This document shows positions 1-64,000 of a stretch of DNA of 64,000 nucleotides, piece after piece (the first letter of the stretch is position 1; every line of letters starts with the position of its first letter). The position numbers and the translations under genes are program-made. A model generated the notes under the pieces. The model searched no databases. It had not been told where the DNA came from and saw only the letters and a list, made by a program, of their open reading frames with translations. Location of the stretch: positions 1 through 64,000 of the forward strand of contig BAYV01000009.1 of the NCBI GenBank assembly GCA_000710935.1, in the 5' to 3' direction. The DNA is from Iodidimonas nitroreducens. GTDB lineage: Bacteria > Pseudomonadota > Alphaproteobacteria > Sphingomonadales > Rhodothalassiaceae.

Positions 1-504
1 CTCCGGCGGTTTCTTCTGATCCAATGTGGTGAGAATATCGCGCAGATTGGTGGCTGATCCCAAATCCATGGGGGCATCGCGCAGGGCCAGCCGATCCGCG
101 CGCATCTGCACCTGCGCTGTGGCTTCTTCGCCCGAGATATAAACACAATGATGGCCCCGTTTTGAAAGGGCGGCCACCGCCTGCAAGAGCAGGGTGGATT
201 TGCCAATGCCGGGATCGCCGCCGATGAGCAGAGCCGAGCCGGAGACAAGACCGCCGCCGGTTGCGCGATCAAATTCGGCGATACCGCTCAGCATCCGGGG
301 CGGGCTGATGCTGGGCTGATCCAGCCCCACCAATTCGATCTTCCGCCCCCGCGAGGGGCCAAGGCCCCGGGGACGTCCCGATCCGCCAAGGCCGGTTTCC
401 TCGATGATCGCGCTCCATTCCTGGCACTGATCGCAGCGGCCCTGCCATTTGCGATAGGTCGCACCACAGGATTGGCAGACAAATTGTGTTGTTGATTTCA
501 CCAT
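1..504 (-). CDS. radA: DNA repair protein RadA/Sms (5' part; gene runs off the left edge)
   Basis: These are the first 168 codons of RadA, the ATPase that processes branched recombination intermediates. Seen: an N-terminal four-cysteine zinc finger (CQSCG near residue 10 and CDQCQ about 14 residues later), then the basic/Pro-Gly linker, then a RecA-like core with Walker A GGDPGIGKST. The reading frame stays open to base 1, so the C-terminal KNRFG motif and Lon-like domain lie outside the window. The ATG start at 504 places the zinc finger where the family has it. It follows mlaF on the same strand with an 88-base gap. The assignment is secure; only completeness is unknown. Confidence 0.95.
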   Translation of the reverse strand, partial: MVKSTTQFVCQSCGATYRKWQGRCDQCQEWSAIIEETGLGGSGRPRGLGPSRGRKIELVGLDQPSISPPRMLSGIAEFDRATGGGLVSGSALLIGGDPGIGKSTLLLQAVAALSKRGHHCVYISGEEATAQVQMRADRLALRDAPMDLGSATNLRDILTTLDQKKPPE

Positions 505-592
505 TTGGAGATGTTAGCGTTTTGTTCTTGTTTTTCCAAGGGCGAAATCGACGAAAACCGGAAAAATCAGCCCATCAGCCGATCCCCGCCGA

Positions 593-1369
593 TTAATGAG
601 AGCGCAGGGCCATTTTGATCGGCCCTTCAGCGCGCCCATGAATGAATTGATCGACATAAGCATTGCCGGATTGATCGATATCCGCTTTGCTGCCGTGCCA
701 GATGATTTTGCCATCATAAAGCATGCCAAGATTATCCGCGATCTTGCGGGCGCTGGCCATATCATGGGTGATGGTGACAGTGGTTGCCCCCAGATCGCGC
801 ACACATTCCACGATCAGATCATTGATCACATCGGCCATGATCGGATCGAGGCCGGTGGTGGGCTCATCGAAAAAAATAATTTCAGGCTCAGACGCAATGG
901 CCCGGGCCAGGCCCACACGCTTTTTCATACCGCCTGAAAGCTCATCAGGATGCAGATCCGCCACATCGGATTGCAGGCCCACCCGTTTGAGCTTTTCAAG
1001 GGCGATGCTTTTGGCTTGTGCCCGCCCCATGCCTTGGGCCTTTATCAGCCCGAAGGCCACATTTTCCCAGACTTTAAGGCTATCGAACAGGGCAGCCCCC
1101 TGAAACAGCATGCCAAATTTCGACATCTGCTTTTGCCGATCTTTCTGGCTGCGAGTGAGCACATCCTGACCATCGATGCGGATGGTGCCTTCATCGGGGG
1201 TCAAAAGGCCGATGATGCATTTGAGCAAAACCGATTTGCCGGTTCCCGATCCGCCGATGACCACGAGGCTTTCGCCCTTGGCAACGCTTAGATCGAGCCC
1301 ATCCAGCACGATTTTGGGACCAAAGCGTTTTTTAACGCCTGAGAGTTCGATTTTAGGCGCGGTGCTCAT
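593..1369 (-). CDS. mlaF: Phospholipid/intermembrane transport ABC ATPase MlaF
   Basis: A 258-residue ABC ATPase of the Mla (Ttg2A) family, which powers phospholipid exchange between inner and outer membranes. Visible motifs: Walker A GGSGTGKSVLLK (about residue 40), Q-loop near LFQGAALFDSL, signature LSGGMKKRVGLARA, Walker B IIFFDEPTTGLDP and the H-loop TITHD. The FDSLKVWENVAF stretch is typical of MlaF rather than sugar or peptide importers. Its start overlaps the mlaE stop by four bases (ATGA), indicating translational coupling. No mlaD gene, the periplasmic MCE-domain partner usually next to these two, follows before radA. Confidence 0.9.
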   Translation of the reverse strand: MSTAPKIELSGVKKRFGPKIVLDGLDLSVAKGESLVVIGGSGTGKSVLLKCIIGLLTPDEGTIRIDGQDVLTRSQKDRQKQMSKFGMLFQGAALFDSLKVWENVAFGLIKAQGMGRAQAKSIALEKLKRVGLQSDVADLHPDELSGGMKKRVGLARAIASEPEIIFFDEPTTGLDPIMADVINDLIVECVRDLGATTVTITHDMASARKIADNLGMLYDGKIIWHGSKADIDQSGNAYVDQFIHGRAEGPIKMALRSH

Positions 1370-2139
1370 GATTGGAAAACCGTGATGGTGATGATCAGAT
1401 TGGCAAGTAAAATGAGAATGAAGGCCGAAACCACGGCATTGGTGGTCGCCCGACCCACACCCTGTGCCCCGCCGGTGGAATAATAGCCGTGATAGCAGCC
1501 CATCAGGGCGATGACGAACCCGAAAACCGCCGCCTTCACAAGGGATGAGACGATATCGGTGACTTCAAGAAAATTCATCGTCACCGTGAGATAGCTGCCG
1601 GGATTGAATCCCAGCCTTTGGGTGGCGACCAGAAAGCCGCCGAAAACCCCGATGATATTAGCGACGATGACCAGCCCGGGCAGGGTGATGACACCGGCGA
1701 TGAGGCGCGGCACCACAAGATACTTATAAGGATTGGTCGATAAGGTGACGAGGGCATCGATCTGTTCGGTCACCCGCATGGTGCCGATCTCTGCCGCCAT
1801 CGCTGAAGACACCCGACCCGCCACCATCAGCCCCCCTAAAACCGGGCCCAACTCGCGCACGATGGCAATCACCACCACGGCGGCCATGGTGCTTTCGGCA
1901 TTGAAGCGTTCCGATCCCACATAGATCTGCTGGGCAAGGGCAGCGCCGGTAAACAAGGCCGTAAGCCCCACAACGGGAAGGGAATTATAGCCGATGACCA
2001 TCATCTGCTGGCCGATATTCTTCAAAAACAAGGGCGGCAAAACCAGATGCCGAAGGGCATGGCTGGCAAAGAGGCTCAACCGCCCCAATGCCGCCAGACC
2101 GTCAAGGGTGAGGCGCCCGATGATGGCAAAAATGTTCAT
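1366..2139 (-). CDS. mlaE: Mla-type ABC transporter permease MlaE
   Basis: Integral membrane permease of the MlaE (DUF140) family, partner of the adjacent MlaF ATPase in lipid transport. It has an amphipathic N-terminus and about five hydrophobic segments. The conserved family block around ELGPVLGGLMVAGRVSSAMAAEIGTMRVTEQIDAL is present in the middle of the protein (residues about 100-135). I chose the ATG at 2139 (257 residues, usual family length) because the upstream part of the frame is not hydrophobic or family-like and an AAAGGGA ribosome-binding sequence precedes this ATG. An in-frame start at 2241 would add 34 residues. Confidence 0.88.
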   Translation of the reverse strand: MNIFAIIGRLTLDGLAALGRLSLFASHALRHLVLPPLFLKNIGQQMMVIGYNSLPVVGLTALFTGAALAQQIYVGSERFNAESTMAAVVVIAIVRELGPVLGGLMVAGRVSSAMAAEIGTMRVTEQIDALVTLSTNPYKYLVVPRLIAGVITLPGLVIVANIIGVFGGFLVATQRLGFNPGSYLTVTMNFLEVTDIVSSLVKAAVFGFVIALMGCYHGYYSTGGAQGVGRATTNAVVSAFILILLANLIITITVFQS

Positions 2140-2367
2140 TGCCCGAAAATCCCTTTGCGGATGGACGCTCCATGGTCGTGCAAACTGATCCTGAACGGGC
2201 GCAAAGCGGCTGATGGATATTCGGGAGTGTGCATGATCCACTATGATCCGAGGCTAAGGCCGATAAACGGCACTGTTATCACGATAATTTGGCGGGACAT
2301 TAGAGGAGCCGCAGGCATTGGTCAATTCACGGCCCTGTGGGCATAAAGGCGCGCGCCCCCAAATCAC

Positions 2368-3891
2368 CTAACCGATGCGTTCGGCGGTATATTCGGGCAC
2401 GGCTTCATCCGTAAAGCGGGTTGTTTCCTTGATGAAGCGCAAACGCACTGTGCCCGTGGGGCCATGGCGCTGCTTGCTGACGATGACTTCGGCCAGGCCA
2501 CGCGCCCGTTCCATCTGATCCATCCATTCCGCGAATTTTTTCTCATCACCCTCATCGGGCTTGGCCTGTTCTTTATAATATTCATCGCGATAAACGAACA
2601 TCACGATATCGGAATCCTGCTCGATCGAGCCTGATTCGCGTAAGTCCGATAATTGCGGACGCTTGTTATCGCGGCTTTCAACGGTTCGGCTCAATTGCGA
2701 AAGCGCCATCACCGGCACCTCCAGCTTTTTGGCCAGGGCCTTCAAACCCCGGGTGATTTCAGAAATTTCCTGCACCCGGCTTTCGGCTCGGGCTGCCGAT
2801 CCGCTGAGCAATTGCAGATAATCCACGATCACAAGGCCGATATTATGCAGCCGCTTCAGGCGTCGGGCACGGGTATAGACACCGGCAATCGACAGGGCTG
2901 CGGTATCATCAATATAAAGGGGCAGATTTTCGATTTCCTGCACTGCGCGGGTCAGATCTTCAAATTGCCGGTCGGTGAGGCGGCCCCGGCGCATTTCTTC
3001 GGATTTGATATTGGCGCGATCCGAAACGATACGGGCCGCCAATTGATCGGCGGACATTTCCAATGAGAAAAAAGCCACCGCCGCCCCACGGGATCGCTTC
3101 GGTTCAACGCCATTTTCGCGATCTTCCAGCCAGCGCATGGCGGCATTATAGGCGATATTGGTCGCAAGCGAGGTTTTCCCCATGGCCGGGCGACCGGCAA
3201 GGATCAATAGATCGGTTTTATGAAGCCCGCCAATCTGGGCATCCAATGCCTTCAAGCCGGTAGAGACGCCGGAAATCTTGTCGGGGTCTTTATAGGCGGC
3301 TTCGGCGGCTTCGAGGGCTTTATAAATTGCCGTGCGAAAAGGGGTGAAGGAACTGTTGGCGCTGCCGGTTTGGGCCAGATCAAAAAGCCGGGATTCCGCC
3401 GCTTCCAATTGCCCCTCACCGGAATCCGATGGATCGGCATCATAAGCGGTGATCACCATATCCTGGCCCACCGAGATGAGGGCACGGCGCAAAGCCAAAT
3501 CGCGCAAAGTGCGGGCATAATCCGTGGCATTGATGATGGTGGCCGCCGAGGCCGCCAATCGCGCCAGATAGGTGCCGCCGCCCATCTCGGCCAAGGCTTC
3601 ATCCTGATCGAAAAAGGGGCGCAGCTTCACCGGATCGGCAGTATGATCGCGATCAATCAGGCGCAGGATCATATCATAGATGCGCCCATGAACCGGCTCG
3701 TGGAAATGTTCCGGCTGCAAAAATTCGCGCACCTGTTCGGCGGCTTCATTATTCACCAGCATCGCGCCCAGAAGCGCCTGCTCGATTTCCAGATTGCTCG
3801 GCGGCTGCCGATAATCCAGAGACTCGGGCGATGGCTGCTCGTGGGTGGCCCCGGGATGCAGGGTGACAGTTTTGTGATTGTGTTCTGACAT
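2368..3891 (-). CDS. dnaB: Replicative DNA helicase DnaB
   Basis: Hexameric 5'-3' helicase that unwinds DNA at the replication fork and binds primase and the clamp loader. The protein shows the N-terminal DnaB domain (PPSNLEIEQALLGAMLVN), the linker, then the RecA-like motor with Walker A AGRPAMGKTSLA, Walker B VIVDYLQLL and the family motif SQLSRTVESR. At 507 residues it is family-typical. The ATG at 3891 is preceded by AAGGACGAC at good spacing, so I prefer it to the in-frame start at 3954. Divergent from rpsB. In many alphaproteobacteria alr lies between dnaB and radA; here mlaE-mlaF occupy that place. Confidence 0.96.
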   Translation of the reverse strand: MSEHNHKTVTLHPGATHEQPSPESLDYRQPPSNLEIEQALLGAMLVNNEAAEQVREFLQPEHFHEPVHGRIYDMILRLIDRDHTADPVKLRPFFDQDEALAEMGGGTYLARLAASAATIINATDYARTLRDLALRRALISVGQDMVITAYDADPSDSGEGQLEAAESRLFDLAQTGSANSSFTPFRTAIYKALEAAEAAYKDPDKISGVSTGLKALDAQIGGLHKTDLLILAGRPAMGKTSLATNIAYNAAMRWLEDRENGVEPKRSRGAAVAFFSLEMSADQLAARIVSDRANIKSEEMRRGRLTDRQFEDLTRAVQEIENLPLYIDDTAALSIAGVYTRARRLKRLHNIGLVIVDYLQLLSGSAARAESRVQEISEITRGLKALAKKLEVPVMALSQLSRTVESRDNKRPQLSDLRESGSIEQDSDIVMFVYRDEYYKEQAKPDEGDEKKFAEWMDQMERARGLAEVIVSKQRHGPTGTVRLRFIKETTRFTDEAVPEYTAERIG

Positions 3892-3946
3892 GTCGTCCTT
3901 GATGCCATGGCTTTGCCCCAACCGCAAAGCATAAGAAATCAGGAAG

Positions 3947-3955
3947 TTATCCACA
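3947..3955 (+). promoter_or_regulatory. Consensus DnaA box upstream of dnaB
   Basis: The nonamer TTATCCACA matches the high-affinity DnaA box TTATNCACA exactly. It lies 56 bases upstream of the chosen dnaB start, in the dnaB/rpsB intergenic region, so it could let DnaA tune dnaB transcription. One isolated box is not evidence for a replication origin: no second box, AT-rich unwinding element or dnaA/parAB genes are seen here. Confidence 0.5.
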
Positions 3956-4119
3956 GGCTGTTAACTTCGGGGAGAAGTCAGGAATGTTGTTTTCCTGGCA
4001 GCTTATGCAGATGAGGGGCGTTTTCCCTTGCATCCCGGGGCGGCTATGGGTAGGAAAGACGCATTCCGCACATGAGCCGCTGGGCAGGGTGATCGGCAGA
4101 TCACATCCGCCTTCCGGTG

Positions 4120-4136
4120 TTTCCCATTTGGGGAAA
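4120..4136 (+). promoter_or_regulatory. Hairpin in the rpsB leader
   Basis: TTTCCC and GGGAAA form a perfect six-pair stem with a five-base ATTTG loop, 43 bases before the rpsB ATG and outside the ribosome-binding site (AAAGGAG, 4164-4170). The dnaB/rpsB intergenic stretch (3892-4179) holds this hairpin and the DnaA box and no convincing gene. S2 autogenously represses its own mRNA in several bacteria, so the hairpin may be part of such a leader; this is inference. Confidence 0.3.
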
Positions 4137-4179
4137 TATTTGGCTCATGGAGGACGAACCGGTAAAGGAGAAGATTACC

Positions 4180-5019
4180 ATGGCGCTGCCACAATTCAGC
4201 ATGCGTCAGCTTATGGAAGCTGGCGTTCATTTCGGTCACCAAACCCATCGTTGGAATCCCAAGATGCGCGCCTATATTTTTGGCGATCGCAACGGGATTC
4301 ATGTCGTTGATCTGTCGAAAACCGTTCCCTTGCTCTCGCGAGCGCTGAAAGAAGCGCGCGATGTAGTGGCGGGCGGCGGTCGGGTGCTTTTTGTGGGCAC
4401 CAAGCGTCAGGCCTCGCCGATTGTTGCGGATGCCGCCCGGCGTTCGGGGCAGTATTTTGTCAATCACCGCTGGCTTGGCGGGATGCTCACCAATTGGCGA
4501 ACCATTTCCCAATCGATCAAACGGCTGAAACAGCTTGATGAAAAGCTGGCCGAACCGGATACAGGCTTCACCAAGAAAGAACGTCTGCAACTCACCCGGC
4601 AGCGCGATAAGCTCGAACTCTCGCTTGGCGGGATTCGTGATATGGGCGGCTTGCCCGATCTGATTTTTGTGATCGATACCAATCGCGAAGAAATTGCCAT
4701 TCAGGAAGCCAATCGCTTGGGGATTCCGGTGATTGCGGTGGTTGATACCAATTCCAATCCCGATGGCGTAACCTATCCCATTCCCGGCAATGATGATGCC
4801 ACCCGGGCGGTGAAGCTTTATTGCGATCTGATGGCCATTTCCATTCTTGATGGGATTTCTGTGCAGCTTGGCGAAAGTGGCGCTGATATTGGCGAAATGG
4901 AAACCGCGCCGGTGGAAGCGGTTCTGGATGATGCCCCCGCTGATGAAATCCCGACTGAAATCCCGACGGCCGAAGCGCCTGTTGCTGAAGGCACGGACGG
5001 CACCGATACCAACGCCTGA
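4180..5019 (+). CDS. rpsB: 30S ribosomal protein S2
   Basis: Small-subunit protein S2, which docks late on the 30S platform and is needed to recruit S1. The start [28 protein letters not shown] is diagnostic. The usual body continues to about residue 225, followed by an acidic, Glu/Ala/Pro-rich tail of roughly 45 residues that is common in alphaproteobacterial S2 proteins. The ATG at 4180 has AAAGGAG upstream; an in-frame GTG at 4117 would add 21 unrelated residues and overlap the leader hairpin. It starts the rpsB-tsf-pyrH-frr cluster, the order conserved in most bacteria. Confidence 0.97.
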
Positions 5020-5032
5020 TCATAAGGAATGA

Positions 5033-5067
5033 GGGCGGCTGATGGCCTGTTGGCTTTCTGGCCGCCC
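5033..5067 (+). promoter_or_regulatory. Stem-loop between rpsB and tsf
   Basis: GGGCGGC (5033-5039) pairs perfectly with GCCGCCC (5061-5067) around a 21-base loop that contains a smaller GCC-TGTT-GGC hairpin. No U-tract follows, so it is not a standard intrinsic terminator. It may reduce read-through or stabilise the rpsB message, giving different S2 and EF-Ts levels. Confidence 0.35.
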
Positions 5068-5118
5068 GCAATCGATCCGGTTCGGGATGTGACGAGACAA
5101 GATGCGAAGGAACAGATG

Positions 5119-6045
5119 ATGGCTGACATTACAGCTTCGATGGTAAAAGAGCTGCGCACCAAAACCGGTGCCGGCATGATGGACTGCAAAAAAGCCCTTG
5201 GTGAAACCGATGGCAATCTTGAAGAAGCGGTGGATTGGCTGCGTAAGAAGGGTCTTGCAGCAGCGGCCAAGAAATCAGGCCGCGTAGCCGCTGAAGGCTT
5301 GATCGGTGTTGCGGTTTCTGATCGGCGCGGGGCGATGGTCGAGGTGAATTCCGAAACCGATTTCGTGGCTCGCAACGAGCATTTCCAGGCCTTTGTCGGC
5401 AAAACTGCCGATCTGGCACTGGAATTTGGCGGTGATGTTGAAAATTTGAAAGCAGCCGCTTTTCCTGAAGCTGGTCGCACGGTCGAAGAACAGGCAACTC
5501 ATCTGATCGCCACCATCGGCGAAAATATGTCCGTCCGGCGGAGCGTTTTGCTTGAGGTGCCCGAGGGTTATGTGGGCTCTTATGTGCATAATGCCGCAGC
5601 CGATGGCTTGGGCAAAATCGGTGTACTGGTGGCCTTGAAATCATCGGCACCTCAGGATGTTTTGGAACCTTTGGCCAAGCATATCGCCATGCATATCGCC
5701 GCCACAGCGCCGCAATCCCTTGATGTGGCTGATCTCGATCCGCAATTGATCGAGCGTGAAAAAACGGTTCTGAGCGATCAGGCCCGCGCCTCTGGCAAGC
5801 CGGAAAACATCATCGAAAAGATGATCGAAGGCCGGATGCGCAAATATTATGAGGAAGTCGTTCTGCTAAAGCAGATTTCTGTTGTCGATGGTGAAAATCG
5901 CGTTGAGCAGGTGGTGGAAGCCGCAGCCAAAGCCGCCGGTGCCCCCATTGAACTGCTGGCGTTCAGCCGCTTTGCCTTGGGCGAAGGCGTGGAGAAGGAA
6001 GAATCCGATTTCGCCGCTGAAGTGAAAGCGGCTGCCGGTTCCTGA
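5119..6045 (+). CDS. tsf: Translation elongation factor Ts
   Basis: Guanine-nucleotide exchange factor for EF-Tu (308 residues). Seen: the N-terminal UBA-like domain with signature [19 protein letters not shown], then [15 protein letters not shown], and the core motif [16 protein letters not shown] that contacts the EF-Tu nucleotide site. The ATG at 5119 follows AAGGAACAG; the in-frame start at 5029 would run through the intercistronic stem-loop and is unlikely. Second gene of the rpsB cluster. A strong intrinsic terminator follows 30 bases after the stop, so rpsB-tsf is probably transcribed as its own unit. Confidence 0.97.
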
Positions 6046-6074
6046 TCCTTGTTTCTTTACGGGACATAATCGAT

Positions 6075-6109
6075 AGCCCGGTGGCCTTTTTGGCTGCCGG
6101 GCTTTTTTT
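6075..6109 (+). terminator. Intrinsic terminator after tsf
   Basis: AGCCCGG (6075-6081) and CCGGGCT (6097-6103) form a seven-pair stem, extended inside by GCC/GGC, and a run of seven T follows directly. It closes the rpsB-tsf unit ahead of pyrH. Confidence 0.85.
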
Positions 6110-6212
6110 CACCAAAAATATCCCGGAACATGGTTTCGCCAGTGGCACATCTCGTCAACTGAAGCTAAGCTCCCGTGCGCATTCGTTGTTCCTGATCTCA
6201 AGAAAGCCGACC

Positions 6213-6944
6213 ATGACCATGACCAGTTCCCCCAAATATAAGCGCATTCTTCTCAAACTTTCGGGGGAAGCCCTGATGGGGGATAACAGCTATGGCATCG
6301 ATCCGGCGGTGATTGATCGGATCGCTGCAGATATAAGCGCTGCGCGGGATATGGGTGTGGAAATCTGCCTTGTGGTGGGCGGCGGCAATATTTTTCGGGG
6401 CTTATCGGCAGCGGCCAGCGGATTTGATCGGGCATCAGCCGATTATATGGGGATGCTGGCTACAGTGATGAATGCTTTGGCTGTGCAAAATGGCCTTGAA
6501 AAACACGGGATTTATACCCGCGTTCTGTCGGCTATCCCCATGTCCAGCGTGTGCGAGCCTTATATCCGCCGCCGGGCGATCCGCCATATGGAAAAGGGGC
6601 GGGTGGTGATTTTTGCTGCGGGTACGGGCAATCCCTTTTTCACCACCGATACGGCGGCGGCCCTGCGGGCGGCTGAAATGTCATGTGATGCGCTGCTCAA
6701 GGGGACGCAGGTTGATGGTGTTTATACCGCCGACCCCAAAAAGGATAAAACGGCTGAGCGCTATGAGACGCTGAGCTTCATGGATGTCTTGCGCCAGGAT
6801 TTGCAGGTGATGGATGCTTCGGCTGTCAGCCTGTGCCGCGAGAATAAAATTCCCATTCTGGTTTTTTCCATCCAGAACCCCGGCGAACTCAGCCGCGTTC
6901 TCGATGGATCAGGAACATTCACGATTGTCGGAGAGAAGGACTAG
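6213..6944 (+). CDS. pyrH: UMP kinase
   Basis: Hexameric amino-acid-kinase-fold enzyme that phosphorylates UMP to UDP, feeding RNA, DNA and sugar-nucleotide synthesis. Motifs: [12 protein letters not shown] at the N-terminus, [10 protein letters not shown], the [14 protein letters not shown] block, [16 protein letters not shown] and GVYTADPKK. Length 243 is typical (E. coli 241). The first ATG of the pair at 6213/6219 is used; upstream in-frame codons run into the tsf terminator. Three bases separate it from frr. Confidence 0.97.
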
Positions 6945-6947
6945 ACG

Positions 6948-7505
6948 ATGGCGGACACACTCTTCAAAGACCTCGAACGCCGCATGAAAGGCGCGATCGA
7001 CAGTTTAAAGCATGAATTTTCGGGGCTGCGCACCGGGCGGGCCAATACGGCCATGCTCGATCCCGTGACTGTTGATGTTTATGGCGCGATGATGCCAATC
7101 AATCAGGTGGCAACCGTTTCCACCCCCGAAGCCCGGATGCTGAGCGTGCAGGTGTGGGATCGCTCGAATGTGAGCGCGGTGGAAAAAGCCATCCGCAATT
7201 CCGGTTTGGGTTTGAATCCCATGACAGAAGGGGCAACCCTGCGTATTCCGGTTCCTGAATTGAGCGAGGAACGTCGGCGCGAAATGTCGAAAGTGGCAGC
7301 GAAATATGCCGAGCAATCGCGCATCGCCGTCAGAAATGTGCGCCGCGATGGCATGGACGATGTCAAAAAGCTCGAAAAAGATGGTGAAATTGGTCAGGAT
7401 GAGGCCAAGAAATGGTCTGATCGCATCCAGAAGCTGACAGATGATATGATTGCGCAGATCGATCAGGTTCTGGCGCACAAGGAAAAGGAAATCATGCAGG
7501 TTTGA
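6948..7505 (+). CDS. frr: Ribosome recycling factor
   Basis: RRF, which with EF-G splits post-termination ribosomes. The 185-residue protein has the expected architecture: helix with [21 protein letters not shown], the small beta domain ([23 protein letters not shown]), [20 protein letters not shown], and the C-terminal coiled helices [22 protein letters not shown]. Closely spaced between pyrH and uppS, with which it shares one base (TGATG), so translation is probably coupled. Confidence 0.97.
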
Positions 7506-8242
7506 TGGCCTCCGTTCAACCCACAACCGAACCTGCGGGGTTGGCTTCGATCCCCCGTCACATTGCCATCATCATGGATGGGAATGGCCGTTGGGCTGCG
7601 GCCCATCATCTGCCGCGCGCCCTGGGGCATCGTCGGGGGGCGGATGCCGTGCGCCGCACGGTTGAGGCCTGCATTGCCGAAGGCATTGCGGTGCTGACCC
7701 TTTATGCTTTTTCATCGGAAAACTGGAAACGACCCGCCGATGAGGTTGAAGATCTGATGGCGCTGTTGCGTCTTTATCTGAAGCGCGAAATCAACGATCT
7801 GCACCAGAATGGGGTTCGGGTCCGCTTCATGGGTGCATTGAAGGATCTGTCCGCCGATCTGCAAATGATGATCAAAAAAGCTGAGGCCCGTACGATAAAC
7901 AATAAAAAGCTGACCTTGGTGATTGCCCTTAATTATGGCTCGCAGGCGGAAATTGTGATGGCTTGCAAGGCTTTGGCGCAAAAAGCCGTGGCGGGAGAGA
8001 TAACCCCCAATGAGATTAATTGCCAAATGCTGGCCAATCATTTGCAATTGGCCGATCTGCCGCAGCCGGATCTGGTGATCCGAACCAGTGGCGAGAAAAG
8101 ACTGAGCAATTTTCTTCTTTGGCAATCGGCCTATTCCGAATTACTTTTTCTCGATATTTTATGGCCGGACTTCAATGCCGAAAGCTTGAAAACAGCGATC
8201 AGGGATTATCAGGGACGGGAGCGGCGATTTGGTGGCCGATAA
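7505..8242 (+). CDS. uppS: Di-trans,poly-cis-undecaprenyl-diphosphate synthase
   Basis: cis-Prenyltransferase that extends farnesyl-PP with isopentenyl-PP to C55-PP, the lipid carrier for peptidoglycan and other envelope glycans. The N-terminal signature HIAIIMDGNGRWA contains the catalytic Asp; GHRRGADAVRRTVEAC and YAFSSENWKRP follow, and the C-terminal IRTSGEKRLSNFLLWQSAYSEL is complete. 245 residues is family-typical. The ATG at 7505 overlaps the frr stop; a TTG three bases earlier is less likely. The 3' end overlaps cdsA by 11 bases. Confidence 0.96.
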   Translation: MASVQPTTEPAGLASIPRHIAIIMDGNGRWAAAHHLPRALGHRRGADAVRRTVEACIAEGIAVLTLYAFSSENWKRPADEVEDLMALLRLYLKREINDLHQNGVRVRFMGALKDLSADLQMMIKKAEARTINNKKLTLVIALNYGSQAEIVMACKALAQKAVAGEITPNEINCQMLANHLQLADLPQPDLVIRTSGEKRLSNFLLWQSAYSELLFLDILWPDFNAESLKTAIRDYQGRERRFGGR

Positions 8243-9140
8243 ACGTGCAGAGCAAGAACCGGATGAGCATAAGGATGGGGATGATCTCCTGATCGATGCC
8301 ATACATGTCCAGCCAACGCCCTCGCAATTGATGACCCGGGTGAGTTCCGCCCTTATTCTCATTCCTTTGGCTTTATCTGCCGTTTGGCTTGGCGGCATCT
8401 GGTTTGCCGGGCTTTTGGCCCTTGTGGGCGCGGTGATGAGTGTGGAATGGGCCATAATCGCCGGTTTCAATCGTCGACTTTTGGGCGCTTTTTATGGTTT
8501 CACAACCCTTCTTGTTGCAGGGTTTATCCTGTTTTCATCAGAAAAATTTGCTCCTGATTTTGCAGTAGGTTCTCTTTCGTCACTCGCCGATTGGGGGCTT
8601 TTTACAGCTTGTGCGGGCGGCGTTTTGTTATTGCTTTCTTTGGCCTCTGCTCGCTTTGCCCCTTTGAAATGGGGGGGGCTTGCCATTTTCTATTGCTGGA
8701 CCCCCCTATATGCCCTGATGTGGCTGCGGGCACAGGATGGGGGCTTATGGCTTGTGGCCTGGGTGCTTTTGGTGGTGTGGGGAACCGATATTGGCGGTTA
8801 TTTTGTTGGCCGGGCGGTTGGCGGTGCCAAACTTGTGCCAAAAATCAGCCCTAATAAAACATGGGCGGGCCTTTTTGGCGGCATGGCTTTGGCGGCTGTG
8901 GCGGGTTTGATCGGGGCTTTATGGTTTCATTTTGGCTCGATTTTTTATCTGGCTTTGGCGGCGGCTGGGCTTGCCGTGGTCGGCCAGATTGGTGATCTTG
9001 CGGAAAGTGCCTTGAAGCGGCATTTCAATGTCAAGGATTCCGGGCGGATTATTCCCGGCCATGGGGGTGTTCTGGATCGGGTGGATGGACTTGTTTTCGT
9101 GGCGCCGCTGGTGGCTCTGTTCCTTTATTTTGCGCGATAA
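8232..9140 (+). CDS. cdsA: Phosphatidate cytidylyltransferase (CDP-DAG synthase)
   Basis: Membrane enzyme that makes CDP-diacylglycerol from phosphatidate and CTP, the branch point for all phospholipids. Several hydrophobic segments precede the C-terminal CDP-DAG synthase signature S-LKR-KDSG-PGHGGVLDRVD, which is intact. The protein has a hydrophilic N-terminal tail of about 35 residues if the GTG at 8232 is used; GGGAG lies upstream. An ATG at 8331 (MTRVSSALILIP) would give a more compact protein and is possible. It overlaps uppS and is followed after 15 bases by dxr. Confidence 0.93.
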   Translation: MADKRAEQEPDEHKDGDDLLIDAIHVQPTPSQLMTRVSSALILIPLALSAVWLGGIWFAGLLALVGAVMSVEWAIIAGFNRRLLGAFYGFTTLLVAGFILFSSEKFAPDFAVGSLSSLADWGLFTACAGGVLLLLSLASARFAPLKWGGLAIFYCWTPLYALMWLRAQDGGLWLVAWVLLVVWGTDIGGYFVGRAVGGAKLVPKISPNKTWAGLFGGMALAAVAGLIGALWFHFGSIFYLALAAAGLAVVGQIGDLAESALKRHFNVKDSGRIIPGHGGVLDRVDGLVFVAPLVALFLYFAR

Positions 9141-9155
9141 ACAAAGAGACGATTT

Positions 9156-10319
9156 ATGAATGAGGTTCGCACCATCACGATTTTGGGGTCAACCGGCTCG
9201 ATCGGGTGCAATACATTGTCTTTGGTTGAAGACAATCCCCAGGCTTGGCGGGTACTGGCTCTGACGGCTCATAGCAATGTCGATTTATTGGCAGAACAGG
9301 CAAAGCGGGTAGGGGCCCAATTGGCCGTAATTGCCGATCCGGCGAAATTTGCAGCCCTCAAAGATGCCCTTGCCGGTTCTGATGTGCGGGCTGCGGCCGG
9401 CCCGGATGCCCTGCTCGAAGCCGCCGAACTCCCCGCCGACTGGGTGATGGCGGCGATTGTGGGGGCGGCTGGCCTGAAGCCGACGATGAAGGCCATCGAG
9501 CGCGGCGCGATCATTGGTTTGGCTAATAAGGAATGTCTGGTTTGTGCGGGCGATCTTGTCATGAAAGCCGTGCAAACCCATGGCGCCACCTTGCTCCCTG
9601 TGGATTCAGAGCATAATGCCATTTTTCAGGTGTTTGATTTCGCGCGACCCGAAGGTGTGTCGAAAATCATCCTCACCGCTTCGGGCGGGCCTTTCCGTAC
9701 CCATCCTCTTGCCAGCCTGCAAGATGTCACCCCGCAACAGGCGGTCAAGCATCCCAATTGGGCGATGGGCGCGAAAATTTCCGTGGATTCCGCCAGCATG
9801 ATGAACAAGGGTCTCGAGTTGATCGAGGCCTATCATCTTTTTCCTCTGGCCGAAGATCGGATCGAAATTCTGATCCACCCCCAATCGGTGATCCATTCCA
9901 TGGTGGCGTTTGTTGATGGCTCGGTTCTGGCGCAGCTCGGCAGCCCCGATATGCGCACGCCGATTGCCTATTCTTTGGCCTGGCCCGCCCGAATGAAAGC
10001 GCCGGTCAAGCCACTTGATCTTGCCGAAATCGCCCGGCTCGATTTTGAAGTTCCTGATCTGGTGCGGTTTCCGGCCCTGCGGATGGCCCGGGATGCCTTG
10101 CGCGCCGGGGGCAGCAGCCCAACCATTTTGAACGCAGCCAATGAAATTGCCGTGGCGGCTTTTCTGGAAAAGCGGATTGGCTTTCTGGATATCACTTCTA
10201 TTGTTGAAGAGTGCCTTTCAGCCATGCCATCGGTTGATCTTGGCTGCCTTGATGATGTTTATGAAATCGACAGCCGCGCCAGAGCGCAGGCCGCATCCTG
10301 CGTCAACGCACTGGTATAA
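9156..10319 (+). CDS. dxr: 1-deoxy-D-xylulose-5-phosphate reductoisomerase
   Basis: First committed enzyme of the MEP isoprenoid pathway, converting DXP to MEP with NADPH. Seen: NADPH-binding ILGSTGSIGCNTL at the N-terminus, LANKECLVCAGD, the metal and substrate site PVDSEHNAIFQ, and MNKGLELIEAYHLF with HPQSVIHSMV. Length 387 fits the family (about 390). Its neighbours use the product line: UppS makes the undecaprenyl carrier from MEP-derived isoprenoids. Confidence 0.97.
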   Translation: MNEVRTITILGSTGSIGCNTLSLVEDNPQAWRVLALTAHSNVDLLAEQAKRVGAQLAVIADPAKFAALKDALAGSDVRAAAGPDALLEAAELPADWVMAAIVGAAGLKPTMKAIERGAIIGLANKECLVCAGDLVMKAVQTHGATLLPVDSEHNAIFQVFDFARPEGVSKIILTASGGPFRTHPLASLQDVTPQQAVKHPNWAMGAKISVDSASMMNKGLELIEAYHLFPLAEDRIEILIHPQSVIHSMVAFVDGSVLAQLGSPDMRTPIAYSLAWPARMKAPVKPLDLAEIARLDFEVPDLVRFPALRMARDALRAGGSSPTILNAANEIAVAAFLEKRIGFLDITSIVEECLSAMPSVDLGCLDDVYEIDSRARAQAASCVNALV

Positions 10320-10330
10320 GGTCTTTTGCC

Positions 10331-11446
10331 ATGGAAACCGGCAATCCCGGATTGATCTTTACGATCATCAGTTTTCTGATTGCTCTCACCATCCTCGTTT
10401 TTGTGCATGAGTGGGGCCATTATATCGTGGCGCGCCTGTTCAAGGTGCGGGTGGATGTGTTTTCCATTGGCTTTGGTCGTGAAATTTATGGCCGGACCGA
10501 CAAGAACGGAACACGCTGGAAATTCAGCATTTTGCCCCTTGGGGGCTATGTCAAATTTTACGGCGATGCCAATCAGACAAGTCAGGGCACCCCCGATCTC
10601 GATAGCCAGATGAGCGATGAAGAGAAAGCCGTGTGCTTTCATTATAAGCCGGTGGGCCAGCGGGCAGCGATTGTAGCGGCCGGGCCTGTGATCAATTTTC
10701 TTTTCGCTATTTTGATCTATTTCGGTCTGTTCGTCAGCATCGGCCAACCGGTGCAGCCAGCCATCATTGCCGATGTTCAGCCCGATATGCCGGCGCAGGG
10801 GATTGGATTGCAGGCCGGTGATAAGATTCTGTCTGTGGCGGGCCATAAGATCGAGGACGCCCGCGCCCTGATCCGAACCGTCTCCCTTTATCCAGAGATG
10901 ACCGTGGATATCGTCTGGCTGCGCGATCAGGATCAATTCAGCCAAAAGGTGACATTGGCTGAAGATGTGCAAATTGACCGATTCGGAAACAAATATCGCC
11001 GTGGCCTTTTGGGCGTGGCGCTTGATGCCCCCCAAAGCCTGCAAAGATCAGGGGTTTTTGAAGCCATGGGTGAGGCGGTTTCAGAAACGGTGACGATGGT
11101 GCGGCTAATGCTTACCGCCACGGGGCAGGTCATCATGGGGGTGCGCTCTCTTGATGATCTGGGGGGGCCTGTGAAGATCGCGAAGGTAACAGGCGAGCAG
11201 GCATCACTGGGAATTCTGGCTTTTATTCAATTGGTTGCCTTGATTTCCATCAATCTTGGTCTGGTCAATCTTTTTCCGATTCCCATGCTCGATGGTGGCC
11301 ATTTGCTGTTTCACCTGTTTGAAGCGATCAAGGGTTCGCCGGTGAGCGCCCGCATTCAGGAGATGGGATATATGGCTGGCTTTGCCCTGATCATCAGCTT
11401 GATGCTGTTTCTTACTTTGAACGACTTGCAATCCTTGGTGCAGTGA
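10331..11446 (+). CDS. rseP: Site-2 intramembrane zinc protease RseP
   Basis: Inner-membrane metalloprotease (M50) that cleaves anti-sigma factors and leftover signal peptides within the membrane. The zinc motif HEWGH is at residues 26-30 in the first membrane helix, and the third ligand motif PMLDGGHL lies near the C-terminus. One PDZ-like domain is visible around residues 125-200, containing AGDKILSVAGHKIED. The order dxr-rseP-bamA is conserved in proteobacteria. The stop overlaps an in-frame GTG of the bamA frame. Confidence 0.96.
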   Translation: METGNPGLIFTIISFLIALTILVFVHEWGHYIVARLFKVRVDVFSIGFGREIYGRTDKNGTRWKFSILPLGGYVKFYGDANQTSQGTPDLDSQMSDEEKAVCFHYKPVGQRAAIVAAGPVINFLFAILIYFGLFVSIGQPVQPAIIADVQPDMPAQGIGLQAGDKILSVAGHKIEDARALIRTVSLYPEMTVDIVWLRDQDQFSQKVTLAEDVQIDRFGNKYRRGLLGVALDAPQSLQRSGVFEAMGEAVSETVTMVRLMLTATGQVIMGVRSLDDLGGPVKIAKVTGEQASLGILAFIQLVALISINLGLVNLFPIPMLDGGHLLFHLFEAIKGSPVSARIQEMGYMAGFALIISLMLFLTLNDLQSLVQ

Positions 11447-11496
11447 GACAGTCTGCCCACGCACTCGATGATGAATTTCAATTTCAGATAAGGTAT

Positions 11497-13899
11497 GTGA
11501 CATTGCGGACGTTCCTGCTTAATCGGGTGCCCTCCCTTGCTCCTGTTCTTTTTCGTGTCCTTTTGGCATCCGTTCTTCTGCTTTGGACTGCGCCTCAGCT
11601 AAAGGCTCAGGATCTGAGCACCACGCCATCCCCCTTTGCCGTTGGTGAAGGCCGGATCGAAGGCATCGCCGTTAGGGGGATCCAACGGATCGAATCCGCT
11701 ACGGTGGTTTCTTATCTTTCGGTCAGGATCGGGGATCCTTTCGATCCTCGTTTGCTTGACGATAGCCTGAAAAGCCTCTTTGCCACGGGCCTGTTTGCCG
11801 ATGTGTCTTTTGATCGGCGCGGCAATACCCTGATTATCGATGTCGCTGAAAATCCGATCATCAATCGCATCATTTTTGATGGCAATAAACGCCTTGATAA
11901 TGAAGAGCTGAGCGCCGAAGTTCAATTGCGCCCGCGGATCGTCTTTACCCGCGCCAAAGTGCAGGCCGATGTGCAGCGGATGCTCGATCTTTATCGGCGA
12001 TCGGGCCGCTTTGCTGCGGTGATCGAGCCTAAGGTGGTGCAGCTTCCGCAAAATCGTGTCGATTTGATTTTCGAGATTTCCGAAGGCCCGAAAAGCAAGA
12101 TCAGGCGGATCAATATCATTGGAAACTCTGCCTTTTCCGATAAGGATCTGCGGGCTGAAATGGCCACCACAGAAGCGCGTTGGTGGCGGCTTTTCGGCTC
12201 CAATGATACCTATGATCCTGATCGACAGGCATTTGACCGTGAACAATTGCGCAAATTCTATTTCAATAATGGCTATGCCGATTTTCGCGTTGTATCCGCC
12301 ACCGCTGAGTTGACACCTAATCGTGAGGATTTCATCGTTACCTTCGTGATCGAGGAGGGCGAGACCTATCGTTTTGGCACGGTCGAGATCGAAAGCGAAA
12401 TCCGCGACATTGATGAATCCCTGTTTCGCGCTTTTTTAGGGATGCGGGAAGGGCAGCTTTATAATCTCGACAGAATCACCAATACCGTTGAGCGGCTGAC
12501 CAATGCCGCCGGGGTGCTGGGCTATGCCTTTGTGACCGTGCGCCCCATACCGCGCAAAAATCGTGAAACCAATACGCTGGATATCACCTTCCGCATTCTG
12601 GATGCCCCACGGGTTTATGTGGAGCGGATCGAAGTGCATGGCAATGTGCGAACCCGCGATCAGGTGGTTCGGCGCGAATTCCGGCTGGTTGAGGGTGATG
12701 CCTTCAATCTGTCGAAGATGGAACGGTCGCGTCAGCGCATCAATTCGCTGGGCTTTTTCCGGGAAGCCGAAGTTGAACAGCTTCCAGGCAGCAGACCGGA
12801 TAGATTGGTGCTCGATGTCAGCCTCGAAGAAGATGCCACCGGTGAATTATCCCTGGGCGCGGCTTTTTCCAGCCTTGAAAATTTCATTTTCGAATTCAGT
12901 ATCCGGGAACGCAATCTTTTGGGCCGGGCGCAGGAATTGCGGCTGAATTTCTCACTCTCCAGCCTGCGCCAACAGATCGATATCGGCTTCACCGAGCCGC
13001 GCTTTTTGGGCCGGAATATTTCAGCCGGGATTGATCTTTTCCAAATCAATCTGGAACAAAGCCGGTTCAGCAGTTTCCAGACCACCACCACAGGCCTTTC
13101 CTTGCGCCTTGGTCTGCCGATTGCCGAACGCGCCGTGCTGGCCTTGCGCTATTCCATCCGTCGCGATCTCGTGGATATCGGCAATATCGATCCGAATCGC
13201 ACGTCCCGCTTTATTCGTGATCAGTTGGGGGATAATATCACGTCTTTGGTGGGCTATAGCCTGATCTATGATAGCCTCAATCATCCCTTGCGCCCAACAC
13301 GTGGGCAACGGGCGGTTTTCAGCCAGGATCTGGCCGGATTGGGGGGCGATATCTTCTATCTCCGCACCCGGCTCGATTATGATAAATTCGTGCCGTTGAT
13401 CTGGGGCTTTTATGGCCGCTTGGGCGCCGAAGGTGGCTATATTCGTGGCTTGGGTCAGGATATCCGGATCAATGATCGCTTCTTCCTTGGTGGGCCAAGG
13501 GTGCGCGGCTTTGATACGGCGGGTCTGGGACCGGCGGCTGTTCTGCTCGATAATGAAGGCAATCCGATTACCGGTTTCCGGCCTGATTTCATCGGGGGTG
13601 AGGCTTTCTATCAAGGGACTGCGGAATTGTTCCTGCCCTTGGGCGAAGCCGCGCGTGAATTAGGGGTGCAAGCCAGCCTTTATCTGGATGCTGCTTCCTT
13701 GTTCGAGATTAGCGGCAATACTGAGTTCGAGGGGGAAGCTGTGTTTGGCGATACAGCCAAACCCCGTATTTCTGTTGGTCTGGGCGTAGCTTGGGAATCA
13801 CCCTTTGGACCATTCCGGATCGATTTCGCCAAAATCTTGCAGAGCGAAGAATTTGACGATACCAAAACGTTCCAGTTCAATGTTGGAACCAGTTTCTGA
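11497..13899 (+). CDS. bamA: Outer membrane protein assembly factor BamA
   Basis: Omp85 protein that inserts beta-barrels into the outer membrane. Order: signal peptide (hydrophobic LLASVLLLWTAP, cleavage near LKAQ-D), five POTRA repeats between about residues 45 and 410, then a C-terminal surface-antigen barrel with the loop-6 motif VRGF and a terminal aromatic residue (NVGTSF). Start is uncertain: GTG 11497 puts the signal peptide close to the N-terminus; GTG 11443 overlapping the rseP stop and TTG 11503 (with TAAGG nine bases upstream) are alternatives. BamA shows that the cell has an outer membrane. Confidence 0.95.
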   Translation: MTLRTFLLNRVPSLAPVLFRVLLASVLLLWTAPQLKAQDLSTTPSPFAVGEGRIEGIAVRGIQRIESATVVSYLSVRIGDPFDPRLLDDSLKSLFATGLFADVSFDRRGNTLIIDVAENPIINRIIFDGNKRLDNEELSAEVQLRPRIVFTRAKVQADVQRMLDLYRRSGRFAAVIEPKVVQLPQNRVDLIFEISEGPKSKIRRINIIGNSAFSDKDLRAEMATTEARWWRLFGSNDTYDPDRQAFDREQLRKFYFNNGYADFRVVSATAELTPNREDFIVTFVIEEGETYRFGTVEIESEIRDIDESLFRAFLGMREGQLYNLDRITNTVERLTNAAGVLGYAFVTVRPIPRKNRETNTLDITFRILDAPRVYVERIEVHGNVRTRDQVVRREFRLVEGDAFNLSKMERSRQRINSLGFFREAEVEQLPGSRPDRLVLDVSLEEDATGELSLGAAFSSLENFIFEFSIRERNLLGRAQELRLNFSLSSLRQQIDIGFTEPRFLGRNISAGIDLFQINLEQSRFSSFQTTTTGLSLRLGLPIAERAVLALRYSIRRDLVDIGNIDPNRTSRFIRDQLGDNITSLVGYSLIYDSLNHPLRPTRGQRAVFSQDLAGLGGDIFYLRTRLDYDKFVPLIWGFYGRLGAEGGYIRGLGQDIRINDRFFLGGPRVRGFDTAGLGPAAVLLDNEGNPITGFRPDFIGGEAFYQGTAELFLPLGEAARELGVQASLYLDAASLFEISGNTEFEGEAVFGDTAKPRISVGLGVAWESPFGPFRIDFAKILQSEEFDDTKTFQFNVGTSF

Positions 13900-13934
13900 A
13901 AATATACGACCTGAAATAGAAGGAAGGACGTCTC

Positions 13935-14483
13935 GTGCTGAAAAAAATTCTAATGACAATGGGGCTGATCATGCTGGCGGGCGCGGCCCATGCGCAATCA
14001 ACCCCCAATTCCAAAATCATCGTCGTTGATTTTGATCGGGTTTCCCGCGAATCTTTGGTGGGCAAGGATATTGCGGCCCAAACCCAATCCTTTCGTCTTG
14101 ATCTGGAAGGGCAGGCCCGCGCCGTGCAGCAGCAGCTGACGGCCGAAGAAGAAGAACTGACAAAACAACGCAGCATCATCAGCCAGGATGCATTCAACGA
14201 AAAAGTGCGTACTTTCCAGCAAAAAGCGCAAAAAATGCAGGCTGATCTTCAAGGCCTTGATCGCCAGAGCGGACAGGCCATGCAGCAGGCCAATCTGGAA
14301 GTTCAGCGCGCCTTGCGGCCGATCGTGCGCGAAACAATGGAAGCGAAGGGAGCCAATATCGTTCTGGATAAAGCTCTCGTCTCGCATCATGTGGCAGGGT
14401 TGGATGTCACCACTGAAGTGATTGAAAAGCTTAATGAAGTTCTGCCAAGCTATGATGTGTCCCTGCCTAAAGTGAAAGAATGA
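13935..14483 (+). CDS. skp: OmpH/Skp family periplasmic chaperone
   Basis: Periplasmic holdase that carries unfolded outer-membrane proteins to BamA. A clear signal peptide (MLKKILMTMGLIMLAGAAHAQ) is followed by IIVVDFDRVSRES and a long charged, Gln-rich coiled coil (residues about 45-135), the tentacles of Skp. 182 residues is close to family length. GTG start at 13935 with GAAGGAAGGA upstream. Next to bamA as usual, but the next gene is fabZ, not lpxD. Confidence 0.92.
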   Translation: MLKKILMTMGLIMLAGAAHAQSTPNSKIIVVDFDRVSRESLVGKDIAAQTQSFRLDLEGQARAVQQQLTAEEEELTKQRSIISQDAFNEKVRTFQQKAQKMQADLQGLDRQSGQAMQQANLEVQRALRPIVRETMEAKGANIVLDKALVSHHVAGLDVTTEVIEKLNEVLPSYDVSLPKVKE

Positions 14484-14538
14484 TCCGAGCTTCAGGCCAG
14501 CAGACTTATCCCGTCATGAACGAGAGAGCAAAAATCGA

Positions 14539-14997
14539 ATGAGTGAACTGGATGTCCTTGATATTGGCGATATCGTTCGCAAGATCCCCCATCGCTTTCC
14601 CTTCCTTCTGGTGGATCGTGTGAAGGATATCGTTCCCGGTGAAAAGGCGACCGGGATCAAGAATGTGACGATCAATGAACCCTTCTTTCCCGGGCATTTT
14701 CCTGAACGGCCGGTGATGCCCGGCGTTCTGATCATCGAGGCCATGGCACAAACCTGCGGGATTTTGGTTGTTCATAGCCTGGGAGAAGAGGCTGAAGGGC
14801 GGCTTGTTTATTTCATGAGCATTGATAATGCCCGTTTTCGTAAGCCTGTAACCCCCGGCGATGTTTTGCATCTCGAGGTCGTAAAGGAGCGATCACGCGG
14901 CAATGTCTGGCGCTTTGCCTGCCTTGGCAAGGTTGAAGGGGCTGTTGTTGCTCAGGCAACTGTGGCTGCCATGCTGTTGGAAAAAGATGCAGGCTAA
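14539..14997 (+). CDS. fabZ: 3-hydroxyacyl-ACP dehydratase FabZ
   Basis: Hot-dog-fold dehydratase of the fatty acid synthase II cycle. The catalytic His is in GHFPERPVMPGVL and the catalytic Glu in IIEAMAQ; the N-terminal IPHRFPFLLVDRV is family-typical, as is the length of 152. In most proteobacteria fabZ lies inside the lipid A operon between lpxD and lpxA, competing with LpxA for hydroxyacyl-ACP. Here neither neighbour is present: 55 bases separate it from skp, and an intrinsic terminator follows. Confidence 0.96.
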   Translation: MSELDVLDIGDIVRKIPHRFPFLLVDRVKDIVPGEKATGIKNVTINEPFFPGHFPERPVMPGVLIIEAMAQTCGILVVHSLGEEAEGRLVYFMSIDNARFRKPVTPGDVLHLEVVKERSRGNVWRFACLGKVEGAVVAQATVAAMLLEKDAG

Positions 14998-15042
14998 GCT
15001 GCGCTTCAGCTTTTTATCGCCTTCAAAAGCCATCATTAAAAC

Positions 15043-15075
15043 CCGTCATGAAGCCAAGCTTCATGGCGGTTTTTT
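15043..15075 (+). terminator. Intrinsic terminator after fabZ
   Basis: CCGTCATGAAGC (15043-15054) pairs with GCTTCATGGCGG (15058-15069), 12 pairs with one G-U, loop CAA, then six T. It ends the plus-strand transcript that includes bamA-skp-fabZ. Confidence 0.88.
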
Positions 15076-15126
15076 ATGCGCATGGATCCGCTCCATTAAG
15101 AAGGTGCAACGAACAAGCGACCAAGA

Positions 15127-15164
15127 AAAAGCCGCCAGCAGCGGGTTGGCTGCCAGCGGCTTTT
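15127..15164 (-). terminator. Intrinsic terminator of gltA (minus strand)
   Basis: Inverted repeat AAAAGCCGC...GCGGCTTTT with further CAGCAG/CTG pairing and a short loop; read on the minus strand it ends in a T-rich run 31 bases beyond the gltA stop. It may act in both directions. Confidence 0.8.
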
Positions 15165-15195
15165 CAGATTGAGCACCGCGTGAGGCTCAAGAATT

Positions 15196-16506
15196 TCAGC
15201 GTTTTTCGATCGGCACGAAATCACGCTTGGGCGAACCGGTATAAAGCTGGCGTGGACGACCGATGCGCTGCACCGGATCAGCGATCATTTCATTCCACTG
15301 CGCCACCCAGCCCACGGTACGGGCGATGGCGAACAAAACAGTGAACATGGATGTGGGAAAGCCCATCGCCGAGAGAATGATGCCGGAATAAAAATCGACA
15401 TTGGGATAAAGCTTTTTCTCAACGAAATAGGGATCTTCCAAAGCGATTTTTTCAAGCTCGCGCGCCACATCGAACAAGGGATTCTTGATGTTCAATTCAT
15501 CCAGAACCTGATGCGCTGTTTTGCGCAATACCGTGGCCCGTGGATCGTAATTTTTATAAACCCGATGGCCAAAGCCCATCAGGCGGAAGGGATCATCCTT
15601 ATCTTTAGCGCGGGCAATATATTCGGGAATACGATCAGGCGTGCCGATTTCTTCGAGCATCCGCAGGGCCGCTTCATTCGCACCGCCATGCGCCGGACCC
15701 CATAAACAGGCACAGCCAGCAGAAATACAGGCAAAGGGATTGGCACCCGAAGAGCCCGCCAAACGCACGGTGGAGGTGGATGCATTCTGCTCATGATCGG
15801 CATGCAGCGTGAAGATCATATCCATCGCATCTTCAAGAATGGGATTGACCTTATATTCCTCGCAAGGGACTGAAAACATCATATGCAGGAAATTGCCGGC
15901 ATAGGATAGATCATTGCGCGGATACATGAAGGGCTGGCCCACCGAATATTTATAGGCCATGGCTGCGATGGTCGGCATTTTGGCGATCATGCGATAGCTG
16001 GCAATGATCCGCTGACGTTCATCACTGATATCGGTGCTATCATGATAAAATGCGGCCAATGCGCCCACAACCCCCACCATCACCGCCATGGGATGCGCAT
16101 CGCGGCGGAAGCCGGTGAAAAAATGATTGAGCTGTTCGTGCAGCATAGTGTGATAGGTGATGTCGTGGATGAATTTCTCTTTTTCTGTCTTGGTTGGCAA
16201 TTCGCCATAGACCAGAAGAAAGGCAACCTCCATGAAATCGCTTTTTTCAGCAAGCTGTTCAATGGGATAACCCCGGTACATCAACTCGCCCTTATCACCA
16301 TCGATATAGGTGATCTTTGATTCGCAACTGGCTGTCGAGGTAAAGCCGGGATCATAGGTGAATTTACCGGTTTTCGCATAAAGCTTGCGAATATCCACGA
16401 CATCGGGGCCAACTGTGCCTGATTTCAGCGGCATATCGAAATCAATCCCGTCACCTTTCAGTGTCAGAACCTTTTCATTCTCACCGCGAGCGGATTTGGT
16501 ACTCAT
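15196..16506 (-). CDS. gltA: Citrate synthase (type II)
   Basis: Condenses oxaloacetate and acetyl-CoA in the first TCA-cycle step. Seen: N-terminal beta domain, [10 protein letters not shown], the active-site stretch with [15 protein letters not shown], the second catalytic His in [15 protein letters not shown], and the C-terminal arginine in RPRQLYTGS. 436 residues fits NADH-sensitive hexameric type II enzymes. ATG at 16506 has AAGGAGAGATACCCT upstream. gltX lies upstream on the same strand, 81 bases away. In many alphaproteobacteria lpxB is the convergent neighbour; here it is fabZ. Confidence 0.96.
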
Positions 16507-16587
16507 AGGGTATCTCTCCTTGCCCTTTTGTTATCATTCCGGGTCGAGTGGCTGACATGAAAACACATTAGGACACTCTGTTCTGTT

Positions 16588-18018
16588 TCAGGCTTTCGTC
16601 TGATCACGCAATCTTCCCAGACTTTCATCGCGCCCAAGCACCTCAAGGACATCATAGATGCCAGGCGAAACATTGCTGCCCGTAAGCGCCGCACGCAACG
16701 GCTGCGCGACCTTACCGAATTTTAATTCATGAGCCTCAGCAAAGGCCTGCAATGCCTGTTCAATCGATGATGCAGACCAATCCTTTATAGGTTCCAGTGC
16801 GTTGATTGAAGAGGCAAGAATGGATCGCGCCTCATCATTTAGAATTTTTTCCGCCGGCTCGTTCATAAGCAGCGGACGTTCCTTAAATAGGAACAATGCA
16901 CTTTCAGACAATTCCAAAAGTGTTTTGGCCCGTTCCTGCAAGCCCGGCATGGCCTTTGAAAGCAGGGTCAGATCATCTGCCAAAAGCCCGCGGTTCAGGT
17001 CTTTTTCGAGAAAAGGGCGGACCTGTTCACAAAGCCGTGCCGGTGATGATTGCCGAATATAATGGCCATTAAAACTGGCGAGTTTCTTGAAATCAAAGCA
17101 AGCCGCGCCCTTGCCAATGCCTTCCAGCGAAAACAGCTCGATAGCATCTTCAGTGGAAATCAATTCGGTATCGCCATGCCCCCATCCAAGCCGCAACAGA
17201 TAATTGCGCAGAGCCTGAGGCAAATAACCCATCTCCTGATAGGCATCGATGCCCAAAGCCCCATGGCGCTTGGACAGTTTTTTGCCATCAGGCCCATGGA
17301 TCAGCGGAATATGGGCATAGACGGGAGCCGTCCAATCCATCGCATGAATGATCTGGATCTGCCGAAACGCATTGGTCAGATGATCGTCGCCGCGAATGAT
17401 ATGGGTGACCCCCATATCATGATCATCAACCACCACCGAAAGCATATAGGTGGGTGATCCATCGGAACGCAGCAAAACCATATCATCAAGTTCCTGATTG
17501 GGAACCCGCACAAGGCCCTGCACATGATCTTCGATCACCGTCTCACCGCTAAGGGGGGCCTTGAAGCGAATGACAAAGGGGCGACCTTCGGGGTGATCCA
17601 CAGCCGTGCTATCGCGCCAGGGGCTGGCAAAGCGCAAGGGGCGGCCTTCGGCACGGGCCTGCTCTCTGGCGGCCTGCAGCTCTTCCTGGGTGGCAAAGCA
17701 GCGATAGGCATGGCCCTTTTCGAGCAATGCCTGAGCGATTTCACGATGGCGATCGGCACAGGATGCCTGCGATATGGCTTCGCCATCCCAATCAAGCTCA
17801 AGCCATTTAAGACCATCGAGAATGGCCGCGACGGCCTGATCCGTGGAGCGGCTGCGATCTGTATCTTCGATCCGCAAAAGAAACTGTCCGCCATGATGGC
17901 GGGCAAAAAGCCAATTGAACAAGGCAGTGCGGGCGCCCCCGATATGCAAAAAGCCGGTGGGCGAGGGGGCAAAGCGCGTGACCACATTCGTTTTATTCAC
18001 ATGAGGGCCGGAACCCAT
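16588..18018 (-). CDS. gltX: Glutamyl-tRNA synthetase
   Basis: Class I synthetase charging tRNA-Glu (possibly tRNA-Gln as well, if the cell uses the GatCAB route). HIGH-type motif in [25 protein letters not shown]-type motif KKLSKRHG, and the alpha-helical C-terminal anticodon-binding domain are all present. The ATG at 18018 gives 476 residues, starting [22 protein letters not shown]; an upstream in-frame ATG at 18072 would add 18 residues. Divergent from comEC; the 212-base gap between them shows no gene. Confidence 0.95.
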
Positions 18019-18230
18019 GATACTCACTACCTTATTCTTGGCCAGATCAAAGACGCTCTCTTTTGAACGCATCTTAGCGTTTCCAATCTGGACTATCAGA
18101 CTTATCGGATGCAGGTTTAGCAGATCAGCCGGAAAAAGCGCTGCAAAACGTGAACCGCGATGCCTTCTAGCACAATGATTGTTCAGTCACAAAGAGGCCA
18201 ATTCTGAACCCCGAAAAGAGTGTTGCAGCC

Positions 18231-20423
18231 TTGGTCGCACAAAATGGCCGTCCCTTTGCACCGGGCGCGCTTTTGGTGCGGGCGATTTCACTTGATCGTG
18301 AAGCCTTCATCTTGTGGAGTCCGGTGCTGATGGGCTGCGGCATCGGGGTATATTTTGCCTCTCCCTTTGAAATTCCGGTGATTTTTACGGGCCTTTCCTT
18401 CATTCTCTTGCTTGCCTTGTGGATTGTGGGCCGGGGTGTTTTCAAAATTATGATGACCGCCACATTGCTCATGATCAGTGGGCTGATGCTGGCGCAATGG
18501 CGGAGTGCGCAGGTCGCCGCCCCGGTTTTAAACGAATCGACCCGCCCCATCGCGCTTTCGGGGCAGATCGCCAGAATCGAGCCGCAGCAGGGCACGTCTG
18601 CCCGTTTTACCCTCAACCAACTACAGATGGCTGGATTTGATCCGCACGATACGCCCCAAAAAATCCGGGTCACCGTTCGCACGCAATTTGGAGAGGCAAA
18701 GCCGGGGGATCGTGTTTCATTCCGCGCCATTCTCAATCCCCCGCCAGAACCGGTGATCCCTGATGGCTTTGATTTTGCCCGCGATGCATATTTTAAGGGA
18801 ATTGGGGCCGTGGGCTTTGCAGTGAGTGATGTGGCAATTATCGGTCGGGCGACGGAGTTCTCCATCCTCTCAAAAATTGAAGGGCTGCGCTATCAATTGG
18901 CTGATCGCGTGCGCCAAAGGCTGGGGCCGGATGCCGGCCCGATGGCCGCCGCCTTACTCACCGGGATGCGCAGCCCCATCGCCGAGAAGGATGTGAACGC
19001 TATGCGGGTGGCGGGATTGGCGCATTTGCTGGCCATTTCCGGCCTTCATATTGGTCTTGTGACCATGGTGGCGTTTTTTGTTTTGCGTGCGGGAATTGCG
19101 CTGGTCCCGGCCATCGCTTTGCGCCTTGATGGGCGCAAGCTGGCAGCCATTGGCGCGTGGATGATTGCTTTGGGCTATTTTTTACTGTCCGGTGCCACGA
19201 TCCCCACCCAAAGGGCCTTTCTCATGACCAGTGTCATTTTATTGGCGCTGCTCATGGGGCGGCAGCCCTTTACCTTACGGCTGGTAGCATTTTCAGCTTT
19301 TATCACCTTGCTGTTTTCTCCGGAAGCCCTGCTCAGCCCCAGCTTTCAAATGTCATTTGCTGCGGTGACGGCGCTTGTGGGGGCTTATGAGATTCTGTCT
19401 GGGAAATCCTGGCTGAAACCAGATAAAAGCCGCTTTGGCCGCAGGATCGCTTTTTATTTTCTGGGGGTGAGCCTCACCACCATCATCGCTGAGATCGCCA
19501 TCGCGCCATTTGCTGCCTATCATTTCAATCAATTCACCAGCTATGGGTTGCTGGCCAATCTGGTGGCTGTGCCGCTGATGGCTTTTGTGGTGATGCCCGC
19601 CGGGCTTTTGGCACTGATCCTGATGCCTTTGGGGCTGGAGGGTTGGGCGCTGGATCTGATGGGTCTTGGGGTTTCGATTATTTTAAAGACCGCGCATCAG
19701 GTTACGGGATTGCCGGGCGCGGAATGGATCATCCCCGCTTTGCCAACCATGGCGCTGGTATTTTTTGTGATGGCGGGATTATGCTTTTTTTTATGGCAGC
19801 AGATGATCTTGCGATTGCTATCGCTCCCTTTATTGCTCGTGGCTGCGGCGCTGGCCGCTTCACAGCGCCCGCCTGATCTTCTGATAAGCCGGGATGCCGA
19901 TCTTTTTGGGGCCACAACAGTTGATGGCCTTGCGGTTTCAACCCTAAGCAAGGCCCGCTATAGCCGAGAGCAATGGACAAGGGTGACCGGGGCCGAAACA
20001 GCGTTTTTATGGAATAAGGCCTTGATGGAGAGAGAGGCCGGCAAGGGAAGAGCGGGGCGGCCTTTAGCCCAGTGCGATGCCATGGGCTGCACGATGGGCA
20101 CGGCCCCCAATCTGATCAGCATAGCCTTTACCCCCGAAGCCCTGCGGGAAGATTGCCACAAAGCCCATATTCTGTTGGCAGCCATCCCGGTTTGGGGTGC
20201 GTGCCCGATCCCTGACATTGTCATCGATCGTTTCGATGTCTGGCGGGATGGAGCCCATGCCCTTTGGATCGATGGTGGGAATATCAAGATCAGATCTGTG
20301 CGGGAGGCACGAGGCAACCGACCCTGGGTACGAAACAGACAGCATAAAGAAACCGAACAAAACCAACAAAGCGATGAGGATGGATCAAGCGCATTTGAAA
20401 GCCCTGATGAGAGCTTTCAATAG
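18231..20423 (+). CDS. comEC: ComEC/Rec2 family DNA-uptake channel protein
   Basis: Polytopic inner-membrane protein related to ComEC, the channel for single-stranded DNA in transformation. Order: hydrophobic N-terminus, OB-like DUF4131 region (residues about 85-200), then the Competence domain with many membrane helices including [15 protein letters not shown]. The C-terminal soluble part (about 550-730) has no HxHxDH motif, so a working metallo-beta-lactamase nuclease domain is absent; it shows a Cys-containing CDAMGC segment instead. A TTG at 18231 is the first plausible start. The 3' end overlaps lexA tail to tail by seven bases. Whether it works in uptake cannot be told without other com genes. 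Confidence 0.85.
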
Positions 20424-21265
20424 CGACGCAAAAGCCCCACCAGGCGCCCTTGGATGCGCACACGATCCGCTGCCAAGCGTTGCACCTGATATTGCCTGTT
20501 TGAGGGGATCAATTCAATTTCGCGCCCCGCGCGCCTGATCTTTTTCAGGGTGGCTTCCTGCCCATCCACCAAAGCCACGATGATTTCGCCATCGCGGGCG
20601 GTATCGCATCCCGCAATCACAATGGTATCGCCATCCAGAATACCGGCTTCGATCATGCTGTCGCCATCAACGGTCAGGGCATAATGCAGCCCTGCGCCGA
20701 TCATCCCTTCAGGGACGGAGACAAAGTTGTCGCTATTTTCAAGGGCTTCGACGGGGGTGCCCGCAGCAATCCTGCCATGCAGCGGGATCATGATTCCGGC
20801 ATCTGAAGACTTCGCCGCCTTTTGCGTGCGAACCTCGCGGGATGCATCCGCCTGATCGCCCATGACAGCAACATCTGCATCAGCAGCAGAAGGGCGACTG
20901 AAGGGCAGGATGGTTCCCCCCGGATAACCCTGATCAGCCTGCGAGACGGCACGACCTGTCTTCTCTGCATCGGATTGCACAGAAGGCGAGGGGCGCGCCA
21001 AGACCGATTGCACAGACCCCCGCCCTTGGTCCGACCCGAAAGAGGCTCCCCCTTCAGGCAGGCGGATGACATCAAGGGCCCGCGCCTTATTCGGCAAACG
21101 GCGGATGAAGCCGCGTTCTTCAAGGGCGGTGATCAATCTATGAATGCCGGATTTTGAAGCCAGACCCAAAGCATCTTTCATCTCATCAAAAGAAGGCGAT
21201 ACCCCCGTGCTTTTCAGCCGCTGATGAATGAAATGGAGCAGTTGATGCTGCTTTTTGGTGAGCAT
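20417..21265 (-). CDS. lexA: SOS repressor LexA with a long linker
   Basis: Transcriptional repressor that self-cleaves when RecA is activated. N-terminal winged helix [17 protein letters not shown] to [10 protein letters not shown] (residues 1-70), an unusually long Ser/Gly/Ala/Gln-rich linker (about 73-155), then the S24 domain with cleavage site AA-G in [11 protein letters not shown], nucleophile Ser in DGDSMIEAG and general-base Lys in EATLKKIRR. 282 residues exceeds the usual 200-240. ATG 21265 has AGGAG nine bases upstream. Transcribed after moeA; its own operator lies upstream. Confidence 0.95.
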
Positions 21266-21300
21266 GAGCCAGGCTCCTGAAGGGTGCATGTTTTACTTAT

Positions 21301-21315
21301 GTTCCATCTTAGTTC
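21301..21315. promoter_or_regulatory. LexA operator (SOS box) of lexA
   Basis: GTTC-CATCTTA-GTTC matches the alphaproteobacterial LexA box GTTC-N7-GTTC exactly and lies 36 bases upstream of the lexA start, between lexA and moeA. GAAC at 21320-21323 adds an inverted half-site. This indicates autoregulation and a lexA promoter separate from the moeA/trp series. Confidence 0.85.
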
Positions 21316-21377
21316 ACGGGAACAATCTGTCAAGACCCCATTTCGCCATCCTTTTAAAGGCCCCACAAAGTGACTTT

Positions 21378-22592
21378 TCAAATCCCACAATGTTGATCCA
21401 AAAGCAGGATCGTGACCGGATCATCCGTCTCGGCTTTCGGGGCATGAGGGGGGCGCAGGATCAGGGCATTGGCTTGGGCAAAAATGCTCAGCACGCTGCT
21501 ATCATCCTTGGGCAGGGGCTTCACATGCGCATGGCCTTCGGCATCAAGCCAGAAAACGGCCCGGAGATAAGCCTCTCGCGGGCCATTTGCAGCCAAAGAC
21601 CCAGCAAGGCGGGCGGCCTGCGGATGGGGCAGGCGCGGGGCGCGACCCGCCAGCGCATCGATGGCAGGGCCTAAAAACAAAAGAGCACAGACCAAAGCCG
21701 AAACCGGATTGCCTGGCAAACCAAGGAGCGGCATATCCCGCAATCGACCAAACACGATCGGCTTGCCGGGTTTAAGCGCTACTTTCCAGAAGGCGAGATT
21801 GGCTTTTTCATCCTGCATCGCCTGTGCCACCAGATCATAATCCCCCACACTGGCGCCCCCCACCGTTACCAGCAGATCGCAGCCCCTGGCCATGGCGATG
21901 GCGGCTGCGAGTTGGTCCGGTTGATCCCGGGCGATGGGCAGATGCACCACATCCCCCCCACGGGCGATGATCATCGCTGATAAGGCAGGGCTGATGGAAT
22001 CGATGATCGCATCCTTTCCCAGCGTTTCGCCGGTTTGCACCAGTTCATCGCCAGTGCTCAACAGGCCGATCCGGGGCTTTCGATAAACCTCGACCCAGGG
22101 AACATTGGCCGCCGCGATCACCGCCAGATGACGCGGTGAAAGCGAAGTGCCAACCTCCAGCACGGGATCGCCTATCGTGAAATCGAGGCCCTTGCGCCGG
22201 ATATTCGCTCCCGTCTGCACTGATTTGTGCAAAATGATATGTTGATCACCGCTGCTTTCGGTTTGTTCCTGCATGATCACGGCATCCGCGCCATCGGGCA
22301 GGGCTGCACCGGTGAAAATGCGGATGGCGCTGCGCGCCGGCAAGGGGCCATCAAAGCCTGCACCCGCGCGGGAAACCCCTGCAAGCTTTAGCTTTTGATG
22401 GGGTGAGGTGCTGTCGGCGGCACGGATCGCATAGCCATCCATGGCCGAAAAATCCGCCGGGGGCTGGGTTCGGCGGGCCAGCACCGGGGCCGCCAGAACA
22501 CGATCATAACAGGCCATCAGCATCAGGCTTTCCCGCCCCTGCGGGGCCAGCCCTTCAAGGATTGTCCGGCGGGCCTCTTCAACGCTGATCAT
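21378..22592 (-). CDS. moeA: Molybdopterin molybdenumtransferase MoeA
   Basis: Inserts molybdate into adenylylated molybdopterin, the last step of molybdenum cofactor synthesis. Seen: [16 protein letters not shown] near residue 48, [19 protein letters not shown], the MoCF-type domain with [19 protein letters not shown] and [10 protein letters not shown], then the C-terminal beta domain. 404 residues is typical. The start overlaps the moaC stop by four bases. Sharing a transcript with trp genes is common in this group. It does not say which molybdoenzyme is served. Confidence 0.93.
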
Positions 22593-23095
22593 GGCGTCTC
22601 CTCGTGATAATCGCCTGATTTCCCCCCTTCCTTATGCACCAATCGCAGATCGCCGATCCGCATGGTTTTTTCCACGGCCTTCGCCATGTCATATAAGGTG
22701 AGGGCAGCCAGAGAACAGGCGGTGAGGGCTTCCATTTCAACCCCGGTTCGTTCCTGGGTCGATACTTCAGAGATAATTTCAATCCCTTCATCAATCGCAT
22801 TGAAATCAATGGATAAAGCGGTAATCGCCAAAGGATGACACAAAGGGATGAGATCGCCGGTTCGCTTGGCAGCCATGATCCCGGCGATGCGGGCGGCGGC
22901 AATGGCATCGCCCTTGGCAAGGCCGCCTTTCATGATCAGATCGCGGGTTTTGGGGGACATGAAAAGGATGCCCTTGGCCATGGCTTTTCGCGCCGTCACC
23001 CGTTTTTGCGAGACATCGACCATATGCGCTGCCCCGCTTTCATCCAGATGGGTGAGCCTTTGCCCCGCCTGATCCTTGATGATTTTTTCAGGCAT
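22589..23095 (-). CDS. moaC: Cyclic pyranopterin monophosphate synthase MoaC
   Basis: Forms cyclic pyranopterin monophosphate from the MoaA product in molybdenum cofactor synthesis. Motifs [28 protein letters not shown] and [21 protein letters not shown] are family-typical. The ATG at 23095 gives 168 residues (usual about 160) and overlaps the trpC stop by eight bases; an in-frame upstream start at 23134 lies deeper inside trpC and is not needed. Confidence 0.95.
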
Positions 23096-23888
23096 CCGCC
23101 CGCTCCAACAAAGCACGGGTGGCACGGGTGACATCTTTCTGGCGCATCAGCGATTCCCCGATTAAAAAGCTGGTCACGCCCTTTTGGGCACATAAAGCGA
23201 GATCAGCGGGGGTGAACAGCCCCGATTCGGCCACCAGCAGGCGATCGGGCGGCACATCGGCGCAAAGATCGAGGGTGGTCTTGAGATCAACACTCAGTGT
23301 TTTCAGATTGCGATTATTGATCCCGATCAGGGGCGAGGGGATATTGAGCGCGCGCTGCAATTCATCCCTGTCATGCACCTCAACGAGGATATCCATCCCA
23401 AGGCTTTGGGCAGCCTGCGCCAATTCCAACGCCTGATCATCATCAAGTGCGGCCATGATCAGCAAAATGCAATCCGCACCCAAAGCCCTTGATTGGGTGA
23501 TCTGATAGGGATCGAGCATGAAATCCTTGCGCAAAACCGGAAGGGACACCACAGCCCTTGCCGCGCCCAAAAAGGCATCATCGCCCATGAAATAGGGCTT
23601 ATCGGTCAGCACCGATAAACAGCTGGCCCCGCCCGCCTCATAGGCAAGGGCCAGGGTTGCGGGATCGAAATCAGCCCGGATCAGCCCTTTCGAGGGGCTG
23701 GCCATTTTAATTTCACAAATCAATCCATAGCGATTATCCGCACGGGCTTTTTGCAAAGCCTGATAAAAGCCGCGCGGCGGGCTGATCTGATCAAGCCTTT
23801 GTTCCAGATCGGCAAGGGACAGCGCTTGTTTGTCCTTGGCGATCTGCTCGCGCTTATCCGCGCAAATTCTGCTCAAAACATCAGACAT
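23088..23888 (-). CDS. trpC: Indole-3-glycerol phosphate synthase
   Basis: TIM-barrel enzyme closing the indole ring from CdRP in tryptophan synthesis. N-terminal [16 protein letters not shown], catalytic Lys in [12 protein letters not shown] and [13 protein letters not shown], then [14 protein letters not shown] and [12 protein letters not shown]. It is monofunctional, with no TrpF fusion. The ATG at 23888 overlaps the trpD stop by eight bases; 266 residues. Order trpG-trpD-trpC-moaC-moeA-lexA on the minus strand. Confidence 0.96.
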
Positions 23889-24909
23889 CGGCTGTTTCTC
23901 CACGGCTATAGGCCGCCCAGTCATTCAAAAGGGCCAAAGCCTTGCCGCTATCAATGGCATTTTGGGCCATGGCAACACCGGCTGCCACATCAGCTGCGCC
24001 ACCGCCCAGCATCAGCGCCGCCCCGGCATTCAGGGCCACAACATCCCGATAAGCCGAAGGCTGCCCCATCAAAAGATCGCGCAAGGCGGCGGCATTATAG
24101 GCCGCATCACCACCCTTTAAAGCTTCCAGGGGATGGCGTTTCAGGCCGAAATCTTCGGGGCGGATGGTCATCTCCTCAAGCTTTCCATTGCGAAAACTGA
24201 CCACCGAGCTTTCCGTGCTGATGCTCAATTCATCCAATCCATCATGGCCATGCACCACCCACACATGTTCGGACCCCAAAAGCCCAAGGGTTTCCGCCAG
24301 CGGTTTCAGCCAGCGTTGATCATAAACCCCGATCAGTTGGCGCTTGGCCCCCGCCGGATTGGTGAGAGGGCCCAGAATATTAAAAATGGTGCGCACGCCC
24401 AGTGATTTTCGCACCAAAGCCACATGGCGCATGGCTTCATGATGGCGCGGGGCCAATAAAAAGCACAGGCCAAACCGATCGAGCGCGCCTTGAACGCGAT
24501 CAAGGGGCGCATCCATTGCCACGCCCAGATGGGCCAACACATCCGAGGAGCCAGACAGAGAGGAAACGGCGCGATTGCCGTGCTTGGCCACCGGCACACC
24601 GGCAGCAGCCGCAACAATGGCGGCGGCAGTGGAGATATTATAGGTGCCCAAGCCATCGCCGCCGGTGCCGCAGGTATCCACCGTGCCGGGGGGTGCCTGA
24701 AGGGGCAGGGCATTGGCGCGCATCACATCCGCACCCCCGGCGATTTCCGCTACGGTTTCCCCACGCATTTTAAGGCCCATCAAAAAGGCCGCGATTTCGA
24801 CATCTTCTGCCGCCCCATCCATGATCAGCCGAAAGGCATCGCGAGCTTCGGCACGATCCAATGCATGGCCATCGGCGATGCGGGCGATGATTTTCTGCAG
24901 ATGCGACAT
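23881..24909 (-). CDS. trpD: Anthranilate phosphoribosyltransferase
   Basis: Transfers phosphoribose from PRPP to anthranilate. PRPP-binding GTGGDG in VDTCGTGGDGLGTYNIST, the KHGNRAVSS loop, and NPAGAKRQLIGVY with the C-terminal domain are present. 342 residues. One base separates it from the trpG stop, so the genes are surely cotranscribed. Not fused to trpG, unlike the enterobacterial enzyme. Confidence 0.97.
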   Translation of the reverse strand: MSHLQKIIARIADGHALDRAEARDAFRLIMDGAAEDVEIAAFLMGLKMRGETVAEIAGGADVMRANALPLQAPPGTVDTCGTGGDGLGTYNISTAAAIVAAAAGVPVAKHGNRAVSSLSGSSDVLAHLGVAMDAPLDRVQGALDRFGLCFLLAPRHHEAMRHVALVRKSLGVRTIFNILGPLTNPAGAKRQLIGVYDQRWLKPLAETLGLLGSEHVWVVHGHDGLDELSISTESSVVSFRNGKLEEMTIRPEDFGLKRHPLEALKGGDAAYNAAALRDLLMGQPSAYRDVVALNAGAALMLGGGAADVAAGVAMAQNAIDSGKALALLNDWAAYSRGETADV

Positions 24910-24910
24910 T

Positions 24911-25507
24911 TCAGATCACCCCTTCGCTATGAAAGGCATCGGCCAGCGCCAGAAAATTTCCCAATATTTTATGGCCATGATCAGAGGCAATGCTTTCAGG
25001 GTGAAATTGCACCCCATGAAGCGGTTGATCAACATGCTGCAAACCCATGATCAGGCCATCTTCGGAACGGGCGGTGATCGAAAGGCAGGAGGGCAGATCA
25101 TCCTCAGACACGATCAGAGAATGATAGCGCGTGGCATTGAATGGCGAGGGCAGGTCCCTGAACACCCCCCGCCCATCATGGCTGATGGTGCTGACCTTGC
25201 CATGCATCACTTTGGGCGCCCGCTTCACGGTTCCACCAAAAACTTCGCCGATGGCCTGATGGCCCAAACACACGCCCAAAATGGGCAAGCGGCCCGCCGA
25301 TTTTGCGATCAGATCCCTGGTGATCCCGGCATCACTTGGGGTCCCCGGTCCGGGTGAGATGATCACCCCATGGGGGCGCATTTCACGAAGCACAGCATCG
25401 ACACTGATGGCATCATTGCGCACGACCTGAATATCGGCCCCCAATTCACCCAGATAATGGAATAAATTGAAGGTGAAGCTATCGTAATTATCGATCAGTA
25501 AATACAT
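24911..25507 (-). CDS. trpG: Anthranilate synthase component II (glutamine amidotransferase)
   Basis: Supplies ammonia from glutamine to TrpE. Class I amidotransferase features: MYLLIDNYDSFTFNL, oxyanion ISPGPGTPSDAGI, nucleophile Cys in GVCLGHQAIGE, and the catalytic His and Glu in VQFHPESI. The ATG at 25507 gives the family-typical N-terminus; a GTG three codons earlier (25516) has a better-spaced AGGA and is possible. May also serve as PabA. It is separated from trpE by a gene on the other strand, so it needs its own promoter in the 176-base gap to that gene's start. Confidence 0.96.
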   Translation of the reverse strand: MYLLIDNYDSFTFNLFHYLGELGADIQVVRNDAISVDAVLREMRPHGVIISPGPGTPSDAGITRDLIAKSAGRLPILGVCLGHQAIGEVFGGTVKRAPKVMHGKVSTISHDGRGVFRDLPSPFNATRYHSLIVSEDDLPSCLSITARSEDGLIMGLQHVDQPLHGVQFHPESIASDHGHKILGNFLALADAFHSEGVI

Positions 25508-25683
25508 CAAGAACACGCTTATCCTGAAGTTGCATTATAAGCCCCATCGCTGGGCAGAGCCATCTGATGCCTGCCAAAAATCATGATCGGGTCGCCTTTT
25601 CGTAAGAAAGTGTTTATCAGTGTCCCTGCAAATGAACCAGCCCGAAGCGTCCTCATGATGCATTTCGGGAGATGAGGCGAGAT

Positions 25684-26778
25684 GTGACGGCCAAAAATCA
25701 GCAAAAACAGCGTCAAAAGCAAAAGCCCGTCAAAACGGCCAGGATCGGAACCGGTTACAAAACATGGCTTGCGCGGGCGGGGCGGGGCCTTGGCCTGATC
25801 GGTACAGTGGCGATTTTTGGCGTTAGCCTTCTGGCTTTATGGCATCTTTCGGGGCTTTACTCATCGTCTGAAAGGGCAGAGCCCGATAAAAGCGCTGCGG
25901 TTACGGCCCTAAAAACTGCGCCGCCGCATATCTCAAAAAGCACATCCCTTGCCAATCCCGAGATCGAGGGGGCAAAGCCCCGGCCCCTGATTGCGCGAAC
26001 GCCGCCGGGCTTACCGGCATGGCAGGCGAACGCCGCAGCTTATCCGAAAGCCACGGGCGGCTCCCTCCATCCAGCTATTGTTTTGGTGATCGATGATCTG
26101 GGGTTGGATAAAGCCGCGGGCAGGGCGGTGATTGCACTTCCTGGACCCTTGACCCTCGCCTTTTTGCCCTATGCCGATGATTTGCCCCAACAAACCGCCA
26201 GCGCCCGGGGGCGCGGCCATGAATTGCTGGTGCATATGCCGATGGAGCCGATGAGCGACAGCGCCGATCCCGGCCCCATGGCACTTTTAAGCGCATTGGA
26301 TCAAGCGGCCATGCAAAGCCGGCTCGATTGGAATCTCAGCCGTTTTCAAGGCTATGTGGGGATCAATAATCATATGGGCAGCCGCCTCACCGCCGATGAA
26401 AAGGCCATGACCCTGATCATTGGTGATCTGAAAAAGCGGGGCTTGCTGTTTTTGGATTCGCGCACCACGGTGAAAACTGTGGCCAGCCGATTGGCGAAAG
26501 ATCATGATGTACCCAGTCTATCGCGCGATGTGTTTCTTGATAATGATCGCAGCGCCCAAGCGGTGAAGGCCCGGCTAAAGGAAATGGAGCATATCGCCCT
26601 AGAAACCGGGCTGGCCATCGGGATTGGCCATCCCCATGATGAAACGATCAAGGCCATTGCCCAATGGCTGCCCGATGCCCAAAAGCGCGGCTTTGTGCTG
26701 CTGCCTTTGAGCGCCGCCATCATCCGCCAGCAATCGCTGTATCGCCATATGGCTGAAAGGCAGGATGGGGCGCGCTGA
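25684..26778 (+). CDS. Divergent polysaccharide deacetylase family protein (YibQ-like)
   Basis: Protein of the divergent polysaccharide deacetylase family (DUF610), periplasmic proteins commonly linked to cell-wall hydrolase regulation. A basic, Lys/Gln-rich cytoplasmic tail precedes one membrane helix (GLIGTVAIFGVSLLALWHL), then a Pro-rich linker and the domain beginning IVLVIDDLGLDKAAG, with LAFLPYADDLPQQT, ELLVHMPMEPM, NNHMGSRLTADEKAM, FLDSRTT and IGIGHPHDETI. GTG 25684 follows GAGG; ATG 25672 is an alternative. It lies on the plus strand inside the trpE/trpG pair, away from its usual ctpA/envC neighbours. Substrate unknown. Confidence 0.85.
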   Translation: MTAKNQQKQRQKQKPVKTARIGTGYKTWLARAGRGLGLIGTVAIFGVSLLALWHLSGLYSSSERAEPDKSAAVTALKTAPPHISKSTSLANPEIEGAKPRPLIARTPPGLPAWQANAAAYPKATGGSLHPAIVLVIDDLGLDKAAGRAVIALPGPLTLAFLPYADDLPQQTASARGRGHELLVHMPMEPMSDSADPGPMALLSALDQAAMQSRLDWNLSRFQGYVGINNHMGSRLTADEKAMTLIIGDLKKRGLLFLDSRTTVKTVASRLAKDHDVPSLSRDVFLDNDRSAQAVKARLKEMEHIALETGLAIGIGHPHDETIKAIAQWLPDAQKRGFVLLPLSAAIIRQQSLYRHMAERQDGAR

Positions 26779-26795
26779 AGCCTTTCCCGGCTTCA
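26776..26795. terminator. Hairpin between the converging deacetylase and trpE genes
   Basis: TGAAGCC-TTTCCC-GGCTTCA is a perfect seven-pair inverted repeat that begins at the deacetylase stop codon, in the 31-base gap between two converging genes. There is no T-tract on either side, so termination here would be weak or need Rho. Confidence 0.35.
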
Positions 26796-26809
26796 ATCCA
26801 GCCCAATCC

Positions 26810-28345
26810 TTAATCCAGTTTTGGCCCATGGCCGGGAAGCTGGGCAAAGCGCACCGCTTCTTCGGCAGCACGAAAAAGGGCTTTGGCTTTGTTTTCACAT
26901 TCCTGATGTTCCATTTCCGGAACGCTATCGGCCACCAGACCGGCCCCGGCATGAACGTGCATAACGCCATCTTTCACCACCGCCGTGCGCAAAACGATGC
27001 AGGTATCCATGCTGCCATTGGCGGCAAAATAACCCACCGCCCCGGCATAAGGTCCTCGGCCTTCGCTTTCCAGTTCATCGATGATTTCCATGGCCCGGAT
27101 TTTGGGGGCACCCGAAACGGTTCCGGCAGGAAAACCGGCTTCCAGAGCGGCCACGCTATCGAATTTTTCTTCATCAAGCCTGCCGGTCACATTCGAGACG
27201 ATATGCATCACATGGGAATATTTCTCGACCAGATTGCGCTGGGTGACCTTCACCGTGCCGGGGATGGCGACCCGGCCCACATCATTGCGGCCCAGATCCA
27301 AAAGCATCAGATGTTCCGATAGCTCCTTGGGATCGGATAAAAGATCGGCCGCCAGAGCTTCGTCTTCTGCGGCATCCTTGCCCCGGGGGCGGGTTCCGGC
27401 GATTGGCCTGATGGTCACATCCCCATCGCGGGCGCGGACCAGAATTTCAGGCGACGAGCCTACCAGTGCGGCTTCCTCGAAATTCAGAAAATAAAGAAAA
27501 GGCGAGGGATTGAGCCGCCGCAGTGTGCGGTAAAGCGCAAAGGGCGGTAAGGTGAAGGGCACTGAAAAGCGCTGGGAGAGCACCACCTGAAAAATATCGC
27601 CTGCGGCCATATGCTCTTTGGCGCTGGCCACCATCTGGCGATAGCGATCAAGGCCGGTATGGCTGGTGATCTCGGCCTGCGCCGCGTTTTTGCTGCCGTT
27701 TTTCGCCCGGATCATCGGCAGGGGCTTTGATAGCGCTTCCTCTGCTGATTGCAGCCTTGAAAGCCCCGCATCATAGGCCGCATCGGCGCTGATTTCGGCA
27801 TTCGGGCGCAAAGGGGTAACCAAAGTGATGCGATCGGTAACCTGATCGAAAATGGCCATCATGGTGGGGCGCAGAAACAGAGCCGTGGGCAGGCCATAGG
27901 GATCGGGATTGCCCGGACCCAGATCTTCCATCAGGCGCACCATATCATAGCCCATATAACCCACCAATCCCGCCGCCATAGGGGGGAGGTCCGAAGGCAG
28001 ATCAATCAGCGATTCTTTTAGCAAACGGCGCAAGGCCGGCATAGCGGGCAGATCATCGGGCATAAAATGGGCGGGCTGGCCGGGGGTGATCTGCGCCCGT
28101 TCCGCCCGATTGCCATGGCAGCGCCAGATCAGATCCGGGGCGAATCCGATGATCGTATAGCGCCCGCGCACGGCCCCGCCTTCCACCGATTCCAGCAAGA
28201 AGCTGCCGGGCTGGCCGCCGGTGAGCTTCAGATAGGCAGAAACCGGCGTTTCCAGATCCGCCACCAGGCGGGTGGCCAGAACCTGGGCGATGCCACGATC
28301 ATAAAGCAAGCGGGCATCATCGCGTGAAACCGTTTCGTCCGGCAC
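26810..28345 (-). CDS. trpE: Anthranilate synthase component I
   Basis: Converts chorismate to anthranilate with ammonia from TrpG. The N-terminal domain carries the feedback site (LLES at about residue 51; the equivalent SYM segment appears as NPSPFLYFLNFE). The chorismate-binding domain shows IAGTRPRGKDAAEDEALAADLLSDPKE, LDLGRNDVGRVA, SHVMHIVSNV and GTVSGAPKIRAMEII. GTG start directly after the ppiD stop, no gap, so ppiD-trpE are probably cotranscribed. I see no leader peptide or attenuator just before it, which fits that arrangement. Confidence 0.96.
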   Translation of the reverse strand: MPDETVSRDDARLLYDRGIAQVLATRLVADLETPVSAYLKLTGGQPGSFLLESVEGGAVRGRYTIIGFAPDLIWRCHGNRAERAQITPGQPAHFMPDDLPAMPALRRLLKESLIDLPSDLPPMAAGLVGYMGYDMVRLMEDLGPGNPDPYGLPTALFLRPTMMAIFDQVTDRITLVTPLRPNAEISADAAYDAGLSRLQSAEEALSKPLPMIRAKNGSKNAAQAEITSHTGLDRYRQMVASAKEHMAAGDIFQVVLSQRFSVPFTLPPFALYRTLRRLNPSPFLYFLNFEEAALVGSSPEILVRARDGDVTIRPIAGTRPRGKDAAEDEALAADLLSDPKELSEHLMLLDLGRNDVGRVAIPGTVKVTQRNLVEKYSHVMHIVSNVTGRLDEEKFDSVAALEAGFPAGTVSGAPKIRAMEIIDELESEGRGPYAGAVGYFAANGSMDTCIVLRTAVVKDGVMHVHAGAGLVADSVPEMEHQECENKAKALFRAAEEAVRFAQLPGHGPKLD

Positions 28346-30277
28346 CTAGAAACCACCCTGGGGGGTAAGAGCTGCTTGGGGATCAACGATTTGCTGGAAC
28401 AGTTCGCTATTCACTTCAACCCCCAGATCGGCACGCAGGGCATTTTCATATTGCACCAGAGCATCATTTAAAAGTGCGGTGCCCAAATCCTGGATCAGGG
28501 CATCATAAGCCACAGGATCCTGTGCGGGATCACCGGGCTTTACCTCATCAAGCCTGACGATGACATAGCCATCGCCATTGGCAGTGCGTTCGACACTGAT
28601 TTCACCAACATCCATCCGAAACATCAAACGCCCAACCACAGGGGCCACCTGCTGGCCCTGATCGACCCGCGACCGGATCACCCAATCGGATGAAGCAAGG
28701 CCGGCATCATTTTCTTTGGCCAGATCAGCCGCCGCCTTGCCAGCGCGAAGGGCGGTGGCAATGGTTTCTGCCTGCGCCCCGGCCTGTGCCAGCTTGCGTT
28801 CATTGATCAGCCGATTCAAAAGCTGGGTGCGAACATCTTCAAAAGGCCGTTGCTGGGGCGGGATTTCATCCACCACATCCACCAGCACAAAGCCGCCATC
28901 ATCGCTCGGCTCAAGCAAAGCAGGCTCATCAATGGCCAGTTCCCAGCCTTTGGCCAGATGGCGCGCAACGGCCCCCTCAACCGCACCGCCCTCAGCCAAT
29001 CGACCATCGCGTGACACGGTGGCTTCTGCATAGGTCAGCCCCAATTCATTGGCGATTTCCTTGAGCCCAACACCCCGGGCCAGCATGTCTTCGGCTTTGA
29101 CCGAAATATCATAAACCGTTTCCAGCGCTTTTTCTTCGGCCAGATCCTGACGGAGTGTTGCGGCAACCTGATCAAGGGGGCGATCAAGGGGTGGGGTGAT
29201 GGATCGCACCCGAAAGACATGCCAGCCGAAAACGCTTTGGGCGGGGGGGCTCAGCGCCCCTTCATCTGTGGCGAAAACGGCATCGGCCACCCGGGCATTA
29301 TAATCGGTTTCCAGATCGGTGCGGCTGACATCGCCCAGGGTAATCTCATCAACGCTGAAATCGGTCATTTCTTTGACAAGGCTGGCGAAATCTTCCCCGC
29401 TTTCAATCCGGCGGACGAAGGTTTCCGCCTTTTCCTTTTCATCTACACCAAAAGAAACGATATCCACCGTGCGTAATTCAGGGATCTGAAATTGCGCCAA
29501 ACGCTCTTCATAAGCGGTGGCCAGCTCTTCATCGGTGATGTTTTCTGGTTTGGCGACGGAAGCCGGTGAGATTTCCGCCACTGCGATGGCCCGATAAGGC
29601 GGGGTCATATAGCCGGATTTTTCCAGTTCATAAGCCGCCAGCAGTTCATCTTCCGAAGGGGCATCCACAGCGCCGATTTCACTGGCAAGAACGCTGAGAA
29701 TGGTCGCCTTCCGCCCTTCATTGCGAAAGCGGAACAAAGGCTTGGCCAAAGCATCGGGAACCGGACGCCCCGCGACCAGCGTTTGGAGCATCTGCCGCCT
29801 GACAATATCTGTGCGCAGGGATGTTTCAAATTCAGCCGCCGTAAGCCCGGCACGGGCGATCTGATTTTCATAGGCCTGCCGATCGAATTTGCCATCAAAC
29901 CCGGCAAAGGCCTCAACACCGCGCAAAATATCCACGACCTGACGATTGCTGCCGCGCAGGCCCAGATCGCGGGCATGGCTGACGAAAAGCTGTTCTGAAA
30001 TGAGCTGCTGCAAAACCTGCTGGGGAATACCCAAACCCAAAGCCTGCTGACGATCAATCGGTTGGCCGATCTGGGATTCGATCTGACGCAGGCGCTGATT
30101 ATAAGCCCGATCGAATTCCACGACATCAATTTCAGAATCCCCCACACTGGCAATCGTGCGGCCGCCGGTATTGGAAAACAGATCGGGAATCCCCCATAGG
30201 GCGAAGCTGGCAATCAAAAGACCCAAAAGGGCAAGAACCACAAATGATCCCAAGGTGCTGCGAATGGCGCTGAGCAT
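28346..30277 (-). CDS. ppiD: Membrane-anchored periplasmic peptidyl-prolyl isomerase, PpiD/SurA-like
   Basis: A 643-residue chaperone/foldase facing the periplasm. One N-terminal membrane helix (LGSFVVLALLGLLIASFALWGI), a SurA_N-like helical region (residues about 35-190), a parvulin-type rotamase region (about 265-365, ending with VFGWHVFRVRSI), and a C-terminal helical part. PpiD-type proteins assist folding of exported proteins near SecYEG. Upstream of trpE on the same strand, the usual place in alphaproteobacteria; divergent from tpiA. Whether the parvulin domain is active cannot be judged by eye. Confidence 0.9.
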   Translation of the reverse strand: MLSAIRSTLGSFVVLALLGLLIASFALWGIPDLFSNTGGRTIASVGDSEIDVVEFDRAYNQRLRQIESQIGQPIDRQQALGLGIPQQVLQQLISEQLFVSHARDLGLRGSNRQVVDILRGVEAFAGFDGKFDRQAYENQIARAGLTAAEFETSLRTDIVRRQMLQTLVAGRPVPDALAKPLFRFRNEGRKATILSVLASEIGAVDAPSEDELLAAYELEKSGYMTPPYRAIAVAEISPASVAKPENITDEELATAYEERLAQFQIPELRTVDIVSFGVDEKEKAETFVRRIESGEDFASLVKEMTDFSVDEITLGDVSRTDLETDYNARVADAVFATDEGALSPPAQSVFGWHVFRVRSITPPLDRPLDQVAATLRQDLAEEKALETVYDISVKAEDMLARGVGLKEIANELGLTYAEATVSRDGRLAEGGAVEGAVARHLAKGWELAIDEPALLEPSDDGGFVLVDVVDEIPPQQRPFEDVRTQLLNRLINERKLAQAGAQAETIATALRAGKAAADLAKENDAGLASSDWVIRSRVDQGQQVAPVVGRLMFRMDVGEISVERTANGDGYVIVRLDEVKPGDPAQDPVAYDALIQDLGTALLNDALVQYENALRADLGVEVNSELFQQIVDPQAALTPQGGF

Positions 30278-30379
30278 GAATTTTATCTCGCTCTAGATGA
30301 TAAAGGAGCCGCATGATCGAGGCATTGATTTGAGGCGCAGTGTAATGGCTGAAGCGTCAATTGCAAATATCGACCGTTC

Positions 30380-30408
30380 TTGGCGTTTTCTTATGGTGCT
30401 GATAGATA
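30380..30408 (+). promoter_or_regulatory. Putative sigma-70 promoter of tpiA
   Basis: TTGGCG (30380-30385), a 17-base spacer and TAGATA (30403-30408) resemble -35/-10 elements. A palindrome AGATATATCT (30404-30413) overlaps the -10 and could be an operator. The tpiA ATG is about 100 bases downstream. The ppiD/tpiA gap (30278-30513) holds nothing else recognisable. Confidence 0.4.
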
Positions 30409-30513
30409 TATCTGCAAGGATAATCTGTATCTTTTGGCCGATTTCCCGCTAAACATGCTGATCAATGGGGAAAAAGCCTGCCGATCGCAGCCTATCACGC
30501 AAGGAACCTTCTT

Positions 30514-31272
30514 ATGTCTCAGCCAGCTATCAGGCCATTGGTTGCCGGAAACTGGAAAATGTTTGGTCTCAGGTCCGCGCTTGCTCAGATTGAACGCTTG
30601 CGCGCATTATTGGCCGCAAACCCACCCGGGGCAGACTGCGCCATCTGCCCGCCTTTCACCCTGATCGATGCCGCCATCAAAATCACCGCTGGCAGCGCAA
30701 TCGCCATTGGGGCACAGGATTGCCATAGCGCGGATGAAGGAGCCCATACCGGCGATATTGCCGCCCCGATGCTGGCCGATCTGGGGGTGCGCCATGTGAT
30801 TATTGGCCATTCAGAACGGCGCACGGATCATGGCGAGGGTGATTCTCTGGTTATGGCCAAGGCGTGCGCTGCCCATAAAGCGGGCCTATCGGCGATCATC
30901 TGTGTGGGGGAAACCCTTGCCCAGCGCGATGCCGGGGCGGCTCTTGATATTGTCATAAAGCAGCTTGAAGGATCGGTGCCTGCCAAAGCCAATGCCGCGA
31001 ACAGCATCATTGCTTATGAACCGGTTTGGGCGATTGGCACCGGGCGCACGCCACAAACGGATGATATCGCCCAGATGCATCAGGCGATCCGATCCTATCT
31101 CACCAACCGCTTTGAAGATGGTGGATCAATGCGCATTTTATATGGGGGATCGGTGAAGCCCAAAAATGCGGGTGAATTGATGTCGGTGGCTCATGTCAAT
31201 GGCGCTTTGGTCGGGGGGGCAAGCCTTGACAGCGGCGATTTCAATGCCATTCTCGATGCTTATCGGCGTTGA
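30514..31272 (+). CDS. tpiA: Triosephosphate isomerase
   Basis: Interconverts DHAP and glyceraldehyde-3-phosphate in glycolysis and gluconeogenesis. Catalytic Lys in AGNWKMFG, His in IIGHSERRT, Glu in [11 protein letters not shown], and phosphate-binding [15 protein letters not shown] with GALVGGASL. 252 residues. AAGGAACC lies seven bases upstream of the ATG. Followed by secG and pyrG, a conserved alphaproteobacterial order. Confidence 0.97.
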
Positions 31273-31445
31273 AAATAGCCGCTTTGCCTGGCGCCTTGCT
31301 ATGGCTCGGCTTTTTGTTCATCGTCGGCGCTATAAACTTCTTGCTGGTCATTGTCGTTTGTCTGCGTTAGACAGGCGGCCAATGCGCCAACGGGGGTTCG
31401 CCCGGGATGGTGCGTTCCACATTTTATCTGCATGGTACTTATAAG

Positions 31446-31748
31446 ATGCAAGTCGTTCTTCTTATTGTTCATCTGGCCATCGCCATTGCTCTGGTTGGTG
31501 TTATTCTTTTGCAGCGATCCGAAGGTGGCGGATTGGGCATGGGTGGCGGCCCCGGCGGTATGATGTCGGCGCGCGGTGCGGCTGATCTGCTGACCAAGAC
31601 CACATCCATTCTGGCGGCTGGTTTTCTGATCACCAGCCTGACCTTGGCGATTCTTGCAGGCCAGGGTGAGGATAATCGTTCGGTTCTGGATGAAACCCCG
31701 GTCGAACAGCCGCAATCGGATACGCCCAGCGTTCCCGTACCGGAATAA
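31446..31748 (+). CDS. secG: Preprotein translocase subunit SecG
   Basis: Small two-helix subunit of the SecYEG channel. The first helix (VVLLIVHLAIAIALVGVILLQ) is followed by the family motif RSEGGGLGMGG and a Gly/Met-rich cytoplasmic loop, then the second helix (ILAAGFLITSLTLAILAG) and an acidic, Pro-rich tail. The ATG at 31446 gives 100 residues; a GTG at 31407 would add 13 residues of no family likeness. The 173 bases from tpiA show no gene. Confidence 0.93.
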   Translation: MQVVLLIVHLAIAIALVGVILLQRSEGGGLGMGGGPGGMMSARGAADLLTKTTSILAAGFLITSLTLAILAGQGEDNRSVLDETPVEQPQSDTPSVPVPE

Positions 31749-31761
31749 TTAACGTTTTTCG

Positions 31762-31796
31762 GTCCACGCCTTTTCCTGCTTGTTGTGGGCTTTTTT
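31762..31796 (+). terminator. Possible intrinsic terminator after secG
   Basis: GTCCAC (31762-31767) can pair with GTGGGC (31785-31790, one G-U) around a 17-base loop, followed by six T. The large loop makes this a weak candidate; pyrG starts about 90 bases later and would then need its own promoter. Confidence 0.45.
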
Positions 31797-31877
31797 GTGT
31801 AAAGTCTGCTTTGGTGGGGATATTTTCATGATTGTCCTGAAATCCAGAACTGTTGCTTTGCCAATAGTCAACAATAG

Positions 31878-33515
<1,638 letters not shown>

Positions 33516-33530
33516 GCAGCCGAACGATAC

Positions 33531-35330
33531 TCAAAATCCCGCATCCGGCATATCCAGAACCGTGGTATCGAGCGACGCCAGAAACGCTGCCTGCGGCCCG
33601 GTTTTGGGCAATTCATGATGGAAGAAATAGCGCGCCGTCATCAGCTTTCCGGCATAAAAGGCCCGTTCATCACCCGATGCCTGCTCAATCGCCGCAGCAG
33701 CACTGGTGGCTTGGCGCAGCCACATCCAGGCCATCACGATATGGCCGGTCATCAGCAGATAATCATGGGAATTGGCCAGAAAGCTTTCGGTCTTGCCCTC
33801 GCGGGCGGCACCTACCAGCTTCATCGTCACCCGCGACATCAAATCAACAGCGCCCTGCATGGCGGCAACAAACTCTTCCAATGCCGGATATTTTGCTGCC
33901 GCGCCAATGGCCTCTCCCATGCGTTCCATCACCATATGGAATGCGCGGCCCTGATCGGCCATCACCTTGCGCCCCAAAAGATCAAGACTTTGGATGCCAT
34001 TGGTGCCTTCATGAATAGGATTGAGGCGATTATCGCGATAAAGGCGTTCCAGCGGATAATCGCGGGTATAGCCATAGCCCCCTAAAATCTGCATCCCCAG
34101 CTTATTGGCTTCAAGGCAGAATTCCGATGGCCAGGCCTTGGCCAGCGGCGTCAGAAAATCGAGCAAAAGCAACAGGTCGACTTTTTCCTTAGGGTCATCG
34201 CTTTGCTGCGCATGATCCAAAAGATGCGCGCAATAAAGGCACAGGGAAAGGCCACCCTCGACATAGGATTTCTGGGCCAGCAGCATATGCCGCACATCGG
34301 CATGGGCAATGATCGGCACCTGCGGGGCTTCGGGGTCTTTGGCATCAACCGGGCGCCCCTGGGGCCTTTGGCGCGCATAATCAAGGGAATAAAGATAGCC
34401 CGCGTAACCCATCATGGTGGCCCCAAGTCCCACGCCGATGCGGGCTTCATTCATCATATGAAACATCGTGCCAAGCCCATGATGGGGCTTCCCCACCAAA
34501 AAGCCCTGACAGGCACCGGATTCGCCAAAATTGAGCAGGCAATTGGTGGTACCACGATAGCCCATTTTGTGATTGAGCCCGGCCAAAGCCACATCATTGG
34601 AACCAAGGGTTTGACCCTGTTCATCCAGCCGATATTTGGGCACGATGAACAGCGAAATGCCCTTCACCCCGGCGGGGCCACCGGGGATTTTTGCCAGGAC
34701 CAGATGGATGATATTCTCGCTCAGATCATGATCGCCCCCCGATATCCACATTTTCGTGCCGCTGATCTGATAGCTGCCATCCGCATTGGCCACGGCTTTG
34801 GTGCGGATATCGCCCAAAGAAGATCCTGCCTGCGGCTCTGAAAGGCACATGGTGCCAAAAAATCGGCCCTCCAGCATGGGTTTTAAAAAACGTTCCTTTT
34901 GCCATGAATCGCCATGCGCCGTCAGCAGATTGGCCGCCGCGATGGTCAGAAAGGGATAGGCCGTGGTGGCGGCATTGGCCCCTGTAAAAATGGCCGCCAC
35001 AGCCTGGCTGATGCATAAAGGCAATTGCATCCCGCCTTCATCTTCATCCCGATGCGCCAGATGAAAGCCGCCTTCAAGATAAGCGCTCATCGCCTCTTTC
35101 ACTTCGGGGATCAGGCTGACCTTATCGCCATCGAATTGCGGCTCTTGTTCATCGGATTTATGGGCGTGATTGGCAAATTTATCGATGGCCAGCTTTTCCG
35201 CCGCATCGATCACCGCTTCATAGGTGGCCCGATCATGATCCTTGAACCGGGGATAGTGGCTAAGCTTTTCAACATCGAGCATTTCATAAAGCTGAAACGC
35301 CAGATCCCGGCGATTGATGATGCGGTCCAT
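33531..35330 (-). CDS. Acyl-CoA dehydrogenase, large type (about 600 residues)
   Basis: FAD enzyme oxidising acyl-CoA to enoyl-CoA. It has an N-terminal extension of about 40 residues seen in the FadE/DmdC-like group, then the N-terminal and beta domains with CLSEPQAGSSLGDIRTKA and the substrate loop GTKMWISGG, the C-terminal helical domain with the catalytic base region RDNRLNPIHEGTNGIQSLDLLGRK, and an extra C-terminal helical domain (last 130 residues) typical of the roughly 590-residue class. That class includes 3-methylmercaptopropionyl-CoA dehydrogenase (DmdC) and medium- or long-chain enzymes; substrate cannot be told from sequence. Monocistronic. Confidence 0.88.
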   Translation of the reverse strand: MDRIINRRDLAFQLYEMLDVEKLSHYPRFKDHDRATYEAVIDAAEKLAIDKFANHAHKSDEQEPQFDGDKVSLIPEVKEAMSAYLEGGFHLAHRDEDEGGMQLPLCISQAVAAIFTGANAATTAYPFLTIAAANLLTAHGDSWQKERFLKPMLEGRFFGTMCLSEPQAGSSLGDIRTKAVANADGSYQISGTKMWISGGDHDLSENIIHLVLAKIPGGPAGVKGISLFIVPKYRLDEQGQTLGSNDVALAGLNHKMGYRGTTNCLLNFGESGACQGFLVGKPHHGLGTMFHMMNEARIGVGLGATMMGYAGYLYSLDYARQRPQGRPVDAKDPEAPQVPIIAHADVRHMLLAQKSYVEGGLSLCLYCAHLLDHAQQSDDPKEKVDLLLLLDFLTPLAKAWPSEFCLEANKLGMQILGGYGYTRDYPLERLYRDNRLNPIHEGTNGIQSLDLLGRKVMADQGRAFHMVMERMGEAIGAAAKYPALEEFVAAMQGAVDLMSRVTMKLVGAAREGKTESFLANSHDYLLMTGHIVMAWMWLRQATSAAAAIEQASGDERAFYAGKLMTARYFFHHELPKTGPQAAFLASLDTTVLDMPDAGF

Positions 35331-35426
35331 AAACGACTCCTAAGCTGATATTCTGTCCATTTTATAGAGATGGAACAGAAAAGACATAGCTGATCAAATG
35401 GGGGGTTCTGCTGAGGATGGGAAAGG

Positions 35427-35595
35427 GTGGACTCCGGGTCTCTGCCCGGGGTGACGAAATTTATATGGCGTATCATAAACTTACGTCATCCCGGACGCGG
35501 GGCAGCCCGAAGGGATGCGCCGCAGAGCCGGGATCCACGCTTCGGCACGCTCAGCCCTTCACGAGATGGACCCCGGGTCTCCACCCGGGGTGACG
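35427..35595. repeat. Cluster of GC-rich palindromic intergenic repeats
   Basis: Three related elements in the 288-base gap between the acyl-CoA dehydrogenase start and the coiled-coil gene stop. Copy A (35427-35456) and copy C (35566-35595) are the same orientation and share GGAC-CCGGGTCTC followed by CCCGGGGTGACG. Copy B (35484-35539) is a longer palindrome of the opposite sense, beginning CGTCATCCCGG and ending CCGGGATCCACG. Each can fold back on itself. They resemble the REP-like repeats scattered between genes in many alphaproteobacteria. The rest of the gap is AT-rich and unremarkable. Confidence 0.75.
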
Positions 35596-35618
35596 GAATA
35601 AAAAGCAAAAATAAGATT

Positions 35619-38399
35619 TTACTGAATTTTCTTTAGAGACTGAGCGAGAAGGACATAAAGCTTGCCCATATCCGATGAAATCAGGGTCACCGACATGGCG
35701 CTATGGCGATCGCGTGTTGAAATCTGTTCCATCAGGGCTTCAAAATCACGGAAGAATTTCAATACGGTATCGCGAAATTCACGATCATTTTCAAACATCT
35801 GGGTGATGCGTTGGCGGGTTTTCCGATCCGCCATGCGCACCGCCCGGCGCGAAAAGATGGAGCGATCACCGGACAGATAGCGCTGCCACACCTCATCGGG
35901 CACATCATCATCAAGAATTTTATCGATATCCACCGAAGCCGAATGCAGGCTATCCACCAGAAGCGACGATGTTCTGACAAATTCATCGCTGGAGGCGGCC
36001 AGCAGGCGGCGCTCCACCTCCTCGGATTTACTGAGAAAGCTGTTGGCTTTATGGATCAGCTTATCGGTTTGTTCCGCCAGCCTTTTGGCCATGCGTTCGC
36101 TTTCTTCGCCGGCATCATTGGCCGCCTGCCGCAGATGCATAACGGTTTCATTCATCGACTTTGACACCCGGTGTTCCATATCCGCAACACCCTGATCAAA
36201 CAGGCTATTGAGGCTTTCCATCGAGGCCCCGACATCTTCCAGGCTGCGGCTGATGCTTTCCGACAGATTGCGCTCGAAGCTTTCCGATGAGTCTTTGGCG
36301 CTGGTTTCAGCGCGTGCGGCAAGAACAATGATCTGTTCGGCAGCATGGGAAAAGCGCTGGGCGATTTCATCGAGACGATTGCCGGTATCATCGCCAGCCT
36401 CGCGGAGGAGGGCGGCTTTATCGGTGACGATCTGGGCAATATCCTGCAAGCGGCTGGCGGCTTCGCTGGTATCGTCCAGCACCCGCTTGCGCTCGCCACC
36501 AAAAGCCGTGGCCGCCTGGCCCAGGGATTGGGATGACCGTTCCAGAACATCCATCAGCCCTTCACCCTCATTTTTCAATTGCCGGATAGTGCTTTCCAGG
36601 GCATTGGCGGTCTGGTTGCTGCGATCCTTGAGCTGTTCGATTTCATCGCCCAGGCCCTGGCTGCTTTCCTTCAGGCGGGCGGATGTGCTTTCAGCTTGCT
36701 GGCTCAGGCTTTCAGACTGTTTGCGGAATTGTTCTGCGGCATCGAGAACAGTGCTGCTGCTGGCTTTTGAAGCTTCGGCCAAAGCGCCGCGCTCATGCTC
36801 CAGCTTTTGGGTGACATCATCAACACGACGCCGCATATCCTCCAGAACCTGACCGAGATTGACAGAGCGTTCATCCATACGCTCCCCGGCTTCACCCATA
36901 TTGCGCGCCGCATCGCCCGCCGCCGAGGCGACCATTTCCGCCTGATCAGCCAGCATGGTGGCAAGCCGGCTCAATTCCTCGACACTGCGGGTGGCGCGAT
37001 TTTCCACGGCGCCGGCTTCCTGATCGAAGCTGGATTTGAGATGATCCAGCCTTTCAGCGATCCGGGTGCCCGCCTGATCGGCCCTTTGATCGAATTGATT
37101 AAGCTCATCAGCAAAGCCGGAGAGCATCGTTTTCACCCGTGAAAGGGTATCTTCTGCCTGTTTCTGGGTTAAAAGATCAGCTTCATGGGCCTGATCGGCG
37201 AGATCTTGCGACAAAGCTTTGAAATTATCCCGGGCCTGATCGATGCTGGCGGTGATCACGGCTTTGATTTCAGCCGCCTGTTTTTCAATCAGATGCGCCG
37301 CTTCTTCGGTTTTCCCTATGGCCTGCTCGGCGCGGTCTGAAAGCAGATCGCTGTTCTTATTCAGGGCTTCGGATACACGCTGAGCATCGGTTTCTGAGGA
37401 TTGCGCCAGAAAAGCCAGGCGACCATGGCGTTCCTCCAAGGCTTCGGACAAGGTGCCATCGAGCTTATCCAAGCCTTCCATGCGCTGATGCAAACGGTCG
37501 AGCTGCTGATCCATGGCTTCGCTGATCGCGCTCATTCGGGTTTCAAGGCTTAAAGACAGCCCATCGATGGCCTGAAGGCGACGCGACAGCCCCTGTTCTG
37601 ATGCGGCGATCTGCTCAACGCTGTGATCCGCCGCCCGGATGATATCTTCAGCCCGGGCATCCAGTCGCTTTGACACCTCGTTGATATCTTCATCGGCATG
37701 GGTCGTGGCCATGGAAATGCGCTCGGCAAAACGATCCGCCAGATCCGATGCGCCCGATAGTCTGCGGCCAATCAGCTCTTCGATTTCAAGAAGGGCATCG
37801 CGTTCACGCTGCAGGGCATTCTGGATGGTGGCCGATTTGGCTTCGGCATCGGCGGTCACCGAAAATAGGTCCGCCACTTCCTTTTTGAAACGCGCTTCAA
37901 GGCTATCGATTCGGCTGGCGGCCAGATCAACAGCGGCTTCCACATGATCCATATCATGACGAATTTTGCCAACAAGCTGATCCAGACGCTTTTCGGCATG
38001 TTCGATGGGGGCGAGCGCGCGATCAAGATTGCGCGCAATATTCAGGCGATGTTCCAGCAGGGGATCGGTTCGTTGAAACACCAGCGTGATCAGCCACACC
38101 ACGGCCAAGGGCGAGAATACGCCCCCCACAAGTGCTGAAATGGCCGCTATATCCAAAGGCGCATCGGCCAGAAAATATCCCTTATCCCAGGCAAGAAAAG
38201 CCGCCAAACCCAGCCATATCAGGCTAAAAGCCGAAGCCAGCAGAAAAGACCAAAGCCGCCGCACCCGCGAAATCGAGGGGGTCATGTCCTTCAAAGGAGC
38301 CGCTGTTTCTCGGCCTGACACAGACCCTTGATCAGTGGCCTGATCTTCGGATTGGGCCTCTTGCGGCGGCGGTGGCTGGAAATCCAGTTTGGCGTTCAT
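35619..38399 (-). CDS. Large membrane-anchored coiled-coil protein, TipN-like
   Basis: A 926-residue protein: a Pro/Gln-rich cytoplasmic N-terminus (about 50 residues), two membrane helices (residues about 52-75 and 85-110), then roughly 650 residues of nearly uninterrupted charged coiled coil full of Ala, Asp, Glu and Gln, and a compact C-terminal domain of about 130 residues containing ILDDDVPDEVWQRYLSGDRSIFSRRAVRM. This layout matches the Caulobacter polarity factor TipN; annotation pipelines often call such proteins apolipoprotein- or kinesin-like for composition only. ATG 38399 has GGGA six bases upstream; 38426 is an alternative. Divergent from an Hpt gene. TipN identity is inference. 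Confidence 0.55.
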   Translation of the reverse strand: MNAKLDFQPPPPQEAQSEDQATDQGSVSGRETAAPLKDMTPSISRVRRLWSFLLASAFSLIWLGLAAFLAWDKGYFLADAPLDIAAISALVGGVFSPLAVVWLITLVFQRTDPLLEHRLNIARNLDRALAPIEHAEKRLDQLVGKIRHDMDHVEAAVDLAASRIDSLEARFKKEVADLFSVTADAEAKSATIQNALQRERDALLEIEELIGRRLSGASDLADRFAERISMATTHADEDINEVSKRLDARAEDIIRAADHSVEQIAASEQGLSRRLQAIDGLSLSLETRMSAISEAMDQQLDRLHQRMEGLDKLDGTLSEALEERHGRLAFLAQSSETDAQRVSEALNKNSDLLSDRAEQAIGKTEEAAHLIEKQAAEIKAVITASIDQARDNFKALSQDLADQAHEADLLTQKQAEDTLSRVKTMLSGFADELNQFDQRADQAGTRIAERLDHLKSSFDQEAGAVENRATRSVEELSRLATMLADQAEMVASAAGDAARNMGEAGERMDERSVNLGQVLEDMRRRVDDVTQKLEHERGALAEASKASSSTVLDAAEQFRKQSESLSQQAESTSARLKESSQGLGDEIEQLKDRSNQTANALESTIRQLKNEGEGLMDVLERSSQSLGQAATAFGGERKRVLDDTSEAASRLQDIAQIVTDKAALLREAGDDTGNRLDEIAQRFSHAAEQIIVLAARAETSAKDSSESFERNLSESISRSLEDVGASMESLNSLFDQGVADMEHRVSKSMNETVMHLRQAANDAGEESERMAKRLAEQTDKLIHKANSFLSKSEEVERRLLAASSDEFVRTSSLLVDSLHSASVDIDKILDDDVPDEVWQRYLSGDRSIFSRRAVRMADRKTRQRITQMFENDREFRDTVLKFFRDFEALMEQISTRDRHSAMSVTLISSDMGKLYVLLAQSLKKIQ

Positions 38400-38515
38400 A
38401 TCATATCCCGATGGGGCTTGTGCCACGCTTGCTCAATGGGTCATTGAAGGTGCATGATGCCCGAATTGACCTTCATCATGATTTAAATTCTTTTCGCATT
38501 CTGGAAAGCCATTCC

Positions 38516-38839
38516 ATGTCTTCTCTTCAACCAAATGGGGATGATCCCATTGATCTTGCCCATCTTGACAATTTTACATCCGGTGACAAGACCTTGCAGT
38601 CGGATGTTTTAAAACTCTTTCTTGATCATGTGCCCGCCTATCTTGATCAGCTTGATGATACGACATCCGATCAAAGGAAGGAACAGCTTCACAGATTAAA
38701 GGGAACGGCGCGATCCGTGGGGGCCTGGCCACTGGCAAAGCTGGCGGAAAAGGCCGAGCAGGCGGATTTTGACGAGCAGCTTCCTCTGATCCGGGCCATG
38801 CGCGAGGAATTTGCGCGGCTGAAGGCCTTTCTGCCTTAG
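38516..38839 (+). CDS. Histidine phosphotransfer (Hpt) domain protein
   Basis: A 107-residue single-domain Hpt protein. The phospho-accepting His59 is in LHRLKGTARSVGAWPLA, the canonical HxLKG motif, inside a four-helix-bundle pattern with VLKLFLDHVPAYLDQL before it. Such proteins relay phosphate between hybrid kinases and response regulators. ATG 38516 begins MSSLQPNGDDP; in-frame codons upstream run into the divergent coiled-coil gene and are unlikely. It heads a plus-strand group with the pseudo-receiver and a second Hpt-like protein. Confidence 0.88.
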   Translation: MSSLQPNGDDPIDLAHLDNFTSGDKTLQSDVLKLFLDHVPAYLDQLDDTTSDQRKEQLHRLKGTARSVGAWPLAKLAEKAEQADFDEQLPLIRAMREEFARLKAFLP

Positions 38840-38941
38840 GATCAGAACCCGGGGCATTTCTGTGTAATATTATTGAAAAATTTACGTTATTCAGCCTTAC
38901 ATAGGCTTTGCGGAACTGTCTTCGGGTGGGTCGAGGCTTCA

Positions 38942-39493
38942 ATGGCTGATTATGATTTTGAAAAACTATGTGTTCTTGTTGTTGAGGACAGCCTTTTCAT
39001 CAGGTCCCTTTTAATCAATTCACTGCGAATATTGGGGGTGGGAAAGGTTTTTGCCGTTGATCATGGGGGCGAGGCCATTCATTTCCTGAAAAAGGTAAAA
39101 GAAGATCCCATGGCTGCGGGCACGCAGGAAGTGGATATCGTGATTTCAAATTGGCAGATGTCGCCGGTGGATGGCATGATTTTACTGCGCTGGGCGCGCC
39201 GCCATAAGGAAAGCCCGGATCGCTTCATTCCGTTCATTCTGATTACCGGCTATTCCGAACCCAAAAGGGTGCATGAAGCCCGCGATATGGGGGTCACTGA
39301 ATTTCTGGCCAAACCTTTTACCATCCATGCCATTGGTAATAAATTGATTTCGATCATCGAACGGCAGCGGCAATTCGTTCATACGCGCTCTTATTTCGGG
39401 CCCGACAGGCGGCGGCGCACGGTTGAAATTCCTTTTGAAGATCGGCGGCATCTGACCGATAAAAGCCCCGGTGTGGAGATAGTGCGTGGCTGA
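38942..39493 (+). CDS. CheY-like receiver protein lacking the phospho-acceptor Asp
   Basis: A 183-residue stand-alone receiver. The fold is clear: CVLVVEDSLFIRSLL (acidic pocket Glu15, Asp16), LITGYSEP (switch Thr) and FLAKPFT (conserved Lys). At the phosphorylation site, where CheY has ISDWNMP, this protein has ISNWQMS: Asn70, codon AAT at 39149-39151. It is therefore likely a pseudo-receiver that signals without phosphorylation. A basic C-terminal tail carries YFGPDRRRR, a motif of many alphaproteobacterial receivers. ATG 38942; its 3' end overlaps the next gene by eight bases. Confidence 0.85.
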   Translation: MADYDFEKLCVLVVEDSLFIRSLLINSLRILGVGKVFAVDHGGEAIHFLKKVKEDPMAAGTQEVDIVISNWQMSPVDGMILLRWARRHKESPDRFIPFILITGYSEPKRVHEARDMGVTEFLAKPFTIHAIGNKLISIIERQRQFVHTRSYFGPDRRRRTVEIPFEDRRHLTDKSPGVEIVRG

Positions 39494-40004
39494 TCCCAAT
39501 GAAAAAAAAGCGCCCACAATCGTCCGCTTTTACCGCTTTCGCAATCGGTTGAAGGAAAAAACCCATGGCTTGGCCGGTGGCAAGGGGGGGATTTCCGCTG
39601 AGGCTTTGGAAGCGGCTGAAAAAGCCCTTGAATCCATGGCCGAGGATTATCCCGATTGGGTATCGGGTTTGATCACCAAATTGGCCGAACAGCATGGCCG
39701 CTGTGTGGATACCCCCGAAGATCGCCGCGATCATTTCGAGGAAATCAATCGGATCGCCCATGATATGAAGGGGCAGGGTGGTACCTTCGGCTTTCCCCTG
39801 ATCACTGATTTTGCCGATTCCCTTTATAATTTCACCACAATTCGCAATGATATTAATGATCGCATGGTGGAATTGGTGAAAGCCCATATCGATGCCATGC
39901 GGGCGGTGATCAAAGGTCGGATCAAAGGTGATGGCGGGGAGATGGGCCAACAGCTTTCGGCCACATTGCAAAAAGCCATCGAATCCTACAAAAAAGGCGA
40001 TTGA
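39486..40004 (+). CDS. Second Hpt-like protein
   Basis: A 172-residue protein with a basic N-terminus (FYRFRNRLKEK), an amphipathic region and a C-terminal Hpt-like helical bundle. The likely phospho-accepting residue is His92 in IAHDMKGQGGTFGFPLI, similar to HDxKG-type Hpt sites. No kinase or receiver domain is present. It starts inside the receiver gene (eight-base overlap), so the two are translationally coupled and probably form a pair. The partner kinase is not identified; the hybrid kinase at 61-63.7 kb is too far to assume a link. Confidence 0.75.
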   Translation: MADPNEKKAPTIVRFYRFRNRLKEKTHGLAGGKGGISAEALEAAEKALESMAEDYPDWVSGLITKLAEQHGRCVDTPEDRRDHFEEINRIAHDMKGQGGTFGFPLITDFADSLYNFTTIRNDINDRMVELVKAHIDAMRAVIKGRIKGDGGEMGQQLSATLQKAIESYKKGD

Positions 40005-40111
40005 GTCCGAAAGGCCTATTTCGCGCGGTTTTTTATCTGCTTGCCTTGTCAGTCGATGGTCATGGGCCTAAAAGTCAGGGGCTTGGTTCCTTTGGCCTAT
40101 GAGTGTATTTC

Positions 40112-42778
40112 ATGATGTCATCCGATCAGATTCCTGCCGAAAACGAAACCCGCCCAACGATTTATCTGAAGGATTATCAGCCCCCGGCCTTCAGGATCGA
40201 GCGGGTTGATCTGGATTTCGATCTGCAAGAAGAGGGCACCCGGGTCACATGCCGCATGGTTTTGCAGAAATTGGCGGCAGATCAGGATGATCTGGTGCTG
40301 GATGGCGATGCCGGATTGAAGCTGTTATCCATCACCCTTGATGGGCAGCCTGTGGCCGCAGATCGCCTGCACCGGCAGGATGAAACCCTGCGCATCAAGG
40401 CGGTGCCCGATCATTTCACCCTTGAAACAGTGGTTGAGATCGAACCGCAAAAAAATGACCGTCTTGAAGGGCTTTATCGCTCAGGCGGGCAATTTTGCAC
40501 CCAATGCGAGGCTGAGGGCTTCCGCAATATCACATTTTTTCTCGACCGCCCGGATGTGATGAGCATTTATCATGTACGCATCACAGCCGATAAAGCCCTT
40601 TATCCCGTGCTGCTTTCCAATGGCAATCTTGTGGAAACTGGCGATCTGGCCAATGGCCGCCATTTTGCCCTGTGGCATGATCCTTTTCAAAAGCCGAGCT
40701 ATTTATTTGCCTTGGTGGCTGGGGATCTGGATTGCCTCAAGGATCATTTCACCACCCGATCGGGCCGTGATGTCAGCCTTAATATCTATGCCCGTGCCCA
40801 TGATCTGCCCAAATGCCGACATGCCATGGAAAGCCTGAAGCGGGCCATGCGCTGGGATGAAGAGGTTTATGGCCTGGAATATGATCTTTCCATCTTTAAT
40901 ATCGTTGCGGTATCCGATTTCAATATGGGGGCCATGGAAAATAAAAGCCTCAACATTTTCAATACAAAATATGTTCTGGCCGATCCTGAAATCTCAACCG
41001 ATGATGATTTTGATCATGTGGAAGGGGTGATTGCCCATGAATATTTCCATAATTGGACTGGCAACCGCATCACCTGTCGGGATTGGTTTCAGCTTTCTTT
41101 GAAAGAAGGGCTGACCGTTTTTCGTGATCAGGAATATTCATCCGATCAGGGCAGCCGCGCTATCAAGCGCATCCAGGATGTGCGGATTCTGCGCGCGCAT
41201 CAGTTCGCGGAAGATGATGGCCCGATGGCGCATCCCGTGCGCCCCGAAAGCTATATGGAGATCAATAACTTCTATACTGTGACCGTCTATAATAAAGGGG
41301 CGGAGCTGATCCGCATGATGCACCGAATTCTAGGGGCGGATGGCTTTCACCGTGGGATGGATATTTATGTTCAGCGCCATGATGGGCAGGCTGTAACCTG
41401 CGATGATTTTGTTGCCGCCATGGAAGATGCCAATGGGGCAGATCTGTCGCATTTTGCTTTATGGTATAGCCAAGCCGGCACGCCGCATCTTGATGTGCGC
41501 GAAGATTGGGATGATAAAACAAAGATATATAGCCTTTATTTCAAGCAATATATCAATCCAACACCGGGCCAGAGCACAAAGGCTGCACTGCATATTCCCA
41601 TTTTGATGGGGTTGATTGGCCCCAATGGTGGGGAGATGGCGGCCCGATTGATCGAAGGCGATGCGGACCAAACGGAGAAGGGTTGGCTTTTGCATGTGAA
41701 GGAAGCTGAGGCGGTGTATCGCTTCACTGATCTGGCAGCAAAGCCGGTGCCCAGCCTTTTGCGGCAATTCAGTGCTCCAGTGCAGCTTTCTTCGCCCGTG
41801 GATGATGGGCAAAAGCATTTTCTGGTTCGCCATGATCAGGATGAATTTTCCCGTTGGGAAGCCTGTCAGGATCTGATGATTGATGCCATTTTGAAAGGCG
41901 TATCGGCGATTTCGCTGCAAAAGCCGATGCCCGATGTCTCTGAACTGATCGAAAGCTGCGCGGCTCTCCTGAAGGATGCAGATCGCGATCCGGCTTTTAC
42001 CGCAGAAATCCTGACTATGCCGAGCGAGGCTTATATCGGCCAGAAGATGACGCCGGTGGCGGTGGATGCGATCCACGAAGCGCACCAATATCTGAAAAAG
42101 GCATTGGCGGATGGTTTGGCAAGCCAATGGCGGGACCTTTATGCTCGATTGGCGAATAAAGGGCCTTATGAATTAACAGCCGAACACAAAGCCCGCCGGG
42201 CTTTACGCTCTGTGGCCCTTCTATATCTTTGCTTTGGCGGCGATAGCGATCCGGCTTTAAAGCATTATCAAACAGCCGATAATATGACCGATAGGCTGGC
42301 AGCCTTGCGGATCCTATCCCATAGCGATGATGATGATCTGCGCGAGCGGATTTTTGCCGATTTCTATAACAGATTGGCGCATGAGCCCCTTGCCATTGAT
42401 AAATGGTTTGCCATGCAGGCTTTATCTTTGCGGCCGGATTGTCTGGATCGGGTGAAATCGCTTTTGCGCCATGATGCCTTTTCTTTACGTAATCCCAATC
42501 GCCTGCGGGCCCTGGTCGGCAGTTTTGCTGCGGGAAATCAGCTCCGTTTTCATGATATCAGCGGCGAAGGTTATCGCTTTTTAGGAAAAATCGTGGGCGA
42601 AGTGGATCGGTTTAATCCGCAAACGGCGGCGCGCCTGATCCTGCCTTTATCAACCCATAAGCGGTTCGATCCCGAAAGATCGGCGATGATGACATCTGTT
42701 TTGCGTGGTCTGGCAGCCAATAAAGATCTGTCGCGCGATGTCTATGAAATCCTCACAAAATCGATTTCCGAAGAATAG
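40112..42778 (+). CDS. pepN: Aminopeptidase N (M1 family)
   Basis: Zinc aminopeptidase removing N-terminal residues from peptides in the cytoplasm. Seen: substrate motif GAMENKSLNIFN, zinc site HEYFHNW with the third ligand Glu in SLKEGLTVFRDQE, and the long C-terminal helical domain, 888 residues in all. This is the large, monomeric E. coli PepN type (870). Several in-frame starts exist (GTG 40103, ATG 40112, ATG 40115); none has a strong ribosome-binding site. It converges with the PAS_5 gene 15 bases downstream, with no visible terminator. Confidence 0.95.
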   Translation: MMSSDQIPAENETRPTIYLKDYQPPAFRIERVDLDFDLQEEGTRVTCRMVLQKLAADQDDLVLDGDAGLKLLSITLDGQPVAADRLHRQDETLRIKAVPDHFTLETVVEIEPQKNDRLEGLYRSGGQFCTQCEAEGFRNITFFLDRPDVMSIYHVRITADKALYPVLLSNGNLVETGDLANGRHFALWHDPFQKPSYLFALVAGDLDCLKDHFTTRSGRDVSLNIYARAHDLPKCRHAMESLKRAMRWDEEVYGLEYDLSIFNIVAVSDFNMGAMENKSLNIFNTKYVLADPEISTDDDFDHVEGVIAHEYFHNWTGNRITCRDWFQLSLKEGLTVFRDQEYSSDQGSRAIKRIQDVRILRAHQFAEDDGPMAHPVRPESYMEINNFYTVTVYNKGAELIRMMHRILGADGFHRGMDIYVQRHDGQAVTCDDFVAAMEDANGADLSHFALWYSQAGTPHLDVREDWDDKTKIYSLYFKQYINPTPGQSTKAALHIPILMGLIGPNGGEMAARLIEGDADQTEKGWLLHVKEAEAVYRFTDLAAKPVPSLLRQFSAPVQLSSPVDDGQKHFLVRHDQDEFSRWEACQDLMIDAILKGVSAISLQKPMPDVSELIESCAALLKDADRDPAFTAEILTMPSEAYIGQKMTPVAVDAIHEAHQYLKKALADGLASQWRDLYARLANKGPYELTAEHKARRALRSVALLYLCFGGDSDPALKHYQTADNMTDRLAALRILSHSDDDDLRERIFADFYNRLAHEPLAIDKWFAMQALSLRPDCLDRVKSLLRHDAFSLRNPNRLRALVGSFAAGNQLRFHDISGEGYRFLGKIVGEVDRFNPQTAARLILPLSTHKRFDPERSAMMTSVLRGLAANKDLSRDVYEILTKSISEE

Positions 42779-42793
42779 GAGCAGAACCCTCAA

Positions 42794-43333
42794 TCAAATA
42801 TGCTTTTCCGAAACCCCTAGAAAAAAGATTTGCGGACTTCCACCTTCCACATGCATGGGAAAGATGCCGCGTGTGATGATCCATTTAATCTGATTGACGA
42901 TCATATCGCCGCGGCTGAATTGTGGTTGCCCGGAATCCAGCACGCGTTTGAATTCCGCACAACGTTTTAAAAACATAGCATGATCCATCTGTTGGGAAAG
43001 AAGCCGCCCTTTCCATGATGCTTTTATCACCGCACTGATCCCGCTGCCATGCAGGCGCACGCGATAATCGGGCTCGGCTTCGGGATCATCTGATGCAGCT
43101 ACCTGCTCGAAAAGAATGATCCAGGGCAGGGCGGATGGCACTTTAAAAGGATTGAATGTGGTGCGGTGGGGGGTTTTTCCATCATTCAAGGACAGCCAAT
43201 ATTGGTAGAAGGCCATCACCGGATGGGCCGGCTGTAAGCTCTGTGCCTCAATGGGATGAGGCTCATTCATATAAGAAAAATCAGGGTAATCTTCGGATGG
43301 ATAAATTTGTATCATATGAAAAAGCCCAGACAT
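42794..43333 (-). CDS. PAS_5 domain protein (alphaproteobacterial)
   Basis: A 179-residue protein with a single PAS_5-type domain (PF07310): FYQYWLSLNDGKTPHRTTFNPFKVPSALPWIILFEQV followed by a YRVRLHGSGI strand. This family is common in alphaproteobacteria, often in several copies, with few known roles. No output domain or signal peptide, so it may act through a partner. Starts at 43333 or 43315 are both possible and neither has a good ribosome-binding site. Confidence 0.75.
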   Translation of the reverse strand: MSGLFHMIQIYPSEDYPDFSYMNEPHPIEAQSLQPAHPVMAFYQYWLSLNDGKTPHRTTFNPFKVPSALPWIILFEQVAASDDPEAEPDYRVRLHGSGISAVIKASWKGRLLSQQMDHAMFLKRCAEFKRVLDSGQPQFSRGDMIVNQIKWIITRGIFPMHVEGGSPQIFFLGVSEKHI

Positions 43334-43400
43334 TTTGTTTCATTTTAGCAGAGAGCGTCATCTTTAGAAAAAAGAATAAGGCCGCATTCTTATATAAGGC

Positions 43401-44003
43401 TTAATTTCTTTTGGGCAGGCTCCAGCCGAATTGGATGGCTCCGGCGCGAATAATAAAGGATGCCAGAAATCCAATCCCCGCCGCCCAGATGAAGGGTAAG
43501 CCTGCCCATGCCAGCAGCACGTAGAAAAGGGCGCCGATAAATGCCGCCGTTGCATAAATTTCCTGCTGCAAGATCATCGGAACATCATTGGCGATGATAT
43601 CGCGGATGATCCCCCCGGCAACCCCGGTCACAACCCCCATCATCGTGGCGATCAGGGGATCATTGGTCACCAGAAAGGCTTTGCGCGCCCCGGTCACAGC
43701 AAATAAGGCAAGGCCCAAAGCATCAAACCAGATGATCACTGTGCGCCGGCTTTCCAGATGCTTTTCCCCGAAATAGGCCGCCAGAACGGCGATGCCGGTG
43801 ATCCAGATCGGGCGGGTATCTTCGATCCAGAAAACCGGAACATCCAAAATCAAATCCCGCAAGGTGCCGCCGCCCACCGCAGGCATCAGAGCCAAAACGG
43901 CAAAACCAAAGATATCCATATCCTTGCGCGCCGCAGAAAGAGCGCCGGAAAGGGCAAAAGCAAGAATGCCAACCGATTCAATGATAACAAATAACGGACT
44001 CAT
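43401..44003 (-). CDS. TRIC cation channel family protein (UPF0126)
   Basis: A 200-residue integral membrane protein of seven hydrophobic segments, built as an internal repeat: each half has a Gly-rich motif, GGGTLRDLILDVPVFW in the first and AGGIIRDIIANDVPMIL in the second. These are the signatures of prokaryotic TRIC-type channels (YadS/YicG), trimers permeable to potassium or sodium. ATG 44003 (MSPLFVII) gives usual length and avoids overlap with the divergent P450 gene; a longer frame to 44135 would overlap it. Confidence 0.85.
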   Translation of the reverse strand: MSPLFVIIESVGILAFALSGALSAARKDMDIFGFAVLALMPAVGGGTLRDLILDVPVFWIEDTRPIWITGIAVLAAYFGEKHLESRRTVIIWFDALGLALFAVTGARKAFLVTNDPLIATMMGVVTGVAGGIIRDIIANDVPMILQQEIYATAAFIGALFYVLLAWAGLPFIWAAGIGFLASFIIRAGAIQFGWSLPKRN

Positions 44004-44068
44004 GGCTTTACCTATGTCTCCAAATAGTTGAACACTAGCACAGTTATAAATGTCATTGGATAGTGACC

Positions 44069-45421
44069 ATGCTGGGTGAATATCGTGCGCTGACGCAAAA
44101 TCCGCTGTTGTTTCTGGAGCAGAAGGGCCAATCAAAAGCTGATATAATCCCGATCAAAATCGGTTTTGAAACGCTTTATCTGCTCAATAATGCCGATCAT
44201 GTAAAATCTGTTTTTGTGGGGAATGATCCCAATTTCGTTAAAGGCCGCTATTATCGCCGCATCACGCCACTATTGGGCGGCGGGCTTTTCACTCTTGAAG
44301 GCGAAGAATGGCGGCGTCAACGGCATATTGCCCAGCCCTTTTTCGGGGGGGAGCATTTTCGGGCCTTTGCCCCGATGATCGGCCATTCCGGCCAGCAAAC
44401 CATCCAGATCATCAAAACGCATCTGGCCGATGGGGCCAATGGGGAAGGGCGATCCGATCTCGATCTGCTCAATTTCTTCTCGGCCATTGCCCTGATGATT
44501 GCGGTTCATGTTTTTTTCGGCCTGAAGGTGCGTTTTGATGACAGTGTGCAGCTTGCCCAGGATTTATCGGACATTCTACGTTTTTTAGAAGGCAGACTCT
44601 GGTCGCCAATACCGCTGCCCTTATGGGTGCCCACAAAGGATAATCAGCATTTTAATCAGCGAAATCGCCATTTTCATCGTTTTCTGGATCAGCAGATCGA
44701 TCAAAGATTAGGGGGTGAGGGGGATGATCAGGGGGCATTGCTGCTTGATGCTATCTTAGGGGCCAATGGCCTATCGGCTTCAGATCGTGCTGAAAATCCG
44801 GACACGCGCCGCAAAACGACACGGGCGCAACTCTTGTCGATTTTGATAGCGGCCTTTGAAACCAGCGCCTTATCCATGCTCTGGTCACTGATCTTGTTAA
44901 AACAAAATCCGGCAATCGAGGCACAGATGCGGGCTGAAGCCGATGCTGTTTTGAATGCTGAAGAATTGACCACAGCCCATATCAATCAACTGGAAATATC
45001 AAAGCGCGTGTATCAGGAATCCATGCGCCTTTATCCCCCGGGATGGTGCTTTTCACGGGAACTGGAAAAGCCCCATCAATTTGGTGAGACGCATCTGTCG
45101 GCCGGGAAAACGGTGGTCTTGTGTGCGTATAATATTCATCGGAACCCCCTTTACTGGGAGCATCCCACGCGCTTTTATCCTGATCATTTCACCAGTGAAA
45201 ACAGCGCCAAACGGCCCCGCCATGCCTATTTTCCCTTTGCCGGCGGCCGCCATGCCTGCTTAGGCGCACGCTTTGCGATGCTGGAAGGGCCCTATCTGCT
45301 GTCCTTGATCCTGAAAAATTTCGAGATCGATATCGAGGAAGCTGATAAGATCAAACCCATCGCCGCCACGACCTTAAGACCGGACAGGCCGGTGAGGGCG
45401 CATTTCGCACTGAGACCGTAA
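44069..45421 (+). CDS. Cytochrome P450
   Basis: Heme-thiolate monooxygenase of 450 residues. Visible: an oxygen-binding I-helix region with AAFETSALS, the K-helix ExxR in ESMRLYPPGW, and the heme loop FAGGRHACLG with the thiolate ligand Cys397. There is no N-terminal membrane anchor, so it is likely soluble. No fused reductase and no ferredoxin or reductase gene nearby, so electron donors lie elsewhere. The I-helix and the YPPGW segment recall fatty-acid or alkane-type P450s; substrate unknown. ATG 44069 or GTG 44063 start. Confidence 0.9.
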   Translation: MLGEYRALTQNPLLFLEQKGQSKADIIPIKIGFETLYLLNNADHVKSVFVGNDPNFVKGRYYRRITPLLGGGLFTLEGEEWRRQRHIAQPFFGGEHFRAFAPMIGHSGQQTIQIIKTHLADGANGEGRSDLDLLNFFSAIALMIAVHVFFGLKVRFDDSVQLAQDLSDILRFLEGRLWSPIPLPLWVPTKDNQHFNQRNRHFHRFLDQQIDQRLGGEGDDQGALLLDAILGANGLSASDRAENPDTRRKTTRAQLLSILIAAFETSALSMLWSLILLKQNPAIEAQMRAEADAVLNAEELTTAHINQLEISKRVYQESMRLYPPGWCFSRELEKPHQFGETHLSAGKTVVLCAYNIHRNPLYWEHPTRFYPDHFTSENSAKRPRHAYFPFAGGRHACLGARFAMLEGPYLLSLILKNFEIDIEEADKIKPIAATTLRPDRPVRAHFALRP

Positions 45422-45481
45422 ATTTTCGCCATAAAGGACAGATATATTCACGGGAATTCGACCTTGCCTCTCTCTGCATGC

Positions 45482-45510
45482 TTGAAATTTACAGCAATTT
45501 CTGCGCTAAT
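45482..45510 (+). promoter_or_regulatory. Putative promoter of the XRE regulator gene
   Basis: TTGAAA (45482-45487), a 17-base spacer and GCTAAT (45505-45510) sit about 50 bases upstream of the ATG at 45560, which has AGGAG nearby. Suggests independent transcription from the P450 gene. Confidence 0.5.
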
Positions 45511-45559
45511 AGGGAAAGTCATTTTCATCCAGGCTTTCAAAAACAACAGGAGATAAGCA

Positions 45560-45952
45560 ATGGAGCCAGGCGATCCAGTTGATAATTATGTAGGGCGGCG
45601 GATCCGTGAACGCCGTAAAATTGTTGGGCTCACGCAGCAGAAGCTTGCCGTGAAGCTGGGTTTGAGCTTTCAGCAGGTCCAAAAATATGAGCGCGGAACC
45701 AATCGTGTTGGGGCCAGCAAGCTGGTTCAGCTTTCCCAGGCGCTGGATGTTCCCATTTCCTATTTTTTTGAAGAAATCGAGCGCGATCATGGCGTGGAAA
45801 CAGTCAATCAAAAGCCTGCCATCGATCCCCATATCCTGTCTCATGCCCAGGTTTTATCAGTCGTGAAATGCCTCATTGGGATTCGCGATGATCGGGTCCG
45901 GCGGCGGATGATCGATCTTATTCAATCGGTGCATGATAGCCAGGATCAATAG
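45560..45952 (+). CDS. XRE-family helix-turn-helix regulator
   Basis: A 130-residue DNA-binding protein. The HTH (residues about 12-68) reads GRRIRERRKIVGLTQQKLAVKLGLSFQQVQKYERGTNRVGASKL, typical of an alphaproteobacterial group that includes PraR and other SinR-like regulators. The C-terminal half (about 75-130) is a short helical part with RRRMIDLIQSV at the end, perhaps for dimerisation. Good ribosome-binding site (CAGGAGATAAGC). Targets unknown; the neighbouring P450 is a candidate only by position. A terminator follows. Confidence 0.88.
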   Translation: MEPGDPVDNYVGRRIRERRKIVGLTQQKLAVKLGLSFQQVQKYERGTNRVGASKLVQLSQALDVPISYFFEEIERDHGVETVNQKPAIDPHILSHAQVLSVVKCLIGIRDDRVRRRMIDLIQSVHDSQDQ

Positions 45953-45998
45953 GGCTTCAACTTCCGGACTATGGGGCGATAATATTAGAACCCATTAA

Positions 45999-46029
45999 GC
46001 GGCGTTGCAGTTTGCGACGTCGTTTTTTT
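45999..46029 (+). terminator. Intrinsic terminator after the XRE regulator
   Basis: GCGGCGTTGC (45999-46008) and GCGACGTCGT (46014-46023) form a ten-pair stem with three G-U pairs and an AGTTT loop, followed by a run of seven T (46023-46029). Confidence 0.78.
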
Positions 46030-46130
46030 ATGTGATGACAGTCTCTTAGACAATTTTCTGACAGAAAAACAAGCGGGGGCCTCTCTATCTCACATCATCC
46101 ATAAAGCGCATAATTTATATTATGTAAAAT

Positions 46131-46727
46131 TTAGCAGCTTTGGGGAAGCCCGTCCGGGGTGATCTGATCCATGGCCCCGAAACGCGGCCTGAAGCTGGCA
46201 CTGGACCTTAGATCAACAGCATCGATGAAGCCGGCAAAAATCAAAGGCTCATAATGAAAATAAGCTTCAGCAATGATCGCCATATCCCCTTCACCCAGAG
46301 ACAGGCTTCCCGGAAGAGCAAGCTGTGTCTCTCCCTCATTGCCGATTTCACTCATCAAGCCGATAAGCGCCCCTTCGCATCGCTGCCAGTTGATCTTGTT
46401 GCCCTGATTGGCCGTGCCGATGGCCCCGCTCAAGATCACCCGACCTTGCTGGTTCATATCGAATGGCTTTGAAACATGGTTCATCGCAGCGAAAATCTGG
46501 GCGATCTCGTTTTCCGTAATGCCATCCTCTGCCTGCGACACCATATCCGCCATGGAAGATGCCAAAGACGACAATTTCTGATTGGCCAGCATGAAACGGC
46601 CCATTTCCACGGCTCCCGCCAGCAAAAGCAGCAGCACAGGAAGAACCAGCGCCGTTTCAATCAGGATCGAACCTTTTTGATTGTGATGCATCGAAAGCAT
46701 CGGCTTCAGCCGCGATCTCAACTGCAT
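46131..46727 (-). CDS. TadE-like minor pseudopilin
   Basis: A 198-residue protein with the TadE layout: short basic N-terminus, GSILIETALVLPVLLLLLAGAVEMGRF (prepilin-like hydrophobic segment with the Glu that TadE-like proteins use), then a globular periplasmic domain. TadE/F proteins are minor components of tight-adherence (Flp) pili. It overlaps the upstream tadE-like gene by ten bases, so they are coupled. No tadZABCD, cpaB or flp gene is in the window, so this is a detached part of a Tad system. Confidence 0.78.
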   Translation of the reverse strand: MQLRSRLKPMLSMHHNQKGSILIETALVLPVLLLLLAGAVEMGRFMLANQKLSSLASSMADMVSQAEDGITENEIAQIFAAMNHVSKPFDMNQQGRVILSGAIGTANQGNKINWQRCEGALIGLMSEIGNEGETQLALPGSLSLGEGDMAIIAEAYFHYEPLIFAGFIDAVDLRSSASFRPRFGAMDQITPDGLPQSC

Positions 46728-47368
46728 AAAATGGCCCCCCCGGTGGAACTATCTTCTTCCAGCAGATTATAAGGCTCATTCCGCACGGCGGTGGAAGCCT
46801 GAAGCCCGATCGCGCCTTTATCGGAGCCGGTCATAAATGCAAAAGCCGGGGTGATCAGCTTTAATTGTATCTGCGCATCATAAACGACGATGGCCCCGGA
46901 ACCGCCCAGCCCCGATGCGCCCATATCCGCATCCCATTGCCCATTTTGATTGATATCGGTGAAACATTCGCCGCTATCATAAACATCATTGGCATTGTCA
47001 TCGCTGAAGGGCTCGGGTTTTCCGATATCGGCAAAACTCTCATAAACTTTTGTCTCGATCACAACCGGCCCGACAAGAGTAAAATTTTCCATCATGTCGA
47101 GAACCCGGCTACGAACATAGCTTTCTCGCGAGCCATCAACGGGCACGAAGCCGGTGACGCCGCGTCTGGATGCTTCGCGTACGGCACCTTCAAGGGTAGC
47201 ATTGGCAAAGCTGATATGCCCGATTTCAACGATTCCCATGGTCAGCCCGATGATAATGGGAAACGCAATCGCAAATTCCACGATGGCTGATCCCGCCCTG
47301 CATCGGCAGAAATCGCGTGCCTTATGGTAAAACATCTGTTTATCAGGCATCTGTGCGTTCTCATGCAT
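46718..47368 (-). CDS. TadE-family pseudopilin with a calcium-loop-like segment
   Basis: A 216-residue TadE-family protein. The N-terminal part has AGSAIVEFAIAFPIIIGLTMGIVEIG, with the Glu at position +5 of the hydrophobic segment, then ATLEGAVREASRRGVTG, a TadE hallmark. Between about residues 125 and 150 it holds an Asp/Asn-rich loop, DINQNGQWDADMG, which matches the spacing of EF-hand or dockerin-type calcium loops. First gene of the minus-strand pair, divergent from the VWA/TadG gene. Likely exported and processed by a prepilin peptidase encoded elsewhere. Confidence 0.82.
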   Translation of the reverse strand: MHENAQMPDKQMFYHKARDFCRCRAGSAIVEFAIAFPIIIGLTMGIVEIGHISFANATLEGAVREASRRGVTGFVPVDGSRESYVRSRVLDMMENFTLVGPVVIETKVYESFADIGKPEPFSDDNANDVYDSGECFTDINQNGQWDADMGASGLGGSGAIVVYDAQIQLKLITPAFAFMTGSDKGAIGLQASTAVRNEPYNLLEEDSSTGGAILCS

Positions 47369-47421
47369 TCATAAAGTATTGAATGTTAATCGATGGTTCC
47401 TAATAATGTGTTCCCGGTTAT

Positions 47422-47436
47422 TTAAATATTCGTGAA
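47422..47436. promoter_or_regulatory. CtrA-like site between the tad genes
   Basis: TTAA-ATATTCG-TGAA differs by one base from the CtrA consensus TTAA-N7-TTAA. It lies in the 150-base AT-rich gap between the divergent tadE-like and VWA genes, where both promoters must be. CtrA controls pilus genes in Caulobacter; a single near match in AT-rich DNA is weak evidence. Confidence 0.25.
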
Positions 47437-47518
47437 AATATTCTTTATTCTTTAACGGGCTGTTCAGTCCTCTCTGTCAGTCTCATATTTATACGAATCC
47501 AACCATGCGGAGGGGAGC

Positions 47519-49231
47519 ATGAAAATGCTGTCAGTTTGGCGAATGGGGCTTTGTGCTCTTGTAAAAGCGCGCCCCCTGCTCCCTTCTATTCCACATCGCT
47601 TATGGCGGGAAAAATCGGGTTCGATGCTGGTTTGGGTCGCGGTTTCGCTGATCCCGCTGGTGGTTTCTGTTGGTATGGCCACCGATATTGCCCGTGGCTT
47701 TGTCATGCGTTCGCAGCTCAATACGGCTTTGGATGCCGCGGCTTTGGCGGGCGGACGGGCCTTCAATCTGCCCAGCCGCGATGATGATGTGCGCAATTAT
47801 TTTGCGGCCAATTTTCCCAGCGGATTCATGGGGGCTACCTTAGGTGAGCTTGAAATCGAACCGCTGGAAATCCCCGGAGAGCCGGAACGCCTGCGGGTAT
47901 CGGCGTCCGTTGAAATGCCAACCCTGTTCATGAAGCTTGTCGGCATCGAAGAGATGAGCGTGGGCACCAGCGCTGAAGTCACCCGTGAAAATCTGGGGCT
48001 GCAGGCCGTTCTGGTGCTGGATCATACCGGTTCGATGAAGGGATCAAAGATCAATGCCCTGGAAGATGCCAGCATCGATCTGGTTGATATTCTGTTCGGC
48101 AATAAGAAAAACCAGCCCCATGATCGCTTGAGTATTGCCATCGTTCCCTATTCGGCCGCCGTAAATGTAGGCGATCTGGGTAGTTCTTTCCTTGATTTCA
48201 GCGGCATTCCACCGGAATTTTTCTATAAACCCAATGATGACAGGAAATGGAAAGGCTGCGTGCTGGCGCGGGAAACCCTCACCTCGCTCAGTTCCAATCC
48301 CAATGTGCTTGATGTCGGGGCGTGGGATATCAGCCTGGCCCCGCCTGCCGTTGGCGGGAAATGGCGGCCCTATATGTATCCGCATTGGTATGATAATAAA
48401 TATCGCAGCTTTCCATTTCAGGATGATGTAGACCCCCGCGACCCCGGTAAAAATGCCGGCAGCAATCTCGATGGTGTTTTTGATGCCAAGGCCTATCGCC
48501 AGGGCAAAGGCCCCGATGGTGAGGTCTGGAGCAATCCAAACACCAATCCATCATTGGGCAATGCCTATACCGGCCCCAATATCGGCTGCCCTGCCGAGGT
48601 GATGACATTCAACAATAATTATGATCAGGTTATTGATTATATTAAAGACAATACAATCGCCTGGTCGCGCGGGGGCACCATTGGCAGTGAAGGTTTAATG
48701 TGGGGCTGGCGGATGCTCGATCCCGAACCGCCCTTCCCCAATATGGTTCCTTATAATGATCCGGCAACGGTGAAGGCCCTTGTGATGATGACCGATGGGG
48801 TGAATGAGGTCTTCCGCTGGCCCCATAATCAATATGCCAAAACCGCTTCTAACGGCCGTCGCTCCGAACCTGAGAATGATGGATCGGATATGCCGGAATC
48901 CGATTATACCGCTTATGGGCGTCTTGATGATGGCCGCTTGGGGACGACGAATATCAATGTCGCGGCCGAGGCCATCAATCTCAGAATGATCAAGGCCTGT
49001 GCGGCGATGAAGATGGGCGGGGTGAATGGTCAGGATCGGGTGCAGATCTATACCGTTATTTTTGGAGGTTTCGCGACTGAAAACAGCCCCAGAGCCAGAA
49101 ATCTTCGAGAGCTTTATCAAGATTGTGCATCGCGCCCGGCGAATGCCTTTCTGGCCCCCAGCAATGAAGATCTGCGGTCTGCGTTCCGCACCATCGGCAA
49201 TGATCTCGCCAATCTGCATCTCAGCCGCTGA
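47519..49231 (+). CDS. TadG-like pilus assembly protein with von Willebrand A domain
   Basis: A 570-residue protein with the TadG N-terminus: GSMLVWVAVSLIPLVVSVGMATDIARG membrane segment and QLNTALDAAALAGGRA. After it comes a VWA domain opening AVLVLDHTGSMKGSKINAL, an intact MIDAS DxTGS, ending near LAPSNEDLRSAFRTIGNDL. The VWA domain carries long insertions (residues about 230-400) rich in Asn, Pro and aromatic residues. TadG-type proteins help Flp pilus assembly and may be surface adhesins. Divergent from the tadE-like genes. The MIDAS implies metal-dependent ligand binding; the ligand is unknown. Confidence 0.85.
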   Translation: MKMLSVWRMGLCALVKARPLLPSIPHRLWREKSGSMLVWVAVSLIPLVVSVGMATDIARGFVMRSQLNTALDAAALAGGRAFNLPSRDDDVRNYFAANFPSGFMGATLGELEIEPLEIPGEPERLRVSASVEMPTLFMKLVGIEEMSVGTSAEVTRENLGLQAVLVLDHTGSMKGSKINALEDASIDLVDILFGNKKNQPHDRLSIAIVPYSAAVNVGDLGSSFLDFSGIPPEFFYKPNDDRKWKGCVLARETLTSLSSNPNVLDVGAWDISLAPPAVGGKWRPYMYPHWYDNKYRSFPFQDDVDPRDPGKNAGSNLDGVFDAKAYRQGKGPDGEVWSNPNTNPSLGNAYTGPNIGCPAEVMTFNNNYDQVIDYIKDNTIAWSRGGTIGSEGLMWGWRMLDPEPPFPNMVPYNDPATVKALVMMTDGVNEVFRWPHNQYAKTASNGRRSEPENDGSDMPESDYTAYGRLDDGRLGTTNINVAAEAINLRMIKACAAMKMGGVNGQDRVQIYTVIFGGFATENSPRARNLRELYQDCASRPANAFLAPSNEDLRSAFRTIGNDLANLHLSR

Positions 49232-49242
49232 TTTATAAGGGA

Positions 49243-50004
49243 TCAGGGGCGCAGGGTCATCCGCTCGCCCGTGATCTCAAAGCCTTCGAGCCGATTGAGG
49301 AAGGACATGCCCAGCAAGGATGTGTTGAGATTGCCATCAGTCACACTGGCCCGCACATTCTCGATGGTCAAATGCCCGCCGATCTCGATGCTTTCAAGAA
49401 AGATCGGGGCCCCCATCACCACCCCATTGGCGGTGTAATAGCGCTCGAAAAACTGTTCCGGAGGGGGATTGATCCCTAATGCCATAGCATCCCTTTTCGA
49501 GAGGATGACATGGCTGGCCCCGGTATCCACCAGAAAGGTGATCGGTTGGCCGGAAACATGGGCGCGTACCTTGAAATGGCCGCTGGGATCGCGTTCAAAA
49601 ACCATGGCCTCGCCACTGCGATAGCCCCGTTCTGTCGCCACATTGCCCACCACCCGATCCGCCACCCCGCCTATTTCATGGCGAAAGGCATAGGCAATGG
49701 CCAAAACAAGCACAATGCCCGACCAGATCGCGATATTTCGGAAAAATTCCCGAAAATGCATGCGCAAAGAAATGACGATCAGGCTGCCAATGCTCATCAA
49801 GGTGACTAAAGTGAGGATGCCGCCCAGATGATTGATCCGCGTGCCGGGAAAAAGCCAGCTGAGCACCAGATATAAAACCAGCAAAAATCCAAACAACCAG
49901 AGAAGTTTTTTAAAAACAGGGCGAAGCCCCCCGCGCCCCTTCTGTTCGGGGCGGTGTGATGGCGGCACGGGGCTTTTTGGTCTCCATGGATCTGATGGCA
50001 TCAC
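49243..50004 (-). CDS. Retropepsin-like aspartic protease (TIGR02281 family)
   Basis: A 253-residue membrane-bound clan AA aspartic protease. Basic, Pro-rich N-terminus, three hydrophobic segments (residues about 33-120), then a retropepsin-like domain with the catalytic FLVDTGASHVIL and LLGMSFLNRL near the C-terminus. As in retropepsins only one DTG is present, so dimerisation is expected; the active domain should face the periplasm. Found widely in alphaproteobacteria next to various genes. Converges with the TadG gene 11 bases away. Confidence 0.82.
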   Translation of the reverse strand: MMPSDPWRPKSPVPPSHRPEQKGRGGLRPVFKKLLWLFGFLLVLYLVLSWLFPGTRINHLGGILTLVTLMSIGSLIVISLRMHFREFFRNIAIWSGIVLVLAIAYAFRHEIGGVADRVVGNVATERGYRSGEAMVFERDPSGHFKVRAHVSGQPITFLVDTGASHVILSKRDAMALGINPPPEQFFERYYTANGVVMGAPIFLESIEIGGHLTIENVRASVTDGNLNTSLLGMSFLNRLEGFEITGERMTLRP

Positions 50005-50049
50005 CCTAATTTAGGTGCAGCCGCGTGATATTGAAAGATCAAAGGGTTT

Positions 50050-50820
50050 TTATGCGGCGGCTTCCGCCATAAGGCGCAGCACCATGCCATCATAAGCGGG
50101 TTCGATATGGGGCGGCAAAGAACGCCTAAGGCTGTCATAATCCATATCATTGCTTAAATGGGTGAGAATGGCGCGTTCGGGCTTTACCTCATCGATCCAG
50201 CCGAGGGTTTTATCCAGATGGGAATGGGTGCGATGGGGGCGATGGCGCAGGGCATCCACCACCCAAAGCTTGATCCCCCGGAGCAGATCAAGGCTTTCCT
50301 TGGGGAAGGCATTCACATCGGTGGAATAGGCAAAATCCCCGAAACGAAATCCCAAAGACCAGATGGGCCCATGTTCCTGCCAGAATGGCTGGGCACATAA
50401 TCCACCGATCCGGATCGGTCCGGCGATTTCATGACCTTTGCAGATCGCCGGATAGCCATGGCGGGATGAAAAAATATAATCAAAGCGCTGATAAAGACGA
50501 TCCAGCGTTTCTTTAGGCGCAAACAGGGGAATTTCGGCCCCCTGTTCCATATGAAATCCCCGCAGATCATCGATCCCATGGGTATGATCGGCATGATCAT
50601 GGGTGATCAGCACAGCATCGATATGATCGATCCCGGTGGCCAGCAATTGCGCGCGCATATCGGGCCCGCAATCGATCAGAAGATTGATATCGCCTTGCTG
50701 GATCAGAATCGATGCCCGGGTGCGTCGATTTTTGGGCTGCGCCGGATCACAGCGCCCCCAATCATTGGGCAGGCGTGGCACCCCGGTGGATGTGCCGCAG
50801 CCCAAAATGGTGATCTGCAT
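50050..50820 (-). CDS. MBL-fold metallo-hydrolase (PhnP-like)
   Basis: A 256-residue metallo-beta-lactamase-fold protein. N-terminal MQITILGCGTSTGVPRL with the metal motif THDHADHTHGIDDLR and later SxxxDVN and LTHLSN, as in PhnP-type phosphodiesterases and the YycJ/GloB-like group. ATG 50820 starts directly at the first beta-strand; an in-frame frame to 50850 adds ten residues. Last gene of the metG-tatD unit, a position it holds in many alphaproteobacteria. Substrate unknown; cyclic phosphate or similar esters are plausible. Confidence 0.82.
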   Translation of the reverse strand: MQITILGCGTSTGVPRLPNDWGRCDPAQPKNRRTRASILIQQGDINLLIDCGPDMRAQLLATGIDHIDAVLITHDHADHTHGIDDLRGFHMEQGAEIPLFAPKETLDRLYQRFDYIFSSRHGYPAICKGHEIAGPIRIGGLCAQPFWQEHGPIWSLGFRFGDFAYSTDVNAFPKESLDLLRGIKLWVVDALRHRPHRTHSHLDKTLGWIDEVKPERAILTHLSNDMDYDSLRRSLPPHIEPAYDGMVLRLMAEAAA

Positions 50821-50872
50821 GCTATCCGTGCCCTGCCCCATCAAAACCACCTTTTAACGCACCCACCCTTCA

Positions 50873-51670
50873 TCATTGGGCAGCCAATCCGCTTGGCGGG
50901 GTGGCTTTGGAAAACAGCCGGAAAAAATTGGCCGTTGTCTGGCGCGCCAAATCCTCAAGCTCAATCCCCCGGAGATTCGCCAAAAACCGCGCGGTATCGG
51001 CAACATAGGCGGGTTCGCAAATTTTGCCACGATAGGGCACAGGCGCCAAAAAAGGCGCATCGGTTTCCACAAGCAGGCGATCATCAGGAATGGCTTTCGC
51101 GGTTTGCTGCAGGTCGGTGGCTTTTTTGAAGGTAACGATCCCTGAAATCGAGATATAAAACCCCAGATCCACCATCTGTTTCATGAAATTCCGGCTGCCG
51201 GTAAAACAGTGGATCACTGCCTTGAATGGCCCCTTTTCCAATTCCGCGCTTAGAATATCAAAGCTATCGGCTTCGGCATCACGGCTATGGATGACCAGGG
51301 GCAATCCCGTTTCCCGGGCCGCCGCGATATGCTCTTTGAAGCTTTTGATCTGATGATCGCGCGGGGCATTTTCATAGAAATAATCAAGCCCGGTTTCCCC
51401 TAAACCGATGATCCGGGGATGCGCCGTTCTGGCAATAAGATCAGCAGCCCCCATCCCGGTTTCGGCTTGCGCCTCATGGGGATGGATGCCCACCGTGCCA
51501 AACACATCATGATACTGATCCACAAGGGCAATGATCTCATCATATTCGCGCAATTTGGTATTGATGCTGAGAAAAGTGCCAATGCCCGCCGCCCTTCCGC
51601 GTTCAATCACCGCATCAACATCATGGGCTAAGCCTTCGTAATTCAGATGACAATGGCTATCGACCAACAT
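50873..51670 (-). CDS. tatD: TatD family metal-dependent DNase
   Basis: TIM-barrel hydrolase of the TatD family (3'-5' exonuclease activity in E. coli). Metal-binding DSHCHLN at the N-terminus, GIHPHEA, GLGETGLDYFYE, VIHSRDA, HCFTGS and VETDAPFLAP are all present; 265 residues. The ATG shares one base with the metG stop (TGATG-like junction), so the two are translationally coupled. Confidence 0.94.
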   Translation of the reverse strand: MLVDSHCHLNYEGLAHDVDAVIERGRAAGIGTFLSINTKLREYDEIIALVDQYHDVFGTVGIHPHEAQAETGMGAADLIARTAHPRIIGLGETGLDYFYENAPRDHQIKSFKEHIAAARETGLPLVIHSRDAEADSFDILSAELEKGPFKAVIHCFTGSRNFMKQMVDLGFYISISGIVTFKKATDLQQTAKAIPDDRLLVETDAPFLAPVPYRGKICEPAYVADTARFLANLRGIELEDLARQTTANFFRLFSKATPPSGLAAQ

Positions 51671-53226
51671 CAGGATGCATCCTTTTCCGCAAGCCTTGGA
51701 AAAATACCGCTTGGCGCCGGCAGGGCCAGCCCCGCCTTCAAACGCCCCGCTTCGCCCAGATCGGCAAAGCCCCGATTTTCATCCGGCACAGCCAGTTGAT
51801 CAAGCAAATGCGCCATGCTTTTGGGCATCAAAGGCTGGGCCAGAATCGCCAGATTGCGCACCGCTTCGGCGGCCACATAAAGCACCGTGCCCATCCGTTC
51901 GGGATCGGTTTTCTTCAGGGCCCAGGGCTGTTCGGCTGCAATATAGCCATTGGCCCGGGAAATCTGCCGCCAGATCACCTCGATCGCTTGATGAATGGCC
52001 TGATCATCAAGATGAACCCGCACTTCATTCAAGGTTTTATCAAGATCGCTGAGCAAAACCGCATCCGCATCCGATAAAAGACCCGGTTGGGGGATCAGAC
52101 CACCACAGTTTTTAGCGATCATCGACAGGCTGCGTTGGGCCAGATTACCAAAATCATTGGCCAGATCGGCATTGCAGCGCGCCAGAAAGCCTTCGCGGGA
52201 AAAATCGCCATCATTGCCGAAAGGCACTTCGCGCATCAGGAAATAGCGCACCGGATCAAGGCCGAATTCTTCAACCAAAGCAAAGGGATCAATTACATTG
52301 CCAACAGATTTTGAAATTTTCTGGCCTTCATTCGTCCACCAGCCATGGGCAAACACCCGCTGCGGCGGCTCCAGACCTGCCGCCATCAAAAAAGCGGGCC
52401 AGTAAACCGCATGAAAGCGCAGAATATCCTTGCCCACCATATGCACATCGGCGGGCCAGAAACGCTGATAATCCCCGCTATCGCTACGTTCGGGATAACC
52501 AAGGGCGGTGATATAATTGGTCAGGGCATCGATCCACACATACATGATATGATCGGGATCACCCGGCACCGGAACCCCCCAATTAAAGCTGGTGCGGGAA
52601 ATCGATAAATCCCGCAATCCGCTTTTAACAAAGCTCATCACTTCATTCATGCGGCTTTTGGGTAAAACGAAATGCGGGTTTTTCTGATAAAAATCCAGAA
52701 GCTTATCCTGCCATTCCGATAGCTTGAAAAAATAGCTCGGCTCTTCCAGCCATTCCACGGGCGCACCGCTGGGGGCGCATGTCTGGCCATTCGGCCCGTC
52801 GATCAATTCGGATTCGGCATAAAAGGCTTCATCGCGTACGGAATACCAGCCGCTATAAGCTCCTTTATAGATATGGCCCGCCGCTTCGATCCGCTGCCAT
52901 AAGGCCTGAACCGAGCGGATATGGCGATCTTCGGTGGTGCGAATGAACTGGTCGATGGAAAAATCCATGCTCTCCACCAGATCACGAAAGCGGCCCGACA
53001 CGCGATCACAAAAGCTTTGGGGATCGACCCCGGCAGCGGCGGCGGATTTTTCCACCTTCTGGCCATGCTCATCGGTTCCGGTCAGGAACATGACATCAAA
53101 ACCATCCAGCCGCTTGAAGCGCGCCAGCACATCGCAGGCCAGGGTGGTATAGGCATGGCCGATATGGGGCACATCATTCACATAATAAATAGGCGTGGTG
53201 ATGTAATATGTTTTCCGTTCCGGCAT
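51670..53226 (-). CDS. metG: Methionyl-tRNA synthetase
   Basis: Class I synthetase. HIGH motif in YYVNDVPHIGHAYTT, KMSKS-type motif in EGQKISKSVGNV, and an anticodon-binding helical domain. At 518 residues it lacks the C-terminal EMAP-like tRNA-binding domain of the long enzymes. The connective peptide has one Cys (QTCAPSGAPVEW) rather than a four-Cys zinc knuckle, as in alphaproteobacterial enzymes. holB is 30 bases upstream, tatD overlaps downstream. Confidence 0.96.
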   Translation of the reverse strand: MPERKTYYITTPIYYVNDVPHIGHAYTTLACDVLARFKRLDGFDVMFLTGTDEHGQKVEKSAAAAGVDPQSFCDRVSGRFRDLVESMDFSIDQFIRTTEDRHIRSVQALWQRIEAAGHIYKGAYSGWYSVRDEAFYAESELIDGPNGQTCAPSGAPVEWLEEPSYFFKLSEWQDKLLDFYQKNPHFVLPKSRMNEVMSFVKSGLRDLSISRTSFNWGVPVPGDPDHIMYVWIDALTNYITALGYPERSDSGDYQRFWPADVHMVGKDILRFHAVYWPAFLMAAGLEPPQRVFAHGWWTNEGQKISKSVGNVIDPFALVEEFGLDPVRYFLMREVPFGNDGDFSREGFLARCNADLANDFGNLAQRSLSMIAKNCGGLIPQPGLLSDADAVLLSDLDKTLNEVRVHLDDQAIHQAIEVIWRQISRANGYIAAEQPWALKKTDPERMGTVLYVAAEAVRNLAILAQPLMPKSMAHLLDQLAVPDENRGFADLGEAGRLKAGLALPAPSGIFPRLAEKDAS

Positions 53227-53256
53227 GGCGGACCCTTATCCTATCTGTAAACCTGA

Positions 53257-54489
53257 TCAGTGGTGTGATGGCATGCGGCCAGCGGCGGCTTCATCCAGCA
53301 TCAAAAGCAAAGACAGCAAAACCTGTTTACGATCAAGATACACAGCATCAGTCCGCGAAATCAGGCCGGTCATCTTTTCCCACAGCTCTACCCAGCGATC
53401 AAGCGCCAGTGAAGCCACAAAATGCTGGCGCAGCGCGCCCTCCCCTTCGATCACATCGCGGCTGCCATCAGAAAATGCCTCTGCATTCCCCATTGCCGCC
53501 CATCGCACGCTGGTTTCAACCCACCATAAAAGCAGGCTGATCATAAGCTGATAGGCGGGCTCAGCTGATTTGAGGGAGAACCGACCGGAAAATTGATGCG
53601 CTTTCACCAGATCGATGCCCGGCATGGTGCGGATCAGCGCCAGCAGATCGGCATAAAGAGAAAGGCCATCGCCTTCGGCCAAACTCATGGCCCGCCCCGG
53701 GGCTCCATCCGATAAAATGGCCAAAGCCCGGGCCTCATTCGCCGCCAGATCAGGATGGCTCAAGGCAAGCGCATCGATCACCTTTTGCTGCAACACAGGG
53801 GCCAGCGCCAGATTGCGGCAACGCGAGCGGATGGTGGGCAAAAGCCGCCCCGGCGCATGGGAAATCAATAAGAGAAGACAATCAGCAGGCGGTTCTTCAA
53901 GAATTTTAAGAATGGCATTGGCGGCATTGCGGTTCAATTCATCCGCCGCATCGATGATGCACACCCGCCAGCCTTTCTGAGCCGCCGTGCGGTTAAAAAA
54001 GGCCTGCATCTTGCGTACATCATCCACCAGAATATCGCCGCGCATCACCTTGCGCCGATCATCCCACCCTCGTTCGATCACTAAAAGATTGCCATGCGAT
54101 CCTTGGGCAATGCGCTGAAACACCGGATCATCCGCCGGAAGATCAAGGCTTGTTAAGGGCGCGAGCTCCGGGCTTTGGACATTATCATTGGGGCCATGAT
54201 CCTTGAGGTCATGATTTTTGAGGGCGGGGCCAAAAAGCGAGGGGGGGTCATCGCGGCTTGTCTGCTCATTGGATTTCAAGATGAACCGGGCCATGCGATA
54301 AGCCAAGGTGGCTTTTCCCACCCCCCTTGGTCCGGTGATCAGCCAGGCATGGTGCATCTTGTGCGATGCGATGGCATCGAGAATGATCCGCTCGGCCCGC
54401 TCATGGCCATAAAGCTTTGTGCTATGGCGCGGATCATGGGCATCCGGCCCCGGTTCAGCCGATTTTTGTCCTGCCGCAGGTCTTGCCAT
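53257..54489 (-). CDS. holB: DNA polymerase III delta' subunit
   Basis: Clamp-loader subunit delta', which with delta and tau/gamma loads the beta sliding clamp. Seen: LYGHERAERIILDAIAS, Walker A-like GPRGVGKATLAYRMARF, IIDAADELNRNAANAILKILEEPP and the SRC-type motif in TIRSRCRNL. 410 residues, longer than E. coli HolB (334), with a hydrophilic insertion at about residues 75-115. Its start overlaps the tmk stop by one base. Confidence 0.93.
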   Translation of the reverse strand: MARPAAGQKSAEPGPDAHDPRHSTKLYGHERAERIILDAIASHKMHHAWLITGPRGVGKATLAYRMARFILKSNEQTSRDDPPSLFGPALKNHDLKDHGPNDNVQSPELAPLTSLDLPADDPVFQRIAQGSHGNLLVIERGWDDRRKVMRGDILVDDVRKMQAFFNRTAAQKGWRVCIIDAADELNRNAANAILKILEEPPADCLLLLISHAPGRLLPTIRSRCRNLALAPVLQQKVIDALALSHPDLAANEARALAILSDGAPGRAMSLAEGDGLSLYADLLALIRTMPGIDLVKAHQFSGRFSLKSAEPAYQLMISLLLWWVETSVRWAAMGNAEAFSDGSRDVIEGEGALRQHFVASLALDRWVELWEKMTGLISRTDAVYLDRKQVLLSLLLMLDEAAAGRMPSHH

Positions 54490-55226
54490 CAGCCCTGCCC
54501 CGCATCCATCACAGGTCTGGTTTTGAGGGATGCAATTTGCTTCAAGATGATCTGCGCCACCTGATGTTCATCCCCCGATGCATCGATCAAATGGCAGCGC
54601 TCGGGGTAGAAGATCGCAAGCTTTTGAAAAGCTGCAGAAAGGGCGTGATGAAAAGCATCCCCCATCCGTTCATAACGATCCTCAGCAAGATTTGAAGCCT
54701 TTGTCGTCTGCTGATCATCGATCTGCGATTGCCGCGAATGCGCCCGCAATAATCCCTCAGCTGGGGGCAGATCCAGAATGAAGGTGAGATCGGGCAATAA
54801 TCCATCGGGATGATCCGGGCTTCCCAAAGCCAGGGCATGGAGGGATTCAATCCGCTCTCGGCCCACGCCCTGAGCAAGCCCCTGATAAACCAGCGTGCTA
54901 TCCCTGAACCGATCGCTGATCACCCAAGCCCCACGATCAAGCGCTGGCTGGATGGTTTTGGCCACATGATCCACTCGGGCGGCGATATGCAAAAGCGCTT
55001 CGCTCATCGGTTCCCAGCGTGCGGGATCGCCCCTGACCAGCAGATCGCGGATCTGCTCTGCCCCCGGTGCGCCACCGGGTTCCCGTGTCAGCACCACATC
55101 ATGCCCTTGGGCGCGCAGATGATCGGCCAGAAGCCGGGCCTGTGTCGATTTCCCGACCCCCTCGCCGCCCTCGAATGTGATAAACATTCCAGCCACGTGC
55201 CGATCTTTGGATGGCAGCCCGCTCAT
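54489..55226 (-). CDS. tmk: Thymidylate kinase
   Basis: Phosphorylates dTMP to dTDP. P-loop FEGGEGVGKSTQARLLADHL near the N-terminus, VLTREPGG, catalytic ISDRFRDSTLVYQG, and the LID region with RAHSRQSQ. 245 residues, slightly long because of a 13-residue N-terminal extension (MSGLPSKDRHVAG). ATG 55226 overlaps the dacA stop in an ATGA junction, which supports this start over M14 at 55187. Confidence 0.95.
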   Translation of the reverse strand: MSGLPSKDRHVAGMFITFEGGEGVGKSTQARLLADHLRAQGHDVVLTREPGGAPGAEQIRDLLVRGDPARWEPMSEALLHIAARVDHVAKTIQPALDRGAWVISDRFRDSTLVYQGLAQGVGRERIESLHALALGSPDHPDGLLPDLTFILDLPPAEGLLRAHSRQSQIDDQQTTKASNLAEDRYERMGDAFHHALSAAFQKLAIFYPERCHLIDASGDEHQVAQIILKQIASLKTRPVMDAGQG

Positions 55227-56410
55227 TTCCCGGCAGAACCAAAAAGCAGATAATCAAGCGCCGCGCCAATCCGTCCAAAGCCGCTCACAGGTTCGATGCT
55301 TTCCCCCGCCAAGACCGGGATCTGCCTTTCTCCCAGATCAGGCGCGCTTAAGGTGACGGTGGCCACAGGCTGGCCTTTTTCAATGGGGCTGGGGATCGGA
55401 TTATCATAGCGCAGCACCATTTCGAGTGCCGTGCGATCCCGCCGCGACAAGGTGAGCTTTAGCGGATCCTGAACAATCAGGGGGACTTTGCCGCTTTTGC
55501 CCAGCCACACATCGGCCTCGCCGATCTGATCACCGGCATCGAAAATGCTATAAGTATCAAAAGCGCGAAAGCCATATTCCAGCAAGGATTGGCTTTCCCG
55601 AGCCCGCGCCGATACGCTATCCAATCCCGCAACCACCACAATCAAACGACGGCCATTGCGGATCGCCGATCCCGTGAGCCCATAGCCAGCGGCTTCGGTG
55701 TGGCCGGTTTTAAGGCCATCAGCCCCATCCATACGATAAATCAAAGGATTACGATTGGATTGGGTGATCGCTTCACCCGTGCGGAAATCCTTGCCATGGG
55801 TGAAGCTTTTTTCGGCATAAATTTCATAAAGCTCGGGAAAATTCCTGATCGTTTTCTCGGCCAGGGTCGCCAGATCATGGGCGGTGGTATATTGGCCATC
55901 CGCAGGCCAGCCGGATGCATTCTTGAACTGGCTGTTGCTCATGCCGATTTCAGCGGCTTTTTCATTCATCCAAAGGGCAAAGGCATCTTCCGTTCCCGAC
56001 ATCATTTCGGCCAGAACCGTGCAGGCATCATTCCCCGACGAGACAATGATGCCGTAGAGTAATTGCTTTACGCTCACCTCTTCACCGGCGCCTAAAAACA
56101 TCAAAGAGGCTTCGGTGCCCGCCCAGCGCCGCCAGGCTTCATCGCTCACCCTTGTGGTATCATCAAGGGAAAGGCTGCCCGCGCGGATCTGATCGAATGC
56201 CAGATACACGGTCATCATCTTTGACATCGATGCCGGGGGGAATGGGGTTTCAGGGTCTTTGGAAAACAGCACATCACCGGTTTCCATTTCCATCAGCAAG
56301 GCATGGCGGGCCGATGTTTCAAGCCCCTGCGCCACCGCTGCCAAGGGCGCCGCCACCAAAAGGGCGGCCATGAGACAGCAGATTTTGAATAATCTTTTCA
56401 CAACAATCAT
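55223..56410 (-). CDS. dacA: D-alanyl-D-alanine carboxypeptidase (PBP5/6 type)
   Basis: Periplasmic penicillin-binding protein trimming the terminal D-Ala of peptidoglycan pentapeptides. Signal peptide (VKRLFKICCLMAALLVAAPLAAVAQ), then motif 1 SMSK in PPASMSKMMTV, motif 2 SGN in IIVSSGNDACTVL, motif 3 KTG in GLKTGHTEAAG, and the C-terminal beta domain (about residues 285-375). No clear amphipathic membrane anchor beyond the last segment (YLLFGSAGK). ATG 56410; an upstream in-frame ATG at 56458 would misplace the signal peptide. Confidence 0.94.
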   Translation of the reverse strand: MIVVKRLFKICCLMAALLVAAPLAAVAQGLETSARHALLMEMETGDVLFSKDPETPFPPASMSKMMTVYLAFDQIRAGSLSLDDTTRVSDEAWRRWAGTEASLMFLGAGEEVSVKQLLYGIIVSSGNDACTVLAEMMSGTEDAFALWMNEKAAEIGMSNSQFKNASGWPADGQYTTAHDLATLAEKTIRNFPELYEIYAEKSFTHGKDFRTGEAITQSNRNPLIYRMDGADGLKTGHTEAAGYGLTGSAIRNGRRLIVVVAGLDSVSARARESQSLLEYGFRAFDTYSIFDAGDQIGEADVWLGKSGKVPLIVQDPLKLTLSRRDRTALEMVLRYDNPIPSPIEKGQPVATVTLSAPDLGERQIPVLAGESIEPVSGFGRIGAALDYLLFGSAGK

Positions 56411-56495
56411 TTTCAGGTGCTTCTTCAAAGTGAACATCAAGGGTGAGTGCCATGACAAACGGCCCGGCCACGGCGTTTTTCATGCAGATATCATA

Positions 56496-57266
56496 TCAGC
56501 CCAGCCGATCGGTAAAAATGCGGGCATCATGATAGCCGCGATCAAAAACGCGATCCAGAATGCGCCGGGCATCGCGCTCATTCCCAAAAGGCCCGATACG
56601 AACGCGGAAAACCTGCCCTTCATTTGTATCGGCAGCCTGAATGATCACCGATTTCAAATCATTCAAACTGCGAAAAACCCGATCCGCATTGCTCCGATCC
56701 GCAAAAGAACCGATCTGGATGAAAAAGGGCCCCGGCACCACGGTATCAGCGGCCACCTGCCGGGGCGTTGCAGACCGTTTTCCGCCATCGGCCAGACTGC
56801 CATCGGGGCGCACGACCTGTACCCGCACGCGGGTCGTTCCCTGATCCTGAAATCCCAAAAGCTGAGCTGCCCGGCGCGACATATCGATGATCCGGTCCCG
56901 GGCAAAGGGGCCGCGATCATTGATCCGCACCGAAATCGCCCGGCCATTTTCCAGATTGGTCACCCGTGCCATGCTCGGCAAAGGCAAAGTGGGATGCGCG
57001 GCGCTCACTTTATTCATATCAAAAACTTCACCATTGGCAGTCGGCTTGCCATGAAAGTTCGGCCCATACCAGGATGCCACCCCTACCCGATCATAATCAT
57101 GATCGATGGCCGGATAATACCAGATGCCGCCGATCTGATAGGGTCGGCCCACTTTTTGTTCCGTGGATTGCGGTGGGGCGCTTCCTGGGCCATAAGATCC
57201 CGATCCGCTGCTGCAGGCAGCCAGAACCAAAAGGCAAAGCGCGGGCAGGATCTGTTTCACTGTCAT
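56496..57266 (-). CDS. rlpA: Septal ring lytic transglycosylase RlpA with SPOR domain
   Basis: Lipoprotein acting on glycan strands without stem peptides at the septum. Lipobox LVLAAC at about residue 12-17, then the double-psi beta-barrel of RlpA with GVASWYGPNFHGKPTANGEVFD and INDRGPFARDRIIDMSRRAAQLLG, and a C-terminal SPOR domain (about residues 175-255), FFIQIGSFADRSNADRVF. ATG 57266 gives a clean lipoprotein signal; 57281 is an alternative. Between mltB and dacA in a cell-wall group. Confidence 0.93.
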   Translation of the reverse strand: MTVKQILPALCLLVLAACSSGSGSYGPGSAPPQSTEQKVGRPYQIGGIWYYPAIDHDYDRVGVASWYGPNFHGKPTANGEVFDMNKVSAAHPTLPLPSMARVTNLENGRAISVRINDRGPFARDRIIDMSRRAAQLLGFQDQGTTRVRVQVVRPDGSLADGGKRSATPRQVAADTVVPGPFFIQIGSFADRSNADRVFRSLNDLKSVIIQAADTNEGQVFRVRIGPFGNERDARRILDRVFDRGYHDARIFTDRLG

Positions 57267-57290
57267 GGTCTTCAGGATCATATCCCCCCA

Positions 57291-58409
57291 TCATTCAGCC
57301 GATAAAAGGGCATCAGCCAGATGCCCCACAGCCAGAGCATAAAGATCGGAACAATTATAGCTCAAAATGGCCCGGTAATTTCCATAAGTCAGAAAAGCCT
57401 GATCGGCAACCGTCCCCGGCTTCACAAGGGATGCCTTGATCTCAACCATCGGCAAAGCCTCGCCATTCAGGCGCTTCACGCCTCGGCGATCCCATTCCGC
57501 CAGGCTGAGCATCCGGCTGTGATTTCTAAGGGCCCGACTACAGCTTGATGGGGGCGTTTCCTGGGCCAGATCGCCCTTCGTGGGCAAAAGATCAGGAGGC
57601 ACGCGCACCGACCTGCCCCATATATAGCGATCATCCCAGCCATGGGATTTCAGATAATTGGCAATCGATGCGAAAACATCCACGGGGGTATTCCAGATAT
57701 CGCGGCGGCCATCCTTATCGAAATCTTCGGCATAGGCGATGAAACTGCCGGGCATGAACTGGCTTTGGCCCATGGCCCCGGCCCATGATCCTTTCATCTC
57801 GGATGCGGTGATATGCCCTTCATCAATGATTTGCAGGGCGGAAAAAAGCTGCCGGCGGAAAAAATCTGATCGCCGCCGATCATAAGCCAGGGTGGCAAGG
57901 GATTGAATGACATTCATGCCCCCGGTGAAGGAACCATAATTGGTTTCCAACCCCCAAATGGCGGCGATAAACCGAGGCTGCACACCATAATGATCGGCCA
58001 CGGCGCGCAAAGGCTCGCGATATTCAACCATCATCTCCCGTCCGCGTTTGATCCGCACCGGGGAGACGCGGGCAGCGAGATACTCCTCGAAAGTCTGGGT
58101 GAATTCAGGCTGTTTGCGATCCAGTTCCACCACCCGTTCATTGGGGACCACCGCGCCCAAAGCGGCATCAATCGTTGCCTTAGAAATTCCTTTGCTGCGG
58201 GCTTCGGCGCGCAATTCATCAAGCCATTGATCAAAAGGCGGCAGCGAAGGCTCTGGTGCGTCAGTGTCCTCAGCGGTGTCTTGAGCCTTCAGGGTGGATG
58301 GAGCGAAGGGCAAAAAAGCCACGCTCATAAAGATGATCACCATAAAGGCGCGCATAAAAAGCCAAGGCGAAAGCGTGCGATTAAAATGGCGGAAGGACAC
58401 AAAACCCAT
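57291..58409 (-). CDS. mltB: Lytic murein transglycosylase (MltB family)
   Basis: Cleaves peptidoglycan glycan strands to 1,6-anhydro ends. Signal peptide (FMRAFMVIIFMSVAFLPFAPSTLKAQ), then SLT_2 domain with the catalytic Glu in IWGLETNYGSFTG, GAMGQSQFMPGSFIAYAEDFDKDGRRDIW and a final NYRAILSYNCSDLYALAVGHLAD. No lipobox, so a soluble or membrane-tethered form rather than a lipoprotein. ATG 58409 follows AAGGA ten bases upstream. First gene of the mltB-rlpA-dacA-tmk-holB-metG-tatD-MBL series. Confidence 0.93.
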   Translation of the reverse strand: MGFVSFRHFNRTLSPWLFMRAFMVIIFMSVAFLPFAPSTLKAQDTAEDTDAPEPSLPPFDQWLDELRAEARSKGISKATIDAALGAVVPNERVVELDRKQPEFTQTFEEYLAARVSPVRIKRGREMMVEYREPLRAVADHYGVQPRFIAAIWGLETNYGSFTGGMNVIQSLATLAYDRRRSDFFRRQLFSALQIIDEGHITASEMKGSWAGAMGQSQFMPGSFIAYAEDFDKDGRRDIWNTPVDVFASIANYLKSHGWDDRYIWGRSVRVPPDLLPTKGDLAQETPPSSCSRALRNHSRMLSLAEWDRRGVKRLNGEALPMVEIKASLVKPGTVADQAFLTYGNYRAILSYNCSDLYALAVGHLADALLSAE

Positions 58410-58639
58410 GAAAAAACTTTCCTTATGATCGCACAATCAGATGAAACGCTATAGAATGCCCGCTCATATCCCCTCAAAGCCTCGATATTTTGTGACCTTT
58501 ACAGAGATGTGCGGCGCATTTTAGGCGGCCATGGTCTTAGTTTCTACAAGTGGCGCTCTGATCGCAAGCATTGTCATTGCTTTTGATGCCAATTGATATT
58601 TTTGGGGAATTGGCAATCGCCGATGATACGCTTAGGCAC

Positions 58640-58668
58640 TTGGCGACAGCAAAAACTTCGGATACAAG
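58640..58668 (+). promoter_or_regulatory. Putative promoter of tRNA-Ser
   Basis: TTGGCG (58640-58645), a 17-base spacer and TACAAG (58663-58668), ending 14 bases before the mature tRNA. The rest of the gap from mltB (58410-58639) shows no gene. Confidence 0.5.
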
Positions 58669-58681
58669 GGCGCCATATCGC

Positions 58682-58771
58682 GGACGGGTGGCAGAGCGGT
58701 TGAATGCACCGGTCTTGAAAACCGGCAAGGGTGCAAGCCCTTCGTGGGTTCGAATCCCACCCCGTCCGCCA
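58682..58771 (+). tRNA. tRNA-Ser(TGA)
   Basis: 90 bases including an encoded CCA. Acceptor GGACGGG (58682-58688) pairs with CCCGTCC (58761-58767); discriminator G. Anticodon stem CCGGT/ACCGG with loop CTTGAAA gives anticodon TGA (58716-58718), which reads UCA and, with modification, other UCN codons. The long variable arm expected for tRNA-Ser (GGGTGCAAGCCC) and the T loop TTCGAAT are present. A T-rich stretch follows at once. Confidence 0.97.
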
Positions 58772-58813
58772 TTTTTTCCTGCTCGTTATACCAATAGCCG
58801 TCATCCCAAGCAT

Positions 58814-60058
58814 TCAATCGCTGATGTCTTGCGCCAAAGAATCCAGCAGGGCTTTTTCTTCGGGATGGGCAAGAGCGATTTTGGCATGATCCAAAGCCTT
58901 CGCCGAAATGATCAAGGCAGCCTTCCCATAAATATCGGGGGCAGCGATCCGCAGAGCCTGCAAGGATTTTTGCAAACGGATCTGCACCTCGATCAGCCCT
59001 GCTCCATCACGCGCAATGGGCAGAAAAGCATCTTCGAGCAGTTCAATCGGCTTGATGGGAGGCACGAAAAGATCCGGATATTTCGGCTCTTTTTGTTGCT
59101 CGGGATCATATTCGAGCAAAACCGAGACGATCCGCCCCAAAACCTCGATCGCTGTGCCCGGATCATTGACCGAAGGCGACAAGGCGCGCGAGGCGATTTC
59201 AGACAAGACGATGACCCCGAAACGCGGGTCCTGATCATAATTTCGCACCTTGCCGATGGTAAAGGCAAAGCTGAGATGCTGCGTATCTTCCTCAGATAAT
59301 TCGTCGGCCGAATGGCTGAACAAAGGGCGACCGGGATAGCAATAGCTGCCCGGCAGCACCGATAGCCAGATGCGACAGTGCCGCGCGCTGGCAAATTCAG
59401 CCAATCGCTCCATATCGATATGCTGAACATATCCACAAAGGGGAGATGTAACCGGCAGGCTTTCATCCGGGGGTGGCCCTTCATAAGGGCACCCACCCAG
59501 ACTGGGGGATTGGCTTCTGGATTGCAAGGCGTGAATGGCTGCCCGCTCCACACGATTGATGGCATCGCTCATCCGGCCAAATTCCATCAAATGGGAAATC
59601 CAGCGCAATAAGGCACCCACCACCATCGCAATGACAGCAATCGTGACCAGAAACAGCAGCAACCGCCCACCATCATCATAAGCGCCAGCCTGCAAGGTGA
59701 TGATGCCAACGATGCTATAAAGAAAAGACCCGATGAAGCTTGCCAGAACGATCTGGCTGGTTTTGTCTTCGTGTAAAAGCCTTGCAACACGGGGGGTTGC
59801 TGCATTGGAAACCGTTGAAAGCGTTGTCACCATGATCGACAGGGAGAAGGTGGTGACTGCCAGCATCGATGTTGCCAGAATACCCAGCACCCGATCAACG
59901 GCATCAGCCCCGAAGGTGGCCCCAATATTTTGGGGGATCATGGGGCCCAAAGGAACCGAGACCAAAGCCGTTAACACCCCGAGCAGGGCATAGGAAACGG
60001 CCCGCACCCAGATACGCCGCATGATCTGTTGCAGATGCCAGTGCCATTTGCCGATCAT
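58814..60058 (-). CDS. DUF2254 membrane protein
   Basis: A 414-residue protein of the DUF2254 family (predicted membrane proteins of unknown function). Four hydrophobic segments lie in the first 150 residues, with the family stretch ATSMLAVTTFSLSIMVTTLSTVSNAATPR, followed by a cytoplasmic or periplasmic domain of about 250 residues with FGVIVLSEIASRALSPSVNDPGTA. No catalytic motif is obvious. Monocistronic, between a tRNA gene and a divergent pseudouridine synthase. Confidence 0.8.
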   Translation of the reverse strand: MIGKWHWHLQQIMRRIWVRAVSYALLGVLTALVSVPLGPMIPQNIGATFGADAVDRVLGILATSMLAVTTFSLSIMVTTLSTVSNAATPRVARLLHEDKTSQIVLASFIGSFLYSIVGIITLQAGAYDDGGRLLLFLVTIAVIAMVVGALLRWISHLMEFGRMSDAINRVERAAIHALQSRSQSPSLGGCPYEGPPPDESLPVTSPLCGYVQHIDMERLAEFASARHCRIWLSVLPGSYCYPGRPLFSHSADELSEEDTQHLSFAFTIGKVRNYDQDPRFGVIVLSEIASRALSPSVNDPGTAIEVLGRIVSVLLEYDPEQQKEPKYPDLFVPPIKPIELLEDAFLPIARDGAGLIEVQIRLQKSLQALRIAAPDIYGKAALIISAKALDHAKIALAHPEEKALLDSLAQDISD

Positions 60059-60202
60059 TTGATCTTTCCTTCAGAAGCGAAGATTTCCGTGACATAGCAT
60101 CTGAATATGCCCATAGGATCATGTCGAGCTTTTTGTTAGGAAGGCTCATGCATTTGCACACAAATGAATATCCCTTCCCGCCCATTGATCGGCCAGCCAA
60201 CC

Positions 60203-60931
60203 ATGACGGATCTGCTCTCGCGCGTTTTATTTCGTGATCATCTGGTGATCATCCTCAATAAACCTGCGGGCCTTGCGGTTCACAGCGGGCCGCGCGGAAA
60301 AGCATCCCTCGAGGATGATTTCGATCAATTGCGCTTTGGCCTGCCCCGGCTTCCGGCTTTGGCGCATCGTCTTGATGCCGATACCAGCGGCTGTCTCGTT
60401 TTAGGCCGCCATCCCAAAGCCCTGCGCAAGCTGGGGCGGATTTTCAGCGAGGGTTTAGCGCGCAAAACCTATCTGGCCATCACCACATCCCCGCCCCCCG
60501 CAACCAAAGGGATCATTGATCATCCCCTGTTGAAAATCAGCAGCAAGGCAGGCGGCTGGAAAATGATTGTCAGCCCTAAAGGAAAAAGCGCGATCACCGA
60601 TTATCGTGTTCTGGACTCCTGGGATGGGCACCATTTGCTGGAGCTTCACCCCCGCACCGGGCGCACCCACCAGATCAGGGTACATCTGGCAGAAATCGGC
60701 TGCCCCATCCTCGGCGAGCCAAAATATGATCCGGCCCTGAAAGCGAGTGCCCCAGCCCATAAGGATCGAGACTCGGCGCAACCTTCAAATGATCAAAAGC
60801 TCTATCTTCATGCCCGCCGTATTGAATTACCGCTCTATGCTGATCGCCCCTTAATCGATATCAGGGCCCCCCTGCCTGATCATTTTAAAATGCTGATCAA
60901 TCAATATGATCAATCCCATCTTTCTTTTTAA
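60203..60931 (+). CDS. RluA-family RNA pseudouridine synthase
   Basis: Converts uridines in rRNA or tRNA to pseudouridine. The catalytic Asp is in AHRLDADTSGCLVLG; IILNKPAGLAVHSG, KTYLAI and HPRTGRTHQIRVHLAEIGCPILGEPKY complete the RluA/RluC/RluD signature. No S4 RNA-binding domain, so the short RluA-like subgroup (242 residues from ATG 60203; an ATG at 60164 adds 13). The target, such as position 32 of tRNA or a 23S site, cannot be told. The ten final residues hold no further domain. Confidence 0.88.
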   Translation: MTDLLSRVLFRDHLVIILNKPAGLAVHSGPRGKASLEDDFDQLRFGLPRLPALAHRLDADTSGCLVLGRHPKALRKLGRIFSEGLARKTYLAITTSPPPATKGIIDHPLLKISSKAGGWKMIVSPKGKSAITDYRVLDSWDGHHLLELHPRTGRTHQIRVHLAEIGCPILGEPKYDPALKASAPAHKDRDSAQPSNDQKLYLHARRIELPLYADRPLIDIRAPLPDHFKMLINQYDQSHLSF

Positions 60932-61061
60932 AATACGCCTTAAAATTGAATATTAACCTTAGATGCAGCTTAGTTAAAAATCCAGAGGTTGAATTTTGCA
61001 CATTTTTGCGCGTTAATAAATTGTTGCTGCCTGGTGCCGTCACTTTTGCAAAGATGTCGAA

Positions 61062-63719
61062 ATGCTGAATAACCCTCATGTTCTGTCGCGATTATCAGAG
61101 TCCCGCTTTCTGGACTATTTTGAACATATCGGTCGCGGCATCATCATTTTTGACAAGCATTTCAAATATATCTGGTCCAATCGAAATTTTCGCGAGATGA
61201 TGGGCTATCCTGAGCATTATTATCAGGATGACATGCTGATCGATCAATTTGTGGCCTATGATTGCAAACGGGGCCTTTATGGCACAGCAAGGCCAGAGAT
61301 CGTTGCGGCTGAATTAAAGGCTGAACTCGGCGCCTCTGATACATCGTCCATCGAGATCGAAATCCCCAATGGCCCGATCGTGCAATTGGATCGTCGCATG
61401 GCAGCCGATGGAAGCTATGTATATGAATGCACCAATGTCACCCATCTGCGCTCTGAAACAGAACGCAGCGCGCAGGATACGGCCATCATTCAGCAGCTAT
61501 CGGATGGTGTGGTTGTCGCCAATCTGGATTATCGGCTGATCTATTTCAATTCCGCTTATCTCAAGCTTTTCAGCTTTGCCCTCAAAGACCCCAATGCCAT
61601 GTTTTTGCCGCCTCATGGCATGGCCGCGACGATGGAATTTCAGGCCTTTACCAAAGCCATGGACAGCGCCATTGCCGATCATGGGCGCTATGAATGTGAA
61701 TTGCGCATCAAGGGACAGGATGACGAGGAAAAGATCATCCATAGCACCTGCCTGCCGCGCCGCGATATTGCAGGACACCATATCGGCTATATTGGTATTT
61801 TCCGCGATATAACCAAAAGCGCCCATGATCGGGCGCGATTGGAACGCCAGAATCGGGTGATTTCACAATTGAACGATTCCGTGGTGATTGCCGATCACAA
61901 TGGCAAAATAACCGATTGCAATCCTGCGACCATCGATATCTTCGGCTATGAGCTTGATGAGCTAAAGGGCAAGCGGCTGCTCGAAACCGTTCAGATGTAT
62001 AAAAATACCGGCAGCATGAAGCTGTTTGTCATGAATGCCTTGAAAACCGGCGGAAGCTGGAATGGCGAGCTTAATCTGCGCCACAAGGATGGGCATCTCG
62101 TGGTCATGGATTGCAATGTTCAGCCCTTTTTCGATGAGCATGGCAATCGTATCGGAATGATTGGGGTGCATCGCGATATCACCAAACGCCAGCGCGCGGA
62201 AATGGAGATCAAGCAGCAAAACCAGATCATCGAGCATATGTGGGAAGCGGTAATCATTACCGATCCCCAAGGCCGCATCGAAGAATATAATGCCAGCGCT
62301 AGCCGCATTTTGGGCCTGCATGATAAACGCCCGGCCAATGAAGCCTGCAAGCAGCATCTGATCCAGATTACCGATAATGTTAAGAAAACGGGCCGCCATG
62401 AGGAGGAATATGTCATCGGCGATCCGGCCAGCCCTGATGCGATTTACATGGATTGCCTCGCCATGCCGGTCATCGGCCGGGATGGGGATGTTGTCAGGAT
62501 CGTCAGCGTGCATCGCGATGTAACAGACCGGATTCGCCGACAAAAAGAGCAGGATGAACGGACGATTCAAAAAGAGCGGTCCATGCGCCTTGAATCTTTG
62601 GGAAAAATTGCCGGGGGGATCGCCCATGATTTTAACAATCTGCTGACCCCGGTTCTGGGCTATGCACATCTGGCAAGATCAGCGGCTGAAAAAGAGTCAC
62701 CCGTTTATCATGATATTGATCGGGTGATTAAAGGCATGGAAAAAGCCCGCAATCTGGTGCGCCAGATCCTGGCTTTCGGCCAAAAGCTGGATAGCACTCG
62801 GTCTATCGAGGTGTTTGATGATCTGATTGCCACGACCCTAAGCCTCCTTAAAGACAGCTTCCCGCCGTCAGTCGAAGTTTTATGGACTCCAGGCTGCGCC
62901 GATACCCGCATCCAATGCAATAAAACATTAATCGATCAGCTTTTCATGAATTTATGCTGGAATGCAGTGCAGGCCATGCACGAAGGCGGCACATTAAGCA
63001 TCAAAACCGATCAGAAAGGCGATTGGGCAGCGATCCGATCGCAATTTCAACTCAAAGGCGATGATCATGTAAGATTGGTCATCAGCGATACCGGGCCGGG
63101 GATCGACGCCAAAACCAAAAATCACATCTATGAACCGTTTTTCACCACCAAGGGATCATCCAAAAGCCACGGGCTTGGATTGTCGGTGGTGCATGGCGTG
63201 GTCAAGGCCCATGGCGGGACCATTCTTGTGCATAACATCAAGCCTCATGGTGCTTGTTTCGAAATTTATCTGCCTGCCACAAAAGATCATAATATAGCTG
63301 CAAATCAGCCTGAATTCTCAGATAAACATCAATATAGAAACAACAAAGAAACAATTCTGATTATTGATGATGAGGAGGATGTCAGAAAAATTCTAAGAAG
63401 AATGCTCAATGACATGGGTATCAAAACATTGTGTGCCGAAAGCGGACCGCGCGCCATTGAAATAATAAAAAATAATCCCAATATAAATTTGGTGATTACA
63501 GATTATTTAATGCCGGAAATGAGCGGTGAAGATTTCGCGAAAACATTTCGATTGCACAACAAATCCACACCCATTGTTTTGCTCAGTGCCGTCATCGAGC
63601 CAAGAACTGTCAGGGAATATCGCGCTTGGGGCGTTAATGCCTTGTTACAAAAACCGGTTGTGCCCGAAGATCTGTATGAAATGATCTGCGCGCAACTGGA
63701 TGGGGAAAACAAAGCTTGA
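61062..63719 (+). CDS. Hybrid sensor histidine kinase with four PAS domains and a receiver
   Basis: An 885-residue soluble kinase with no membrane helix. Four PAS domains in a row: about residues 8-125, 145-255, 268-380 and 390-500. Then the kinase: HisKA-type dimerisation with His522 in GGIAHDFNNLL, N-box FMNLCWNAVQAM, G1 DTGPGID and G2 KGSSKSHGLGLSVV. A C-terminal receiver (about 760-880) has Asp814 in VITDYLMPEMSG and Lys in LLQKPV. The receiver can pass phosphate to an Hpt protein. An ATG at 61062 near AAGATG starts it. Downstream lies another receiver gene, probably its partner. Confidence 0.88.
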   Translation: MLNNPHVLSRLSESRFLDYFEHIGRGIIIFDKHFKYIWSNRNFREMMGYPEHYYQDDMLIDQFVAYDCKRGLYGTARPEIVAAELKAELGASDTSSIEIEIPNGPIVQLDRRMAADGSYVYECTNVTHLRSETERSAQDTAIIQQLSDGVVVANLDYRLIYFNSAYLKLFSFALKDPNAMFLPPHGMAATMEFQAFTKAMDSAIADHGRYECELRIKGQDDEEKIIHSTCLPRRDIAGHHIGYIGIFRDITKSAHDRARLERQNRVISQLNDSVVIADHNGKITDCNPATIDIFGYELDELKGKRLLETVQMYKNTGSMKLFVMNALKTGGSWNGELNLRHKDGHLVVMDCNVQPFFDEHGNRIGMIGVHRDITKRQRAEMEIKQQNQIIEHMWEAVIITDPQGRIEEYNASASRILGLHDKRPANEACKQHLIQITDNVKKTGRHEEEYVIGDPASPDAIYMDCLAMPVIGRDGDVVRIVSVHRDVTDRIRRQKEQDERTIQKERSMRLESLGKIAGGIAHDFNNLLTPVLGYAHLARSAAEKESPVYHDIDRVIKGMEKARNLVRQILAFGQKLDSTRSIEVFDDLIATTLSLLKDSFPPSVEVLWTPGCADTRIQCNKTLIDQLFMNLCWNAVQAMHEGGTLSIKTDQKGDWAAIRSQFQLKGDDHVRLVISDTGPGIDAKTKNHIYEPFFTTKGSSKSHGLGLSVVHGVVKAHGGTILVHNIKPHGACFEIYLPATKDHNIAANQPEFSDKHQYRNNKETILIIDDEEDVRKILRRMLNDMGIKTLCAESGPRAIEIIKNNPNINLVITDYLMPEMSGEDFAKTFRLHNKSTPIVLLSAVIEPRTVREYRAWGVNALLQKPVVPEDLYEMICAQLDGENKA

Positions 63720-63766
63720 ACTGAAATTGAAAATTTGCAGTCGCAAATATGAAGATGGGGATTTTC

Positions 63767-64000
63767 ATGAACAAAGTTGCCTATTTACACACCGAAAAGG
63801 CAGACCATGTGGAATGCGGACGCATTCTTCTGGTTGAAGATGATACAGATAATCGGGAGATGATCGCCCGCTTTCTCGCCCGCGATGGGCATCATGTGGA
63901 CAGCGTTGCCAATGGGGCTGATGCCCTTGAAAAAGGTGCCGAACAAAGCTTTGATCTGGCCATCATCGATCTTGGTCTGCCGGATATTGATGGCATCATT
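63767..64000 (+). CDS. Response regulator, 5' end only
   Basis: The first 78 codons of a response regulator, cut by the window edge. Receiver features: ILLVEDDTDNREMIARFL (acidic pocket) and the phospho-acceptor Asp68 in LAIIDLGLPDIDGII. Output domain unseen. ATG 63767 has GGGG six bases upstream; in-frame ATGs at 63749 and 63755 are alternatives. It follows the hybrid kinase by 47 bases and is likely cotranscribed with it. Confidence 0.8.
   Translation, partial: MNKVAYLHTEKADHVECGRILLVEDDTDNREMIARFLARDGHHVDSVANGADALEKGAEQSFDLAIIDLGLPDIDGII

Follow-up and report, generated by a model that had tools for sequence, protein, structure and literature searches.

The window analysed here comprises 64,000 nucleotides of Iodidimonas nitroreducens (Alphaproteobacteria; Sphingomonadales; Rhodothalassiaceae; assembly GCA_000710935.1, contig BAYV01000009.1, positions 1 to 64,000). 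The locus under study consists of four genes, namely a gene for a long membrane protein (hereafter the scaffold) and, divergent from it, genes for an Hpt protein (Hpt1), a CheY-like receiver, and a second Hpt-like protein (Hpt2) (Table 1). Open reading frames, Pfam searches, and hydropathy agreed to the residue with the original prediction of a 926-residue two-helix membrane protein divergent from an Hpt (His59), a receiver (Asn70), and an Hpt-like protein (His92). The predicted coupling of the last two genes by an overlap was likewise found, with the Hpt2 start lying 8 bp inside the receiver gene.

Table 1. Genes and other features of the locus, with positions in the window.
Feature	Position	Strand	Basis
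Scaffold gene; two N-terminal TM segments, coiled-coil-like region, C-terminal domain	35619..38426	minus	ORF; hydropathy peaks
Conserved C-terminal domain of the scaffold	35622..35996	minus	profile A3
Divergent intergenic region, scaffold/Hpt1	38427..38515	none	
Hpt1, 107 aa, phospho-His59 in HRLKG	38516..38839	plus	PF01627, 1.1e-12
CheY-like receiver, 183 aa, Asn70 at the position of the phospho-acceptor Asp	38942..39493	plus	PF00072, 3.1e-15
Arginine-rich region of the receiver, YFGPDRRRR...EDRRHL, putatively of c-di-GMP-binding type	39392..39454	plus	sequence compared with the Cle motif (PMC5677366)
Hpt2, 172 aa, His92 in HDMKG, predicted CheA-P1-like four-helix bundle	39486..40004	plus	PF01627, 1.9e-7

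In Iodidimonas muriae (L072) the corresponding proteins were 90% (receiver), 83% (Hpt2), 60% (scaffold), and 49% (Hpt1) identical to those of the window, and the neighbouring PepN and acyl-CoA dehydrogenase were 63% and 80% identical; based on these identities the gene set is more than a chance arrangement. A chemotaxis or flagellar cluster was considered as genomic context and rejected, as the annotated flanking genes encode TIM, CTP synthase, acyl-CoA dehydrogenase, PepN, P450, and Tad pilus proteins, among others. Co-occurrence with an unrelated chemotaxis cluster, which had been named as an argument against the original prediction, was thereby checked, and no chemotaxis gene was found among the annotated flanking genes (only part of the genes of the window is annotated). 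FliM is encoded on the same contig approximately 32 kb past the end of the window. The scan for promoters and terminators gave nothing above chance.

The receiver is a single CheY-like domain (Response_reg, PF00072; 56.7 bits, cut-off 30.2), and its best NCBIfam name was CheY at 40 bits, far under the cut-off of 189. The acid pair, Thr, and Lys of the active site are retained and the phospho-acceptor Asp is replaced by Asn70, so that the receiver in this lineage cannot exchange phosphate in the normal way. Its arginine-rich tail resembles the c-di-GMP-binding motif of the Caulobacter Cle proteins, given as [YF]xGP[DE][RK]R in PMC5677366. The first copy of this motif is present (YFGPDRR, residues 151-157) and the second, tandem copy is incomplete (IPFEDRR, lacking GP); some Kordiimonas relatives have GPERR at the second copy. 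Because the second copy is degenerate, the receiver was termed Cle-like and was not assigned to Cle. The C-terminal arginine-rich motif is absent from the description given in the original prediction.

Of 106 distinct receivers, 105 keep all three first-copy Arg and the final Arg of the second copy (one gap), and all 106 keep the helix-4 Arg. The helix-4 residue is R114 in the window receiver; its equation with CleA R111 and CleD R113 is positional and does not come from an alignment with Cle sequences. At the phosphosite the same receivers carry N (67), D (38), or A (one), which makes 68/106 non-Asp, and the tail and the helix-4 Arg are thus better conserved than the phospho-acceptor. The D and N states are mixed, with Emcibacter-type loci within the N clade carrying D. 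In view of its c-di-GMP-type motif the receiver likely takes a second messenger as input. GGDEF domains were found in 17/17 genomes tested, including seven in the genome of the window.

Both Hpt proteins scored above the Pfam cut-off of 24.6 bits for PF01627 (Hpt1, 48.5 bits; Hpt2, 31.7 bits) and contain HxxKG in the forms given in Table 1. The His of Hpt2 is invariant (106/106 distinct sequences) despite the N/D/A variation at the phosphosite of the receiver, and a conserved N-terminal segment includes N20, L22, and K25. When the Hpt2 model was compared with known folds, the top matches included several CheA P1 domains; 3kyj_A (CheA3-P1 with CheY6) reached Z 14.4 at rmsd 2.8 over 121 aligned residues, level with designed bundles. 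Foldseek using the same model gave no match at E ≤0.001. As helical bundles match one another easily and Foldseek gave no hit, there is modest support for the view that Hpt2 is CheA-P1-like. On plasmids Hpt2 gave a single weak match, from Niveispirillum.

The receiver gene lies directly upstream of the Hpt2 gene in 80/80 named loci. Of the Hpt2 places in genomes of the class (the best 80 listed, the window's own genome being left out), at least 64 have a receiver of this kind no more than 700 bp away, which is a lower bound, and 16 have no receiver nearby among the matches listed. Receiver and Hpt2 are apparently fused at 27 places in 26 of the 57 pair-bearing genomes of the class, again among the matches listed, fusion being called when both were reported with an identical frame length (349-432 aa); G228 and G338, in which the receiver frame differs, were excluded. 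In the nine fused proteins that were read through, the arginine-rich tail sits between the receiver and the Hpt. In three fused proteins searched with Pfam, the receiver alone was called, the Hpt part being under the cut-off or not found, and this may be a reason why such fusions were overlooked. Given the adjacency in all named loci and the apparent fusions, the real unit of the locus is the receiver with Hpt2, a tight and ancient pairing that is class-wide and often fused. Clustering of the neighbours at 40 loci (41 chosen, one without a centred ORF dropped) revealed no constant neighbours of this unit outside the Kordiimonas/Iodidimonas/Emcibacter group and yielded only metabolic genes of related loci. 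A cluster of minus-strand ORFs at 12 of these 40 loci looks like an antisense reading of the receiver and Hpt2 genes.

The scaffold is 935 aa long from a GTG and 926 aa from the first ATG, and has hydrophobic peaks at 61-79 and 99-117. It appears coiled-coil-like, as judged from its composition and from weak hits on families of coiled-coil proteins, and it matched the apolipoprotein model PF01442 weakly (2.3e-12, 47.5 bits, under the cut-off of 90). The C-terminal domain (profile A3) was found in 155/387 genomes of the class, in a single copy in 153 of the 155, and the scaffold is thus a class-wide, mostly single-copy family. Members from Caulobacteraceae (single copy in 27/40 genomes at E ≤0.01) are 830-960 aa long in 20 of the 27, and those of two other families reach 1,690-2,120 aa. 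The C-terminal domain of the window scaffold had no Pfam match at E up to 1, and its model (mean pLDDT 80.6) matched no chain at Z ≥8 among the 740 compared, which does not show the fold as new. TipN has a length of about 880 aa, and by architecture and size the scaffold plausibly belongs with the polarity scaffolds of the TipN/GPR type, with a putative polar location. The C-terminal domain provides a handle for tracing TipN/GPR-like proteins across the class.

Conservation of the neighbourhood in relatives, the lack of which had been named with the original prediction as a refuting result, was observed for the receiver with Hpt2 in every named locus, for a scaffold divergent upstream of them in 51/80, and for all four genes in 30/80, including Iodidimonas, Kordiimonas, Eilatimonas, and Rhodothalassium. 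Where at least 4.5 kb of upstream DNA was available, the scaffold was present in 48/63 named loci. No scaffold was found near the receiver with Hpt2 in the 20 class loci fetched, and five f6 relatives have the scaffold domain and no Hpt2 match. The linkage was observed only in the wider Kordiimonas/Iodidimonas/Emcibacter group, and one system of four genes is therefore something we infer. The polar scaffold of the original prediction stays plausible based on its TipN/GPR-like architecture, whereas its wiring to a phosphorelay is suggested only by the order of genes within a single large group; the tight unit is the receiver with Hpt2.

Taken together, the sequences suggest that c-di-GMP directly controls a phosphate relay via the tailed receiver paired with Hpt2, and gating of Hpt2 by c-di-GMP is the most likely function of the receiver in the lineage of the window. 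The two proteins would form one cognate switch, in which the receiver would read c-di-GMP via its tail, dock on the CheA-P1-like Hpt2, and block or open His92 depending on c-di-GMP. The messenger would thereby control how phosphate flows from a kinase via Hpt2 to a response regulator whose gene lies elsewhere. In Asp-bearing relatives, the nine fused forms studied among them, the receiver may in addition accept or drain phosphate; in the lineage of the window this route would have been lost and docking alone left. In this group, Hpt1 and the TipN/GPR-like membrane scaffold may serve as the partner of the circuit at the pole or the division site. We assign this explanation as a whole a probability of roughly 0.5. 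A broader version is more tentative, namely a class-wide switch in which c-di-GMP on the arginine-rich linker between receiver and Hpt, split or fused, sets the passage of phosphate through the Hpt, and in which one lineage has turned the receiver into a pure c-di-GMP-gated cap and tethered the switch to a TipN/GPR-type scaffold.

It is possible, if somewhat doubtful, that scaffold and Hpt1 make up a module of their own beside an unrelated receiver and Hpt2, which is compatible with reading the latter two as a c-di-GMP switch. The scaffold occurs with a divergent Hpt1-like Hpt and without an adjacent receiver and Hpt2 in 9/49 class loci (including two f6 relatives), and the pair lacks a scaffold in 15 of the 63 named loci for which sufficient sequence upstream was available, but the co-occurrence of all four genes in several genera speaks against two independent modules. 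We regard as unlikely that the pair is the remnant of an ordinary phosphorelay, once a normal phosphotransfer pair, with the Asn form a constitutive adaptor and the tail serving another use. The D at the phosphosite in 9/9 fused receivers examined, which may still transfer phosphate, and the residual active site of the window receiver would fit such an origin, yet N predominates among the distinct receivers and the tail and helix-4 Arg are conserved above the phospho-acceptor.

Still less probable is that the receiver acts as a Cle-like motor effector on the FliM flagellar switch, with Hpt2 merely sequestering or releasing it. Its motif is of the Cle type, the genome of the window has FliM, and FliM is enriched in pair-bearing genomes (46/57, compared with 219/387 in the class; odds ratio 3.8, p 4e-5, uncorrected for kinship). 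However, 11/57 pair-bearing genomes have no FliM match and do have GGDEF, which weakens the reading of the receiver as a flagellar effector only, and the receivers of the pair form a clade separate from 30 Caulobacteraceae sequences (support 0.67).

Direct contacts between c-di-GMP and phosphorelays in alphaproteobacteria are, to our knowledge, known mostly from kinases, CckA and ShkA being such contacts between the two networks. If the c-di-GMP-gated switch proposed here is real, a conserved unit of receiver and Hpt, with the c-di-GMP motif lying between its two domains, would join the two networks directly at the level of the Hpt, and Hpt proteins of the HmrX type would gain a candidate partner type. 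No receiver-Hpt pair or TipN-Hpt link was described among the best-ranked literature matches, subscription papers being outside the scope of the search.

Among known systems, TipN of Caulobacter and GPR of Agrobacterium are membrane-anchored long helical proteins like the scaffold (PMC4460556, PMC8262873, PMC8546619), and GPR shares with it an N-terminal pair of TM segments as well as apolipoprotein-like helices; the link is one of architecture and size, not of sequence alignment. CheA P1-CheY pairs, such as CheA3-P1:CheY6 of Rhodobacter (PDB 3kyj), also combine a P1-like Hpt with a CheY-type receiver, whereas Hpt2 has no kinase core, the receiver has no Asp in this lineage, and the pair has no chemotaxis gene among its annotated neighbours. 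HmrX (CC_1220), the putative Hpt of the Caulobacter Hmr pathway with His H81, is described in PMC11481889 as a motile-sessile regulator, the deletion of which increases holdfast and biofilm and decreases spreading. An Hpt2 relative is present in 38/40 Caulobacteraceae genomes, once in 37, with its His at 80 and 82 in two of them (start codons chosen by us), and it fits HmrX on copy number, His position, and the predicted CheA-P1-like fold, not on a sequence match; in contrast to the window, six such loci examined with 1.5 kb flanks had no tailed receiver alongside.

The Cle proteins resemble the receiver in that they are also CheY-like with a C-terminal arginine-rich region and a helix-4 Arg. 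According to PMC5677366, binding by CleD needs R156 of the first motif copy with a contribution of R169, localisation and function need R113 of helix 4, and the phospho-acceptor can be dispensed with in CleA (D67A) and is Glu in CleD (E70). The receivers of the window type differ in forming their own clade, in being paired or fused with an Hpt, and in persisting without a FliM match, and the window receiver differs further in its degenerate second motif copy and its Asn phosphosite. The gating proposed here has a parallel in ShkA of Caulobacter, in which, according to the review PMC12632262, a c-di-GMP-binding pseudo-receiver gates a protein of a phosphorelay; ShkA gates the kinase within a hybrid kinase by the alpha4-beta5-alpha5 face, whereas the partner of the window receiver would be an Hpt and its motif belongs to the type seen in Cle tails.

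In the window, a minus-strand membrane scaffold gene is divergent from three small genes coding for Hpt1, a receiver and Hpt2. Re-reading of the open reading frames found this predicted arrangement exact to the residue, and the overlap said to join Hpt2 to the receiver was confirmed at 8 bp. The next gene after Hpt2 codes for PepN; pepN is also listed among the genes of the hyper-adhesion screen that yielded hmrX (PMC11481889, table 1), possibly by chance. Membership in an unrelated chemotaxis cluster found no support within the scope of the annotated genes, as no chemotaxis gene was among those flanking the cluster.

Features of the window, with positions in the 64,000-nt stretch
Feature	Positions	Strand	Remarks
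rpsB sRNA	4067-4177		Rfam RF01815 match, 55.5 bits
Scaffold gene	35619-38426	minus	935 aa (926 from ATG); C-terminal domain at end
Hpt1	38516-38839	plus	divergent from scaffold; His59
Receiver	38942-39493	plus	divergent from scaffold; Asn70
Hpt2	39486-40004	plus	divergent from scaffold; His92
TadE and TadE/G-like genes	46131-49231		Flp/Tad pilus genes, some 6 kb past the cluster on the downstream side
Hybrid histidine kinase	61062-63719		PAS domains and receiver; putative phosphate donor to the Hpt proteins

The actual unit of the locus is the pair of receiver and Hpt2. Hpt2 was matched in 42 of 60 genomes in a search of relatives (own genome counted), and the receiver adjoined it in all 38 loci fetched from that search. 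Scanning named genomes turned up 132 relatives. The best 80 were retained, from Iodidimonas, Kordiimonas, Eilatimonas, Rhodothalassium, Hankyongella, Oceanibacterium and numerous MAGs (Emcibacter and others); many of these loci came from the same genomes as the first search. Conservation of the neighbourhood was borne out among these 80, with the receiver immediately upstream of Hpt2 in every locus, a divergent scaffold gene in 51 (in 48 of the 63 loci having at least 4.5 kb of upstream DNA), Hpt1 present in 32 and all four genes in 30. Across 387 genomes of the Alphaproteobacteria Hpt2 was matched in 139, a tailed receiver (with an arginine-rich C-terminal tail) in 209 and FliM in 219, and at least 64 of the best 80 Hpt2 places listed had a tailed receiver within 700 bp. 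Receiver and Hpt2 had the same frame length in 27 of those 64 places (26 genomes), and nine fused proteins read in frame had the order receiver, arginine-rich tail, Hpt; in the three of them run against Pfam the receiver was called, with the Hpt part below cut-off or absent. Some genomes carried several pairs (three split pairs in tandem at L188 in G243, two fused ones at L189 in G094).

A feature absent from the original prediction is that the receiver runs on into a C-terminal tail, RQFVHTRSYFGPDRRRRTVEIPFEDRRHL. The Cle proteins of Caulobacter are described as binding c-di-GMP through arginine-rich tails with the tandem consensus [YF]xGP[DE][RK]R, an Arg in receiver helix 4 being needed too, and as not depending on the phospho-acceptor, CleA D67A being functional and CleD having Glu70 (Nesper et al., 2017, PMC5677366). 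Compared with Cle, the window receiver has a perfect first motif copy, a degenerate second copy that retains the Arg pair, and the helix 4 Arg (R114). The 139 receiver sequences comprised 106 distinct ones. All of these kept the helix 4 Arg, and 105 kept the first-copy Arg and the last second-copy Arg, with one gap; the phosphosite residue was Asn in 67 cases, Asp in 38 and Ala in one. Asp receivers of the Emcibacter-type loci L104, L106, L118 and L125 were nested in the Asn clade, so Asp may have been regained there. Searching the window genome with its receiver revealed no further tailed receiver, since the seven other matches were all weak and the second best spanned the receiver domain only.

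The Hpt2 His was invariant in 106 of 106 distinct sequences, even where the receiver has no Asp. The predicted Hpt2 model (mean pLDDT 79.4, with most of residues 61-170 over 80 and low values at the N-terminus) appears weakly nearest to CheA P1 domains: the top Foldseek match was 8c5v_C (E 0.098), and fold comparison with 3kyj_A, the P1 of CheA3 in complex with CheY6, gave Z 14.4 and rmsd 2.8 with 121 aligned, on a level with further P1 domains and with designed bundles. N20, L22 and K25, in an N-terminal segment outside the bundle, were kept in 103 to 105 of 106 sequences; we propose this as a putative docking segment.

Family f59 was taken as Caulobacteraceae because one genome (G110) exceeded the Caulobacter CckA model cut-off (1,129 vs 1,000 bits) and another (G355) came close (976). 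An Hpt2 relative was found in 38 of its 40 genomes, in single copy in 37 of those, and two relatives had the His at 80 and 82 (start codons chosen by us). HmrX (CC_1220) is reported to have H81 and a P1-like predicted fold, its loss giving more biofilm and holdfast and less spreading (PMC11481889). From copy number, His position and P1-like predicted fold we think that Hpt2 and HmrX are related. In two Caulobacteraceae loci the HmrX-like gene lay near a NAD kinase gene (L200) and near a DUF2336 protein gene (L199). No tailed receiver occurred within 1.5 kb of the Hpt2 relative in six Caulobacteraceae loci. The best 30 tailed receivers of 21 Caulobacteraceae genomes fell outside the clade of the pair (support 0.67, root chosen by us) and all had Asp at the phosphosite; this sample is incomplete, since CleD itself has Glu.

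Among the 57 genomes in which receiver and Hpt2 are adjacent, FliM was present in 46 and gave no match in 11, so the flagellar motor seems not to be required for the pair. GGDEF proteins, and hence makers of c-di-GMP, were present in all 17 genomes tested (the 11 pair genomes lacking a FliM match, the window genome and five f6 relatives).

The scaffold has two hydrophobic segments close to the N-terminus (hydropathy) and a long middle region that, on composition and weak family matches, is coiled-coil-like. Its 125-aa C-terminal domain, which in the window member had no Pfam match, was found in 155 of the 387 genomes (one copy in 153), on ORFs of 377 to 2,752 aa. At least one strong hydrophobic segment lay near the N-terminus in 47 of 49 scaffold loci examined across the class, the other two ending early on short contigs. 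Matches in Caulobacteraceae were weak (27 of 40 genomes, E from 1e-14 to 9e-4), and 20 of the 27 ORFs were 830-960 aa long. GPR of Agrobacterium, said to be like TipN, is described as a 2,115-aa protein with apolipoprotein-like helices and a pair of N-terminal TM segments (PMC4460556, PMC8262873, PMC8546619). The window scaffold shares this build and matches apolipoprotein below the cut-off, an architecture that fits the TipN/GPR family and falls short of proof. Because an Hpt1-like gene was divergent from the scaffold also in nine of 49 class loci chosen across families, scaffold with Hpt1 and receiver with Hpt2 look like two old modules joined in the wider group of the window, a reading compatible with a receiver-Hpt2 switch.

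For such a switch, the invariant Hpt2 His beside a receiver that in this lineage has no Asp and cannot be phosphorylated would mean that phosphate passing Hpt2 arrives from, and leaves to, proteins other than the receiver, which most likely acts on Hpt2 by binding. The arginine-rich tail would be the seat of a c-di-GMP dimer and, because it sits between receiver and Hpt in the fused forms, c-di-GMP binding may alter access to His92 (block or release). The genes described in the original prediction were confirmed, and its interpretation was supported in part; going by gene order, the scaffold may hold the switch at a cell pole or at the site of division. The locus is an assembly of known kinds, namely a Cle-like receiver, a P1-like Hpt and a TipN/GPR-like scaffold.
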